Shown: piece by piece, positions 1 through 64,000 of the stretch
Layout: the number at the start of each line of letters is the position of its first letter
How positions within the stretch are numbered: the first letter of the stretch is position 1
NCBI GenBank assembly: GCA_028554795.2
Contig: CM068828.1
Span: forward strand, 13,764,314 to 13,828,313
From: Sinohyriopsis cumingii
Lineage: Eukaryota > Mollusca > Bivalvia > Unionida > Unionidae
DNA length: 64,000 nt
Direction of reading: 5' to 3'
Program-made: the position numbers and the translations under genes
The notes under the pieces: model-generated
The model's database searches: none
Told to the model about the DNA's origin: nothing
Seen by the model: only the letters and a program-made list of their open reading frames with translations

Positions 1-50
1 GTTGATGCTTGGAATGAATTATAACTTTATAACCTGTTTGTTCATATAGG

Positions 51-198
<148 letters not shown>

Positions 199-380
199 CG
201 TCTGCTGAAGAATATGTTTTGGTATAAGTGTAAATGCTATTGTGTGCATAGACATTTAATCATATCGTACACGAATAATTTCACTTGTAGATACTGGTAT
301 TGGCCGTTTACTACATTTACCCATGCACATTTTAATTAATCGTTTCAGATTTACACTCCCTGACTATCGAATTGATTTAA

Positions 381-1709
381 TTCTACAAGACAGTGATACA
401 CACTTCACATAGGAACATCAATGTTCAGTATGAGATGGAGATCGTTGAGGGGGACTGTTCTCAATCGGATAAATTTAATGCAAGTTTGTATAAAGACATA
501 TTCTGTAAAAGTACACACACCATGAATAGAGTTTTGCTACAAGGAAACGCAGGCTGTGGAAAGAAAACATGGTGTTCTTCCTTCATACGCACCTGGTGTG
601 AAGCACAAACACAGTCTGTGAGTCAAAATGAAAACATTAAGTTCATGTTGAAATTTAAACTCTTGTTCAATGTTTCTTTGCGAGATGTCACAGATGAGAG
701 TGATATAAACGAGTTATTGAAAAGGCAACGTATTCCAAATTTTAATCCGTTGCAAGGAGATATTTACAGATATTTGGAAAGCGATTCCGATGTCATATTT
801 ATTATTCAAGGCCTTGACGAGTACACCGGAAAGGCAGACGTCGTAAAGGAGCTTTTAAATGACACACGACTTAACAAAGCTTTGATTATCTTTACATCAA
901 GACCTATGACACTCAACTCATTTCAGAACAAGTTTCAAATGGATTGGCCTTTCAGCAGAGCCATTACAATCAAAGGATTAGACGAGAAAGACTTAATAGA
1001 ACGTGCAAAAGAAATATTGAAAGAAGATGAATATCCTACACAGTCTCTTGACAAGTTGTTACCTTTAGTAAAGGAAAGGGGACTCGGTGATTTTATGCAG
1101 GATCCTATTTTCTTCCCATTTCTAATAAGCATGTGGAAAAAAAGCGGTACCCTACCTTCATGCAAGGCCGAATTCTTGCTTAATGTACTCGAAAATCAAA
1201 TAAAAAAGCAACGCAAATCTTTTCTCCGCCAATATCGCGACAAAACAGATTACAAGTTTGATTTTAGCGACAATGCGATGCTTATTGGCAAAGTTTTCAT
1301 ATGTCACTATGGACTGGTCCTCAGATCTTTGGGTAAGATAGCGATGGAATTGCAAGATAATAAAGAATGCATATTTGGAAGCGGGAAATTTGAACAGGAA
1401 AACTTTGGCAACTTTTGCGTAAGTGTTGATCTTATATGTAGATGTATGTCACAAGTCAGTGCAAATGAAGATGAGCACGAAGAAGAAAGTGATAAACATA
1501 AAGAAGAAAAGTTTTCTTTTCGGCATAGCTCAATGCAACTGTTTCTCGCAGCTTTATATGTCATTTCCTTGTCGAAATCTGAGCAGAAAAAGATGTCATC
1601 AATGTGGAGTGGTACACATGGAGAAAACCTTTTTGAAACCCGAAACCCAGAAAACATGCACGATTCCATGGATGAGCTTCGGGAATATGTAACATACTTA
1701 TCTTCTTAA
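381..1709 (+). CDS. NACHT-domain (NLR-like STAND) ATPase, exon or single-exon gene
   Basis: An uninterrupted frame of about 440 codons opens after an in-frame TAA at 378-380. The first ATG is at 435; the frame could equally be a 3' exon entered at an acceptor-like AG near 412 or 428, so the N-terminal effector domain would lie off the window. Counting from codon 393, the P-loop GNAGCGKKT is at residues 51-59, the Walker B-like VIFIIQGLDEY at 134-144 and a sensor-type FTSRP at 167-171; a winged-helix-like segment and an acidic DE-rich stretch follow. NACHT proteins are intracellular innate sensors that oligomerise on nucleotide exchange. Two oddities: lysine stands where the Mg-binding Ser/Thr follows the P-loop lysine, and glutamine replaces the first Asp of the usual DGLDE. 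No leucine-rich repeats are seen before the stop. The family call is firm; the gene model is not. Confidence 0.85.
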   Translation, partial: FYKTVIHTSHRNINVQYEMEIVEGDCSQSDKFNASLYKDIFCKSTHTMNRVLLQGNAGCGKKTWCSSFIRTWCEAQTQSVSQNENIKFMLKFKLLFNVSLRDVTDESDINELLKRQRIPNFNPLQGDIYRYLESDSDVIFIIQGLDEYTGKADVVKELLNDTRLNKALIIFTSRPMTLNSFQNKFQMDWPFSRAITIKGLDEKDLIERAKEILKEDEYPTQSLDKLLPLVKERGLGDFMQDPIFFPFLISMWKKSGTLPSCKAEFLLNVLENQIKKQRKSFLRQYRDKTDYKFDFSDNAMLIGKVFICHYGLVLRSLGKIAMELQDNKECIFGSGKFEQENFGNFCVSVDLICRCMSQVSANEDEHEEESDKHKEEKFSFRHSSMQLFLAALYVISLSKSEQKKMSSMWSGTHGENLFETRNPENMHDSMDELREYVTYLSS

Positions 1710-1802
1710 TTGATTTCCTGACTATAAACATAATAGAGTTCTCTTTGACAGTGTTAGCTGCTTTATCAAATGTGAATTTTATATCTACAGTCTCTACATT
1801 GA

Positions 1803-2262
1803 AGCAGTCTACTCAATACGGAGGCAACAGGTGTAACCTACATACTGGATTTAATAAAGGCCATCGTGGATGCTTTGAACGCTACAACTTTCTTGAGTCC
1901 TATTATTCTATCTATCATGGAGCCACAGAAAGCAGCAATAACAGTGATAGTGGGCTATACTGTATCATCAACTATTGATACAGCCATGCAAAATCATCTA
2001 AAATTCTTAAGTCAGAACTTGGCTTAGAAGGACCAAGAGGTTAACATATTGAAACAGGCGATATCTAAGTAGGCTAAAAATACTGAGACCAGCATTAATT
2101 CACAGGACACTCTGGAATGGTATACGACGCAAATCAGCAGTCGTATTCCATTTACCTCTGCTGACCCAAGGAAGCTTAACACACATAGAGTGGTCAGTTC
2201 CTTCTTCAGAGATTAGTTTCTTGTTGGTGTGCCCATTGATAAAATCGACCGCTCTCATATTC
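1803..2262 (+). other. Decayed protein-like remnant, unrecognised
   Basis: One forward frame reads as protein-like (aliphatic and Ser/Thr-rich, with segments such as LDLIKAIVDALNATTFLSP and RIPFTSADPRK) but is cut by TAG near 2024, 2069 and 2213. It follows the NACHT stop by about 100 bases and could be a degraded downstream exon or an unrelated insertion. I do not recognise the family. Confidence 0.3.
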
Positions 2263-2540
2263 TTGGATCAACTGATAAAAAGTTACACATAATAATCGTG
2301 ATGTTTGTGTCATACTGTACACAATCTATTATTCTCCAGGAGATAAAGAATCTGACACAGAATGAAAAATAAAGCTTTATTAATGATGATTTGACCAAGA
2401 CTAGGTAAAACCGTTTTTCTTTAGCTGGTAATAAGAATGGCAAAAATATACTTACAGATTTGCATCCTGAATTTCCTCAAAATGTACTTTCTTAGTTATG
2501 CAAATCCGAATTACATGAGCCATGTCATAAACTATAACTT

Positions 2541-2852
2541 AAAGGAAATGGAGGCTGTGGAAAGAAAACATGGTGTTCTTCCTTCATACGCATCTGATGT
2601 GAAGCACAAACACGGTGCCTCACAGCAAAAAAAAAAAACATTAATTTCATGTCGGAATTTAAACTATTGTTTAATGTCTCTTTGCAAGATGTCACAGACT
2701 AGAATGATGTAAACGAGCTTTTGAAAAGGCAACGTATTTTAAAGTTTAATCCGTTGCAAGAAGATATTTACACATGTTTGGAAACCAATTCCGATATCAT
2801 ATTTCTAATTCAAGGCCTTGATGAGTACACCGGAAATGCAGATGTTGTAAAT
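2541..2852 (+). pseudogene. Partial tandem duplicate of the NACHT core
   Basis: This stretch aligns base for base with 540-847 of the NACHT gene, from the P-loop (same GKKTW codons) through Walker B (FLIQGLDEYTG), with many substitutions. It is broken by an in-frame TAG at 2700-2702, an A-run slip around 2624-2640 and other frame changes, and stops just past Walker B. It shows that this NACHT subtype was locally duplicated and that the unusual GKK P-loop was present in both copies. Confidence 0.85.
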
Positions 2853-3589
2853 GTACGATAGAACCTTAAAAGTGGTGACATGCAGAAAAGAAAACATCAT
2901 ACCGTCTTTTAAAACTAATTCTAAACGGCCATAAATGCGATGAATAATATTTGTACAACTGTTTTTCGAATATAGTTATTGGATTCATACCGTTTTGCCG
3001 GCCTATAAGTCGATGATAAGTATAAGTCGAATCAGCAAATTTTGCAAATTTTCCAGCCTCCATTCTTATTTAAGTCGATGCTGAGTATAAAACGAGGCCA
3101 GATCAACACTTCGGATTGTGTTTTTCACTTCGTTCCACACAGCATCGCGAATTTTAACCCACCTGCAACTCAGTAATCTTTCCAGTCAGGATCATTAAAT
3201 GTAAAAAGTCGCATGATATTAGAAAAAATCAGATTGGTCTTATATATAGTCTGATAGTTGCATTATATCAGAAAACAATAGGCTCGGTCTGGTGTCTGTC
3301 TACCTATATTAATTATCATATCAGTCACAACGTTTCTTAATATAACCAGTTTTTGTTTGTAAAACAGGCATACCCCATGTGTTCACTTTAAACCAGAAAG
3401 TTTTAGCTATATTGTTGAATAATATTACATCAATATGCCTACCCTGACGTCAACATTTTTATGACATTTATTCTAGAGCTCGTGTTGTTGAATTCTATCA
3501 TGAGAATTCACCCTTATTGATTACTACATTACAATCTCTGGATCCCATATATTGTTTCATAATAGTATTACTATCTTTCCAGACCGTGT
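2853..3589. other. No gene seen
   Basis: AT-rich sequence with no supportable frame, RNA gene or clear repeat. Confidence 0.6.
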
Positions 3590-4020
3590 TTTTCTTTTCT
3601 TTATATCACAAATAATCAACCAGTCAGTTAGCTGCATAATACAGCATCAATCAGCTAAGGTGACTTCCACTCTTTCCTTAACCGGTTCGATAGTGCCATA
3701 AAGTTACAGCAGTCGCATTGGTTCGATGTATGACTTGGTATGGCATCTACCAAAACCGACCAATCATAGTTTAATACGACACTATCATTTCTGGTCTGAT
3801 TGTCATACAGACAACGTATGTCATCGGGTCAGTGGTTACATGAGATTTGAACTTTCCACTTAGGTTAATTGCTGTCATTGTATGACTACAAAGGGAAGTC
3901 TATAATATTTGTATAGTGTTCGAACAGTCCGTCCCGGCTGACTCCTGTCTTTGCTTGACAACTTTTGTACTGGATTGTAACATCATAGGCATCGGTCAAA
4001 TTTCATGCACGATGTTCTTA
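3590..4020. repeat. Diverged tandem-like tract, left of element A
   Basis: Degenerate repetition of short motifs such as GATAGTGCCATAA, TTGCTGTC and TGTATGAC, with spacing of roughly 65-75 bases. The same motifs in the same orientation recur at 10.2-10.85 kb on the other side of element A, so both are likely parts of one old satellite-like array or related end sequences. Confidence 0.45.
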
Positions 4021-4299
4021 AGACTATTAGCGCCATTGATTATAAATATAAATCTACTTGATTGATATCATATAGTTTTACCTCAAGACCATATTTGATA
4101 GCCTTCCATATCTGATATAATTTTTGGAGCTTATTCCATATCGTCCTTGGACTTCTTTTGCAGAAACAGAACCCCACAGGCTTTGTATTTCCTTTGTTTT
4201 GGGGATTTATATTCTTTCTTTGGTTTAAAAAGCAGATTTCTTGGCTTTGACGTTTTGCAAATCTACGCTATTTTTTTAATTTGTTATCGTAATTGTCGG

Positions 4300-4790
4300 C
4301 AATTTTCCATTACCGCCAGCAAGTTCTCAAACTCAGCCACCCTTATTATTTTATCCTCGATTGCTACCGAAGAAAGTTTACTGATCGGATTGAGACTGCT
4401 TAGTGTGGCTGCTAACAATTCGAATATACGTATATTCGTGAATGCAGCTCGATTGAAATTTATTTGCTAGCACAACCAGAGATACCGGTCATTATCGATA
4501 TATTTCTATCTATGCCGGTCACCAAGATGATTCTTCACCACATTACCTCACCGACCGATTCTCTGTCGTATGCTCCGTTTGGAAGTTCAATAGTATTCCA
4601 GGTGGCGCCAGTGTCTGCTGAAAACACGAATGTGTTATTCGCATGCGGACTACCAATCGGTTGTGATGGGATATTAGGCCAACTGTAATACACTCGCAAC
4701 GACGGAAGTGCGATCTCAAGTGTGTGTGAGTCACCAGCAGTAACAGGTGCGGAAAAGTCACATTCAATTTTGGTTCGAGGATGAGAATGT
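4300..4790 (-). pseudogene. Virion structural-type protein remnant of element A
   Basis: Read on the minus strand, one frame gives a segment with an N(I/T)PSQP motif, then NNTFVFSAD and a P-N-G-A-Y turn, before a stop near 4553; more of it continues in other frames to about 4300. The pattern (aromatic-NIP, then an NN-aromatic strand, then a Pro-Gly-x-Tyr) resembles a structural-type protein common in invertebrate Polinton-like elements. The family assignment is from memory of that pattern and is tentative. Frameshifts and stops show it is dead. Confidence 0.35.
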
Positions 4791-4899
4791 ACTCATTAAT
4801 GTAACGCACTAGGCTGTATTTACAACCGCCTGTTGCATCGCAGCATACATTTTGCGTACAACACGTACAATATCTATTGTTTCAGAACTCGCCATCGGT

Positions 4900-5660
4900 T
4901 TATACATCACGATTATCTTCAAAAAGTTCATGCATCAACGCGTGATATTTGTCTCTGTCCATGATGTTGTTTGTGAGCAGCCGCTGACATATAGATGATG
5001 TTTCATTAATGACTTTGGGTGCATTGCTCCCCGCAGGAACTGACCTCACAAGTATTTTCAAACGATCAGCAAGGTCGATAGGGCACACAATCCACAAGTC
5101 CCTCTCCGTGTTTTGTGGGTGTACGTCTTGGTAACGATTGCTGCGCCAACCTTGTACTTCTTCATCTATACCATTCTTTTTGTGTTTCCGGTGTAGGAGA
5201 TTCAGATAAAAGTTGTTTTTGTTTAGGTATTTTTCCCATATTTTTCTGTGCTCCTTTTACTGGTGGAGGCTTCTTACATTTTGATTGAATTGAGGCTGCT
5301 TGATCCGAAGTTTCAGCTGCCTCAATTTCAGGAGTATATACTGGTTGATCAGAATTTTGTACTGTCGTAGTTTCAAAGATCAGCCGAAACACACATTATT
5401 CTGTCTTAATTTTAAAGCTGATCGATATTCTTCTGTCCCGTACCTCTTTTCGCTTTCATCAGAAAAGGTGACTTTTTATAAATATCAAGCACCCTACTAG
5501 AGGCCTTTTTAGACCCAGCCAATTCCCTCTTTGCCCACTTAACCCAAACCTTTTGTATGTCCTTCTATGGTTCTTTGTTCCCTAAATCTCTCCAACTGAG
5601 GTGAATACAGTTGTTTAAGACCAGCACGGAAGGGGTCAATGCTGATCCACTGGCGATATT
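4900..5660 (-). pseudogene. Conserved element-associated protein of unknown function (broken)
   Basis: Three minus-strand segments in changing frames appear to be one gene. The first, near 5.65-5.56 kb, has DPFRAGLKQLYSPQLERF. A basic segment of WAKRELAGS/KKAS type follows, then a lysine- and proline-rich linker (5392-5162). The C-terminal part (5097-4900) carries CPIDLADRLKILV and an AGSNAP...INE...LL helix. The layout matches proteins that recur beside PolB and ATPase genes in cnidarian and other invertebrate virus-like elements; the role is unknown. At least two frameshifts separate the segments. Confidence 0.4.
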
Positions 5661-6010
5661 TGTCATTATAAGTTTGTATCGGTGTATGCATCAATCGCAG
5701 GCATCCTTGTGGTAGTGATTATTTGATGGCTCGCTCTTCATGTTCTCCGACGCATTCTTTTTTTAGGCTTCAGCCACCATCTCTGGCTAGAGTGTAATAA
5801 CCTCTGCAGTTGCTAGTGTTGCTTTTTTGACAGCCTAGGTACGTTTGGCTATCTCACGAACTGAAGCCGAAGCTTCATTTGGTTCCATTTTTGCGAGATT
5901 CTATCACATCACGAATCAATTTTAGGTGTTGATGAGCAGCTTCACGATGTCGCTTTCCATACCTTTCAATGATATCACTGGCGGACAATTTTATATAAGT
6001 TTTGTTATTG

Positions 6011-6690
6011 TTAATTTGAAGCGTTGAAAACCGCACGATATTTTTCCCGGTAATTGCCGGTCAAATCAATGATGAGAAAACTAAATGGGTCCGAGGTGAT
6101 CCTCGCAAATTCGATACACGTGTGGTCAGCGGCACACCAAATCCAATGAATATTTCCAAGACCATGTTTATCAATGCAACGAACTATCATCAGCATGTTA
6201 CAGTTGTCACGGATTTCTTATGGTATATGTGCGTATCGTGAAGTCAAATAAATCACGTCAGTGTTATTGTTGAGGCCTCGCGAAAAAATTTGCGAGGGAT
6301 TGATTTGGTGCTCAAGCATCACATCATCGTAAACGACAAGACTGTTTTTGTTTGCATCCAAATCATAAATGGTATGTCTTTCATCAAAGACATCGATGGT
6401 TGACGACAAGTTCGTCTTGATATTGTTGCTGTTTGTTTTTGCTTCTCAACACGTATAGAAAATCTGTTAAAACATCATAACACGGTTGATAATCAGCCGA
6501 TGATGTAATCACGAACAACCGATCGCATGTTACGCATGATAAAACCATATTTAACAACTGTTGAATTGTTCCTGGTCCAGCAGGGATAATGATTAGTGCA
6601 CGAACTCAGTTTGGAAACATGGTTCCGTCACCATGTTTGGACGGTATAGATGTTGCTTGTGCAGAACAGTCCATGACCGAAACTTTTTCG
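6011..6690 (-). pseudogene. A32/FtsK-like DNA packaging ATPase remnant
   Basis: The minus strand keeps a Walker B region, LVVYDDVML (in 6409-6218), followed by the F-S-R-G-x-N-N-N arginine-finger-like stretch and a ...YLTSRYAHIP end. The next segment (6196-6011) gives the IEFARITSD..FLIID C-terminus. Upstream, the P-loop region near 6.57 kb reads PAGPGT with the catalytic lysine lost. These ATPases pump double-stranded DNA into capsids. Frame changes between the three parts and the missing lysine show the gene is dead. Confidence 0.6.
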
Positions 6691-6910
6691 CTCTCATTGA
6701 CCCGTTCACGTCAACGTACCGATGTGGATCTTATTCATGACAAATGCTATTAATCCAAACTTGGGAGAACGAATCGCACGATGGGTATTGGAAGGAGGTA
6801 TGAAAGACAAAATTACATTGGGAGGCAAAGACACTCATTAAAAGAACATTATACTGGTACAAACAAACATACAATGTACACAAAAAAATCAATAATTATC
6901 CAAACATATA

Positions 6911-7453
6911 CTAGCCTTCATGTGGCAAAGAGGAATAACACTCTTTGATTCGTGGCAACTGAGTTTCAGCAAATTTGTCCAAGTCACCCATGTACTCATA
7001 TGGATACACATTTGTTCTCAGTATCAAATCAGTATTGGTTGGATGGTATCGACGAACGATTAAAAAGATTTTGGCCATCAGAGAGTTCACTAACTTATCC
7101 AAGGACGAATTATTTATAAACTGTAATGAATCGATAAACTGCTGTTGACAAAGCCTAAACGTCATCTTTTTTCCATGTTGTCGGGGATCACGCTTATTGA
7201 TGAGTCTGTTGCCGTGACTACTGCTTGCATTATCAAGAGGCAATCATACCCACGTAAGTTATGAAACTACAGGGCTTTTTGTTTTGTTGTGGAAAATTCT
7301 CAACGATAAATTGCACTCGTTGTGTGGGGCACAGCAATACGCGCCAGTGATGTGACAGTTGTCACGATTTTTGTTGTTGTTGTTCTTGTTGTAGTGTTTA
7401 ACGCCATTTTTCAGCACACGATAGGCTATAACCGAGCAAGATTGTATATCCAT
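6911..7453 (-). pseudogene. Protein-primed family B DNA polymerase, exonuclease-region remnant
   Basis: The segment 7453-7259 contains CHITG...APHNECNL, typical of the region before exonuclease motif II in type-2 (protein-primed) PolB. After a frameshift at about 7.25 kb, where the HNLRGYD-type motif falls in the other frame, 7243-6911 continues with FIDSLQF, SSLDKLV and VYPYEYMGDLDKF...LP. These are the conserved features of Polinton-type PolB between exonuclease motifs II and III. Neither the palm domain nor exonuclease motif III is present, so it is a truncated piece. Confidence 0.7.
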
Positions 7454-7508
7454 ACATAAGCGATATCGATTCTGATCTTTTCTTTGTACTCAGCAACAAC
7501 AAATACAT

Positions 7509-9060
7509 CTACATTTGCTGTCCATGTGGGGACAGTGCCAGTTGATATAAACCTTTGTCATTAACAGTTATAACTTGATTTAGTGTTTCAAATTTACTCA
7601 GTGTGGTATTAGTAAGCTGAACGGGAAGTTCGATGTCACCAAAGTTAAGTTCACCCAGAGGTAGCTGACATTTTTGGGGCAGGTCTTTATTGTCACTAGC
7701 CACTTATAGCCCTTACAAAATTAGCCATTCAAACTAACGATTGCCAACGTTTAATTTCTTTATAACTGACCTTGGCGATATCCCACGCTGGTGTTTGTAT
7801 GTAGTTACATCCAATAAACGGTTGATACGAGAGAGATTTGCATCGAATTTCGTATATCTTTTGAGAGTCTATTCCGATAGTTTCTTAGTGTATTTCTCGA
7901 GCGTTTCGGCACTCTATTCATTGTTTCTGCTAATTTCGTCAACGATGGCGCTGTTTTCACTGCGGGTCAGGATTACCCAGGCACCAACTGGAATCCATTG
8001 TAAATTTGTTTTAAATTAATCCATATCGCGACTAAGCGGCAAAACCAGATGTGCATTCAGAACTATGTCTGCTTTGACGCCAATGTGATCAAAGGTTTGT
8101 AACACCGCTACGATTTCAGGAATCATATTTGTCAATAGTTGTCCAACGCCTTTACCTAGTTTGTAGGTGGATGGAATAATTGACGCGTGATTTTCCATTT
8201 CAACACATTACTTTTGAAATTTAAATTCGGGCACTTTTGTTCTCAGCCAATTCAGTAGCGATAACAGATGCAAGACACAACCGTTTGGTTCATACTCTTC
8301 TAATACTGCAAGGATGTCAGCTTTTCTTGTACTCTTTGGTTTTCGAATATTAAGCTCACGTGCAAATTGTTTTGGTTGCTGTGCTATTGTTACATTTGTT
8401 GCCATTGCTATTGTTGCTGAAGTATATGGTAAAGTTTTAAAACAGACATTCTTGATAAAATATCTCATTTTTTTTAACTTCATCAAAATTAGCTACAAAC
8501 TCGAATAAAGTATATTCTATTCCGGATTCAATCCAGATAAGTTCACATGACCAGTCATTGAGTATATTACCAACTTGAGGTTTGATTATATGGTTTGCGC
8601 TGTTATCTAACAATATCGGCTTTCTTAGAATGCTGATAAATTTCAGCAATCAATTTTCCTTCGTCGTTTCTAATAACAGCTTCTAAAAACTTTTACGGTA
8701 CTTGTGCTGCACGTCCACTGCAACGTCGTATATTCATACACAACGTTCTCTTATTTTGTGGGTGGGTCGATCGCTACACCTTTACAGTGAATTGGCATAA
8801 GTCTGAGCGCCATTTAAGTTTTATATAATAGGGCCAAAATCATTTAATTGACAAAATCTCGGGCATTCTTATTACAACAGGATTAGGTCCCACCCAAATG
8901 ATCATAAATTTGAAATTCATTGGACGAATTAATATTCCTCCTTTTTGCGACTCCATTCTTTCATGCACTATATTCTGTAAATTCTTTATCCTTCTTTCCT
9001 TGTAAATTTGCCCAAGTGTATTTAGTTCCATTTCGAATGTTAGTCCCGTGGTAATCAAAT
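7509..9060 (-). other. Unrecognised minus-strand remnants of element A
   Basis: Short frames at 7703-7509, 8198-8016, 8486-8208, 8649-8437 and 9058-8840 have ordinary amino-acid composition and lie head to tail with the PolB and ATPase remnants. 8486-8208 contains a helical ARELNIRKPKSTRKADIL segment loosely like a SAP-type DNA-binding helix pair. None could be assigned to a family. Confidence 0.3.
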
Positions 9061-10189
9061 TATCAATATTATCTGAGTATGTTTCCGAAAATGCATGAAA
9101 CCTTTACTGGGCCTCTTTGATAACTCTGTATGATGAGTTCAAACGATATAGAGATTTTATTTTTTCTGCTATACTTCTTATATCACAGTCCTTTGGTAAT
9201 TTAATCCCTTTGTTATTGACATCAATAAGTTCGTTCATAATACATTGACAGTCAATAACCTGAGTATTATTATTATTATTATAAAGACCGCATCATTTCT
9301 TCAGTAAAAACCGTGACAGCTATACCTTTCTTTGCCAGTGTGTAGAAATAAATTTGTACATAGTATTGTTACAATCAGTAATGTATTTCTGGCTGATTAG
9401 TCTGCAGTGTTTGTAAATATTGGTACCATATACGCCTTCCTCAATAAGTACACACCGCAGGATTTGTTTCTACATTCACATAGTATTATCCAATTGTGGG
9501 TTTGGCCCTTTTATGAAAACACTTTGAGGACACAGGCTTCGATCGTAGAATCTATCCCACAGGAAAGGGCCACGTGTGTTCAAACAAGAAATTGCTAAAC
9601 ATGCAACGGTCACATATAGGCTAGCTATGTCATGAGGGTAGGGGTGAGGACGGATGGTACGGACTTGAAAGGTGAAAAAAGTGCAAACAGCTAATTTGTA
9701 CCACTGATGTACATTCACTGATGGTACGTACTTCTTACTCTGCTTTAAGAAGCGTATCTTGAGTCGACTTCAGGTCGCGCAAGTACATAAATATTGGTTC
9801 AAGTTTATCGCTTACATTCAATTCTTGAAACTGTTCGGTCAAAATAATAATTCCTTGTCAAAAAATAAACTTTATTGTCTCTCCAAAGGAGCTTGTAGAA
9901 ATCCTCTTTCGCTTCGGTATCAGGTGTGCTTCTTGTACATGAGCATGCGTGCTTTAAGTTGATCTTCGTTTCGGCACATAACTCCAACTCGGTAAAATCG
10001 CTTCATCTGTCATTTGTAGTCCAAATAATGACACGAAATAACACAAGGAACAATATGTACCACATGAAAAATGATCTGTAAATACCACAAAGATCCTTGA
10101 AGACTCCTTAATGACAGAAAACTTACAAAAACATCCCAGCACACACCTTTATGCTACCATATAATGACACCTTTATTAAAATCCGCTAA
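9060..10189. other. No gene seen
   Basis: Mixed low-coding sequence between element A and the right satellite-like tract. The short frames here lack protein-like composition. Confidence 0.5.
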
Positions 10190-10850
10190 AAATGAATAGT
10201 CTTTTATTGTAATGCATATACCAGACCGTTTTGATTGTTCAGCGACAATTATGCAACCCAACTTGACTATTTGGCTTCTTCGTATGACAACTATCCAGCA
10301 GCGTAGTTAGTTTATTGTTATTAAAAGAATCCGCCTGGCTTAATTGATGTCTTTCTATGACAATAAACAAACCCATCTGATGGTTAATTATCATTGCGAG
10401 CAATAAGCATAGTCATATCGTTCTTGCTGTTATTGTTGTTGTTGTTTTGGGATTTTGTTGTTTTGTTTTCTTAGTGAAGGTTTCCTTTTTTGGTCTTGTT
10501 TTTGTAGGGGTTGCTGGATTATATGACATCTGTTGAAATGTTTCAATATTTGCATAAATTTAAAACAATTCTCTTTGGCTGATTTCTATCTGCTCTCAGA
10601 CTGATGCAATCCGACCAGAATGATTGCTGTCTTTTGTATGACACATATCACAGCGATAGTGCCATAATCCGCCTAGTCTGATTTATTTGTTACTATGACA
10701 ACTCTCCGACTGGTTCGACAGTTGCATAACATTTGAACAATCTGTCTGTGATGATTTCTTTCTTTATATGAACACTGTCGGACGTGTCTGACTGCAGCAC
10801 AATATTACAATTTGTCTAGGCTGGTTGCCGTCGGACCATTCACTTGGATC
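10190..10850. repeat. Diverged tandem-like tract, right of element A
   Basis: About 8-9 loose units of 65-75 bases carry TTGCTGTC, TATGACA, TCCG(A/C)C and GATAGTGCCATAA, matching the tract at 3.59-4.02 kb in the same orientation. It also includes a short GTT run at about 10430-10445. Confidence 0.45.
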
Positions 10851-11247
10851 ACACTCAAAGAACGGCTTCGACATTTCATGTCCCTTCAAAAGACTTCTGC
10901 ATTTTAGTAACCTTCTGGGTACAAAGATATGGCACATTAACATAATTTGATTTCCTTTATATTTTTCTTGAATTATAAGTTTGTAAATTACATCTTAGTA
11001 GTTAATAGGGGCGAAATAGACCTCAAAGAGTTATGTAAGGAAAAACAACGGGAATGGAACAGGGCCTGTATAGATCCAAACCGAAAATGGATCAGGGTGG
11101 TTGGGTCTGTCTAGGGACAATGGTGGTAGAACGACAAACACAACAGAGACATAGACATATACACATTCACAAGCAAATAAGTATACAATATAAAGACAAA
11201 ATAAATTTTGGGCAGAGAGAATGGACATGTTTTCGAGGCAATGGAGT

Positions 11248-11263
11248 GGCCCTGAAAAGGGCC
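11248..11263 (-). terminator. Histone-type mRNA 3' stem-loop (B1, minus-strand gene)
   Basis: The minus strand reads GGCCCTTTTCAGGGCC, preceded by CCCCAAA and followed by ACTCCA. This is a perfect 6-bp stem with a TTTC loop, the canonical histone stem-loop. CTCGAAAAC lies about 10 bases beyond, as a weak U7-type element. It starts 30 bases after the stop codon of the minus-strand small gene. Confidence 0.85.
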
Positions 11264-11293
11264 TTTGGGGTTTGTTTTGTTAACATCTTCGAG

Positions 11294-11529
11294 TTAATAT
11301 ATAGCGCATCGCAAGGGTCTTTTGCTCTTCCTCAAACTTCGTCTGACATCCGGACAGTATATTAAGACTCGCGTCAGACAACATTGGCTCTCCACATAGA
11401 TCTTTCGTTTCCAAATGGCCGTATCTGTGATATTGGTGATAGCCTATAATAACATCACATACATGGGATAGTCCCGGTTGAATAGCATTCCCGATATGAG
11501 GGTAGACGATTCTACGTTACTCCGAGTAT
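11294..11529 (-). pseudogene. Small basic protein of the hairpin gene pair (B1 copy)
   Basis: This is the counterpart of the intact frame at 60039-60269. Conserved motifs in the same order are VESSTL, PMYV, IYVE, RVLIY and VRRSLR, and the stop codon position relative to the histone-type hairpin is retained. The ATG has become ATA and one internal TAG is present. The amino-acid motifs survive better than the surrounding DNA, so this was a real gene. Function unknown; the C-terminus is strongly basic. Confidence 0.65.
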
Positions 11530-11702
11530 CTATAGTGTAAGTGCGGATCAAGATGAATTGACTTCTTTTACCAATCCAAACGTGCGTTATCAAATTTAGA
11601 CACAGCGCGGAGTCTGTCATCCAGTCAGAAGAGAGCTATATGTTGCCCTTAATAGTTGCGCTAGCGTCTGTGATTAGTGAATCGATGTGACAGAGTTGTA
11701 AC

Positions 11703-12313
11703 ATGACAGAAACTACGAAGACGATCAATCGGTGTGCACCGGGCGTGGAGACGAGAAGTGATGGCATAACAGCGGATACCAAAGCAACCATAATCCTACT
11801 TCCAGAAGAGAACGATTTTAATAGGGAATTAGTGGAATTTCTCTCTTCAAAAGAATTTGTTCCGGTACCACCACCCTCGCCGCCTTCTCCGTCCTTACCG
11901 CAGGCCGGGGATGTTAGACAAAGGCAAAGCAGAAAGAAGCATAACTAGTCATTTTAATTTTGCAGCAACATTGAGAAGAATAGGTGAGAAGAAAACGAAA
12001 CTAAGAAGAACAAGCAGAGAAGAAACAAGGTCCAGGAGAGAAGGGGGACAGTGAAAGTCAAACGGTGACGATACACTTAGACATTTTGGCAGAGTTAAGG
12101 AGTCTGAAACAAATGTATCAGACTTCTTTAACTCGACCCAAGAGAAAAAGAGCTTCGTAACCCAGACAGCCCAACTCCGTCAACACCCCAACTACTCCTA
12201 ATATACCAGCACTAGTGATCTTTACCAAAACATCGGCATTTTCAGGCCAAGAAGTAGGCCTTGGCCCTGGAAAAGAGATAAGGCAATTAAAGCTCATTAC
12301 CTCCAGTCCCTGA
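11703..12313 (+). pseudogene. Q-rich/coiled-coil protein of the hairpin gene pair (B1 copy)
   Basis: It starts with MTETTKTIN, matching MTETQKTIN at 60489, and keeps VEFLSSKEFVP. It then shifts frame near 11.94 kb; the Gln/Glu/Lys coiled-coil region is reduced. The nucleotide match to B2 resumes over the ILAELRSLKQMYQTS and LRQLKLI coding segments. The end lies just before the plus-strand histone-type hairpin. Function unknown. Confidence 0.65.
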
Positions 12314-12341
12314 GTTTGTTAAGAAAAAAACAACACCAAAC

Positions 12342-12357
12342 GGTCCTTTTCAAGGCC
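12342..12357 (+). terminator. Decayed histone-type 3' stem-loop (B1, plus-strand gene)
   Basis: GGTCCTTTTCAAGGCC follows ACCAAAC and precedes ACTCG; one mismatch has entered the stem relative to B2. The purine-rich TTTCTCGAAAAGAG block, 8-20 bases downstream, is fully retained. Position and order equal the intact hairpin at 61060-61075. Confidence 0.7.
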
Positions 12358-12464
12358 ACTCGCATTTCTCGAAAAGAGTGACTACTCAAAGTTTGCCAAA
12401 TCAAGTAAAACTGAAATCCCTTTTTCCCAATCATGTATGTTTGTGAGTGCATGAGTGTAGGACC

Positions 12465-12504
<40 letters not shown>
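12465..12504. repeat. (TTA)n microsatellite
   Basis: About 13 perfect TTA units inside B1, between the plus-strand hairpin and the zinc-knuckle gene. Confidence 0.97.
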
Positions 12505-12505
<1 letters not shown>

Positions 12506-12599
12506 AAAATCAAAAGCAAAAGACACTTACTTTTTTTCTGGTCTACTCTCGTAGAAATTACAATCAAATTCCACAACTCATCACTTAAAAAATGTTTAA

Positions 12600-12985
12600 T
12601 GGCTTCTTATTTTCTTTAATTTTCACTCTCTCCACTTTTTTAATTTATTGTTTGACACAGGTTCTGCCTTCTCTTCTTCTTTCTCACTTTCTTCCCATGT
12701 TCTTTTCTTTTCTTTCTGAACGGGTATAGGTTCTTCCTTTTCGGAGGATAACTCTTCTTTATATTCGGAAACCCTCTCATTATGCTCCTGTTGTTTCTTG
12801 GATTGGTTCTCCTTTTTTCTTAGGACAGTCTGAAGACCAATATACTTTCTCTTGACAATGATAACATACATCTTAACCTTTCTTTGTCTTGACGCCTGTC
12901 TTTCTTTCACGTTGTGGGCATTCTGAAACCAATGTCCTTTCTTCTGACACATATCAAGTGTTACGACTTTTATCTCGAAACGAGG
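12600..12985 (-). pseudogene. CCHC zinc-knuckle protein (B1 copy)
   Basis: The minus strand keeps a first knuckle (MCQKKGHW, third Cys displaced by a 1-base deletion), a second knuckle frame C-Y-H-C...W-S-S-D-C, and a Lys/Glu-rich tail ending KLKKWRE. The 5' end, the promoter and the start of PolB are missing relative to B2 through one deletion (junction near 12.98 kb; lost bases correspond to about 61.68-61.97 kb). In this copy the spacing between the two knuckles is a multiple of three, unlike B2. Confidence 0.6.
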
Positions 12986-15900
12986 GGGAGTAGCTGAAGT
13001 CTTGACTCAAATCGATGCCAGCGATTTCGAAGATGACATGAGGGAGCCAGAATCCACGCCTTTTACGTCTGCATCCAGACCGAGAGAGTCTACGTCAAAA
13101 ATCAAAGTCCATCAGTAATGTCTGAAAATTTTTACCACATTCGAGAGACGGATAAACGCTCCTCCAGAAAGTTTAGAACCACTGCTTTCACGTAGACGGT
13201 AAAATTTAAAGATTTCAGGTCCAACGTACCGCTGAAGAATACAGAGGGGTTCATCACCGACTTGTTTACCACACTGAAACGACAATGTGGCGCCAAAGAG
13301 GACGATCGCTTGAGACTTTCTATTTATCATGATAGTTTTGAAGTCCACTGTTTGGGTCGAGTTTAGCAGCCCGGCAGAATTGACACCTTCCAAAGTCATC
13401 GACAAGTTTCACGTTACAGATGGAAAAGCTAGACTGTAGATGACCCACATTTCTCTTCCCATAGGGACAAGACAACGCAAAAAGTGTAAGTGGTGAACGA
13501 ACTTCTTAGCATTAAAACACATCATTGTTCAAATTAACAACACTCAAGACAAGATGTATTTAGCCCGTGTCATTGTGGTAGCTCGAACGTATGCCGATAA
13601 AAAACGACACGGTAGAATGGAAAAGAGATTGGAAGAGCATTCGAACATCGGACCGGCACAAACAAGAAAGAGAAGCAGACCACCTGTTACAGAAAGAAGA
13701 CCTATCTAAAACACTACTTGTGGCATTCCTGAGATGCAAACATTGCAAGATGTCTTGGCTCTAGGCTACACATTGACGGTGCACACCCTAGAAGTGCGTG
13801 GACCTATGTTGTCTCGAGGCGACGATTTCAAAGACGGAAAATACATCCAAGTCAATCATCACGATGAACATTTCAATGCCATTACTAGTATCACCGGATT
13901 CCTCGGATACAGTTATTATTGTCAGAATTGTGAATGTAATTGTAACAATTGAGAGCAGCCAAGCATTGCGGATCAAAATGTTCAGGATGTTTGGTTTATA
14001 AACCCTGCCTTGATGAAGGACAAAATCGAGTGCATTGCCAAGCTTGTCAGAGAACTTTTGTTAGCCCAACCTGTTACCAACAATATCTCATGAAACAAGG
14101 TTCACAGCGGAAAAGTGCTTGCAAACTGCTGAAATGGTGTTCTAGTTGTGGATAAGTCATACGTACCAATAGTGCCAAGGCGCACGTTTGTTCAGGAAGA
14201 ACAGTGTCACATTTGACACCAAATCTTAAACATGAAAGCTACAATGAAAATACCAACCAAAGCAGGAGGAGAAGGAGGAGGAAGATGACAACAAGAAGAA
14301 TGACAATGTCATCTTTTCCGATTTCGAATGCATGAAAGAGACCGGTATGGACATTCCTAATTTCTGCGTGACTCAATGAGCACGCGAGAAGTGCATCTAA
14401 GAACGGTATCTTTTTTCATTGCCCTAACTGTAGCAAAATACCAGGAGGATGTAAAAAGATCTTTCGAGGACCAAACACACTGGCCGATTTTTCCGAAGGA
14501 TTTTAGACCCCATCGACCAGACGTGGAGTCAAGAGGGCATCGAACGTTACGGAGATTGTCATCGCTATGACACGGGGATGGCTAACAATTTCTCAGGATA
14601 CGATGGACAATTTCTTCTGAAGTTATATACAGAACAAGGCACCGATTGTCCTAAAGTCACATTGTACGGAGCCAGAATAATTTCCATGCAAGTAGGTCAA
14701 GTGTAGTTTAAAGATTCGATGAATTACTTGACCATGCATTCGAGTCGAATGCCTTAAACGTTTGGAATGACCGAAATAACCAAAGGCTATTTTTCATACT
14801 TTTTCAACGCCGACGACAATAAACACGCCGTTTAGCCACATTTGCCTGACGGTTACTACCACGACCCCGACAACATGGGCACCGAACAACAAGACGATTT
14901 CAAAGCTTGGTACCAAACTTACGCCTCGGACCCTGTCGACTTTCAAGAACTGTTCATGGAACACGGAGGGATCGATACTTTAAAAAACTGCGCTATTGCC
15001 AAAGCATTTTCCTTAGTGTACTGCAAAAGATTCATGCCCTAGAAGACCCTGGCTGTCCTCAAACGACCAATTTTGTCGAACGTCGATACTCGATCAAAGC
15101 TCTGCGATGGATACATTACTTGTGAGACAAGGAAGACTAATAGATCTAACATGCCCGAACCGATGGAGGCGAAAAGACCGTCGGGACGTATTCAGTGGAT
15201 TGCTGAGACGTAGAAAATCCCAAAGATCGTCTACGAGTTTATTTCACAGATGTCCGACCTGTTATCATCAACATGACACTAAACATCAGTTTGTATAATG
15301 TACCATGGAAGACTTGTACGAGGCCACTTGTCGACGACGCTTTAAGTTTGAACATCAGGAATACCAAGTCGTGGAAATGTGGGAACACGAGTAGGATCAC
15401 CGTTTGAAAACAGATCCCAAATTTAAAAGCATCGTGGAAATATGCAAGCTGATGAACCCTCTGGACTCGCGGAACAGTTTGTATGGAGGACGGAAGAATG
15501 TCACTTGTTCACTGTACGAAGCCGACAAGGGAAATTGAGAAGAAATCAAATACCTGGACGTGTTTTCGCTGTATCCTTACGTGTGCAAATATTGTCACTT
15601 TTCAACAGGTCACCCACAATTGCTGACGGTACACGTCAACGTGGAAAACATTAAAAAATACGAAGGACTGATTAAATGTAAAGTCTTACCTCCCACCGAC
15701 TTAAACCGTTCTATTTTATCTCACCATTGACAAGGAAAACTGATGTTTCCTTTGCGTCGCACTTGTACCGAAACGTGCAACCAAAGCCAACCTTGTCATC
15801 ACACTCAGGAAGAACGCGCATTGACGGAAACGTGAGTCAAAGTGGAATTGTTTAAAGCTCTGGACCTCGGATACCAATTGTAAGAAGTGTGCAAAACTTA

Positions 15901-16520
15901 CCACTTCCCCAAAACAGAACCGTACGACAAGGGCGACGAGACTCAGAAAGGCATTTTCGCGGACTACATGGATGCCTTTTTGAAACTGAAACAAGAAGCC
16001 AGTGGCTATTCTTCCTTGTTTCAAACTCGCGAAGACCAAAAGAAATTCAAATATAAATACATTGAGCAGGAGGGCATCACTTTAGACCACGTCGAGAAAA
16101 ACGGAGGAAGGCGATCGTTTGCTACAGTGATGTTGAATTGCATGGGGGGAGAATAGCGCAACGACCGTGTTTACCCAAAACGGAGTATTTGACAGAACTT
16201 TCACGTTACTTCCAGATGATTCACGAAAAAACCAAATACATGAAACTTGATCTTAGTGAATTATGAAGAACAACTTGAGTTTGTACAGGCCGACGAATTT
16301 GGAAACGTCATCATTGCGGCATACGTGACAATCCATGCTCCTTTAAAATTGTACGAAGCCTTAAACCTGTTAGGAGATCGCGTGCAGTATTTTGATAAAG
16401 TCCATCATCCCTGATTATTTGCGATTTTGTACCCATCTGTTTCACCACTGGTGCCAAGACGGGGGGGGGGGGGGCCTGTCGTGTACACGTTCCCGTCAAA
16501 TTAAAGAAAAACACTATGAA
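12985..16520 (+). pseudogene. Protein-primed family B DNA polymerase (B1 copy)
   Basis: This colinear, many-times-broken copy matches the B2 polymerase and continues beyond it. Visible landmarks are the N-terminal CLGRV/TTTAG junction (13361), a cysteine-rich zinc-ribbon region (13.95-14.2 kb), exonuclease I FSDFECM (about 14.31 kb), exonuclease II as NNFSGYDGQF with His replaced by Asn (14.58 kb), the palm motif-A region LDVFSLYPYV (15.55 kb), and a motif-C region near 16.39 kb that now reads QYFDKV instead of an Asp-Thr-Asp core. Exonuclease III (present in B2 at 63924-63944) is deleted here. A G14 run at 16461 marks further decay. It replicated the element by protein priming. Confidence 0.85.
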
Positions 16521-16829
16521 AACCTCCTACATTTTGGTTTGTCTCACAAATCATCCACATGACATCCCTTCGGTCTAATCTTCCCGTCAAATTGATTCGT
16601 GCCATGTACGGCATCAATTGCGAAAATAATGCACAAATACGTGTTAGTGTCTTAGAAGACAGTCTCAAAGAAGTGATACGATGGTTTACGGTGAAATCAA
16701 TTACTTCAAAGCATCATTCACATCCCTCATCAAACTAAACGCTTTTTTTTAACAAACACAAAGTAGCCTTGACAACTGGCAGATCCCAAAATTGACTCTC
16801 AAACCAAAGGGCAAGTCATTTTGAAACAT

Positions 16830-17230
16830 GGAGTTAGCGTTTCTCTCGGAAGTGCAATCATTCTCTCCCTCTTAAACGAGATCAAAATGCCATAAAAGCG
16901 AACCCCAACAAAAAGCCAGTCCCCCACTAAAACTTGCCAATAAGAAAATTAGCAGTGGTGCACAGACCAGGTTATATCCTTGACAAAAGGAAAATCCCAA
17001 GAATAGACCCAAGAAAACAGCTTCGACGCGCAAGAGGCACTGCTGTACTTACGCAACCTTACACCCTCCAAACCACGACCAACGGTGACCGTGTCACAAG
17101 TATCAGCAGCTTCTTCCACTTCGCCGATTTTACATCCGTCTTCCCTAATTTGATGAAAAAATCGAAACCCATTTCTCAAGGAACTTCTCTTCTGGCGGTG
17201 ACACCCTCTTCCCCTTTAGCCGCATAAGAA
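16830..17230 (+). other. Unrecognised B1 frame remnants
   Basis: Short forward frames between PolB and the later genes, including MPIRKLAVVHRPGY at 16934 and a Ser/Thr/Pro-rich tail to 17227. Lysine- and proline-rich; no family recognised. Confidence 0.25.
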
Positions 17231-17329
17231 GCCGCTAAAAGATTACTCTCCTCTTAAAGCAAAGTCAATGATAGAATAGAAATTTAAAGAGTTTCCTGGA
17301 GTTACCCAAGTAGGAACTAACAAGCTTTA

Positions 17330-18005
17330 GCCCGTTTCGAAACCCTCAACGTCGAGTGATGCCTGTCATGAAGATGATACGACGTTCCGACAGTCAGTGT
17401 CTACGAATTTCAGTATAAACATACCCGTGCCAGACGAGGGGCAACAGTGCTATTGTGCTCCTGAACGTAAAGAGATGTCAGAGACGAGAAGTTCACACCA
17501 CCATCATCGTCGTTCTCCTGAACGAAAGGAAAAAGAAAAGGACGGTCTCGTCGTTTGGTCCAACATCCGATAAACGTCCAGCCAGACATCGACCGCCAAG
17601 AAAACACCCAATTGTCCAAACAAAAAGAAGTTTCTGTATAGGGGCGGATTTTGCGTAGAGATGAATTGAGACTTACTCAAACAGTTTCGTATACCCAGCC
17701 TACTCCAAAAAATGAGATAAAAGTATGTGTGCCAGGTCACTGACTTCCGGAACGGAAAAATATGTCCCCCGCAAGAAGACATCCCTCTTCTGTCCAAAAA
17801 GGAAAGAAAAGGAAAGGACGTCCTCCTCGTTTAGCCAAACATTAGGACTTGTCGATCCTGTCAAAATTCCCTTCACCCATGAGAAAACAACTCATTCAAA
17901 CGTCTTTGAAAAACATTATCGATCTCGTGAGCGAATGTTTCCTGAACGTCTTGAAAGGAACGATACCTTTTCTAAACATCAGAAAGAACACTTAGCCAAG
18001 AATTG
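17330..18005 (+). other. Unrecognised B1 gene remnant(s), basic
   Basis: Shifting forward frames rich in Lys/Arg, including CPKRKEKERTSSSF and a TSLKNIIDLVSECFLNVL-type helix near 17.9 kb that ends just before the glycine-rich gene. Probably one or two small structural or DNA-binding genes; the family is not recognised. Confidence 0.3.
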
Positions 18006-18009
18006 ACAA

Positions 18010-18182
18010 TTTCTTCGAAAAATGGTTGAAAAGAAAATACCCATCCGTCAAGTGAAAAGGATGTTGGTGCAACACGGAGGAGCGTTGCCCATGTTGTTAG
18101 CACCCTTGATGTAAGGAATAGCGGGAGCAATACTGGGAGGACTCCTTGGAGGTGTTTTACCCATCGGTCCAATATAAAAAGG
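18010..18182 (+). pseudogene. Glycine-rich core/membrane-active-like small protein
   Basis: The frame carries a basic start (KRKYPSVK/RQVKRMLVQHGG), then a hydrophobic LPMLLAPLM and GIAGAILGGLLGGVLPIGP segment, with two in-frame TAA codons. A basic head plus a Gly-rich hydrophobic patch resembles the small core or membrane-active proteins (adenovirus pX/pVI-like) reported from Polinton-like viruses. This is an analogy, not a proven homology. Confidence 0.35.
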
Positions 18183-18351
18183 ACCAGGAAGATAAAAGGG
18201 ACATCTTTGGTGAAACGATCTCATACGTGTACTTTGGAATCTAATGGTAGGACGAAAGCTACCTTTAGTCCCTCAAAAATGATGGAGTTAATGCAATCGT
18301 TGGCAAGAACAACGTACATCGAATTTAACTTCCAATCCTCATCTGACTGAG

Positions 18352-18715
18352 ATGTCCCAGTTACAACACGAATCGCTATCGCTGGTGGATCTCCGCGATT
18401 TGTCAGAAACGGAAAAATCACAACGGTACGGCCAAGTGTTGCAACGACTTCAACTCTTTCACCAGAAACCGTTAGACGAAACAGCTCAACCCACTCTGAA
18501 ATATTTTAGGATCCTGATGAAAAGTCCATCTGCACAACCACAACTACCCCGAGTGATTAAGACAGACGCAGCCACATGGATGCCAGAGGAAGAAGAGGCA
18601 CGAGAAGTCTTTCAAACACCTTCAGCTCCTCCTATCCCCAGTACGATTGCAGCATTCTTGTTGAACCCTTCACCCATCGCCCCAAAAATAATGTTGAAAC
18701 AAAGTGGTTGTCACC
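18352..18715 (+). other. Unrecognised B1 protein remnant joined to integrase by deletion
   Basis: A frame of about 120 codons with an acidic N-terminal helix (LSETEKSQRYGQVLQRLQLF) and a proline-rich C-terminal half. It abuts the middle of the integrase without any integrase N-terminus, so a deletion probably fused two neighbouring genes near 18.71 kb. Family not recognised. Confidence 0.35.
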
Positions 18716-19430
18716 CTCTTCAATGACAAACCGATACAGGCACGGAATTTCTGAACCAAGCTTTCCAAAAAATGTTGAGGAAAAGAGACATTCATTTCTT
18801 CACCACTGATAATCACGAAACCAAGCCATCATTGTGGGACCTTTTCAACACCAACGCACCCTAACAGAACGCTTGCGGAACGATTTTAAGCATTAACACA
18901 CTATCAAATACGTCGACGTATTACCGCGCCTGGTCAAAGTGTACAACCTATCTTACCATTGAAGCATCGGACGTGCCCCCGAAGAAGTGACTCCTGACAA
19001 CGAAGTGACCGTCTTTGAGCCCCTGTTTGGTGCGTCCCTGACTACGGCTGTCCCCAAGAAAGGTGAAGTGTTGACGACAAAGATTGGGTTTGCATTGGTA
19101 AAAGCAAACCCACTTTCCACAAAGATTACTTACCCAGCTGGACCACCGAATCGTTTCGTGCCACTGGACGTGTGCCTGGCAGTCATCATGTCGTATATGA
19201 ATTGGAAGACACGAACAGGGAAGTGTTTAAAGGAACTTTCTATTTGCCCGAAAAAAAAAGAGGTTTACGACATCGAAAGCATTCTTGATCGAAGAATCTT
19301 TGTTGGAATTTTGGACCAAGTGGGCCAACGAAGTGTTAAAGAAATAAAAGTGCGTTGGAAAGGATATCCTCCCAGTTTTGATTCTCGGATCGACACTTTG
19401 CAAGTAATCGACTATAAAAAGAAGTGACCA
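18716..19430 (+). pseudogene. Maverick integrase (retroviral-type rve) with chromodomain, N-terminus lost
   Basis: The segment from 18.72 kb gives T-x-T-E-F-L-N-Q-A-F and RDIHFFTTDNHETKPS, the core-domain stretch that precedes the catalytic Glu. The Glu codon itself is lost in a frame change near 18.83 kb. An intact 147-codon frame at 18987-19427 starts TPDNEVTVFEPLFG and ends with a chromodomain (YDIESILDRR, EIKVRWKGYPPSFDS, DTLQVIDYK). The N-terminal zinc-binding domain and the first catalytic Asp are missing. The enzyme inserts element DNA into the genome. Integrase plus chromodomain is a hallmark of Mavericks. Confidence 0.8.
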
Positions 19431-19435
19431 TCATG

Positions 19436-19748
19436 CCGCTCACGGCAACCACAGCAACAGCAACCACTTCTTCTCCGAGTTATTCTCTGCAAGAGCTACA
19501 AAATCAACCCACGTAGGTGTGGTGTGGAGAACGTGTGCTTTTTCTGCCAAATCATTGTGGTGTATTGTGTCATCAGTTCCTCCATCGCCAATTTGAGAGT
19601 CCAACAAGGAGACAACAAATTGTGGACTTTTTTACTGAGCAGTTGCATCGGTTACATTCTACCCAATCCTTTCGACCAATGCCAGTCACCCTCCCAACAG
19701 TCACAGCAACAAAAACCATATTTGGGACACTCCTCTGACCTCGAATGA
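19436..19748 (+). pseudogene. Small two-span membrane protein
   Basis: A short Thr/Ala/Ser-rich N-terminus (ATG at 19434-19436) with a SLQELQNQPT box is followed, after a TAG, by hydrophobic segments CFFCQIIVVYCVISSSIA and LWTFLLSSCIGYIL and a Gln/Ser-rich tail. A small protein with two membrane spans lies between integrase and the capsid genes in related elements as I remember them; the function is unknown. Confidence 0.4.
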
Positions 19749-19775
19749 CCCCTCGGAAAGCGGAACTCTGGAATT

Positions 19776-20560
19776 ATGAATAATCAATTTTGCTCAACTT
19801 TACCCAGTGACAGTTCCATGAATGTGTTTCCCCACAACACTTTGTGCTGTTTTAGGGCCAAATTACCTCAGATCGTCCAATTGGATTAGGCAGCGTATTG
19901 TGAAGTGGCTTTGGTCGATATAATTCATCCCACAAAAGTCCAGTATATCAGTGGAGATCAAACAAAGTTTTGGGTCGAAATACTGAACGAATAGATGCAA
20001 CAACACTTGGATGCCAACGATCCTGGTTTTTACGAATCCAAAGAGCCATCACTAGCCAATGCTGCCTTGAGTATCAATAGCATGAGCATTTCTGCAGGCT
20101 AATACTTTAGCGCTCAACATTTGGTGGAACCTTTCAGTGTTATTTTCGACTATCGACTATCAATTTGGCAAAACCCTGGAGTAAACCAAACAAAGTGTCC
20201 AGATCGAGTACCACAAAATAGCTCGTCGCCTGCTGATGAGATGGGATGGCAAAGCATTGTCCAACGCTTTGTTTGTCATGTTGGGTGGAGACCTCACATT
20301 ACCTCCCTATTCCAGAGACATCAATAAAAACGACTGATTTTATAAGTATTTTCGTTACCCGGTATAACTGTACGTCGGTTTGTATTTGATCTTCATGTAT
20401 TCTGATGTGGTGGAGTATAACATGGTGGGAAACAGCTGCACGTTGCCGCGAGTCATTTCTTTCAAAGTGGATTCTATCGCGGCTGGAAACACCTATCACG
20501 TTTCATAGCGAATTTGTAAACCCTCATCATTATTTCCTGTCAGTAAGTCGTACTGCGATA
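19776..20560 (+). pseudogene. Minor capsid (penton-type) protein remnant
   Basis: The ATG at 19776 starts a frame with STLPSDSSMNVFPHNTLCCF, then VALVDIIHPTKVQYISGD. The pattern (LPSnSS, FPxNT, EVALxxIxxP) is typical of the minor capsid/penton-like protein of Polinton-type elements. TAG/TAA codons interrupt at about 19.89, 19.99 and 20.1 kb; later pieces shift frame and run to about 20.56 kb. Confidence 0.5.
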
Positions 20561-20606
20561 TTGTCAACATTGGTATAAAAGGAGATCTGGGACATATAAG
20601 ATCTAT

Positions 20607-20742
20607 CTTGGGGTATGGACCGAGACAAAGAAATCCCAGTCAAGAGGTTACATTATTTGTCTCCCTACGAGTTGCCGAGAGGGGAAACATATAATGTAAC
20701 CCCACGACTGGCATTTCGTTGTCTCGGTCCAAACCCCAATGT
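20607..20742. repeat. Long imperfect hairpin (foldback)
   Basis: Arm 20609-20661 pairs with 20688-20740; about 46 of 53 positions match, and the pairing continues weakly inward to leave a loop of some 15 bases. Outer sequences are TTGGGGT/ACCCCAA. It sits exactly where capsid-gene similarity stops and AT-rich sequence begins. A MITE-like foldback or a small-RNA precursor are the options. Confidence 0.85.
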
Positions 20743-22000
20743 AAATTATTTTTTTTTCCTTTAAAGTAAAAAGAACTCAACACTAGTGTAATATAGTTCA
20801 CGTCCAAAAGTTTACATGCTGCTCATTCATGCAAATATGTTAATGAGGTCTGTGGCGTGATCGTAGAATCCGAAGTACACAGTTTATACGCGTGAGCAAA
20901 GAAAAATAACATAAAACGTCGCATAGTAGTTAGAGGTATTATTACATTTAATATATGGATGTTATATAAAATTAACAATAAATAATTAATATTTAGTGCA
21001 AGAAAATGTTTCATTTTCATCAGTTAAAATTTTCAAAATTTATATTGTAAATAATGAAACGATACTGGGTACACATCTCTACTGTAGTTATGCTTAGTAA
21101 AAGCTGTAACGAAGAGTAACATGTTGTATTAGATTATTCATGGGTAATTAGAGATCTGTGTCACTATCGTATATATCTCTCCTTTTCTTTGGAGGAGGCG
21201 AAACTGTTTCGTGACATACTTCTGTTGTAATTAACATTGATTGCAAAATTACCCCCGTATATGAAAGATCCTCCAAATGCAAACCATAGCGGATAACATA
21301 ACAATGTGCTGAACTTTCAAGTTCACGGTTTCTATTACTTTTCCTGTCTTGGAAATATAGCAAGTGCTACCGTGAAATTTGTTTATAGATTAATGTGTTG
21401 ACGGATAAATGTTTTCTTCTGGCGAGTAAGTACATTATTTGTCACTACAGATTGCAGGTATATGTTTGATTCAACTGGGGCACACTTTCAGATGCTTAAC
21501 AAAATTAGAAGAAAGCATTTTTGGCATAACACATTTCTGGCTGTAACTAAAGTTTTGGTAGTTGTAGAGAGAGTTGAGATTTTTGTGGCCGATATTGTGT
21601 ATAACCTGTATGTTGGGATTTCGGAGCAGGACAAGGAAATTCCACACAGCATTGAGAATTGTATCATATCTTCTCAGGTCATCGTCATTAAATGTAGCTA
21701 ACAGTATATAATTTGCTTCACAGGAAGTATTTAAATTTAGATCAGTGGCTTTAGCTACATTTAATGACGCTGACCTAAAAGTGTACCGAGTTAGGCCTGT
21801 ATATATGATACAATTGACCATGCTATGTGAAACGTACCAGCAAAATACCAAATAGCTCGACATCGTGTGCGTGTGTGTCTCTCTCGAAATGTTTTTTATG
21901 GTGTGTTCTCAAAGATGGATTGACCTTAAGTTGCTATGTATTTTGTTATATTTGTTGTTGTTGTTTGTTTATAGACCATCTACGTCAGGGACAGCAGAAG
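20743..22000. other. AT-rich insertion-like gap within B1, no gene
   Basis: Composition drops sharply to AT-rich and no Maverick-like coding signal is seen until about 22.0 kb. Probably a later insertion between the minor capsid and core genes. It includes an inverted repeat at 21.64-21.83 kb. Confidence 0.5.
21640..21832. repeat. Inverted repeat, MITE-like
   Basis: 21678-21701 (centre TCATTAAATGTAGCTAA) is repeated inverted at 21754-21777 with about 23 of 24 matches. Weaker pairing extends outward to ATGATACAATT and GCTATGTG-type blocks on both sides, with an extra 15-20 bases in the right arm. The loop is about 50 bases. Confidence 0.75.
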
Positions 22001-22259
22001 ACAACACGGTTTTCGTTTTTCAAAGTAGTTTTGAGCGCATGGACACCTTGACGGAGACGCCTGGTCTGAGATGACCAGACTTCGATAAGAAAAGTAAAGT
22101 TTGCAAAACAGCTAGATTTCTCTGTCGCATGGGTGAGAAAAATATTCCATTCTCGAAACGAAATGTCACGGTGAAAATCGATTTAAAAATACGATTTTCC
22201 AACGACTTGTAAGTCATGTATTCAGTCTACCGATAAGTCACTAGACAACGAGGACATGG

Positions 22260-22660
22260 TTTAGGAGATATGCTGAAATCTGCGTTTCATTTGGTGCCCC
22301 CCGTGCTGAAACCATTGGTAACACGAGGATTGCACGCATTGAAAGATACTGCATGGACGCAAGGAAAATAATTTCAGCAAAATGTCGTCATCGACAAACA
22401 AAACCCCAAAGAAGCCGTATTGAGAGCATGCAAAAATGTCTTGCCTCAAATAGGAAAAGACACTTTAGGCCGAAGAGAAACTCCTATAAATGCGCTGAAC
22501 TATGTCGAGCAATGCATTATTTCTTCTCTAACACCACAGCAAAGATAAAGCAGAAAGAGACGACAAAGGCGCCTTTAAAGAGGACTTCACACGCATGTGG
22601 CCAGAAAGTCTACGAGAAGAAGAACCGTCAGAGAATTATACGCCTTTGATTATCAAAAGG
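22260..22660 (+). pseudogene. Core/minor structural protein upstream of the major capsid gene
   Basis: The frame reads DMLKSAFHLVPPVLKPLV, TRGLHALKDTAW, then after a TAA an A-V-L-R-A-C-K-N helix and GKDTLGRRETP. It ends in shifting basic frames (RKRRQRR) immediately before the major capsid ATG at 22669. An amphipathic helix plus a basic tail suggests a capsid-internal protein; the identity is inferred from position and composition. Confidence 0.4.
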
Positions 22661-22668
22661 AAAAACTG

Positions 22669-24000
22669 ATGCACCGAGAGTCTTGCGAATGTACCAAGTT
22701 CGAACTGGATCTGTTTTCCATGCTACCCACTATGGTGACAATGCAAGAATCCCAGTGAGTAGAATTTCCTCCCGTCTACTCTTTGACATCATCAGCTCCC
22801 ATCGAGTTTGAAATCAAAGGTCAGCCCGAAGATTACATATATCTGAATAGCAGTTACTTGTACCTGAAAGTCAAAGTTCTCAAAACGGACGACAGGAGAG
22901 GATACCAGAGCTGATCCTATCAACACTTTCATGCATTCCTTGTTCAGCGAAGTGGCTTTGTACTTGAATAACAATCTGGTCAGCAGCAGCATGGATACTT
23001 ACCCTTACCGAGCGTACCTCGAAAGTCTCTTGACGTACGAGAACGATGCAAGAATACTCATCGGGATGATTGCGTAGTATGGAAACCAGATACAGCGGGC
23101 GAGGACAAGTTCAAAGACACAGTCATGACAGAAGCTGATAATCTTCACAATGTGGGCTTTAACGACCGTCGAAGGAAAATCATACAAGGACATAGTTTAG
23201 AACTGATGGATCGTTTGCATTTGGACATGTGGTTACAAGAAAAGTATTTGCAGAATGAAGTGGATGTCCGCCTGAGACTGAATCGAAGCAGTATTGTTTT
23301 CCATTTGATGACTCATGCTAACGAGTACAAAGCCATTATCCAAGAAGCCAGACTGTACGTGAGACAGGCGCAACTGTTACCTAAAATGGGAAACGACGTC
23401 AGCGACACTTGGAGCAGAACGACTGCCCAGTATCGGATACGACGAGTAGAAGTGAAAACCTTCATCATTGCCGCTGCACACATTTCCAAGGTCGAAGATC
23501 ATCTGTTCCAGGGACAGTTACTCAAACGTTTTAAACATTAGTATCATCAGCAATGAAGCCCTACACGGAGCTGTCGCTACCAATCTTTTTGAGTTTAAGC
23601 ATTACAGATTATCCAAGATCAGAGTCAGTTGCATGACATTGTATATCCGACCATTCGAAGAGAAGAATTACTGGAGATCGTAATTGTCCTTGTATGGAGC
23701 CACGGAAGAGTTAGGGTCCAACAGCAACCACTGCATTTCGTACGACGATTATGCGATGCTTTGTGGGCTTTTGATTTCACTCTCGACCAATTCAGCGACG
23801 AGGGACATTTCCACCTTTAAAATCTTGTCAACTTCGTGTGGAACTTCAGTTTGCAGAACCTCTACCAAACACAGTGAACGGCATTTTATATGCCGAATTC
23901 GACAATACTATAGACTTCAACAGCCTGAAAGAAGTAATTCTAGACTACTTGAAGCTATGGAAGACTCTTATGCTTCTTTGAATCGTAGAGTCTCTTTGGA
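22669..24000 (+). pseudogene. Major capsid protein, Maverick double-jelly-roll type (F54H12.2-like family)
   Basis: ATG at 22669; the N-terminal segment FELDLFSMLPT is followed by APIEFEIKGQPEDYIYLNSS, then NTFMHSLFSEVALYLNN and TYPYRAYLE. A long intact stretch lies at 23125-23541 (LDMWLQ, VDVRLRLNRS, ARLYVRQAQL, YRIRRVEVKTF, LFQGQ). The C-terminal YAEFDNTIDF lies near 23.9 kb. Order and motifs match the family often named uncharacterised protein F54H12.2-like, which is the major capsid of Maverick-type elements. A TGA at 22757 and several frame changes break it. It would form the hexameric capsomers. Confidence 0.8.
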
Positions 24001-24229
24001 TATGGAGACAGGATTTCTTGGAAGCAGAACCATCCACAAAGACAAAGACGAAGAAGACATGGTGATGTCCAGATGGCCAGAAGAAGAAGAAACATTAGCT
24101 TCCTGTTTTGCTAAACATCTGGCTAAAAAGTACATCGTTGACCCATTAACATTGCTATGGCCGTCAAAACGTTCCTCCCAGTCGAATTCAATCAATCAAT
24201 TAAAGGATTTAAGTCGCCTACGCAACTAG
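23957..24229 (+). other. Short acidic frame after the capsid gene
   Basis: MEDSYASLNRRVSLDMETGF followed by a Lys/Asp/Glu-rich stretch and a hydrophobic-basic end, about 90 codons, overlapping the capsid 3' end. It could be the last element gene or a frame-shifted tail. No family recognised. Confidence 0.3.
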
Positions 24230-24348
24230 TGCTTTCGCGACTGGTTAAGTCTTGAAGGTCGAGATTTTCAATTGATCGGGACTGTAGGAATAGAGCCACT
24301 ACAGTCCCGCTGTTATGTGCGAATGTCGCACTTTTTAATTCATGAACA

Positions 24349-24410
24349 TGTCCGGCCGAGGAGAGGAGGCAAGGGGTCCGCGGGAGGCGAAACGCCACAG
24401 GAAAGCTGTA
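24349..24410 (+). pseudogene. Histone H4 N-terminal fragment
   Basis: From ATG the frames give MSGRG, then GGKG in the next frame, then AKRHRK back in the first. These are the N-terminal H4 landmarks in the right order and spacing, allowing two small indels. Similarity ceases after about 60 bases. No H4 body, stem-loop or promoter was found nearby. It lies about 100 bases past the last recognisable B1 coding sequence. Confidence 0.6.
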
Positions 24411-27400
24411 CGCCCAGAAACGGCAAAGCGCGTAAGATCAAATCAAGTCCAGTTGTACTAGTGGACATAAATCTATTCCAATGGTGTGTAAGCCACTCGT
24501 GTAATTTTCCTAATCCTTTGAGTTGTGTAATTTCTTTACTATTTTTAATTAAAGTTGGAATTTGGTGTACATGGTGTACTTTTGATTTTCGGAAATGTTG
24601 TCAATCAGCTAGGTGTCAGGCACCCTATACATGTCTGGGTCACGCTGTGTTTACTTTCGGTTTTCATTTTTGATGGTGGTATACAAAGGATCTAGTTAGG
24701 GTTGTGGGGATAGAGCTTGTATCGAAAGAGGTCTTCAATAGCCGAAGGAAGAACCTCATGAAAATTGGCAATTTGAAAGTCGATGTCCGTTTTCTTCTTT
24801 ACTCCTTCTTCATTCTGTGATACCTTCTTTCTTTCTTCTTCGTGCTGTTGTAGTGTTTTGCTGTTTTGCTAGAGTTTGCTGTTCTGTTTCGACTCGACTT
24901 CCATTGCCTTAGATCTTGATTTTGCGACTGGTCTTTTATCGCCACGATTCTTTGTTTAATATCTATATTGAATTTGGAAGGTGTGTTGTGCCCCTTTTTG
25001 TTGTATAAATTAGTATGTTTGGTCTGAGTATCAGTGTTGGATTTAATAATAGGGGACTTGTTGTTGTTGTTGTTGTTTATTTAGTTCCGCATCGTGTGTT
25101 TGTGTGTGTGGGGGGGGGGGGGGGGCTTTTGACTTGGCGTAGGTCCCCTTATGTCTTAAGATGGTCGGGGCCTATGAATTGTTTTTAATATCCTACCACT
25201 GTTGTTGTGGTGTGTATCTGGGCCTGATGGCGGAAGTTTGCCACCTTTATAATATGTATACATAGTTGAGAGAATATATGTGTTGTTTTTCGCAGAACAT
25301 GATGGTTAATATTGTGTTAGCTGCATGCCTACATGAGACAAAAAATATATTAAAAAAATATTTAAAAAACAAAAACAAAACAAAAAACACACAACAACAA
25401 CCATGGGCGTGCGCTCCAGCTTGCAGTCTTACCTTACTGCTTTAGCCCTTCTATTAATTGTTTTAATAATTATTTGTGGTTATATTTTTATGTTGCCATG
25501 TTTGTTAATTTGTTTGAGGTACCTTATTATGTTCATGTACGTGGTATCGATGTTTTTGTTGCGTACCTTATCCAAAAATTCAGGGTATGTTGTAGGGGAA
25601 TTAATTTTTTTTTTGCGAAACAACTATCTTCTGTGCAACTTATGGTGCGTATTACACACTGTCATAGAAAGCAATCTTATATAAACATTTTTTCTGAGGA
25701 CAGAGCCATGTACGCTACAGCACTTAAGGGAGATAAGTCTGTAAAAACTAGACAGAGTAAGAGTAAGCATCGAGGACCCACGTTACTAATTCGGTTTTCA
25801 TAGTAAACCTATGAAAACACCAAGATATTAAAAATTCAATAACATAAAAATTTCTGAGTACTCATGATGAAACCTATATTTATCAGTATAGATGCAACCT
25901 GTATGTCAGCGTCGGTGTAGAGAAAAGAATATGATCCGTTGCATTTTCTGGACCTGCATGTGTTTGAACCATGTGCTTTCAATTCCGCACCAAAGAGTCA
26001 GGTGCTAATTTTCGCAATGAGTGTTCATAGCTCAAGACTGTAAAAGGACTGAAATTCCATCAATAAAACAATGTCTCTATTTTTTTCACTTACAACTAGG
26101 CTAAGCTCTCAAAAGAATCTTTTTCCTAAAGCATAACTTACATTATTAACTAATCTTAGCAAACCAAACTCATTTATACTCTATTGTACGTTCATTGATT
26201 TCCAGGCTGGTTACCATTTTTCCATAAAATTAGTACCGTGTATCCTTCATATTTATATCTAAATACAAGGTTCCTACACCTTTAGCTCCGCTCCCGGGTC
26301 TTGAGCAATTGGTACAGTTATACAGCAAAGGGTTATATAGCAGGCTCTACAGTGACGCACTTATTTGCGCCAGTCAGAATAAGTATAAAAGGAAACCGTT
26401 ATAAATCGAGAAACAAATGATTCAGACTCTATGAGCATGGAGTCAATCACACATGACTACTCTTTTTTATTTCGTTGTTAAGGGACACGCCGTTTTAATA
26501 GGCTTTGTGCAGCTTAAACAGGTAAGGCCCAATGCGAGAGTGAGATTTCTTTGACGATGTAAACACTGACTTGCGTGGGTGGGTTATGTACAAAATTTTA
26601 ATGGTGTTGTCTGAGACTTGTTTCCAAAACAGAGCAATACCTTTACTTAATCTGAAACATTCACGGATGGATATTAGAAATATAGACGATATATAATAAA
26701 TTCGTGCAAGTGATTATATAGCAAGTTTATATCAGATGGAATTTTCGCTCCTGGGTGTTTACAGTACGTAATGGTGTCAATTTAAACGGCAACCACGAAC
26801 TTTTATAACGTTGTGTTAATGAATTTTTTTAAAACTGATTTAATTAATTTCTGCAACTACAGGTGGATGTTGTAGAGGCTTATTGTGACCGATTTTCACC
26901 TGTTTTGTATTTTTATTTTGTCTCTCCATTCGCAAATTTGCAAATTGTCCTAAGCTGATGAGAGTCGCAATTTTTCTTCTTCTTTTAAGATTGCTATAAC
27001 TATAGTAATAACTGCATGTTTCACGTGATTTGCAGTTATCATGCGTGATTTTCGCCCTTACGAATCATGTTACAGAACAACACATGCTAAGAGTTATAAC
27101 ATAAGCCTATGGATACGTACATTTCTTGGCGAGATATTTCTGTGTAAACACGGTTTCCATGGTAATGTAAACAATTATTATATGACAATCAAATCTACAT
27201 ACAGAGAGGTCAACAAAGGTCGTATTGCACGTTGTCTTTTGAGACTCTGTTAGACTATGCTCTTCTTGCCCTTCATGTCTGGTTTGTGTCTCACATGTCT
27301 TCCCCTGTTTCTTTAACATGCAAGTCATTTTGGTGTAAGAACTCGTGCTCGTATCTCCAAATGTCAGTGCATATAAGCTACAGCATGGAGTGGCGATATG

Positions 27401-27600
27401 TTAGAGGAGAGGAGCCATTAACGAGATTCGTTTGGCACAGCAACAACAGTAGGTAATTAATATCGATGAAATTAGAGTAAAATGCTTTGACTAAGGACAT
27501 ACCACGCTAATCAATGAGTCATCGAGGCTGCTCATTGACGTAATGTGAATGAAGTTATCTACTGTGACATTTTCTTTATCATGCAAATTGCTTTGTAACC
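24411..27600. other. No gene seen
   Basis: T/G-rich then AT-rich sequence with GTT runs near 25.06 kb and a G-run near 25.11 kb. Forward frames around 25.4-25.8 kb consist of hydrophobic codons from low-complexity DNA and are not supported. Confidence 0.5.
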
Positions 27601-27659
27601 ACTATGTACACAGTCCTTTGTTTGCTCAAGATTTGAAGATTAAATGCACCCTGATGTAT

Positions 27660-28577
27660 TTGAGTATTTGTGTTTTTGTATGAGTTGTAATGTAAAGAAA
27701 TGCGTCTGACTGTTGTGATATTGATTATTATAATAGGATTAGGAGTATGTACTGATGTGACGCAATTTATTAATGTATGTATGAGAAGTAAATGATTCCG
27801 TGCTTTTATTACGACGTTGTTTTGCCATACAAGAACTATGAGTATTTCGATGTGAACGAATGCGTGACCGAAGAAATTTAATAGCCGTTATCTGATGATA
27901 GTCTGGGTGTAGTGTGAGATGAGAGGGCTGAGGAAGATATTGTAACATCCTTGTGTTTTCACAGGAAGCTTTTTAGGGGATAGAACTTCCGGTTCAGTTA
28001 CGGCCCGAGTCTCAGATGGGAGACGGAAGTGAGACTAACAGAGCAGTCGGAGTCGACAAGTGTAGTCGGTGGAGAGATGCGAGGAGAAGGTGGAAAAGGA
28101 GTCGACCAGGAGAAAGTGGAGAAGGAGAAGGAGTATAGAGAAGTCGAGGAGGAGAAGGAATTTAGAGAAAGTCGGGAGGAAGAGGAGAAGGAATTGGAAA
28201 AATAGGAGAGAAGAATGCACAGATGAGTAGAATATAAGGACAGGTGGAAAGCTGTCTCACACTACTAATCAGATGATACAATAGGTTATATCAGGGTCGA
28301 GCGGAAGGAGAATACTTGTGAAATTTGAAACACTTAACTATTGAATTGTTATTAAATTGTTAGCCGTTGAACTTCACTTTTTGTATGTTCAATCATTTAA
28401 CCTTTAGCATTGCTGACTGGGGCTCGGAACTTTCCATTTATCTTTCACTAATTTAACTTCCAACCTAAATCGAGCCTGGGTGGGACTTCTATAATAATTT
28501 AAATAGAATATTCGGAGCACCCACCACATTCATAACACACATACCACATTGGCGGCATAACAACCCGTCACGCCACA
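27660..28577 (+). repeat. 5' LTR of the Gypsy element
   Basis: Aligns with the 3' LTR from GTTTTTGTATGAG onward. It contains a purine-rich GAGAAGG tract and an AATTTAAATAGAATATTCGGAGCACCC-like region near its end. Its first ~90 bases relative to the 3' LTR are not recognisable, so the left border is uncertain. Confidence 0.75.
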
Positions 28578-28920
28578 GTGGGCGGCTTCGTCCTGGATGT
28601 GCATTAGACATTCACATTATCTTTACGACGTAAAGTTTTATATGTTAGGTGGTATTAGTGACCAGTTGTGAGATATTTTCCAACCTGCGTATTTGAACTT
28701 TTATGATTTCTATTTTGATATTTCCATCCCTATTAGATTTCACTTACTTGCAGTAATTGTGAAGCAATTCTTGGACAAAATATCTTACATGAGCGAAGTT
28801 AATTGTTGTCAACAGTTAAGTACTGGGTTAGGAATGTGTATTATCTGTCAATTGTTTAATAAGTCGAGACAAGGTATCACTCACTGTTAGTATCAACATA
28901 AAATGACTACAGAAAGATAG

Positions 28921-30100
28921 ATGATTAAAGAGTATCGCGCCATGAACTCGGAAGATCTAGGGTACGAGGGAGATCGCCTAGCAGCGTTCATAGAGAAGAG
29001 AATCAAAGAATGGAGGGCCGAAAAAGTCGTAGAAAAAGAGGCCCAGAAGGAGCTGGCCATAATGGTCGCAAAATCAGCCGAAAGAGAGAAAGAGCTGGAG
29101 CTGACCAAGATAGCAGTGGACAGAGAAGAACATAAACAGCTGGACCTGGCCAAGATGGTAGCGGAGAGAGAGAGAGAAACATACGGAGCTGTAGCTGGCC
29201 ACGATAGCAGAGACCACAAAAGAAAGAAAGCTCGCTCACGCTCTCGAAATGGAGAAATTAAGGGAAGAAGCTACGACCACCGATAGGGACGACTCCAACA
29301 CGAGTTCTGGAGGGAGCGTACGATCGATTATCGACCACCGAATGGTACAGAAAAGTATGCCACGGTTCAATGACAGAGAAGAATCCATTGACCATTTTCT
29401 CGTGCAGTTTGAGAAACTCGCGTGTGTTCATAAAATTCCCGTGCACTATTGGGCGATTAACGTCTCAGCCTTTTTGCAAGGTGGAGCCGCGACGTTTACC
29501 ATAACTTAGCTGCAGAAGAAATTGACCACTACAACGCGCTCAAGGAGACCCTTCTTTGCCATTATCGGCTGACCGCCGAAACGTACCATAAACTTTTTCG
29601 GGACTCGACGAAAAAGGCAACTGAAACCCACTTTCAATTCCACATCAATGTTTGAGGGTTATTTTCGAAGTGGATAAAGATGTCAGAAGTCTAAAGATCG
29701 TACGACGGGCTACACCAGGTTATATTTCAAAGGGTATGTCCTGAATACTTACCGTCGCGAGTTACAGTATTCTTGGTGAAGAGAGAGCACCGGACTCTCG
29801 AAGAGATCGGCAGCATGGCGGAGAGATGCGAGCAGGCATACTCGAAGAGTGAAAGTTCCGAGCGTACGGACCGACGCGACCCACTGAGTCACGCCGGGTG
29901 TTTGAAGGAGAGCTGGCTGTCCGTAACCGTCAGGGCGACGAGAAGGTCAGACGTCTACAGGTAACAATGTCACCCATAAACCAGGACAGGCTTCACCCAC
30001 AAAAACGGGTTTTACAGGACGGCAAGGGCAGCCGACGTGCTACAACTGCAAGCGGCCGGCGCATTTTGCAAGGGACTGTCCCAAGGGCAGGCAGACCTAG
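28921..30100 (+). pseudogene. Gag-like protein of the Gypsy element
   Basis: An intact 121-codon start (28921) has a long charged coiled coil (repeated E/K/R with AKMVAERE-type heptads). Capsid-like segments follow in other frames (RFNDREESIDHFLVQFEKLA, AINVSAFLQGGAA). A zinc-knuckle frame near 30.03-30.08 kb (C-x2-C...H-x4-C pattern, CYNCK type) closes it. Stops and shifts after 29286 make it non-functional. Confidence 0.65.
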
Positions 30101-30439
30101 GTGAATGTCATTGCTAGCAAGGAGTGCGAGCCGGAGGCAAACTGTAAACCAACAAACATAACGTCCGCAACTGTCAACGGAGAAGATGCCACCCTCTTGT
30201 ATGACACTTGGTGTAGCGTTCACGCCCTTGTCGACAAGAAGTATGTTAAGCCTGAGGACTACACAGTGGAGGTAATTGAGGTCCAGTACGCGAACAGCTC
30301 GCGTGACTCGTTGTCAGTGGCTGTCATTGACCTCGATTCACCGTACGTGAAGGCGAAAATCGAAGCTGCGTGCTTGGATGGACTATCACACGACGCCATA
30401 GGGAGATTTCGTTATGTATTGCCACAACCGAACCCCTAA
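30101..30439 (+). pseudogene. Retropepsin-like protease remnant
   Basis: A 112-codon open frame has the aspartic-protease layout ITSATVNGEDATLLYDTWCSVHALV, where the active-site D-T-G/S is changed to D-T-W. A flap-like region and a C-terminal ACLDGLSHDAIG follow (the usual Ile-Leu-Gly-x-Asp turn altered). It would process Gag-Pol. The changed active site argues against activity. Confidence 0.6.
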
Positions 30440-30639
30440 ACCTGCACATCGAGACCTGTGAGTGCTGTAGAAACTAGGTCCAAGAGTCGACAGACAAAAC
30501 CGACACCGATAGAAGTTACGTCGACACCAGTCAGTAACGTACTTCCGCCCGAATTGAGGAAGCAGAAGCGAGAAGACGCAACTCTGACGCAGTTGCATAA
30601 ATACGCTGAAGATGTAACGGGGAAATAAACTCCAAATTG

Positions 30640-31044
30640 TGCGGTGAAATTCGTATACAAGAAGGGGATCTTGTATCGCCACGACAAGAAAGTACACGAA
30701 TACTTCAGGCAAGTCGTCGTGCCAAATGAGAAGCGATGTGAAGTGTTGAAACTTGCAGATGAAAGTCTCATGAGAGGACACATGTGAATTGCTAAGGCGC
30801 ATGATCGTCTTGTCAAGGAATTCTACTGGCAATGTATCCAAGGAGATGTTAAGCAGTTCTGTCTCTTTCGTGACAAGTGTCAGAGAATATCAACGAAAAC
30901 GGATCATCGACTCGTCCCCCTGGGGAGTACACCCCTTATCGATGAACCATTTCGACGCGTTGCGATTGATTTGATCGGACTGATGAAACCTGCGCCTTCG
31001 CAAGGAAATCAGTATATTTTAACGGTTATAGATTTCGTTTTAGT
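30640..31044 (+). pseudogene. Gypsy integrase N-terminal remnant
   Basis: Frames around 30.65-31.03 kb give the H2C2 zinc-binding layout (A-D-E-S-L-M-R-G-H, then KAHDRLVKEFYW, CLFRDKCQR) and the start of the catalytic core (PFRRVAIDLIGL, GNQYILTVIDF), split by a frameshift near 30.8 kb. The rest of the core is missing before the 3' LTR. Confidence 0.7.
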
Positions 31045-32036
31045 GCTTGAATTGTGAATTTGGAAAATGGTTGAAGTGTGTAACATTAGTCAATATGGAT
31101 GAATGGATGTATCAAAGCATGGATTTTCCAGCATTCGTGTTTTTGTATGAGGTGTAATGCAAAGAAATGCTTCTGATTATTGTGATATTGTTTATTATAA
31201 TAGGATTAGGAATATGTACTGATGTGACGCAATTTATTGATGTATGTATGAGAAGTAAATGATTCCGTGCTTTTATTACGACGTTGTTTTACCTTACAAG
31301 AACATATAAGTATTTCAATGTGAATGAATGCATGACCGAAGAAATTTAATAGCCGTTGTCTGATGATAGGCTGGGTGTAGTGTGAGATTAGAGGGCTAAT
31401 GGAGATATGGTAATATCCTTGTGTTTTTACAAGAAGCTTTTTGGGGGACAGAACTTCTGGTTCAGTTACGTCTCGAGTCTCTGAGAGGGGAGAGGGAAGT
31501 GAGACTAGCAGAGCAGTCGGAGTCGACAAGTGTAGTCGGTGGAGAGATTCAAGGAAGAGGAGTCAATGAGGTAAAAGTGGAGAAGGTGGAGGGGTATAGC
31601 GAAGTCGAGGAGAAGGAATTTTGAGAAAGTCGAGAGGAAGAGGAAAAGGATTTGGAAGAATAGGAGAGAAGAATACACAGATGAGCAGAATACAAGGACA
31701 GGAGGAAAGCTTTCTCAAAATACTAATCAAATGATGCAATAGGCTATCACAGAGTCGACGGAAGGAGAGTACCTGGGAAATTTGAGGCACTTGACTATTG
31801 ATTTGTTATTAAGCTGTTGTTCATTGAATTTCACGTTTTGTAAATTCAATCATTTAACCTTTAGCATTGCTGTCTGGGGCCTCAGAGCTTTACATCTATC
31901 TTTCACTAATGTAACTTCCAACCAAACTCGATCCTGGATGTGACTTCGATAATAATTTAAATAGAATATTCGGAGCACCCCACCCCAACTATAACACACC
32001 TATTACAGTGGCGGCATAACAACCCGTCACGTCACA
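31045..32036 (+). repeat. 3' LTR of the Gypsy element
   Basis: Starts near TGAATTTGGAAAATGGTTG, a sequence also found at the corresponding end of the reverse LTR at 40.0 kb, and ends ...CCGTCACGTCACA. Compared with the 5' LTR it differs by many substitutions, so the insertion is not recent. Confidence 0.75.
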
Positions 32037-34650
32037 TACCGCTATACTTAAGTATATCGTTTAAAAATATTTATCAAACAAAATATTAGATACAATGAGT
32101 GCACACATTCTTCTCGTTTATAACCAAAATTATATATTTAATTTGGTCACATTTTTCCAAACTTTAGCAATTTACAAACGATTACAGTTACGCCCAATTA
32201 ATGCAATTCCGAACGAAATGCTTATCTTTGTATTTGTGTTTTAAGACAAACTCTCATATTTCTGTTGGATATGGCGATTCTCAAGAAGCATATCATTGTA
32301 TTGATGGATTATAATGTCAGCCTTAACACTTTATTTGTTCTTTCTAATTTTATTTGCTAACTTTTGGAGATTTATTAGATTTGAGAATTAATCTTAAGAA
32401 ACCTTTACTTGTCAAAACAGTTTTTAGTACTACTGGTCATTACCCAGAGGAATGCGTGAGAATGTTGTCCTTTGTCCTCTTGACCATTGTTATCGCTGCT
32501 CCTCCTAAACTACCTTGAGGATTGCCATGAAACTTTAGACACATCAAACCCATGGACTAGTGGAACCTAAATGAAAATGGTGCTGCTCAGACATCTAATA
32601 TGGCCGCACATCACCTAGTTTGACAATATTCTTATTGCCACTCCTCTATAACGTATGGTCATATCCACATAGAATTTTCATTAACAGATTTATTATGATA
32701 TCTGGTTAGACCTAAATAAATTTGTACCGATATGTAAATAAGTAACAAGAAAGAGCGACAATCGACAATTTAAAAAATAAAAATAAAAATATTATTCATT
32801 TCCCTAAACGACAATGTGAAAGAATTAAAAATAACTTACAACATGATGAGTGAATTACTATTCTAAAGTCCTAACTCTATCAAGTACAAAAGTATCGAGT
32901 AATCCGAATAAGTTCCAACAGTTTCCGAATGGTGGTCATTACTATAATGATGTATCAGCAGTACAGAAGAATCACAGTGGTGTAATCCCAGAATGACTTT
33001 AAATGAATTCACAGTAATTCCTCAACAGCTATAAATATCAAAATATCTTTCAATGAATTCACATTATTTCTTTTACAGCTATCATTCCAATTAATCGGAA
33101 TATGTCGAGCATTTTAAGTCTAATGAATGATTAAATTACATGAATTTCACTCAATAAAACTGAATAACTTCAAAGACTGGTTGTACTACTAAGAATGACT
33201 ACTTCTACATAATATTTCTTTGATGTTGATTATTAAAACACAATAGATAGATCGTCGTACATAAATTCTAGAGCAATCCGATCTCAGAAACAATATCAGC
33301 TGTTTCGCACTGACTAATAAAAAATTAGGTTGGCCTTTTCAAGAACAAGTGTCCTTTGTCGGATCAAGTGATTTTACTTGTACTGAAAGCAGGACACAAC
33401 CTTTGCACTTTATGAATGAAACTGAAAGCGTAAACTTTTATAATAGGATAAATTAAACTGATATTAATATAATGACCCTTATTATTATGAAATAATAAAC
33501 ATACTTTATCGCACCGAAATAATTGCAACAGTTCGTTACCTAAACAATGCAATAAATAGCCATTGAACTATTTCGTTGCATACTATTTCCTTGCGTACTG
33601 TTTCATCGCCTAAGCAGTACTTGAGCTGGGACATGATTACAAATTAAATAATTATTACAACTCATGAACAATGCTGCTTTATGTAACTCGTGAAACTTAA
33701 AATTTGAATAACAATTAGGCCCAATGCAGACAAACTTTCAGCTTTGTTCCTATGATGCAGAATTCATTAGGAAAATTTACTGTGATCTTATTCTGAATAT
33801 ATAAATTATACTTTTGCATGTAAATGACCATCAGAACATTAACATCATATCACATGAAGCAGTTAAGTCACTTAATAATCTGAACCATGCTAGGTTCAAA
33901 GTTTTCGTAAACAGTTAGTAGTAAGAAATGAATATTGTAGTCCAACAGAACTTGCCAGTGTCACGTAGACTCATTAAGATTCAGCAAACAAACCTAACAC
34001 GCAATAAATATAATTTTTGCACTGGTGATACTTTCAAATATTCGTTATAGTGCCAGAGAGAGAGGACGTTCAAATCCACGTTTCAAACGAAACAATAATC
34101 GGCGTAGCAATTGCTGTAGTCGCAGTTACCATTGTAGGAGCCATTTTAACAGCTACCGACGGGCACAGAGGAGAGGTAACATTCCAGAAATTCCAGAAGA
34201 GGAAAAGGGTAAGTAGACCATTTAGTTTTAAATCAAACTCTCCACGCTCGAGTGAGACAATGATGAGATTATTGTTTAATGACTAAATAAGCAAGTTCAT
34301 GTGTATATATAGCTCTTTGTATGGGTAGAAAAACATAAGGAAATAAAGAACAACGACCTTAAAATAAATATGCTATGTTTTAGAATTTTGTAAGGATAGC
34401 AAAACTGGAGAAAAAACCATATTAGTTAAAGATGAAGATTGTCTTTGTAATAACCTATTTATCTTACGGGATGTCAAACTGTTTTGACCTGATTCCACGC
34501 TAAGGACAAAGGACAGAGGACAGAAACCAGGGTTGGTGAAAGGCAGCTTCACAACATTATTTACTGTATATATTATATGCCGGTAAAGTTATGCATGTAG
34601 ACGGTTTTTAAGGAATTGTCTCATGAGAATTGTGTAGAGGGTACTGAAAC
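32037..34650. other. No gene seen
   Basis: AT-rich sequence without supportable frames. A frame at 34050-34286 contains a hydrophobic AIAVVAVTIVGAIL segment but has no other support. Confidence 0.5.
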
Positions 34651-34656
34651 ATGACG

Positions 34657-34683
34657 TAATAATAATAATAATAATAATAATAA
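34657..34683. repeat. (AAT)n microsatellite
   Basis: About nine AAT units. Confidence 0.95.
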
Positions 34684-35062
34684 ATGAAATTAAAATGGTA
34701 GCAATATTTACTTGAGTAAACGTTCTAGCAAGATTTGGGTACTAGTGATAAACTGATGCCTGATTGAAGTTTTGGTAAGACTGCATTATAAACGTTGAAT
34801 GTTTTCATTAATGTCAAAATTCCACATGGGTTCTTACTTGCGGCATCAAGTAACCTTCTTGTGTCAATCCATCTCGCGTAGACTTAACTGTTAGCATCAC
34901 AAATACTCAACTGATCTAATAGTTGAGTTACAGTGGTTGGCGAATTTCGCGCTGATTTTGTTGCCAATGTTGCTCTTGTAATTATTAAATTGTTTCCTGA
35001 AATCTATGTTTCTCTAACATATTGAGTGGCACAAATATTCATGTCAGGAAATAAGTTACACT

Positions 35063-35146
<84 letters not shown>
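35063..35146. repeat. (TA)n microsatellite
   Basis: About 41 TA units, self-complementary. Confidence 0.98.
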
Positions 35147-35149
<3 letters not shown>

Positions 35150-35240
35150 GTAAATTTAAAAACTTGCTGTTAAAAATGTTTCTTCGCAATTGGTTTGAAA
35201 AAGATGTTCCTAGATGATCTCATTCCCAGGTACCTAAGAG

Positions 35241-35482
<242 letters not shown>

Positions 35483-35489
35483 GACATGG

Positions 35490-36850
35490 AATGAAGATAA
35501 ACTTTGGAGCCAGTTATCGTGTTGAGGGGTAGGATGCAGATTCAAATAAACATGATGGCACGTTTATAAAGCGATCGGTTCTTAATGTTAGCTTTGTGTA
35601 GAAACAGATGGTGTGATTGAATTTATAGTATCGATTTGGCTTGAAACCCGGCTGGGTGATGTAGTGAAAGAGATTGATTAGCTCTCTTTTTCGGGTTGTT
35701 GGTTAAGGACAGGCAAGGAAAGGGAATTTCCCAGAAACTGATGACGAGGAAGCCGTACATGAAGGGAAATTAGAGTGTTCTCGCTGGTAAACAGTGGATG
35801 GCTAATACGCACTAACGGCTATGACAGACATATCCACTGAACATAATCCAGTAGTCTGAAACCGTTTCCTGATATTTGAAAATAATTTTGACTAAGCGTA
35901 CCTTCATAGCCGCGCTTATGAACGTTATTTATTGCTAGACGTGGATTTTTATTAAAAAATTGTTTAGTGAAGATAAAATGTGAATCATTTTCTTTTTGGC
36001 CTCTTGTACAAGACCGAAAACTTCATGATATGGATGGACATCGACAATATAGTAGATAGATGCTAAACGTGAGGTTTAAGAGAGAAAAAACTGAAGAAAA
36101 CATCAGACTTTTATTTCAAATCCATCAAACTTAAACTATTTCAAGAAAGAATCAAAACATCAATGCTTTTAACTTCAGTGACATCTTTTTCTGCACATTT
36201 GAAACCTATATCACATCTCTGACGAGAACCAGTTTTGTTTTCAGGATTCTAAGGCACTTTCCGCTTTTGAATAAATATTTCCGGGTAACTAAACCTTTTG
36301 TAACTTTTACAGCATATTCTATACCCAGGTAGGGAGGCGCGCATTTTACATTCTTGATCTTGGTGGACAGAGTATTTCTATCAAAATGATTCACTTCTTA
36401 AATTTTCAAATAATAGAGATTTTCAATCTCAAGTTTTCTTGGACCTCAATATACATTCCATCCACTTATATGGACCGTACATACACAAGTTTCTTCTGTA
36501 AAATACAAAAGATTTGGTTTTTTTTACAGATCTAACAGTTTTTATTTTTTTATTTTTTAACATAGCAGAAAAAAGCGATATCGTTATATAGACAATTAAC
36601 ATTTCGTTTTTATGCAGATTTATACCTTTTATTTTTAACGTACTTGTTTTAAAATTCACATTTATTCCTGTTTTTTATTTCTTCAAACTTCCATACATAC
36701 TAATTATAATTCTATGTTGTCTTTTAACTTGTGTTCTTGGTCGGAATTGCCCTCTTATGAAAATTAACCTTGGTTAAATCCGACCACTATACATAACCAT
36801 ACATCTTATTGTTATACGTCTTAAAACTGGTGCAGTTTTTACTGTTTTAG
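35490..36850. other. No gene seen
   Basis: AT-rich, with short unsupported frames on the minus strand at 36.2-36.7 kb. Confidence 0.5.
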
Positions 36851-36856
36851 CGAGAG

Positions 36857-37755
36857 TGTTATGTTTACTTAATTGAATTGTTTGTTTGTCAGTTTTAAAT
36901 ATTTTTTATTTCATTACATGTTATTGTGATATAACATTGTTTACTGGACTTCACCTTTTCCAAAACTGAGTTCATTTCTGCTTGACCTCATTGACTGTCT
37001 TAATACAATTTTTATTTCATTTATGTAAACTACTAAAAATAGCTTCATTATAGTCTATGTGTATGAGCAAATCAACAAAATTAATATTCAGGTAAACAAG
37101 AAGTGGTAAATATGATGGTTTGGGTCAGGGTTTTGGAACTTCTCACGTTAATTTTATAGGTTATTGTGTTGTAAGTAAACAAAGCTCATTAGACCATTAT
37201 AAAATGTTTGTTTTTAATAGGTAATGGTTGTTAATGCTAATGTGACCTGAGGTTAAGCAGAGAACTGTATTATCTTGTGACTGTGAAGAATTTACCAGTT
37301 GTGCTTAAGATCCGGCACTTTAACTCGTTTTATGTTGTGACCAATTTTGGCTGAATTTTATTTTCTTCAAATTATTTAATTCAATTGATTATTTTCCCTG
37401 GAAATACAAAATTTCTCTGATAAAATGCTTGGATAAAGAAACTCATTGAAATTTATGCTGAATTCAAACCTGGAATAATAATTATGTGATCCAAAACATC
37501 AGCACTTCGCTTACAACAACACACATGTCATCGCCTTCAATATCAAATCTCTTCGGAACTTGAACTGAGTTTTATTCAGGACTTTTTAATAACTAGGACT
37601 TTAATTCTTGGATTATTTTTGGGCAATACCGTAAGTTCTTGTTTTCTCATTTTTTTACGTTCTATTCTTGGGAAATAAATTATTTGTTAAATTTTATAAA
37701 GCTTGTTGTCTTCACGCTTTTCTGTTACTTATTTTAACAGCATAGACTCGTAACA
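36857..37755 (+). repeat. LTR-like repeat, copy 1 (probable solo LTR)
   Basis: Begins TGTTATG and ends CGTAACA; about 900 bases; shares with 50457-51356 the blocks GAGTTCATTTCTGCTTGACC, GGAAATACAAAA, GGAAATAAATTA, AAGCTTGTTGT and GACTCGTAACA. It is flanked by AGAG on both sides (36853-36856 and 37756-37759), fitting a 4-bp target duplication. An AATAAA lies near the 3' end. Orientation is given by the poly(A) signal. Confidence 0.6.
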
Positions 37756-37759
37756 AGAG

Positions 37760-39090
37760 AATGTATTATTTTAAAGCTAATTTATTATAATTAATATTTT
37801 ATTTAAAGCTATACAGACATTAGTTGGCTGAAGCCTGACTAGAGTGCTGAATACAATGCTGCTTCTGGACTCGCGCGAAAGAGAGAATGCCGTTGCGATT
37901 ACGTCATTTTGTCACGCGTATTGAAGACTTTTGAGGAACAAAGTTTTGTTTACAATGACAATAAAAATGTCAGATCGTAAACACTGTCAATAAGCAGACC
38001 ACACAGTTGCATATATTTATAAATATGTTCATCATCAGATCTGTATATGAGCCACTGTAGAACAGTTTTGTGCATACACATGCCAAACTGGTTTTTGTAC
38101 TGACTGACTTAACAGGCCTTGACCTAAAGACATACATTTCCTACAATATGGATGAGGCATGTAATCTATAACAACTTTTAATATCTGTAAAAGAATGAAT
38201 CCAGTTTGATACAAGTGGTCAAATATAAAAACATGTTGCATTCCTTATGATTGCTGATGCACATCAAAAACAGCTTTTTACAGATTTTCGGGCATTAAAT
38301 TGTCACACAACAATTCCAAGTCTTGTAGTATTATCAACATAGCTTGAGATATTTACATTCTAAATGTGATGTTTTCAGTTCATGAAAATATTCTTCTTGA
38401 AAACCAATGCAAGTTATTACATTTCCCATTACATGTTGCTAGTGTATTTTGTACTTTGCAATCTTTGGCATTTCTTATCAGCATTATACTTTTTATGGCA
38501 TTTCCCTTTAAAATTTCAGGAAAGTTTCCATAGGAAATTATCTTATAGATCATTTTTAAGATATGCATGCTTAAACCATCGATATACAAGCAAAAACTAT
38601 AAATCCATATATACTTGTTTTCATGTTTTGTTTTCCTTCTTACTTCCTATTTTGGTATGACGACATCTTAAGTATCACTGGTATTGTCCCCATTCAACGC
38701 TTTTTCGAGGAACTGGATGTGTTTGTATTAACCAACATATTTGATGTTCTCTCCATTTCGAAAGAATATCGTACCACTGATGTAGGAAATTTTCTTTTAT
38801 TTTTTTTAAAATTATTTTTATTATATTGTTTTGAGGATGGGTGGGTTGATTGGAGGTTCTCAGCTTGGAAATTTGTTATATAAACCACCCTAAAAATGCT
38901 GACTTGAAATCCGTATAGTCATTGATATAGTGCAAAGTGTCCTAGTTACTTGGATTTTATATAAACATTTTCTTGTTCAGGACTTGTAGTAGCTTCTCAT
39001 ATGAAGGGAAGTTAATGAAACGTGTACTTCATTCTCAATTTATGATATACACATTTACAAATCCTTTGGTTCTGTGGTGTTTGGTAGGGT
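37760..39090. other. No gene seen
   Basis: AT-rich; frames at 38.0-38.9 kb have low-complexity composition and no recognisable motif. Confidence 0.5.
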
Positions 39091-39094
39091 TGCG

Positions 39095-40030
39095 GTGGGG
39101 TGCTCCTAATATATTATTTAAATTACTATGGAAGTCCCACCCAGGCTCGATTTTGTAGGAAGTGAAATTGGTGAGAGAGAGAAAGAGAGAGAGAGAGAGA
39201 GGTAAAGCTCCGAGCCCCAAGCCAGCAATGCCGACAGTTAGGTTAATGAAAACACAAAGGTGAAATTCAAAGGAATAACAACTTAATAAATTCAATATTC
39301 AAATGATAATAATTTCCCAATCACTCTTATTCCTCTCGTCCAAGTGATAGCCTATTGCATCCTGTGATTTATACTGTGAGATCGCTTTTCCACCTGTCCT
39401 TGTTTTCTATTCGTCTGTATCTCTCCTATCCCGCCAATTCCATCTCTCCTTCCGACTTCCCTCCTAATTCCTTCCCCTTGACTGCTCCTTCTCTTATTTC
39501 TCCCCCTCGACTCCTTTTCCTCCTCCTCCTTGACTCTGCTCTCCGACTAGCCTTCGATTCACAATTGACCACTCCACTAGCATCTATTCCATTTCTCTTC
39601 TAGAGACTCGGGACTAAACCACACCGGAAGTCTGTGGCCTAAAAGCTTCCTGTGAAAACACAAGGATGTATTTTCTTAGCCATCTCGTCCCACACTAAAC
39701 CAACGATCAATCATCAGATAAAGGCTATTAAATTTTTTCGGTCACACATTCATACACATCGAATTACCCATTCGCACTTTTATGGTAAACAACGTCGTAA
39801 TAAAAGCACGGTATCAACTACTTATCATATATATATATCAATAAATTGCGTCACATCCGTATATATATATATTCTTAATCTCATTTTATTGAACAATATC
39901 ATAACAAGCCGACGCATCTCTGTACATTACAATGCCACAAGTATACACAAATTGTCAAATATCCATATTAACTAATTTTACACACTGCAACCATTTTCCA
40001 AAGTTATAATTCAATTCAACCATTGGAAAA
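39095..40030 (-). repeat. Reverse-strand LTR of the Gypsy family at 27.7-32.0 kb
   Basis: The reverse complement matches both LTRs, including AATCGAGCCTGGGTGGGACTT, TGACGCAATTTATTGAT, ATTACGACGTTGTTT and, at its far end, TTTGGAAAATGGTTG. No internal element sequence adjoins, so it is a solo or truncated LTR. It contains a GA run at 39178-39201 and its terminal GGCGGCATAAC box is missing. Confidence 0.75.
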
Positions 40031-42250
40031 TCAAGAATATCACAGCAATAAATACACTAGTTTACTACGAATTAACCAAACAGTGAATTACAATATTAAT
40101 TCTAACTACGAGCTAGCAATCTACTTAATTTTTTACATAATCATAGCTCATTTCTCAAATAAATTAAACACTACAAAGGTAATTCTACGTACTAACGATT
40201 CTAGTAATGAAGTATATATACTACACATAATTACAATTACAATGCCGTAATATTCTACAATAATCGAGCAAATAACTCACTGACCTTTACGAAGCTTCGT
40301 CTTTCCTTAGTATTTTCTAAGTTTTTTCGCCAATTCACGAGCGACTTCCCTTAGTTATTGCTACGACTTCTCAGCTCAATGTTTTACAGTGACTTGCGTT
40401 TCTAGTCTGCAGTACTCAGTTAAATTCGGGTTGAAATGGTGACCACACCCTCTCTCAATTCCAATTGGATATGGATTCTACCCTGTTCTGTTCAACTCAG
40501 CAGCCAGTGCTCCGGCCGTCTGTCAACGTGGTGAGATTTACGACGCCAATAAGGGTCCTTTGTTCCTGAACAAAGCTTTCAACGTCCACATGTGATTTTT
40601 GACACCCAACAAGCTGGGCTGTCGTAACAATTACGAACAGGACCACTACAGCCTCGTGGTCTAACATATATACGTGGCTTCTAACCAATTCCTTTGTTCT
40701 TGATTTACGTATTCGCGGGCAGGCAACATGACAGTTTCGTATAAGTTTTCTTTCGCATGAATTGCGATTTATGTAAAAGATCATGGTTACATAAATATAA
40801 TGTTTGTATCCACTTGTGACAATCAAGTTTTTCATTTTTATCTAATATATTTTTATAGTATTATTAGTTGTCTTATTTCATGCGTATATATGTGTGGGGG
40901 AGAGATTTGTTTGTTTGGGATTCTTATTTGGGCTTTTTCATTGTTAATTATAGTATTTCTATCTTTGAGTATTTTTCATTGGTTAGGCTAAAGAAAATGT
41001 TCTAGGAACACTGGAAACAATATTGACACTGTATCTTAACAGCATCTTTAACGACTGTTATTTTTGAAAAATTATATTCCAATTGCAAGAACTTTAGGGA
41101 CCGACCATATAATTTGGTGTGGTGGGACTGGAATTTTCTTTAGAGCAGCGATATTTTATTTTCTTCCACTTTGAAATTGTTTTCATTCTTTTGAAACTAA
41201 TATAATGGACATAACAGGTTGTTTTTGTTTTCATCTAAATCAGAGAAAGAATATTGTTCAAGCTGTTTGTGAGTCAGAAATTTTCTTTCATAATATAATT
41301 ATTCCAGTCATCCCCCTACCGCGGGAAATAACGGTCACTTAATAGCTTGATACATAAAAGAAAGCAAATCCATTTGTTTGCATATAGAACAATAATAGAG
41401 TTAGATCTGAATAATATCGTGGTAGAACAATTCATATGCATCTCATCTGCCTCAAGTTGAGTGCTTCTTTGATTTAGCACTGATTACTGGGAATGGGTAG
41501 GCTAGAAAATTTCCTTTGATAAATCGGTAGTTTCATCTCCGCTCTCCGCCCATTCCATCCCCGTTTCCAACTATAAAAAAGAAAACATTTAAGGAGAACC
41601 TCATACTTCGAACTGAGCCATCGAATATTTTTCTTTTCTGATGGGAGCTTTGATATCTTGAGTTTGAAATATGATTAATAAATACATGAATTATTTATGT
41701 TGACCTAATATGCACGCATCTTGTACATGTATATTGCCTTTTATTACAAAAATTGCTGAGTTTTCTCTTTCTTAACTTTCAAAATTAGTTTAGCTATATT
41801 TTCCAGTGAATATACCAAATCCATGTGTCACTATGTAATTACAATAGATGGTCTTAGCTACTTTTCATATTATCATTCTTTACATTCTGCTCTGTGTACT
41901 AAAGCATATATAGGATGGCATCTAGCGCGACGTACGATCTATTTTTCTGAATCATTCGCAAATCCTGACCTTCAGTTTGCAAACTGGTAAACATCACCTA
42001 GTTTTGTTCTCTTTAGTGAAACTTTTAATGCTATTTATCATAATTTGTTTTGTAGTTGGTGGTGAGAGTGCGGGGAGGGTTGGTGTACATGCACTGAATT
42101 TTGTAGAACTAAATATGTATTGAAGGTCCAAAATCTTATTTCAAGATTTCATTTTCTCGCAACAGTGCATGTAATGAATTTTATCCAAATAGCCATTAGT
42201 TGTGTAGACCTGCTGTTAAATTTTAATACATGCTTATAACGTTTAGTAAG
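40031..42250. other. No gene seen
   Basis: AT-rich sequence. The region to 40.5 kb may still belong to the LTR family neighbourhood; nothing else is recognisable. Confidence 0.45.
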
Positions 42251-42252
42251 AT

Positions 42253-42253
42253 A

Positions 42254-42294
<41 letters not shown>
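42253..42294. repeat. (AAT)n microsatellite
   Basis: About 14 units. Confidence 0.97.
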
Positions 42295-42296
<2 letters not shown>

Positions 42297-42715
42297 TAAT
42301 TCGTATAACATTGAAACTGCCACCCAAATCTAAGTGGTAGGTTATGATAAGAATGTCACATCAGTTCTGTTTATGGGTGCTGACCATTGGGACAGTCTCC
42401 CTCTCTCTCTCCTAAGTGGTACCCAGATATTTCACCCTCTGGAGCATGGACGCAGGGCTCCTGCTCATCAGCGATTATGAGGTTAAGCTTGCATATTGAC
42501 ACTGATGACTTTGAAATAGAGACACAAGTACATCAATCAATATTCATGTAAAGGTAACCCAAGCGCCAATAACAAATACCAGCAAATATTCAACTTGGTT
42601 TTCAATGAATAATCTTACAGTGAACAGAAGGGAATACCTCTGGTTGGTTCAGATGAAAAAAATTGTTAATTTCTGGTTTTCTATTTATGGCATATATTAG
42701 TCTTCTGCACACGGA

Positions 42716-42970
42716 CTCTCACGTGGCTGAGTAATATCTATCTCATGTGGCTGAATAATAGCTATCTCACGTGGCTGAGTATCTCATGTGGCTGAGTAAC
42801 TCACGTGGCTGCGTATCTCACGTGGCTGAATAATATCTATCTCACGTGGCTGAGTATCCTACGTGACTGAGTAATATCTATCTCACGTGGCTGAGTATCT
42901 CACGTGACTGAGTAATAGCTATCTCACGTGACTGAGTAATAGCTATCTCACGTGGCTGAGTAATAGCTTC
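42716..42970. repeat. Minisatellite with CACGTG in most units
   Basis: Twelve units built on CTCACGTGGCTGAGTA, alternating between a shorter form of about 16-18 bases and a longer form with an added ATAGCTAT or ATATCTAT. Nine units contain an exact CACGTG palindrome (42720, 42768, 42802, 42819, 42843, 42884, 42901, 42925, 42949); the other three have CATGTG or TACGTG. Confidence 0.95.
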
Positions 42971-43159
42971 ACCATACGATGGTCTAGTAAAACCTCTTTA
43001 TTGATCTTGTTACTGATTGAAGATATTTCTCGAAAACTGAAATATACAGTATTATTGAAAACGTGATCATATCTAACTGAACACTGTTCAATATATATGA
43101 AGTTTATCTCCATTAACCAATATACATGGTAATAGTTTTGATAATATTGTTACAAACCA

Positions 43160-43930
43160 GGGGTTTCGCTTGACCGAGCGGTGTCAAACCCAGGTTCGAT
43201 TCTGATAGAAGTCATAGGTTCCCCTAATTCCATAGACTTCCATACAACTTATGTTCTAAATTAGAAAGCCCAACGGGTCAATTCAATCAATAATTATACT
43301 CTAATCAATACATTACCACAGATCTTACAACTTTCCAATCGTCTATCAACCGCACATCTGCATGGTTTCTCTTCATCAACTTTCCGTACCGTCAGCGTTT
43401 CACCCCGTAAAACTATACAACTCCCCCTCACACAGGGAACTATTTTTGCTATGCAACCTTAGGCCAGTCTAATCATGCTTTTGAACTACTTTTCGCCCGT
43501 AAAATTGAACCACATTTGCCACCATGGCGACATAAACGGTACAGCCGATGTAACAGTCCCTTATAGTTCATCCTACTGTGTAATTTACCAATTGCTAATC
43601 ATAAATACTGCACATGGATTCACACAACCACTGCACACAACTAGATTTTAATAAGAACTGTTAAACAACAGGGACACTCATGCGGGTCTGACCTGAATTC
43701 ACCAAAAATAAGCCATGGCATAATGGAACTCATTAATATTTCACTTCGTGACGTTTGCTCATGATAATTGCCTAATTATTTCTGGCTAAGGTATATTTCC
43801 ACAGGACCGAGTTCCCATAATCAAACAAGTAATCACAAAAATCTAAGAAATCCTTACAATGGGGCGCTATAACCAACTGCGCATACTCCAAATTTATTAC
43901 AATATATTATCAACACAATTACATAAGACC
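43160..43930 (+). repeat. Dispersed repeat, copy 1
   Basis: Matches 45665-46420 in the same orientation, starting at TTGACCGAGCG(G/A)TGTCAAACC and including CACAACTTTCCAAT-type, GTCAACCGCACA and CTTAGGCCAGTC blocks. No coding frame. The start resembles a tRNA-like box but without a proper spacing to a second box. Class unknown. Confidence 0.7.
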
Positions 43931-44361
43931 ACCTTATTTTGTTACACAATGTACTCGCTTTTCCAAATTGCATAAAATCTCTTTCTGATGTTACGGAAAT
44001 ATTCCATTTTACCAGACCTTAGGCTAAGCCCATCTATAGATACGATACTTCAAGCTAACAAGCGGTTCTTTAAGCTAAAATAATGACAGCAAGCCAGTCT
44101 AGTAGACGCCCGTATGGAGAAAAGCTCTTGAGCAACACATGAGTCCGGTTTAACCAGACTACCCCTATCTGGCTAGCCAATATCATAGCCCGGTAGCTAT
44201 TGTATCTGTGTTTCCTGATTGGTCAGCTTGTTACGTGATTCTGTGTACATGCATTCTAAATTTAGTGTGAGGCTTTCCCTTCCAACATGGCAGCAAACTA
44301 TATGTATTTTATGATATAAAGCTGATTCTACCTGTGTGCATAAGATCGCTTTGTCGCAAAG

Positions 44362-44363
<2 letters not shown>

Positions 44364-44424
<61 letters not shown>
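44364..44424. repeat. (TA)n microsatellite beside a tRNA-like box
   Basis: About 30 TA units flanked by AAGATCG and CGATCTT. About 50 bases downstream, TGGATTCGAATCCAGGT is a perfect box-B-like palindrome; a SINE fragment is possible but no box A is clear. Confidence 0.8.
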
Positions 44425-44427
<3 letters not shown>

Positions 44428-45664
44428 CGATCTTACAGGTTAGATAATTTTTAATTCATACTCTACGTGGATTCGAATCCAGGTCCGCGGGTAAACGGCC
44501 CCCATCGCCTTGCCTGTACACACGAGCAAAATACATGTATATTGAAGCCATGACATATATACATTCTGTTACAGCTATTACAGCTGATGCGATTCCTATT
44601 TTGCCGACAAATGAGTTATTGCACGTTATGTACAATGCAATTGAATTTAGATATGGCAGTGTTTCGCGTTGAGTCTTGCGCTGTCATGGTCAGCACTCAT
44701 GGATCCATCATAAATGAACAGAATAAAATGTAATTAGTACATGTTTATTTCCATCCCTTTCCTTGTGCCATTTATTATCACTTTTCATGATTTAACAAGA
44801 TTACCCAAATCATGACCTTACCTTGGGTTCTAAATTTTACTAGTGAACCATGGTAACACTTGCTTTTTGGCTTCAAGGCAGGAATAAGCTTTACAATGTT
44901 ATATTTGTACTTAGTGTTGACAAACACAACTGACTTTATTTGTATCATTAGTGTCAACATTCCCAAGATAATCACGGTCAAGTAATATTTGGATTGCTGC
45001 TCTTGAATGTATACATGCTAACAGCTACTGAAAGCTGTATTACTCTAGAAGAGTTGTTCTGTATCATTTTACGTGGGGTTAGGTAGTGTGAATGGTCCTA
45101 TGGAATGAGGCTAATTTTTGCTTCAAATAAAGAATGATCATTTCAAGATCCATCATTCTTTAGAGGTCTTATCAGAAGCATTGCAGATGGTGGGTACCAC
45201 TGATACTAAGGACTTTCAAATTTATCATGCATTGTACAACTTCATTGTAGTACTGGTTCCTGCCATGGTTTTAATCTGATGGCTGTGGGTTTTTTCTTTT
45301 CAAGGTTAAGCTTAATAGGTAGATTTTTTCCGTGATCCTCTGTTGCTTGTACCATTAACAATATCTAACTAAACAGAAGTATAATATTGCTCAGAATGTG
45401 TACGCAAATCACTCATTTGGTCCAGATATTATGAATGTTTATACCAACTGTCTGCAAATGCTACCGTATTCATCCCCAGTCTAAAAACCAGACTCACTAT
45501 CCCAGCATGTATTTGGATGACGCTAGGCGTAATTACAAAAATGTTTTCATATCCGTTACTAGTCTAAATGAGGTTAAATGCCTTTTGCCCATCGGCTACA
45601 GTTCTTATCAGATTCTTCCTCAGCAGACTCTGTGAATCTGATCTTATTGTAGCAACCAAAGTGG

Positions 45665-46420
45665 GGTTTTTTTTTGACCGAGCGATGTCAAACCATGGCA
45701 CGAATCCCGCCAGAAATCATAAGTTTCCGCTGAATTCCAAAGACCTCTATTGTTGTAAAATGGAAAGTCCAACGTGTCCAATACATAAATAGTTTTACTC
45801 TAATTAATACATAACCACAAATCTCACAACTTTCCAATTTTATGTCAACCGCACAGATGCATGTTCATTTTCATTTCGCCAGTATTTCGCGCCGCGAAAC
45901 AACAAAACTCATCCACCTAAAACAAGGTATTATTTTTACAACGCTACCTTAGGCCAGTCAAATCGTGATTTGAAGCCACATTTCGCCCGTAACTCTACAC
46001 CACTTTTGCCACCGTAGCAAAAAAAAAATAAAAGTAAAAAAAAATGAGCGGCTGCCGACGACGGAACAGTCCTTTTTCGTTTATTCTATGGTATAATTAA
46101 CTAGTCTCTAATCGTAAATACCGTACTTGGTGTCACACGATCAATTTACACAACTAGAATGTAATAGGGACTACTGAGCTTCTGGGACACTCATGCGGCT
46201 CTGACCTGACTTCACAAAAAGTTAGCCATGGCACCATGGAAACTCACTAGCACTTTACTCCGTGACGTTTGCCCCTAGTAATTGGCAAATTATTTCGGTG
46301 TGAGGACTGTATCACCAGGACTGACTTCCCGTAATCAAACAAGTCATCACACAAAAATCTAAGAAATCCTTTAAAAAATTGGACCATAAACAAATGCGCA
46401 TCCTCCAAATTTATTTGAAC
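45665..46420 (+). repeat. Dispersed repeat, copy 2
   Basis: Second copy of the 43.16 kb repeat, with similar length and many substitutions and small indels. The 1.7-kb spacer between the copies is unrelated. Confidence 0.7.
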
Positions 46421-49400
46421 TTTCCTATTTCAACGTAGATTGACATCACAACGTTTCATGGTTTTGGAAGTGTGTATTCCATCATATTCGTGTGTACAAC
46501 AAAAATAAACGTGTAACAACTTCACTATGCGAAGACGGTTGGCTATTGACACCTTCGTAGTCATTCTAAATTGGTTTTAAAAAGATGTGTTCTGCCTACA
46601 CTGAGATAAGAAAATCAGTGTGTAACTTTGGGCAAATCCGGCTTCGTTTCTCATATGATTCTTGGTAAATATGCCATAACCCAGGCCTTGACGTGAGGCG
46701 AAAATCCATACAATTTTAGCTGTCATTGTCATTGTTGAATTTACTGTGCAGCAAGATTAAACAAATGCAGTTTTTGTGATAACAATTTTGTGTGTGGCTC
46801 GCTTGGAATTTCTAGGACAAACTACACCTGAAATGCCGTTCTCTTGGTTTAGAAAAACATATATTTCTTTACCTATATAAGCACACAATTCTTTCAGTTT
46901 ATTTGTTCAGTTTGGTATCGTTGAAAACAGTCAACGAATTCAGGATTTGCATTCTGGTAGATGGATCGACGCCAAAATAGCTGATTCAAAATGGGGAATC
47001 TGTTTATTTTACCAGGTTTGGAACGTAGAAAAGAAAAACAGATAAGAACAGGCCAATCAAACTCAGTGTTAGTAAATGGGTTAGAAGTGCAAAGTCGCAC
47101 AGAGCTTATATCAAGTCCCTCGGACGTTATTTTGCTATGGTTTTGCATTTGACATTTTAATAGGAGCATTTGAAATGTGCAGACTATCGTATTATTCCTT
47201 TTTATTTATTTCGACTTCTCAATAATTATAACACCGATCGATAGACATTATGACGTTGTTTAAGAACTGAGTGCAGCCAGCCGGACACATACATTTATAT
47301 GCGTGTAGCCTAACAGGTAAAGGGCAGTAACCTAAAATGTCAAGTCGAACAGTTCTGATATCAAGGCTGACTTCGATAAAGATCACTCGTGTAATTCTCT
47401 ATCCTACATTGTTCAAGAGGTTTAATCAATTTAAGTATGGTGGCGAAGAAGTAGCAGGACTGTTGAACTACTGAGTCGTACGTGCCACCCATCGCCATAA
47501 CCAGCCCCCACTCCAACTATCAAAACCCAACAGGATGTCACTTTTCGTACGGAGAACATTAACCTTGTTGAAATCTTCTTTTTAGAGATACGCGAACGAT
47601 TAGTTACACTTAGTAACATAATGCGAGGCAAATATACTTGAGATTGGGTCATTTGGGAAGTACGGAGAAGTGTAGCAATAGATTGGTATGCAGACACAGG
47701 GGGTAGTGGAACGCTTGCTTACACGGGATTTCGTATTTGTGTTAAGACATGATACGCACGTTGCAGAATCTGTGATATGGAGATTTTACAAGCACGCCTA
47801 CGAAAAAAATCAAACGTTCGACTGCTTGAATTATTTCTGAGGCTAGCTGCTACTAATGCTTAAAAATGTCAAAAGTTTATCAACGATGGTGTATCCATTC
47901 AAAAGGGCATATTCACAACACGCATGTTTTTGTGAGACAAATTTGAATCATTGACGGAGATACAACCAATTACATCAGGAGCAATATATCACTGCACCAG
48001 ATCCGGGAGCAACTTGAACGGCAGCAGTAGTAAATCTGGACTAGTGCGCATAGCATGCTCTGCAGCTGAAATTTTGTTATTTAGGCTCTGTTGCAATTGA
48101 GGAATATGAATCCCTTTTTGACTCTGAACGAGTAGCGTGGTGATATGCTTGCAACCAATAAATTTAGGCCATGATTAATATTATCGTCTTCGTGACGCAA
48201 GAAACAGTTTTTAGTGGACACATTTGTTTTAGCACGTTCGGGACTTGGCGATCCTGACATTATGCTGGGGCACCAGATCCGATGTGACCACCTGCTCTTG
48301 AATATACAAATAATTGTCGCACGCGACGCAATTGCTTTTGCAAGGATTCAAACAAGAATAAAAGTTTTGATTAGCATCAAGTTTATTGTTTTGAATAATG
48401 ATGATGAGAGAACGGTAATAGGCAAAGCTGACCCGGTGAAAAGCTCAAGTGCAAAAAGATGGTTGAGATTAAACATGACACAAAAACCGAACTTCTTACT
48501 GATATTGACTATGATAAATCTTACACAGTGGTTGCAGTAATATGCGGCGTATAACTATCTGTGAGTCGGACCCCGATATTTCAAAGCCCTTTTGAAGTAC
48601 GTCGATCTGATCTGCATTGCACAGCGTGAGGTAGAATACTTTGCAAACGCCGACAGAGGTCAAGGTCATTACAGAATGAGACAGACGCGTCTACGAGACA
48701 GGTGCGACCATCGACAACGACCGATTTTTGAAAGAATGTTCTCGCGTTCAAAACTATTGAACGATGTAGCTGGCAATGACGATTTTACTGGCGTCAAGTA
48801 TTGTTCTAGTGGGCCTGCAGTAGAGCCCATCATCGAGAACAACATGCCTTACCAAAACCTCTCCACTTTCCATCCTCATGCCCAATCCCGAGTACTGGAG
48901 AATATTAACAACAACTGACAGGTTCAGCATCTTCCATGACATATTTTATGCTAGCAAGCACCGTCCTTTTAAACTAAATAGCGACGAAGATTTGGCAAGA
49001 CGATACGCTCAATCGCAGTCTTTCGTAACGGCAGCCCGCTAGTCCTTACCCTCACCCACAGACTTGCAAAGGAGATACTGTGTTGGTACGACGGTGACAT
49101 CCGTGTACACCTACTAGTTTCTTTAGCTGTAAGGGCTAAACAGAATGGACGCCATAATGTATACGTCTTTAATATATGCCGCAGATTATTGTTTGGGATG
49201 AAATTTTCACGGTTGCCAGCAACATTCTGGAGGCCATTCTCAGGTTATTGGTGTTGCCGATGTTCATGTTGTAAGTTGAGGAAGACTAATCAGGCCAGGA
49301 AGGAATACATAAAACCATAAACTAGATAATGCTTTATACCTGACAGTTCCAAATGCTTTGTGCTGATGGAATTTCTATCTCGATCAGTGGAAGCCCAGTG

Positions 49401-50450
49401 ATATCACTGAGGTAACTAATACAACGGTATGAAATAGGCCTCAACTACTCGTATCTGAGCGAAACAAAATGCACAATCTAGACAATCTGGTCCCCCTAAT
49501 ACATCACCCGTAGCACACCCGCCACCCACTCCTTTACCCTCATATATGGAATACATGCTTGCTACTTTTTTGTTGCTCATGGCTGCGGTGGCCTCAAGTG
49601 TCAGATATCGTCCATTGTATGTTTTGGCCATATCCTAAATAGTAAGGTGGGGTAGCAACTTGCGCAGCACGATGATTTGTGAAGGCGGAGAGTATATGTC
49701 TCGTTGTTTATTTACTTGAACTTTCTAAGTCGGTACATTATCATCTAGTACCGCATTAACATCCCTGTCACTTATTATAGTATGTTAATGCTTTTAATTA
49801 GGTTCAAATGACTGACCGAGCGCAAAACAGTAAGTGGCCTATAAATGAAATAGATTACAGGTATAAGTAAAAATGATAGTTAATGTTGTACAAAATGGGT
49901 AGCCCTCATAGAGTAGAAAAGATGACAAGATACCGATGCTTCACAACAACAGATTTGATCTTCCTCACTACCAGCATATACAACACAAATTACTGTTCCG
50001 ATCTGTATTGCAAAATGGATACGACTGAAAACATAACGCATGCTACCGTTCCTGAAATGAATGCGGACTAAAACGCGGTGAGCGGGCGGGTCACAGTTAC
50101 GCTTCTTCAGAATGCTCGCTAACATCATTTGATATACAATGCCAATAGTGTTCCGAGAAGTCATATCAAAGGTACTAAAATTCACAGGGTAATCATTTGT
50201 CCCACAACTTTATATCCATCTCGATCAAATAACGGAATTGGGCATATCGTAGATGGGAAAAGCTAGTTAGAAGATATTTCAGGTGGCGATTAGTCTTAAG
50301 GAGAAACAATCGCACTCTAACAGACTATGTCAAGGCATCATACGAGATCTCTCGATTAAAATGACAAAAAATGGTCGCTGGATATACTGGTGCGCACTAC
50401 AACCGTTGCAAATAAAGATCCGTACCTGTCCCCTTGGGGAACATGAATGA
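46421..50450. other. No supported gene; scattered coding-like frames
   Basis: Open frames at 47431-47697 (-), 48214-48540 (+), 48592-48918 (+) and 49880-50185 (-) are of modest length. Around 48.9-49.1 kb a forward frame (SIFHDIFYASKHRPFK, DLARRYAQSQSF) looks protein-like and could be an exon or a decayed element. I recognise no family. Confidence 0.35.
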
Positions 50451-50456
50451 TTTTAG

Positions 50457-51356
50457 TGTATTTTTATATATATTTAATTTAATTGTTAGTTTTGTTTATA
50501 ACATTAGATGCTATTGTAATGTAACATTGTATGCAGGACTTGACCTTGTCCAAAATTGAGTTCATTTCTGCTTGACCTGATTGACTTTTTTAAAACTTCA
50601 TTTTATGTAAACAACTGATACATAGCTAAATTATTCTCCATGACTATGGGATTAATGTCAGGATCTTTATTAATAGAAGAAGTAAATATGTTTATTTGGG
50701 TCATGATTTTGGACTGTCCTAAGTGAATTTTTCAGGTTATGGTTTTGATTTTGTAAACATCAGGAGCCTTCTAGTAGATTATTTTCCATTAGGTAATTTT
50801 TCTTTTTAGAAAATGATAATTGTGCCCTGAGGTCAATTAGAGAACTGTTCAATTTTCTAATTGTGAGGATTTGCTAGCACTTGTAAGTTGAATATTAAAT
50901 ATTGTGACCAGTAGCTTTGGGCTGGAATCTTTTTTGTTCAAATTATTGAATCTGAGTGATTATTTTCTCTGGAAATACAAAAGTGCTCTGATAATATTCT
51001 TGGATAGAGATATTCGCTAAAATTAATACTGAATTCAAACCTGGAACTATATTACTGTCATTCAACTAAAGACTGTTGACACATCAACACTTTAATAGCT
51101 ACCACACACACGTCATCGATTTCAGTTGTTGGATTTCGTCGTGACTTTTACTGAATTTTATTCAGGACTCTAAATTATTAGGACTTCTGTCTGAAATTCT
51201 TGGATTATTTTAGAATTTAATTTTCAATACCGTAAAATCTTTTGTCTCATTTTCACTTTATATTTTAGGGAAATAAATTATATTTGTTAAATTTTACAAA
51301 GCTTGTTGTTTTTCAATCTTTTATGTTACTTGTTTTAAGAGAATAGACTCGTAACA
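50457..51356 (+). repeat. LTR-like repeat, copy 2
   Basis: Colinear with 36857-37755 and ending at the same GACTCGTAACA; similarity stops exactly after that point in both copies. The 5' edge (TGTATTTTTATA) is less certain and no matching target duplication was found. Confidence 0.55.
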
Positions 51357-51481
51357 GTATGCAGTCCTAGCTTCTTTACTATCCGTCCTGCAATCACCCT
51401 TGTGTTATCTCCCACATGTAATGTTGCTCCAGATCCTAAAACTCTTGGCCATGTAGTGTAAGTTATGCTGCTTTACAGGTC

Positions 51482-51706
51482 GAGGATATAATGACCGTCA
51501 GCATCACGTCGCTTAGAAGAATTACTTTTGTAAGTGTGTCTGGTTGCTATCGCTGTAATCAGACATTAACGTTCAGAACTATTGTGATCGTATCTTCAAA
51601 GCATCAATACGTCGAAACTATCACGGTCCTGGGGTCCGGCGTTTATTTCATTAATCTCCAAGATGACATCGTGGTGATAGAACATGGTAATACATTTTGT
51701 AGGTAA
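51482..51706 (+). other. Short exon-like frame, Cys-containing
   Basis: Frame of about 71 codons just after an acceptor-like CTTTACAG. It contains VSVSGCYRCNQTLTF and a beta-rich aliphatic remainder. A GCYxC motif occurs in some viral and retroelement-derived class II envelope glycoproteins, but this one motif is not enough to assign a family. Confidence 0.2.
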
Positions 51707-51719
51707 AAACGGAGCCGTA

Positions 51720-53800
51720 TGGAACAATAATGACTGAAGTAAGCAGTCTGCATGTCCTGTGGTTCCCTTAACGTTTCACAAAAGTTTTACAACTACCTTT
51801 GCATCTCTGCTTTCTGTTGGAGACACTATCCTGTGTGTGGGCCTCAACGATAGCGCACAAGCGTTGATATTTTCAGCCACTCTAACTTTTGCAATTTGAA
51901 CCTGCGGTATTGATTAATAGCAAAATAAAAAGGCACATGAGAAGGAACAGATATAGACGAGGAAAACAAATCTTTTATCCAGCGCACCAATCGGATTTTT
52001 TGTGCAGCTTGCACAAAAAGTGCATGACATCGAGACATTGACATGAAACAAATCACCGATGTGAGAAGGAATACGTTCAGGTTAAGATTGAGGTGGAATC
52101 AGAATACAAAGTAAACCTACATCGAACACTAAAGCTACCTAGAACATTCGTAGCAAAGGAGCGAGCAGCTTGAGTTAGTTATCATTTTCATCGGAACAGG
52201 GACGTTTTTGCTACTACAATAAAGAAATGGTCTGTATTGATGCGTTCTTGGTGATTACCTTTCCATCGTGACCATGTAAGACCTTCCATCAATCGTCTAG
52301 CCGGCAGAAATAAAAGTTATGTCGAAAAAGATCCGCTATGACTTATTTCAGCAATTGGCCAAAAAGCAAATCGTCGGAGAACCGGCAAGACAGAGGACAT
52401 GGTTATGAGCTGGTACCTGAGGCATATTGAGAAAGGTGTAGGAATTGTAGAAACGACCGAGGAAAAACATACGTCGAATTTGGATGGAAGAAATAACTAT
52501 CTGATAGGCGGTGTTCAACTAGGAAGGTTGATAATGATTAAGATAGCATCATATAATTCAAATTAAGTGAACAGTTCAAGAATTCCATCCATAGTTTAAT
52601 GTCAAGACCTATCTTGATGCGAAATAAGGCGGAACCTTTGGAAGATAAGGCTCGTACAACTGATTTGTCCTTGACTTACAAAATTTAATTGTTCATTACG
52701 TCTTTCTCTCAACGGTATTTTTAAAACCGTCTCATTCCCATACGACTACCTCCGAATCTTAATCTCGCACAACATCTAGGAATCAAGCTTCTGATAAGAC
52801 TGGTTATAAATGTATCAATCCTTTTCTCTTCATACATGCACTTATTATAAGAAGAATGGGCAGTCTATTTCTCATTTCTCCGGGTTGAACAACAAGCAAC
52901 ATAATAAAGACAGATTTATACCAAATGATCTTATAACACAGAGGGCATGGGTCACTGTCTTGCTTTGAAAACAATATATTGGTTAGGTAAAACAAACCCA
53001 AGTGCGATTTTATTATGGAGAATTATGAACCGTTCATATCGTAAGGATCTATATCGCGTATTGGTGATTCTACCAAGACTATCCATATTAAAATATCAAG
53101 GGACGTAGGAGCTTCTCATACCATAAATTATCCGTACATTGCTTTTATTCGAGAAGTCTTCTAATAGTGGCCGTGTTCTCATTGAAAGAATATAGTCTGG
53201 TTTCGTTAATGTTTCTCTATATTGTGCCAATGTGGCATTAGACTTGGCCTCAGGACCCGTGACTGTCGAAACAGTGATTTCTTTACTCGTTAGGGTATTT
53301 ATTTATTACTAGGGAATGACCTAGTGGTTAATCCACTTATAACTGAGAAGCCTTATCTGGATCAGAACCTTAATCATTTTGAGATTAAAAACACTAATGT
53401 GTAGCCTGCTTGTGTAGTTACGAGAGCTATAGTAACAATAGCCTCTGAAAATGGTGTTGATCAATATATTATTCCTTTGGCTAACACAATTATTGTTTAG
53501 TTATTCCATGAGGTTATTTTGATCAAAGAGGAGATATTGAACATGGTAATTCTACTATTAGCAAGCATTTTCTTTATTCTAATCGAGGTGACAAAAGGCA
53601 ATCACTCATTATAGAACAGGACCAATATATTGTGATCTCATGTTTGTTTCATAAGGCTATTAGCCTAACTGAAGCTACATAAGTACCATTTGCTTCCTTT
53701 GTAAAAAAAATAGTCCTTATGAGAAAATGAAGACCACCTGGAGTACCCTTCGTAATGAGTGGCCAGTGAACTATCATTTTGACAAGAAATTCTAAGTCTA
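51720..53800. other. No gene seen
   Basis: AT-rich. Probably includes the unrecognisable 5' part of the retroelement that becomes readable at 53.8 kb. Confidence 0.4.
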
Positions 53801-53816
53801 GCCAATAAAACTAATT

Positions 53817-54600
53817 TGGCTCGTCATTTTGGTGTCCAGAAGACATATATTAAGATCTTAAATCATTCTATTGGCCAAATTTTGAAGTGATGTTTATAAA
53901 TGCTCTAGATCTTTTCACACTTGTCAAATGGTAGAAAACCCCAATCAGAAGATGCCCAGGTCTCATGCATAACATATTCCTACACTGGACGAACAATTAA
54001 GTAGAATAATGGTAGACTGAGTCGAACTCTTACCTAAATCCAACCAATCCAGCCAATAACTTGTTCACCACGTTTTAAAGATTCAGTTCCTTTGAGTAAT
54101 ATTAAAACTAAATCCATATTAAAATCTTTGATAAAGTTTTCTTTTTGCACTGTTTGGCCTTCCCAAATTTGATCAAGGCATTCAATAGGTTGCATCTTCT
54201 GCCTACCACCCTGAAATTAAAGAATCGTTGGAAAGATTGATTAAAACTTTGAAGAATATGTTTCGGTCACATTACTTTAATACAGGAAAAGATTAAGATG
54301 CGGGTGTTCATTAGTTGTTGCTTGCTGTTGGGGACTCAGTTCAAGAATCATTAGGCTTAGTCCTTTTGGTCTAGTTTCTCGACCACTAATGTTATTAAAA
54401 GGGAAATTAATTAAATCGAAGATTCTGAGATTAATCTTCTGGACTGTATCTGATTTCGAAAATGAATTGTCCAAGGTTTGTGATGCAGTAAAACCTAATC
54501 TTCACGCTACTCAGTCAAAATTTAAATTAAGGCATGACAAAATACAAAAAGGGGTGTTGAGAACTGTGAATGAAATCTGGCCCACACATCAAAAGTCAAC
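53817..54600 (+). pseudogene. Gypsy/Gmr1-type integrase remnant
   Basis: The zinc-binding start reads LARHFGVQKTYIKILNH. After stops, the core C-terminal part reads SAYHPEIKESLERLIKTLK (carrying the catalytic Glu) and the tail ESLGLSPFGL, then VSDFENELSKVCDAVKPNL and SKFKLRHDK. This order fits Ty3/Gypsy integrase with its usual C-terminal region. Stops and lost residues show it is inactive. Confidence 0.65.
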
Positions 54601-54789
54601 TTTGAACTAAGTATTATGGTACTTATTTATTCGAATAGAAAATAGCTGACTTAAATTAAATCACTAACACTCCAGAGAGGCGGAAACAGAAACAACTTTG
54701 AGACATAAATATGTTATTGATATTTTGGGTGCGATTGCCAAGTTAATCATTCAATCAATTTAGCTGTACATTTCTCTCATACAGTAAGG

Positions 54790-55037
54790 GGGGCCCCGTG
54801 TGGCTGAGCGGTCTAAAGCGCTCTCCGTTACGGATCACTGCCATCATATCTCTGTCTGCGCTAGTTCGAGTCTCTGATTCAGCCAATGTGGGTATGTGAG
54901 AAAGCTTGCCAGTAGCTTTTCGTGGATCGGTGGTTCTTTCTGGGGTCTTCCCGGGTTCTTCCTCCACCATTAATACTCGCCGCCATGTATAGCCTATCGT
55001 GTGCTGAAAAATGGCTTTAAACTCCACAACAACAACA
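54790..55037 (+). mobile_element. tRNA-derived SINE with intact target-site duplication
   Basis: The head carries a box A (TGGCTGAGCGG, 54801-54811) and a box B (AGTTCGAGTCT, near 54864). A central conserved-looking region follows (TGGGGTCTTCCCGGGTTCTT), then the tail ends in CAACAACAACA. TCATACAGTAAGG occurs immediately before (54777-54789) and after (55038-55050), a perfect 13-bp target duplication. It was copied by a LINE in trans. It lies inside the Gmr1-like fragment, so it is the younger insertion. Confidence 0.9.
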
Positions 55038-55189
55038 TCATACAGTAAGGATGTAAACGATGAAATGCAACTGACAGTAGAGACTTTGGGTTAACCAATC
55101 TGCTGAATTCCGAAAAAATAATCTGGAACAGAAATGTTCACATCTACAACTACAGGAAAAGAGTGTTTTGAAACAACTATTATGTGAAC

Positions 55190-55765
55190 ATGATCACTTG
55201 TTTCCCGTTGTTTTTACAGAAACAACTAAATTCTATCATGATGGTGAGATTGCAGATTATATACCTGTGAAAAAGCATCGTGACAGAATGAATGCTCTCA
55301 CGGACGAATATTTACAAAGACATTTCATAAAACGAAAGTAAAGAAACTGTTGTTCACCATGTATTCTTGTACTTAAACCAAATAATACTTTCCGCAGACT
55401 ATAGAAAATTGAACAGTGTCGCCAAAGCTTAATCATTTCAAATGGCAAGAAACGATGACTACATTGTCAAAATTAAATATGCAAAATATGTCACTAATTA
55501 GCAACTTTTGAATCGATTTTAGCAAAGTTCACTCGCGGAAGCAGCAAAGAAAATTCCTTCACATGCAACTCTAGATAGACTTTATCAATATGCCATTTGA
55601 TGTGAAAATGTCTCCGCCAACATTGCATCAATAACGAACATGATAACATCTAGCGTTGATAATTGTGAAGCGTACGTCGATGACATTCATAATCTACAAC
55701 AATACATTGAGAGATCGAGTCAGCGACGCAAAGTTTACAATTAAGTGAAGTTAGTCGTACTTGTA
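55190..55765 (+). pseudogene. Gypsy/Gmr1-type reverse transcriptase remnant
   Basis: Landmarks in order: HRDRMNALTDEYLQRHFIKRK, an ADYRKLN motif in another frame near 55.40 kb, MPFDVKMSPPTLHQ near 55.59 kb, and the catalytic box as CEAYVDDIHNL at about 55.67-55.70 kb. The palm Y-V-D-D is kept although the frames are broken and the segment between is shortened. Confidence 0.7.
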
Positions 55766-55769
55766 TTGC

Positions 55770-57700
55770 ATTAAAAAAAGACATTTTGTAGGATAAGTTC
55801 AACTTAAACCTGTAATTCCTGAACGTACAACGATCCATTTATAATAATGATAACAATTGAATGTATTGGTACTCTTTTGTTGTAAAGTTCCATCTGTGAA
55901 TAGATGGAACAATATATTGCTCTGATTTAAAGCACTATAACCCCATGTTATATCTTTCTGAAGAGATTGAACTAATTCAATCGAGATAAAAAAAAAAAAT
56001 AAGATAGCTAAAAATAAAGTCATATCCCCCCAAACGCAATTAAATTGTCAGTACCGTATAGTAGATCAATTTTCTAGGTATATTGTTGTTTATGTTGCAA
56101 TCTGAAAACTGTAAGTAAAATGACTTACACTACTCTGTGCTGCAATTAGAGTGTACTGAAGTGTGCATTTTAAAAGTTAAACTATTATTATCATAGGCAG
56201 AGAAATTTTAAATGGGATACCAACACACTGGTAAGATATTTATCAGATATTTTCCAAATGTTGGATTTGGCTAGAATATCTTTCATGAAATTCCATTTGT
56301 ACACTACGTCGGCAGACGTGACACGTTTCATCCATTTGGTTAAGAGATCAAAAATATAATTATATTTGTAATATTCAATTTACTTCTTAACAAATTCAAA
56401 TGTAAGGTTAAACAAATATCATAAGTTAATGTTTTTTCTCGAATGGAAAATGAATACATGCGTTAATATTATTAAATTCATAACAATATTACTCGGGATT
56501 TTCTGTACATTCCGTACCTACAAAAACTACTAAAGTTCCGGTACAGTGAGAATTTACTATAGCAACATCACTCGGCCTTTTGCATCGGGGATTGAAGAAA
56601 CATCTAAGAAGTTGTCGGAATATACATCAATTGATGTGTTTGGTGATTCGTCCTTATTTGGTGCATGCACCACATATGCTACAACAGCAAAGGACGAGAT
56701 CGTTCCGATTTTGACTTTGTCTCCTATATTGTTACATGAAAACGAAGGTAGTGCTGAATAATGTTCTCAATGGCGATTAATTACATCCGAGGTTTACTTC
56801 ACGACCTGACGGAAATGGCCGAGCGCTATTTCGGAAACAAATACCACGGTAAACCAGGATGCTGGTAATACCTCGCACCTCTAATATTAAGCTCTCTGTA
56901 TCTCTGTCTCTCTGAAGATAAACTAATTTCCGAGTTAGAAGGTGATTTCAGCAAACTATGCTCAGTGCAAATACTATTCTTTGATTTTCACTCACACAAA
57001 CACCATCATTAATGTCACCAGACGACATTTCATTTGGAGACCTTCGTTCGTTGTTGTTTTCGCATTATTTCCAATGTAAACAATTCCTAAATTGTCACAT
57101 CAGTTAGGTTCCACTTGATGTCATTGAATGAATATCATATTTTATGGCCCATTCATATGAAATATTAAATTAAATAGCCTTCAAATAAGCATATTATTCC
57201 TCTGTGAAATGGCTACATGAGATTACTTCTGCAGACCTCGTATCTACTGGTTGTCTATTGCTCGAAAGCCATTCAAGAGGAATAAATGCTCTTATAAGAG
57301 CCAAAATGTCAGTCTTTTCATATAAAGTAAGAAGACAATAAAATATAAAAAATTTGACAATATTTACATTTAAAACTTTAAAAATTTTAAGTGGTATTTA
57401 CATGCAAATATTAGCTTACAATCTGAAAGCAAATGACTGAGATGAAAATTGTTTCTAGGGAAAGAGGTTAAACTTTTTTATATTGTCTGTTCTTTATCTC
57501 AATATTTTACTACCGATTGATGAACATAAAGTGTAACTATAAACACTCAAAACTGCACTTCATTCAAATACGGTTGGTCTGTTTTTTCCTCTCATAAAAA
57601 CGCGAATCTTTTAGGAATCTCTAAATCTATATGTTTTCTTAAATAAAGTGATGTATGATGTAAGATTGTAAAACAGTCTTCTGGATCGGTAAATATAGTC
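55770..57700. other. No gene seen
   Basis: AT-rich. A 71-codon frame at 56546-56761 has ordinary composition but no recognisable motif. Confidence 0.45.
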
Positions 57701-57829
57701 CATGTATAGTTTTATTCAGCACGAAATGTTTCCTTCGCATACCAATTCTCAAAGTTCTTACAATCCATACACCATCGCAATTCTGTCCTCAGGATGCATT
57801 TTCCTTACTATTCAGAAGGCTTGTCCCAT

Positions 57830-58478
57830 TCAATCTATTTTTACTACAATGGTCGGTTGAAGATATCCATCTGTGTCTGTCTCTATTCCATCATTGATAT
57901 TTTCCATTTCTCCATCTGCATGTAAACATGGATTATTATAAGTTGGGTCGATATAGTTAGCTTCAACCTTCATCTCATTGCAAGTCTGTCCTAAAGATGA
58001 GTTTGTGATGACAGCCTGAAGATATCCATCTGTATAATGCTGTTTCCCATTCTTGACGGTTTCTATGCCTTGCTCTACAGAACGACATGTATTACAATCA
58101 AATGAGTTGGTATTTCTTGCCACCACATGGAATGCATTGTAGTCCTGTTCTGAAGATGAATTTTGGCTATTTCTAAGAACTTTCTTGCCTTCAAATTCGC
58201 TGTTTACTACTATAGAGAAGGTCGGGTGTATATATCCATCTGTACCTGCCTCTGTATCATCCATGACGGTTTCCTTGTCTCCTACTGCATGAAAAGATGT
58301 ATTACAATCAGCTGGGTTGTCATCTTTTGCCTCCACGGGTACGTTTAAATTAACACCCCTTCGACTGTCATATAATTGTTCATCGTCTATAGTCAAGTAA
58401 TGAACCTGGTCGATGTTATGGTCTACTACCTCCTCGCCGATTATCGGTGGATTCACAATCACTTTTGGCTTATATTTT
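57830..58478 (-). CDS. Last exon of a gene with repeated TDGY(L/I)xP tyrosine motifs (cytoplasmic-tail type)
   Basis: A minus-strand open frame of about 215 codons enters at an acceptor TTTTCACAG (AG at 58480-58479) and ends at TAA 57832-57830. AATAAA follows at 57716-57711. The start is Lys-rich (KYKPKV), as after a membrane span. Three loosely repeated blocks of about 55-65 residues each hold a Cys-Asn-Thr/Asn-Pro segment, an acidic stretch, and TDGYIHPTF, TDGYLQAVI or TDGYLQPTIVV; NYIDPTY and VHYLTI add further tyrosines. It is acidic overall. Repeated Tyr-x-x-Pro-like sites suggest a phosphorylated receptor tail that docks SH2 proteins; this is inference. The ectodomain would lie in exons to the right, beyond an intron that starts with an AAT microsatellite. 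A family name cannot be given. Confidence 0.7.
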
Positions 58479-58488
58479 CTGTGAAAAT

Positions 58489-58492
58489 AATG

Positions 58493-58540
<48 letters not shown>
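58489..58540. repeat. (AAT)n microsatellite at an intron end
   Basis: About 17 units, lying 9 bases from the acceptor of the minus-strand exon, so on the minus strand an (ATT)n tract takes the polypyrimidine/branch region. Confidence 0.97.
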
Positions 58541-58589
58541 GAAATGTGTGCGTGTGTGTGATTTGGATTTTTAACAAATATTTAACAAT

Positions 58590-58870
58590 TTTTCAGTCAT
58601 TTCGCTACAATGTCTGCAGTGAGACAGTTTATAGCGATGTCTAGCACTGGGGCACCATGCAGCAGACATGTAACATCGTGTTCAACCAAGTCACATTATC
58701 ATGACACCAGGCCAACCAGTCCTAACACTAACCTCTTAATGCTGAGCGTCAAGCGATGTAGCTACTAGTACCATAAAAGCCTCTGGTATGACTAGCTAGA
58801 GGTTCGAACCCGCGACCCTCCCGCATCCGAGGCGGTCGTTCTAACCATTATGATCACCGGAGAGGTGTAG
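58590..58870 (-). mobile_element. tRNA-derived SINE-like repeat, copy 1
   Basis: On the minus strand the head (right side) has a tRNA-like TGATCATAATGGTTAGAACG box A region and GGGTTCGAACCT as box B. The body is shared with 58939-59225 (CAGCAGACATGTAACATC, CACCAGG, AACCTCTTAATGCTGAG). No clean target duplication was identified. Confidence 0.6.
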
Positions 58871-58879
58871 TAGACGCGC

Positions 58880-58882
<3 letters not shown>

Positions 58883-58913
<31 letters not shown>
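58883..58913. repeat. (TG)n microsatellite
   Basis: About 15 TG units between the two SINE-like copies. Confidence 0.97.
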
Positions 58914-58915
<2 letters not shown>

Positions 58916-58938
58916 AATTTTTAACTTAGCTTGCTTTA

Positions 58939-59225
58939 ACACTTGTTCAGCTATATCGCTACGATGTCTGCATTGTGACAGTTTATAATAATGTCTTGCA
59001 CTGGGGCATAATGCAGCAGACGTGTAGCATCATGTCCCACCCAGTCACAGTATCACGACACCAGGCGGACTTGTCATAAGACTAACCTCTTAATGCTGAG
59101 TGCCAAGCAAGGCATCTGTTAGTACCATTTATATTAGTCTTTGATATGTTTCGGCCAAAGTTCCATCTGCGACCTTCCACATCCGAGCAGTATGCTCTAA
59201 TCACTAGGTCACCTAAGCGGTCGTG
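58939..59225 (-). mobile_element. tRNA-derived SINE-like repeat, copy 2
   Basis: Same family and orientation as copy 1, with head ACCTAGTGATTAGAGCAT and a decayed box B. The tandem placement 340 bases apart suggests duplication of the locus or two insertions. Confidence 0.6.
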
Positions 59226-59640
59226 CAGTTGAAGAAATAATAGCAAAACTAATAAAATTAATAGTATTATAGCATAATTACAACGACTATAATAGACGAC
59301 TTGTATGAAATATATAATAAATACAATAGTTTGTTTGATATGTTTATATCTATTAATAAGCATAATCATTCTACATATATTCAAATCATGATTTTAACGC
59401 TTAAAAAACCTATATGATAATGATGATAATATACGCGTTTCCGTAACAAAATTTGTACCACCACTACTAACGGGTTCACTCTACAAACCTTGAGTTTCCA
59501 AATATCTCTTCCTAACAGTCGTTTGATTAAGGGCAAAACAATTATTTCCAGGACGTTTGGAAGTAGGAAGATTTTTGAATGATTACTCCCCCATTGTATA
59601 CCTCTGTATCATTAGATGTAAGTAGTGAAAGGGGGCACGT

Positions 59641-59935
59641 TAGCCTCAATGGGAATTTGCATTAAAAACACCCCTGGGTCACTTTAGTCTCAATGGGAAA
59701 TTTAACATTACAAAAACACCTGGGTCACTTTAGCCTCAAGGGGAATTTAACATGGGAAAAAATTTTGGGTCTGTTGAGCCTCAAAGTGAATTTAACATGG
59801 GAAAAAAGTTTGGGTCTGTTGAGCCTCAAGGGGAATTGAACATGGAAAATAATCTTGGGTCTGTTGAGCCTCAAGGGGAATTGAACATAGGGAATAAATC
59901 GTGGGACTGTCTAGGGACAAAGGGAATTGAACAGG
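59641..59935 (+). repeat. 45-bp tandem repeats at the left end of B2
   Basis: Six full units start at 59641, 59685, 59731, 59776, 59821 and 59866, plus a diverged partial unit at 59912. The core is GAGCCTCAAGGGGAATTGAA followed by GGGTCTGTT. The last four units share a 45-bp period, so one frame repeats a 15-residue pattern (GSVEPQGELN). Related sequence marks the left end of B1 near 11.05-11.12 kb. Confidence 0.9.
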
Positions 59936-60003
59936 GGATTTTTTTAAAAATAAAAAAATGGGGTAGGCAATTGAAAGTCTATCTCTTTTCGAGAGATGTG
60001 GGT

Positions 60004-60019
60004 GGCCCTGAAAAGGGCC
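60004..60019 (-). terminator. Histone-type mRNA 3' stem-loop (B2, minus-strand gene)
   Basis: The minus strand reads CCAAA-GGCCCTTTTCAGGGCC-ACCCA, identical to the metazoan replication-dependent histone consensus in stem, loop and both flanks. CTCTCGAAAAGAG follows after about 8 bases, the place of the U7-binding downstream element. It begins 19 bases after the stop of the 60039-60269 gene. Confidence 0.9.
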
Positions 60020-60038
60020 TTTGGGTTTATATATGCCC

Positions 60039-60269
60039 TTAACAGAAAGGGCATCTGTGACTTCTTCTTGTCCTTAGGCTTCGTCTTACTGTAGGACCAT
60101 AAATCAGGACTCTTTTGAGATATCCTTGCCTCTCCACGTAAATCCAACGTATCCATAGGTTGCTGGCGGTCCTATGGACAACTGTCCATTCGGATCGGAC
60201 ATACATCGGTATGTCCGTCCTGAACATCATTGTTGACACAAGAGTGGAAGATTCAACGTCAGTCCACAT
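60039..60269 (-). CDS. Small basic protein with histone-type 3' end, function unknown
   Basis: An intact 76-codon minus-strand frame starts at ATG 60269-60267 and stops at 60041-60039. Motifs shared with the B1 relic are VESSTL, PMYV, IYVE, RVLIY and VRRSLR. The C-terminal third is highly basic with an RCPFC end. A TATA box (TATAAATA, 60321-60314) lies about 45 bases upstream of the ATG and the histone-type hairpin 19 bases downstream of the stop. It is the divergent partner of the 60489 gene. It is not a histone. The basic tail suggests nucleic-acid contact; this is inference. I recognise no family. Confidence 0.7.
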   Translation of the reverse strand: MWTDVESSTLVSTMMFRTDIPMYVRSEWTVVHRTASNLWIRWIYVERQGYLKRVLIYGPTVRRSLRTRRSHRCPFC

Positions 60270-60313
60270 GCTGAGGCGACGAGAACAGGTAAATCAATGC
60301 AGTGAACTGCGCT

Positions 60314-60440
60314 TATTTATAGGTAGAGGAAGGATTGAAACGGATTGAGTTCATTGACCAATCCAAACACGCGTTACAAAATTCAGTCAGCTCGCATCCA
60401 ATCCGAAGAGAACAGTCTGTGACGTCATGTGGTCTATATA
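60314..60440. promoter_or_regulatory. Divergent promoter of the hairpin gene pair
   Basis: Minus-strand TATAAATA at 60321-60314 faces left. GACCAATCC (CCAAT) lies at about 60356-60364 with an inverted GGATTG at 60342-60347. TGACGTCA (CRE) is at 60420-60427, and a plus-strand CTATATAG TATA box is at 60434-60441, about 50 bases before the ATG at 60489. The layout mirrors paired histone-gene promoters. The plus-strand part and the CCAATCC site are conserved in B1 near 11.57 kb. Confidence 0.65.
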
Positions 60441-60488
60441 GATTCGCTAGCGCCTGTGTGCAGTCAATCTATGAGACAGTTATTCAAC

Positions 60489-61034
60489 ATGACGGAAACT
60501 CAGAAAACGATCAATTGGGGTGCACCAGCAGTGGAGACCACCCAAGGGAACCCGGACTTACTTTCAGAAGAGGTAAATTGGGATTTTGTGGATTTTCTTA
60601 CCTCGCAAGAATTTGTTCCGGAACCTTCGTCACGTTCTTCATTACCGCACGTGGAGAATTTTAGACAGAGACAGAAAGAAGAATTGGAGAAATTTATACA
60701 ACGACAAAAGGAAGTGGAACAAGCTTTTCTTTAACAGCAACAACAACAAGAAGAGGTAAGAAAAAAACAAGAAGAAGAAGCAGCAAAGAAACAAGAGGGT
60801 GAAAATCAAACGGTCACGGTACTGTTGGACATTTTAGCGGAGTTAAGAAGTCTGAAACAAATGTATCAGACTTCTTTATCACGACCGAAGAGAATACGAC
60901 CTTCCCGAGCCAAACACGCCAACCCTGTGACTAAGCCTACCGTACCACCCTTAGTGATTTCAACCAAATCACCATCATCAGAAGTAGGCCTCGGCCGTGG
61001 CAAAGGCTTAAGGCAGTTAAAGCTGATTGCTTAA
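60489..61034 (+). pseudogene. Q/E/K-rich coiled-coil protein with histone-type 3' end (one nonsense codon)
   Basis: ATG at 60489; MTETQKTINWGAP start, a conserved FVDFLTSQEFVP segment at about residues 32-43, then a long Gln/Glu/Lys coiled coil (60.66-60.81 kb). A DILAELRSLKQMYQTS helix and a basic RPKRIRPSRAK linker follow, then GLGRGKGLRQLKLIA at the TAA (61032-61034). An in-frame TAA at 60732-60734 sits inside a CAA-rich run, so it is most simply a CAA-to-TAA change. The rest of the frame is intact. The histone-type hairpin starts 26 bases after the stop. Not a histone; function unknown. Confidence 0.7.
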
Positions 61035-61059
61035 ACTCACCCCTACAACAAAAACCAAA

Positions 61060-61075
61060 GGCCCTTTTCAGGGCC
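61060..61075 (+). terminator. Histone-type mRNA 3' stem-loop (B2, plus-strand gene)
   Basis: AACCAAA-GGCCCTTTTCAGGGCC-ACCCA: a 6-bp perfect stem, a TTTC loop and consensus flanks on both sides. TCTCTCGAAAAGAGATAG follows 8 bases beyond, as the purine-rich downstream element. No AATAAA lies between the stop and the hairpin. It is a near-perfect inverted copy of 59978-60025. Confidence 0.92.
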
Positions 61076-61235
61076 ACCCACTTCTCTCGAAAAGAGATAG
61101 ACATTCATTTGCCAATAACTCAAAAAAAACCCCCAACAAAAAACCCATTTTACCACTATAGTACGTGTATATGAGTGCGTGAGTGTAGCTTCTTATTTAA
61201 AATCAAAACTCAAAGACACTTACCTTTATATACCT

Positions 61236-61241
61236 AATTTA
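61236..61241 (-). terminator. Poly(A) signal for the zinc-knuckle gene
   Basis: AATAAA on the minus strand about 85 bases after the TAA at 61327-61325. This gene therefore seems to use ordinary polyadenylation, unlike the neighbouring hairpin pair. Confidence 0.45.
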
Positions 61242-61324
61242 TTCTTTTATAAATAGTTACAATCCAATTCACAATTCACAACAGAGCACTTTAAAAAGTA
61301 CATTCACTTCTTCTGTCTCACTGT

Positions 61325-61764
61325 TTAGTCTCTCTGTTTTTTAAATTTCTTCACCGTCACAGTCTTTTCCTCCTCTTGCTCCTCACTTTCTTCCCTTCTT
61401 CTTTTCTTCTCCTGTTTCTTTTTCTTCACCTGTCTGCTATCTTCCTCCTCTTCTTCTTCCTCTGAAGAATCCCTCTCTTCTTCTGACTCCTCTTGTTTCT
61501 TTTTTGGGCAATCTGGAGACCAATGTCTTTTTTCTTGACAATAATAACAGGTATCTTGTCTTTTGTCTCTTTTAACCTCTGTTTTTCTTTTTGACGGTCA
61601 GGACACTCTGAAGACCAATGCCCTTTCTTCTGACAGATATAGCAATTATCTTCACTTTTATCTCGAAAAGAAGGAGAGTAGTCCGAAGGATGGTCTGAAG
61701 AAAATTTTCTAATGACCCCTTGCAAAGCTCTGATGAAACGTTCGATTTGGCTAGTCTCTTCCAT
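61325..61764 (-). pseudogene. Double CCHC zinc-knuckle protein, frame-broken
   Basis: ATG at 61764 (MEETSQIERFIRALQG). The first knuckle, CYICQKKGHWSSECP, is in this frame (61.66-61.61 kb). The second, CYYCQEKRHWSPDCP (61.55-61.50 kb), is in the next frame, which then runs through a Glu-rich acidic and a Lys-rich basic tail to TAA at 61327-61325. Both knuckles have the C-x2-C-x4-H-x4-C pattern of nucleocapsid and CNBP-type RNA/ssDNA-binding proteins. In B1 the same interval is a multiple of three, so B2 probably lost frame by an indel in the A-rich linker. It is divergent to PolB and shares its promoter gap. Confidence 0.7.
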
Positions 61765-61818
61765 CGTTGTGCTCGGTTAGAGAGTGAAATGAATAGTGAA
61801 AGGACAAGACACACACCC

Positions 61819-61851
61819 TTTTATATACGCTGGTCTGCCATGACTATAAAT
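61819..61851. promoter_or_regulatory. Divergent TATA boxes between zinc-knuckle gene and PolB
   Basis: The minus strand has TATATAAAA (61827-61819), about 55 bases before the ATG at 61764. The plus strand has TATAAAT (61845-61851), 48 bases before the ATG at 61899. The two start regions are only some 20 bases apart. Confidence 0.6.
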
Positions 61852-61898
61852 TAGTCCATGCTGTTTAAATTTTAGTCATTTGACGTTTTTCACTCAAG

Positions 61899-64000
61899 AT
61901 GAAACGATCCAATTCATTTGAGAAGAAAGAAGAAAGTAAGAGGCAGAAACGTGATCTATCGCCTCGTACCAGAGCTGAAGTCTTGGCACAAATTTATGCC
62001 AGTGATTTTGAAGAGGACATTAGTGAACCAGAATCCGAACCCTCTAAACAAAGTTCACCACCCTTAGTTAACCCTGAAAAGTACTATTCCATTCGAGAGA
62101 CAGAAAAGCGCTCCTCTAGAAAATTTAGAACCACGGCTTACAAATACACGGTGAAGTTTAAAGATTTCAAGGTCGAAGTACCGTTAGAGAAAGCAGAAGG
62201 GTTGATCACCGGGGTGTGGGATTCTTTACTCACCACACTCAAGCGACAATGTCAACCCAAAGAAGACGATCGCTTGAGACTTTCCATGCAACACGAAATC
62301 CCCTGTTTGGATCGAGTTTAGCAGCCCTGCAGAATTGACCGCTTCCAAAGTCATGGACAAGATTCAACACGTGCAACAATCCAATGACCAGTTTGACATC
62401 ACCGATGGAAAAGCCACATTGGACATGACCCACGTCTCTCCTCCTCAAGGGACTGGCCGCAGAAAGATCTTATTGGTGAACGACCTTCGCAGCACCAAAA
62501 AGAGTCTCGTCCGAATTAACGACCCTCAAGACCAGATGTGTTTAGCCAGGGCTAATGCGGTGGGACCAACCTATGCTAACAAGAATGACACGGCAGAATG
62601 GAAAAGAGCCTGGAAAACTATTTGACAATCGCACCGAGCCAAACAACGAAGTGAAGCAGAACTCCTGTTGCAACAAACCGGCCTGCCCATAGAAACACCC
62701 TGTGGCATTCCTGAAATGCAAACATTGCAAGATGTCCTAGCTCCACGCTACACCTTGAAAGTGCACCCTCAAGAAATGCGTGGGCCTCTGTTGTTTCGAG
62801 GGAAAGACTTTAAGGATGGAAAATACATTCATGTCTATTATCACGATGACCATTTCGATACCATTACCAGTATCACCGGATTCCTGGGATATGCTTATTA
62901 CTGTGAGAAATGTGACCATGGCTATAACAATCGAGAACAACACAAACGTTGTGGATCGAAATGCTCAGGATGTTTGACCTCTCCACCCTGTCTGAACGAA
63001 GGGCAAGAACCAGTGCATTGTTCTGCTTGTCTGAGCACGTTTGTTAGCCCTGCCTGTTACCAACAACATCTGAAGACGCAAGGTTCACAGCAGAAATGCA
63101 CTTGTCAACTCCTGAGATTGTGCCCTACGTGTTGTCAAGGCATACGTACCAACAGTGACAAAGCACACGTATGTTCAGGAAAGAAAAAATGTCACATTTG
63201 TCACCACATCGTGGACTTGGAACACGAATGCTACGTGCAAAAATACCAACCCCAACCAGAGAAAGAGGATGGTCACAAGAAGAAAGGCAATTTCATCTTT
63301 TTCGATTTCGAATGCATGCAAGAGACTGGCATTCACATTCCTAATTTCTGCGTGGCTCATCGAGCGCGCGAGAAGTGCATTCAAGAACCTATCTTCAGTC
63401 ATTGCCCTCACTGCAGCAAGATTCCTGGAGGACGTGAAAAAATCTTTCGGGGACCGAACACGCTAACCGATTTTGCCCAATGGGTCTTAGACCCCATCGA
63501 CAAGACGTGGAGCCAAGAGGACATCGAACGTTACGGAGATTGTCATCGTCATGCCACGGTGATGGCTCACAATTTCTCCGTATACGATGGACAGTTTCTT
63601 TTGAGATACTACACGGAACAAGGCACCGAGCGTCCTAAAGTCACTTTCATGCAAGTGGGACAAGTACAGTTTAAAGATTCGATGAGTTACTTGGCCATGC
63701 CTTTGAGCCGAATGCCTAAAACATTTGGAATGACAGAAATGGCTAAAGGGTACTTTCCACACTTTTTCAATACGGAAGCCATTCAACACGCCGTTCTACC
63801 CCATTTGCCTGAGGCTCACTATTACGACCCCGACAACATGCGTACCGAACAACGAGAAGCTTTCTACGCTTGGTACCAGGCTCACGCCTCCGACCCTTTC
63901 GACTTTCAGGAAGAAATGTTAAAGTATTGTCGTTCCGACGTGGACATTTTACGGCGTTGCTGTGGAAAATTTCGAGAACTGTTCATGGAACACGGAGGGG
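61899..64000 (+). pseudogene. Protein-primed family B DNA polymerase (B2 copy, 5' part)
   Basis: ATG at 61899 (MKRSNSFEKKEES). Frame one carries a basic/acidic N-terminus and a conserved DDRLRLSM segment and ends at TAG 62319-62321. The continuing frame (+1) is open from 62278 and includes the CLARA box near 62.54 kb. It is stopped by TGA at 62623-62625, where B1 has CGA, then stays open to the window edge. A cysteine-rich zinc-ribbon array lies at 62.90-63.21 kb. Exonuclease motifs are intact: I FFDFEC (about 63298-63315), II HNFSVYDGQ (about 63568-63594), III YCRSDVDIL (63924-63950). Seven residues present in B1 between motifs II and III (around YGARII) are absent. The palm lies outside the window. 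Confidence 0.85.

Follow-up and report, generated by a model that had tools for sequence, protein, structure and literature searches.

Animal histone genes are described in PMC1924863 as the only genes known to produce mRNAs without poly(A) tails. Their pre-mRNAs are cleaved 4-5 bases past the stem, as set out in PMC7026596, and, according to PMC5011920, histone mRNA processing confines expression to S phase. Among virus-like elements, 8300 genomes of polinton-like viruses (PLV) and virophages, analysed with Rfam at the gathering cut-off, are stated in PMC12220804 to contain six matches to the histone 3'UTR stem-loop, none of them in cryptophyte elements. The main text of a vertebrate Maverick survey (PMC8097293) does not use the words histone, stem-loop or hairpin, and Maverick particles had not been observed as of that source. 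Here, a Maverick-type element of a freshwater mussel, Sinohyriopsis cumingii, is described in which two small divergent genes are each followed by a cassette of histone type, the proteins scanned below matching no histone family.

The window, that is, the whole stretch of 64,000 nucleotides that was analysed, contains a pair of collinear copies of the same element, copy A from ~11.0 kb and copy B from ~59.6 kb (left limits estimated), which are 76% identical over 1889 alignment columns in the polymerase region. Copy A is decayed, being heavily interrupted by stops, and copy B is cut by the window end. Judged from its sequence, the copy B polymerase is of Maverick type, with protein priming predicted. 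It displays 164 homologues at E <= 0.001; among the 120 of these that were listed, all carry PF03175, and the matches listed include Ostrea edulis, Mercenaria mercenaria, Mytilus edulis and two spiders. The family B polymerase agrees with the identification of the element as a Maverick/Polinton in an earlier sequence-only reading of this DNA, and is the one feature on which that status is based. No Pfam family of capsid, protease or ATPase was identified in ten fragments from positions 15.9-24.2 kb, in decayed copy A, and the Pfam scan for an integrase yielded nothing beyond a chromodomain below threshold at 18963-19424 (E 0.046). Open fragments at 22600-24230 recall a Maverick capsid-type protein by eye, the scanned pieces matching no Pfam family. 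Neither left end had a convincing inverted partner within the window; the right end of copy B lies outside it. In the viral contig collection, one polymerase pattern gave 0 matches and another gave 43 pattern matches, of which 0 were confirmed. Tandem repeats of ~45 bases at 59653-59923, just outside the B minus cassette, are subterminal repeats of the element, and a trace of the motif is present at 11045-11123 in copy A. Elsewhere, the window contains direct repeats ~3.46 kb apart (27663-28522 and 31130-31980, 82-93% identical in pieces), possibly retroelement long terminal repeats; direct repeat pieces ~13.6 kb apart (36893-37494 and 50483-51065, 79-82% identical); and an open frame of 438 residues (393-1709) that by eye resembles a NACHT-type ATPase and has parts recurring ~2 kb further on at 2527-2851 (87%). 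Coordinates of the features of the element are shown in Table 1.

Table 1. Position, strand and supporting detail of features in copies A and B of the element.
Feature	Position	Strand	Detail
Cassette, copy A minus side	11219..11273	-	stem-loop 11248-11263, CTCGAAAA 11230-11237; RF00032 35.0 bits at 11223-11268
Worn cassette, copy A plus side	12332..12386	+	stem-loop 12342-12357, one G-U and one broken pair; CTCGAAAA 12368-12375
Histone-type 3' cassette, minus-strand gene, copy B	59979..60024	-	stem-loop 60004-60019, ACCCA 59999-60003, CTCGAAAAGAG 59983-59993; RF00032 40.3 bits, E 2.2e-8
Small basic gene of left-end pair, start not settled	60039..60269	-	stop TAA 19 bases before stem; A/B codon mismatches; relatives P0126, P0127
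Divergent promoter region	60270..60488	.	two CCAAT and TATA-like motifs (motif matches, without control)
Second gene of left-end pair	60489..61034	+	in-frame stop in copy B; relatives P0128-P0130
Histone-type 3' cassette, plus-strand gene, copy B	61055..61100	+	stem-loop 61060-61075, ACCCA 61076-61080, CTCGAAAAGAG 61086-61096; RF00032 39.2 bits, E 5.5e-8
AATAAA 3' of zinc-knuckle gene, ordinary poly(A) signal	61238..61243	-	motif match
Neighbouring zinc-knuckle gene, two overlapping frames (61426-61764, 61328-61597)	61328..61764	-	zf-CCHC E 3.3e-6 for 61426-61764
Family B DNA polymerase, copy B, runs off window	62626..63999	+	DNA_pol_B_2 PF03175, 44.1 bits vs cut-off 25.8, part 62701-64000

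The two small genes at the left end diverge across ~220 bases, and the promoter region between them shows 70% identity with copy A across 166 aligned positions. In both genes A/B differences are commonest at third codon positions, with mismatches at positions 1/2/3 of.25/.23/.49 in the minus-strand gene and.21/.15/.29 in the plus-strand gene (columns reassigned by one base). Relatives, 64-72% identical, were found in other contigs, comprising P0126 and P0127 for the minus-strand gene (2/2 candidates) and P0128-P0130 for the plus-strand gene (3 of 11 candidates). Neither copy has an intact plus-strand gene, that of B being interrupted by an in-frame stop; the frames of the gene's relatives are open at this position, and thus intact copies exist. 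An intron at the in-frame stop, across which the relatives are open, was considered less likely than an inactivating change. That the proteins are not histones, as the sequence-only reading had it, is supported by Pfam, which revealed no family and no histone for the minus-gene protein of copy B (E up to 0.1) and no histone family for P0126 and P0128-P0130 (E up to 1), the plus-gene piece of copy B being left out. Searches of Pfam, PHROGs and PDB sequences assigned no function to the left-end proteins and returned sub-threshold matches only, the best in PDB being a coiled-coil-like chain (E 0.013). The minus-gene protein model is poor (mean pLDDT 41.9), and that of P0129, a plus-gene relative, displays a single long helix with a disordered tail (mean pLDDT 73.9, pTM 0.29). 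The C-terminal tail of the plus-gene protein, GLGRGKG-L/I-RQLK (60980-61031), is conserved in its relatives and recalls histone tails, in particular the start of H2A and H4. Two six-frame matches to LxCxE were observed in 59800-64000, neither within a left-end protein, and patterns for the two proteins gave 402 and 18 matches in the viral contig collection, with 0 confirmed in either search.

Both genes of copy B are followed by a hairpin that is exactly GGCCCTTTTCAGGGCC, flanked by CCAAA on the 5' side and ACCCA on the 3' side, and by CTCGAAAAGAG, which begins 10 bases past the stem in both cassettes. This arrangement of hairpin, flanks and downstream element is present as the sequence-only reading described it; of the distances of 19 and 26 bases that it gave from stop to hairpin, the first holds (minus gene) and the second measures 25 bases (plus gene). 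Both hairpins exceed the gathering score of 34 for RF00032, the Rfam histone 3' stem-loop. With up to three mismatches, GGCYCTTTTCAGRGCC has six matches in the window, three of them exact, vs 0.81 expected, and 0 of 100 shuffles reach six, an excess not due to chance. The sequence AAAGGCYCTTTTCAGRGCCAC had 0 exact matches in the viral contig collection and in the genome contig collection, and two looser forms of the hairpin pattern had 0 matches in the viral contig collection.

The hairpins are not limited to one copy, since matching cassettes are present in diverged copy A and one is indicated in a third contig. The 16-base stem-loop, with six pairs, consensus flanks and a score above the RF00032 gathering value, was identified in three of the four cassettes; the copy A plus cassette gave no RF00032 match up to E 5, and a permissive scan of the window to the same E revealed no site beyond the three. 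In all four, CTCGAAAA lies at a fixed distance, 10 bases 3' of the stem. When the four cassettes are aligned without gaps, anchored on CCTTTTCA, 8 of the 9 columns of the downstream block are invariant, as are 18 of the 22 columns of the stem-loop block, 8 of which are the anchor itself, leaving 10 of 14 free columns; elsewhere, invariance is found in 4 of the 10 columns that separate the blocks and, outside, in 11 of 311. On the minus side, A/B identity is 76% in the cassette, 43% in the spacer and 44% beyond, with corresponding values of 78%, 55% and 67% on the plus side; because the copies are still 67% alike past the plus cassette, the conservation contrast is weak on this side and clear on the minus side. 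No covariation was found in the stem among the cassettes compared. A model built from the four cassettes gave 22 matches in the window up to E 10, the four themselves scoring 69.9-80.4 bits, by construction, and the fifth match 13.5 bits (E 0.62). The relative P0127, from another contig, runs beyond the usual end of the minus-gene protein into cassette sequence, and the best matches of its tail in the whole window are the four cassettes (E 8e-5, 7.5e-4, 0.001 and 0.001). This indicates, as read via the protein letters only, that a cassette follows the minus-strand gene in that contig too; the P0127 codons imply an altered first stem base, and that copy may thus be decayed.

RF00032 scores above its gathering value three times, after genes and at matching places, and this was counted in favour of histone-pathway processing. 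On these sequence grounds, the transcripts of the left-end divergent pair of small non-histone genes are probably finished by the host replication-dependent histone pre-mRNA pathway. In this scheme, SLBP would occupy the stem-loop of the transcripts and U7 snRNP would recognize CTCGAAAA(GAG), the element downstream of it; U7 snRNP would then cut after ACCCA, leaving an mRNA without a poly(A) tail. Because such processing is tied to S phase in histone genes (PMC5011920), expression of the pair would be limited to that phase, when host DNA and element replicate, and an element replicating with or beside host DNA would profit from this. Both the non-polyadenylated mRNAs and the host S-phase timing of the pair are plausible.

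On each gene's own strand in copy B, neither AATAAA nor ATTAAA occurs in 59500-60040(-) or 61034-62400(+), and the absence of AATAAA over some hundred bases may be taken as weak evidence for histone-type ends. The neighbouring zinc-knuckle gene is followed by AATAAA, and the element thus seems to hold two classes of gene end. Histone-type ends were seen only at the left-end pair, and this neighbour is not in that class. Two CCHC zinc-knuckle motifs in overlapping frames (61328-61764) adjoin the Maverick-type polymerase, the Pfam scan having covered 61426-61764. The downstream element, previously proposed to be that of U7, has kept its position and its letters, but it pairs only weakly to modestly with human or fly U7: three cassettes show modest pairing, and one cassette of copy A has lost it. 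Among 3000 random 32-mers of the window, the B-plus, A-plus, B-minus and A-minus cassettes rank 122, 167, 578 and 2744 with human U7 and 225, 108, 77 and 2154 with fly U7, respectively. As a control, mouse H2a in a variant carrying a 4-base insert came 44th with human U7 and 770th with fly U7, showing that U7 pairing is species-bound and that human and fly U7 are imperfect stand-ins for that of the host. The mouse H2a substrate shown in PMC7026596 has the same order of ACCCA followed by AAAGAG.

The modest pairing with the known human and fly U7 would also fit a different use of the hairpin, in which it binds SLBP and aids translation or stability while the mRNAs are mainly polyadenylated further downstream and S-phase coupling is loose. 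Poly(A) signals are described 3' of histone genes in other animals, and they are used in Drosophila SLBP mutants (PMC1924863). The conservation of the downstream block at a fixed distance and the lack of AATAAA or ATTAAA in the scanned stretches speak against such transcripts, which we regard as unlikely.

The copy B cassettes sit in a 63-base inverted repeat (59966-60028 and 61051-61113, 94% complementary), and the two cassettes of A and the two of B are therefore not independent witnesses. We read this repeat as the product of a recent gene conversion in B, because A-minus and P0127 have letters in common that B-minus lacks. With its near-palindromic stem, an inverted repeat placed around a gene pair could alternatively act as DNA, serving recombination, replication or packaging. 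However, copy A has kept the repeat less well, its conserved columns being those of the stem-loop and downstream blocks; each of the two cassettes directly follows a stop and is oriented 5' to 3' outward from the gene pair; and RF00032 fits the asymmetric flanks and loop. A role as DNA is thus quite improbable.

So exact a match makes descent from host histone genes likely, and polinton-like viruses with captured host rRNA are reported in PMC12220804, which raises the question of whether the cassettes merely remain from a captured host histone gene end and do nothing at present. This is very improbable, as each of the two genes retains one in copy A and in copy B and another is indicated in the third contig, their conservation falls mostly in functional columns, and the pieces scanned with Pfam show no histone match. 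Scarcely credible is another RNA hairpin, a terminator or exonuclease block, that merely resembles the histone element: any stable GC hairpin can act so, and the B cassettes have fold z-scores of -1.88 and -2.57, but agreement with the histone model extends to the loop, the two flanks and the spaced downstream block, and A minus still scores 35 bits although the copy A z-scores are near zero (-0.21 and -0.13, the A-plus stem being absent from the best fold).

Returning to processing by the histone pathway, the observations suggest an element that exploits host machinery coupled to DNA replication. We lean, with somewhat better than even confidence, towards an animal Maverick family that keeps its left-end pair under the host histone-mRNA pathway, so that stem-loop-ended non-histone mRNAs would be made with host DNA replication, as an S-phase class beside polyadenylated genes. 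If true, SLBP and U7 would have a natural client other than histone genes in a virus-like element, the case would illustrate how integrated elements can time their genes to host replication, and Mavericks would gain a testable expression programme.

The left-end genes share with animal replication-dependent histone genes the stem-loop, its flanks, its place after the stop and a spaced downstream purine element. As a divergent pair with TATA and CCAAT motifs, they also recall H2A-H2B pairs. They differ from these genes in lying in a mobile element and in encoding proteins that, where scanned, match no histone family, the P0129 model, a long helix with a disordered tail, being likewise unlike histones. 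With Mavericks/Polintons and adintoviruses the element has in common a family B DNA polymerase of that type, while its histone-type gene ends set it apart, as far as the main text of the vertebrate survey (PMC8097293) goes. In a search of the literature on polintons and Mavericks with a histone stem-loop or SLBP, most subscription papers lying outside its scope, no description of such gene ends was found, in keeping with the statement of the sequence-only reading that no described Maverick/Polinton is known to have the trait. That statement is qualified by the six PLV and virophage matches, which belong to the same Rfam family in virus-like elements and are given in section 16 of PMC12220804 as a count, without host, gene, conservation or role. 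They lower the claim to a first sighting, and it is the conserved use of the cassette on a gene pair that is still new within the literature searched.
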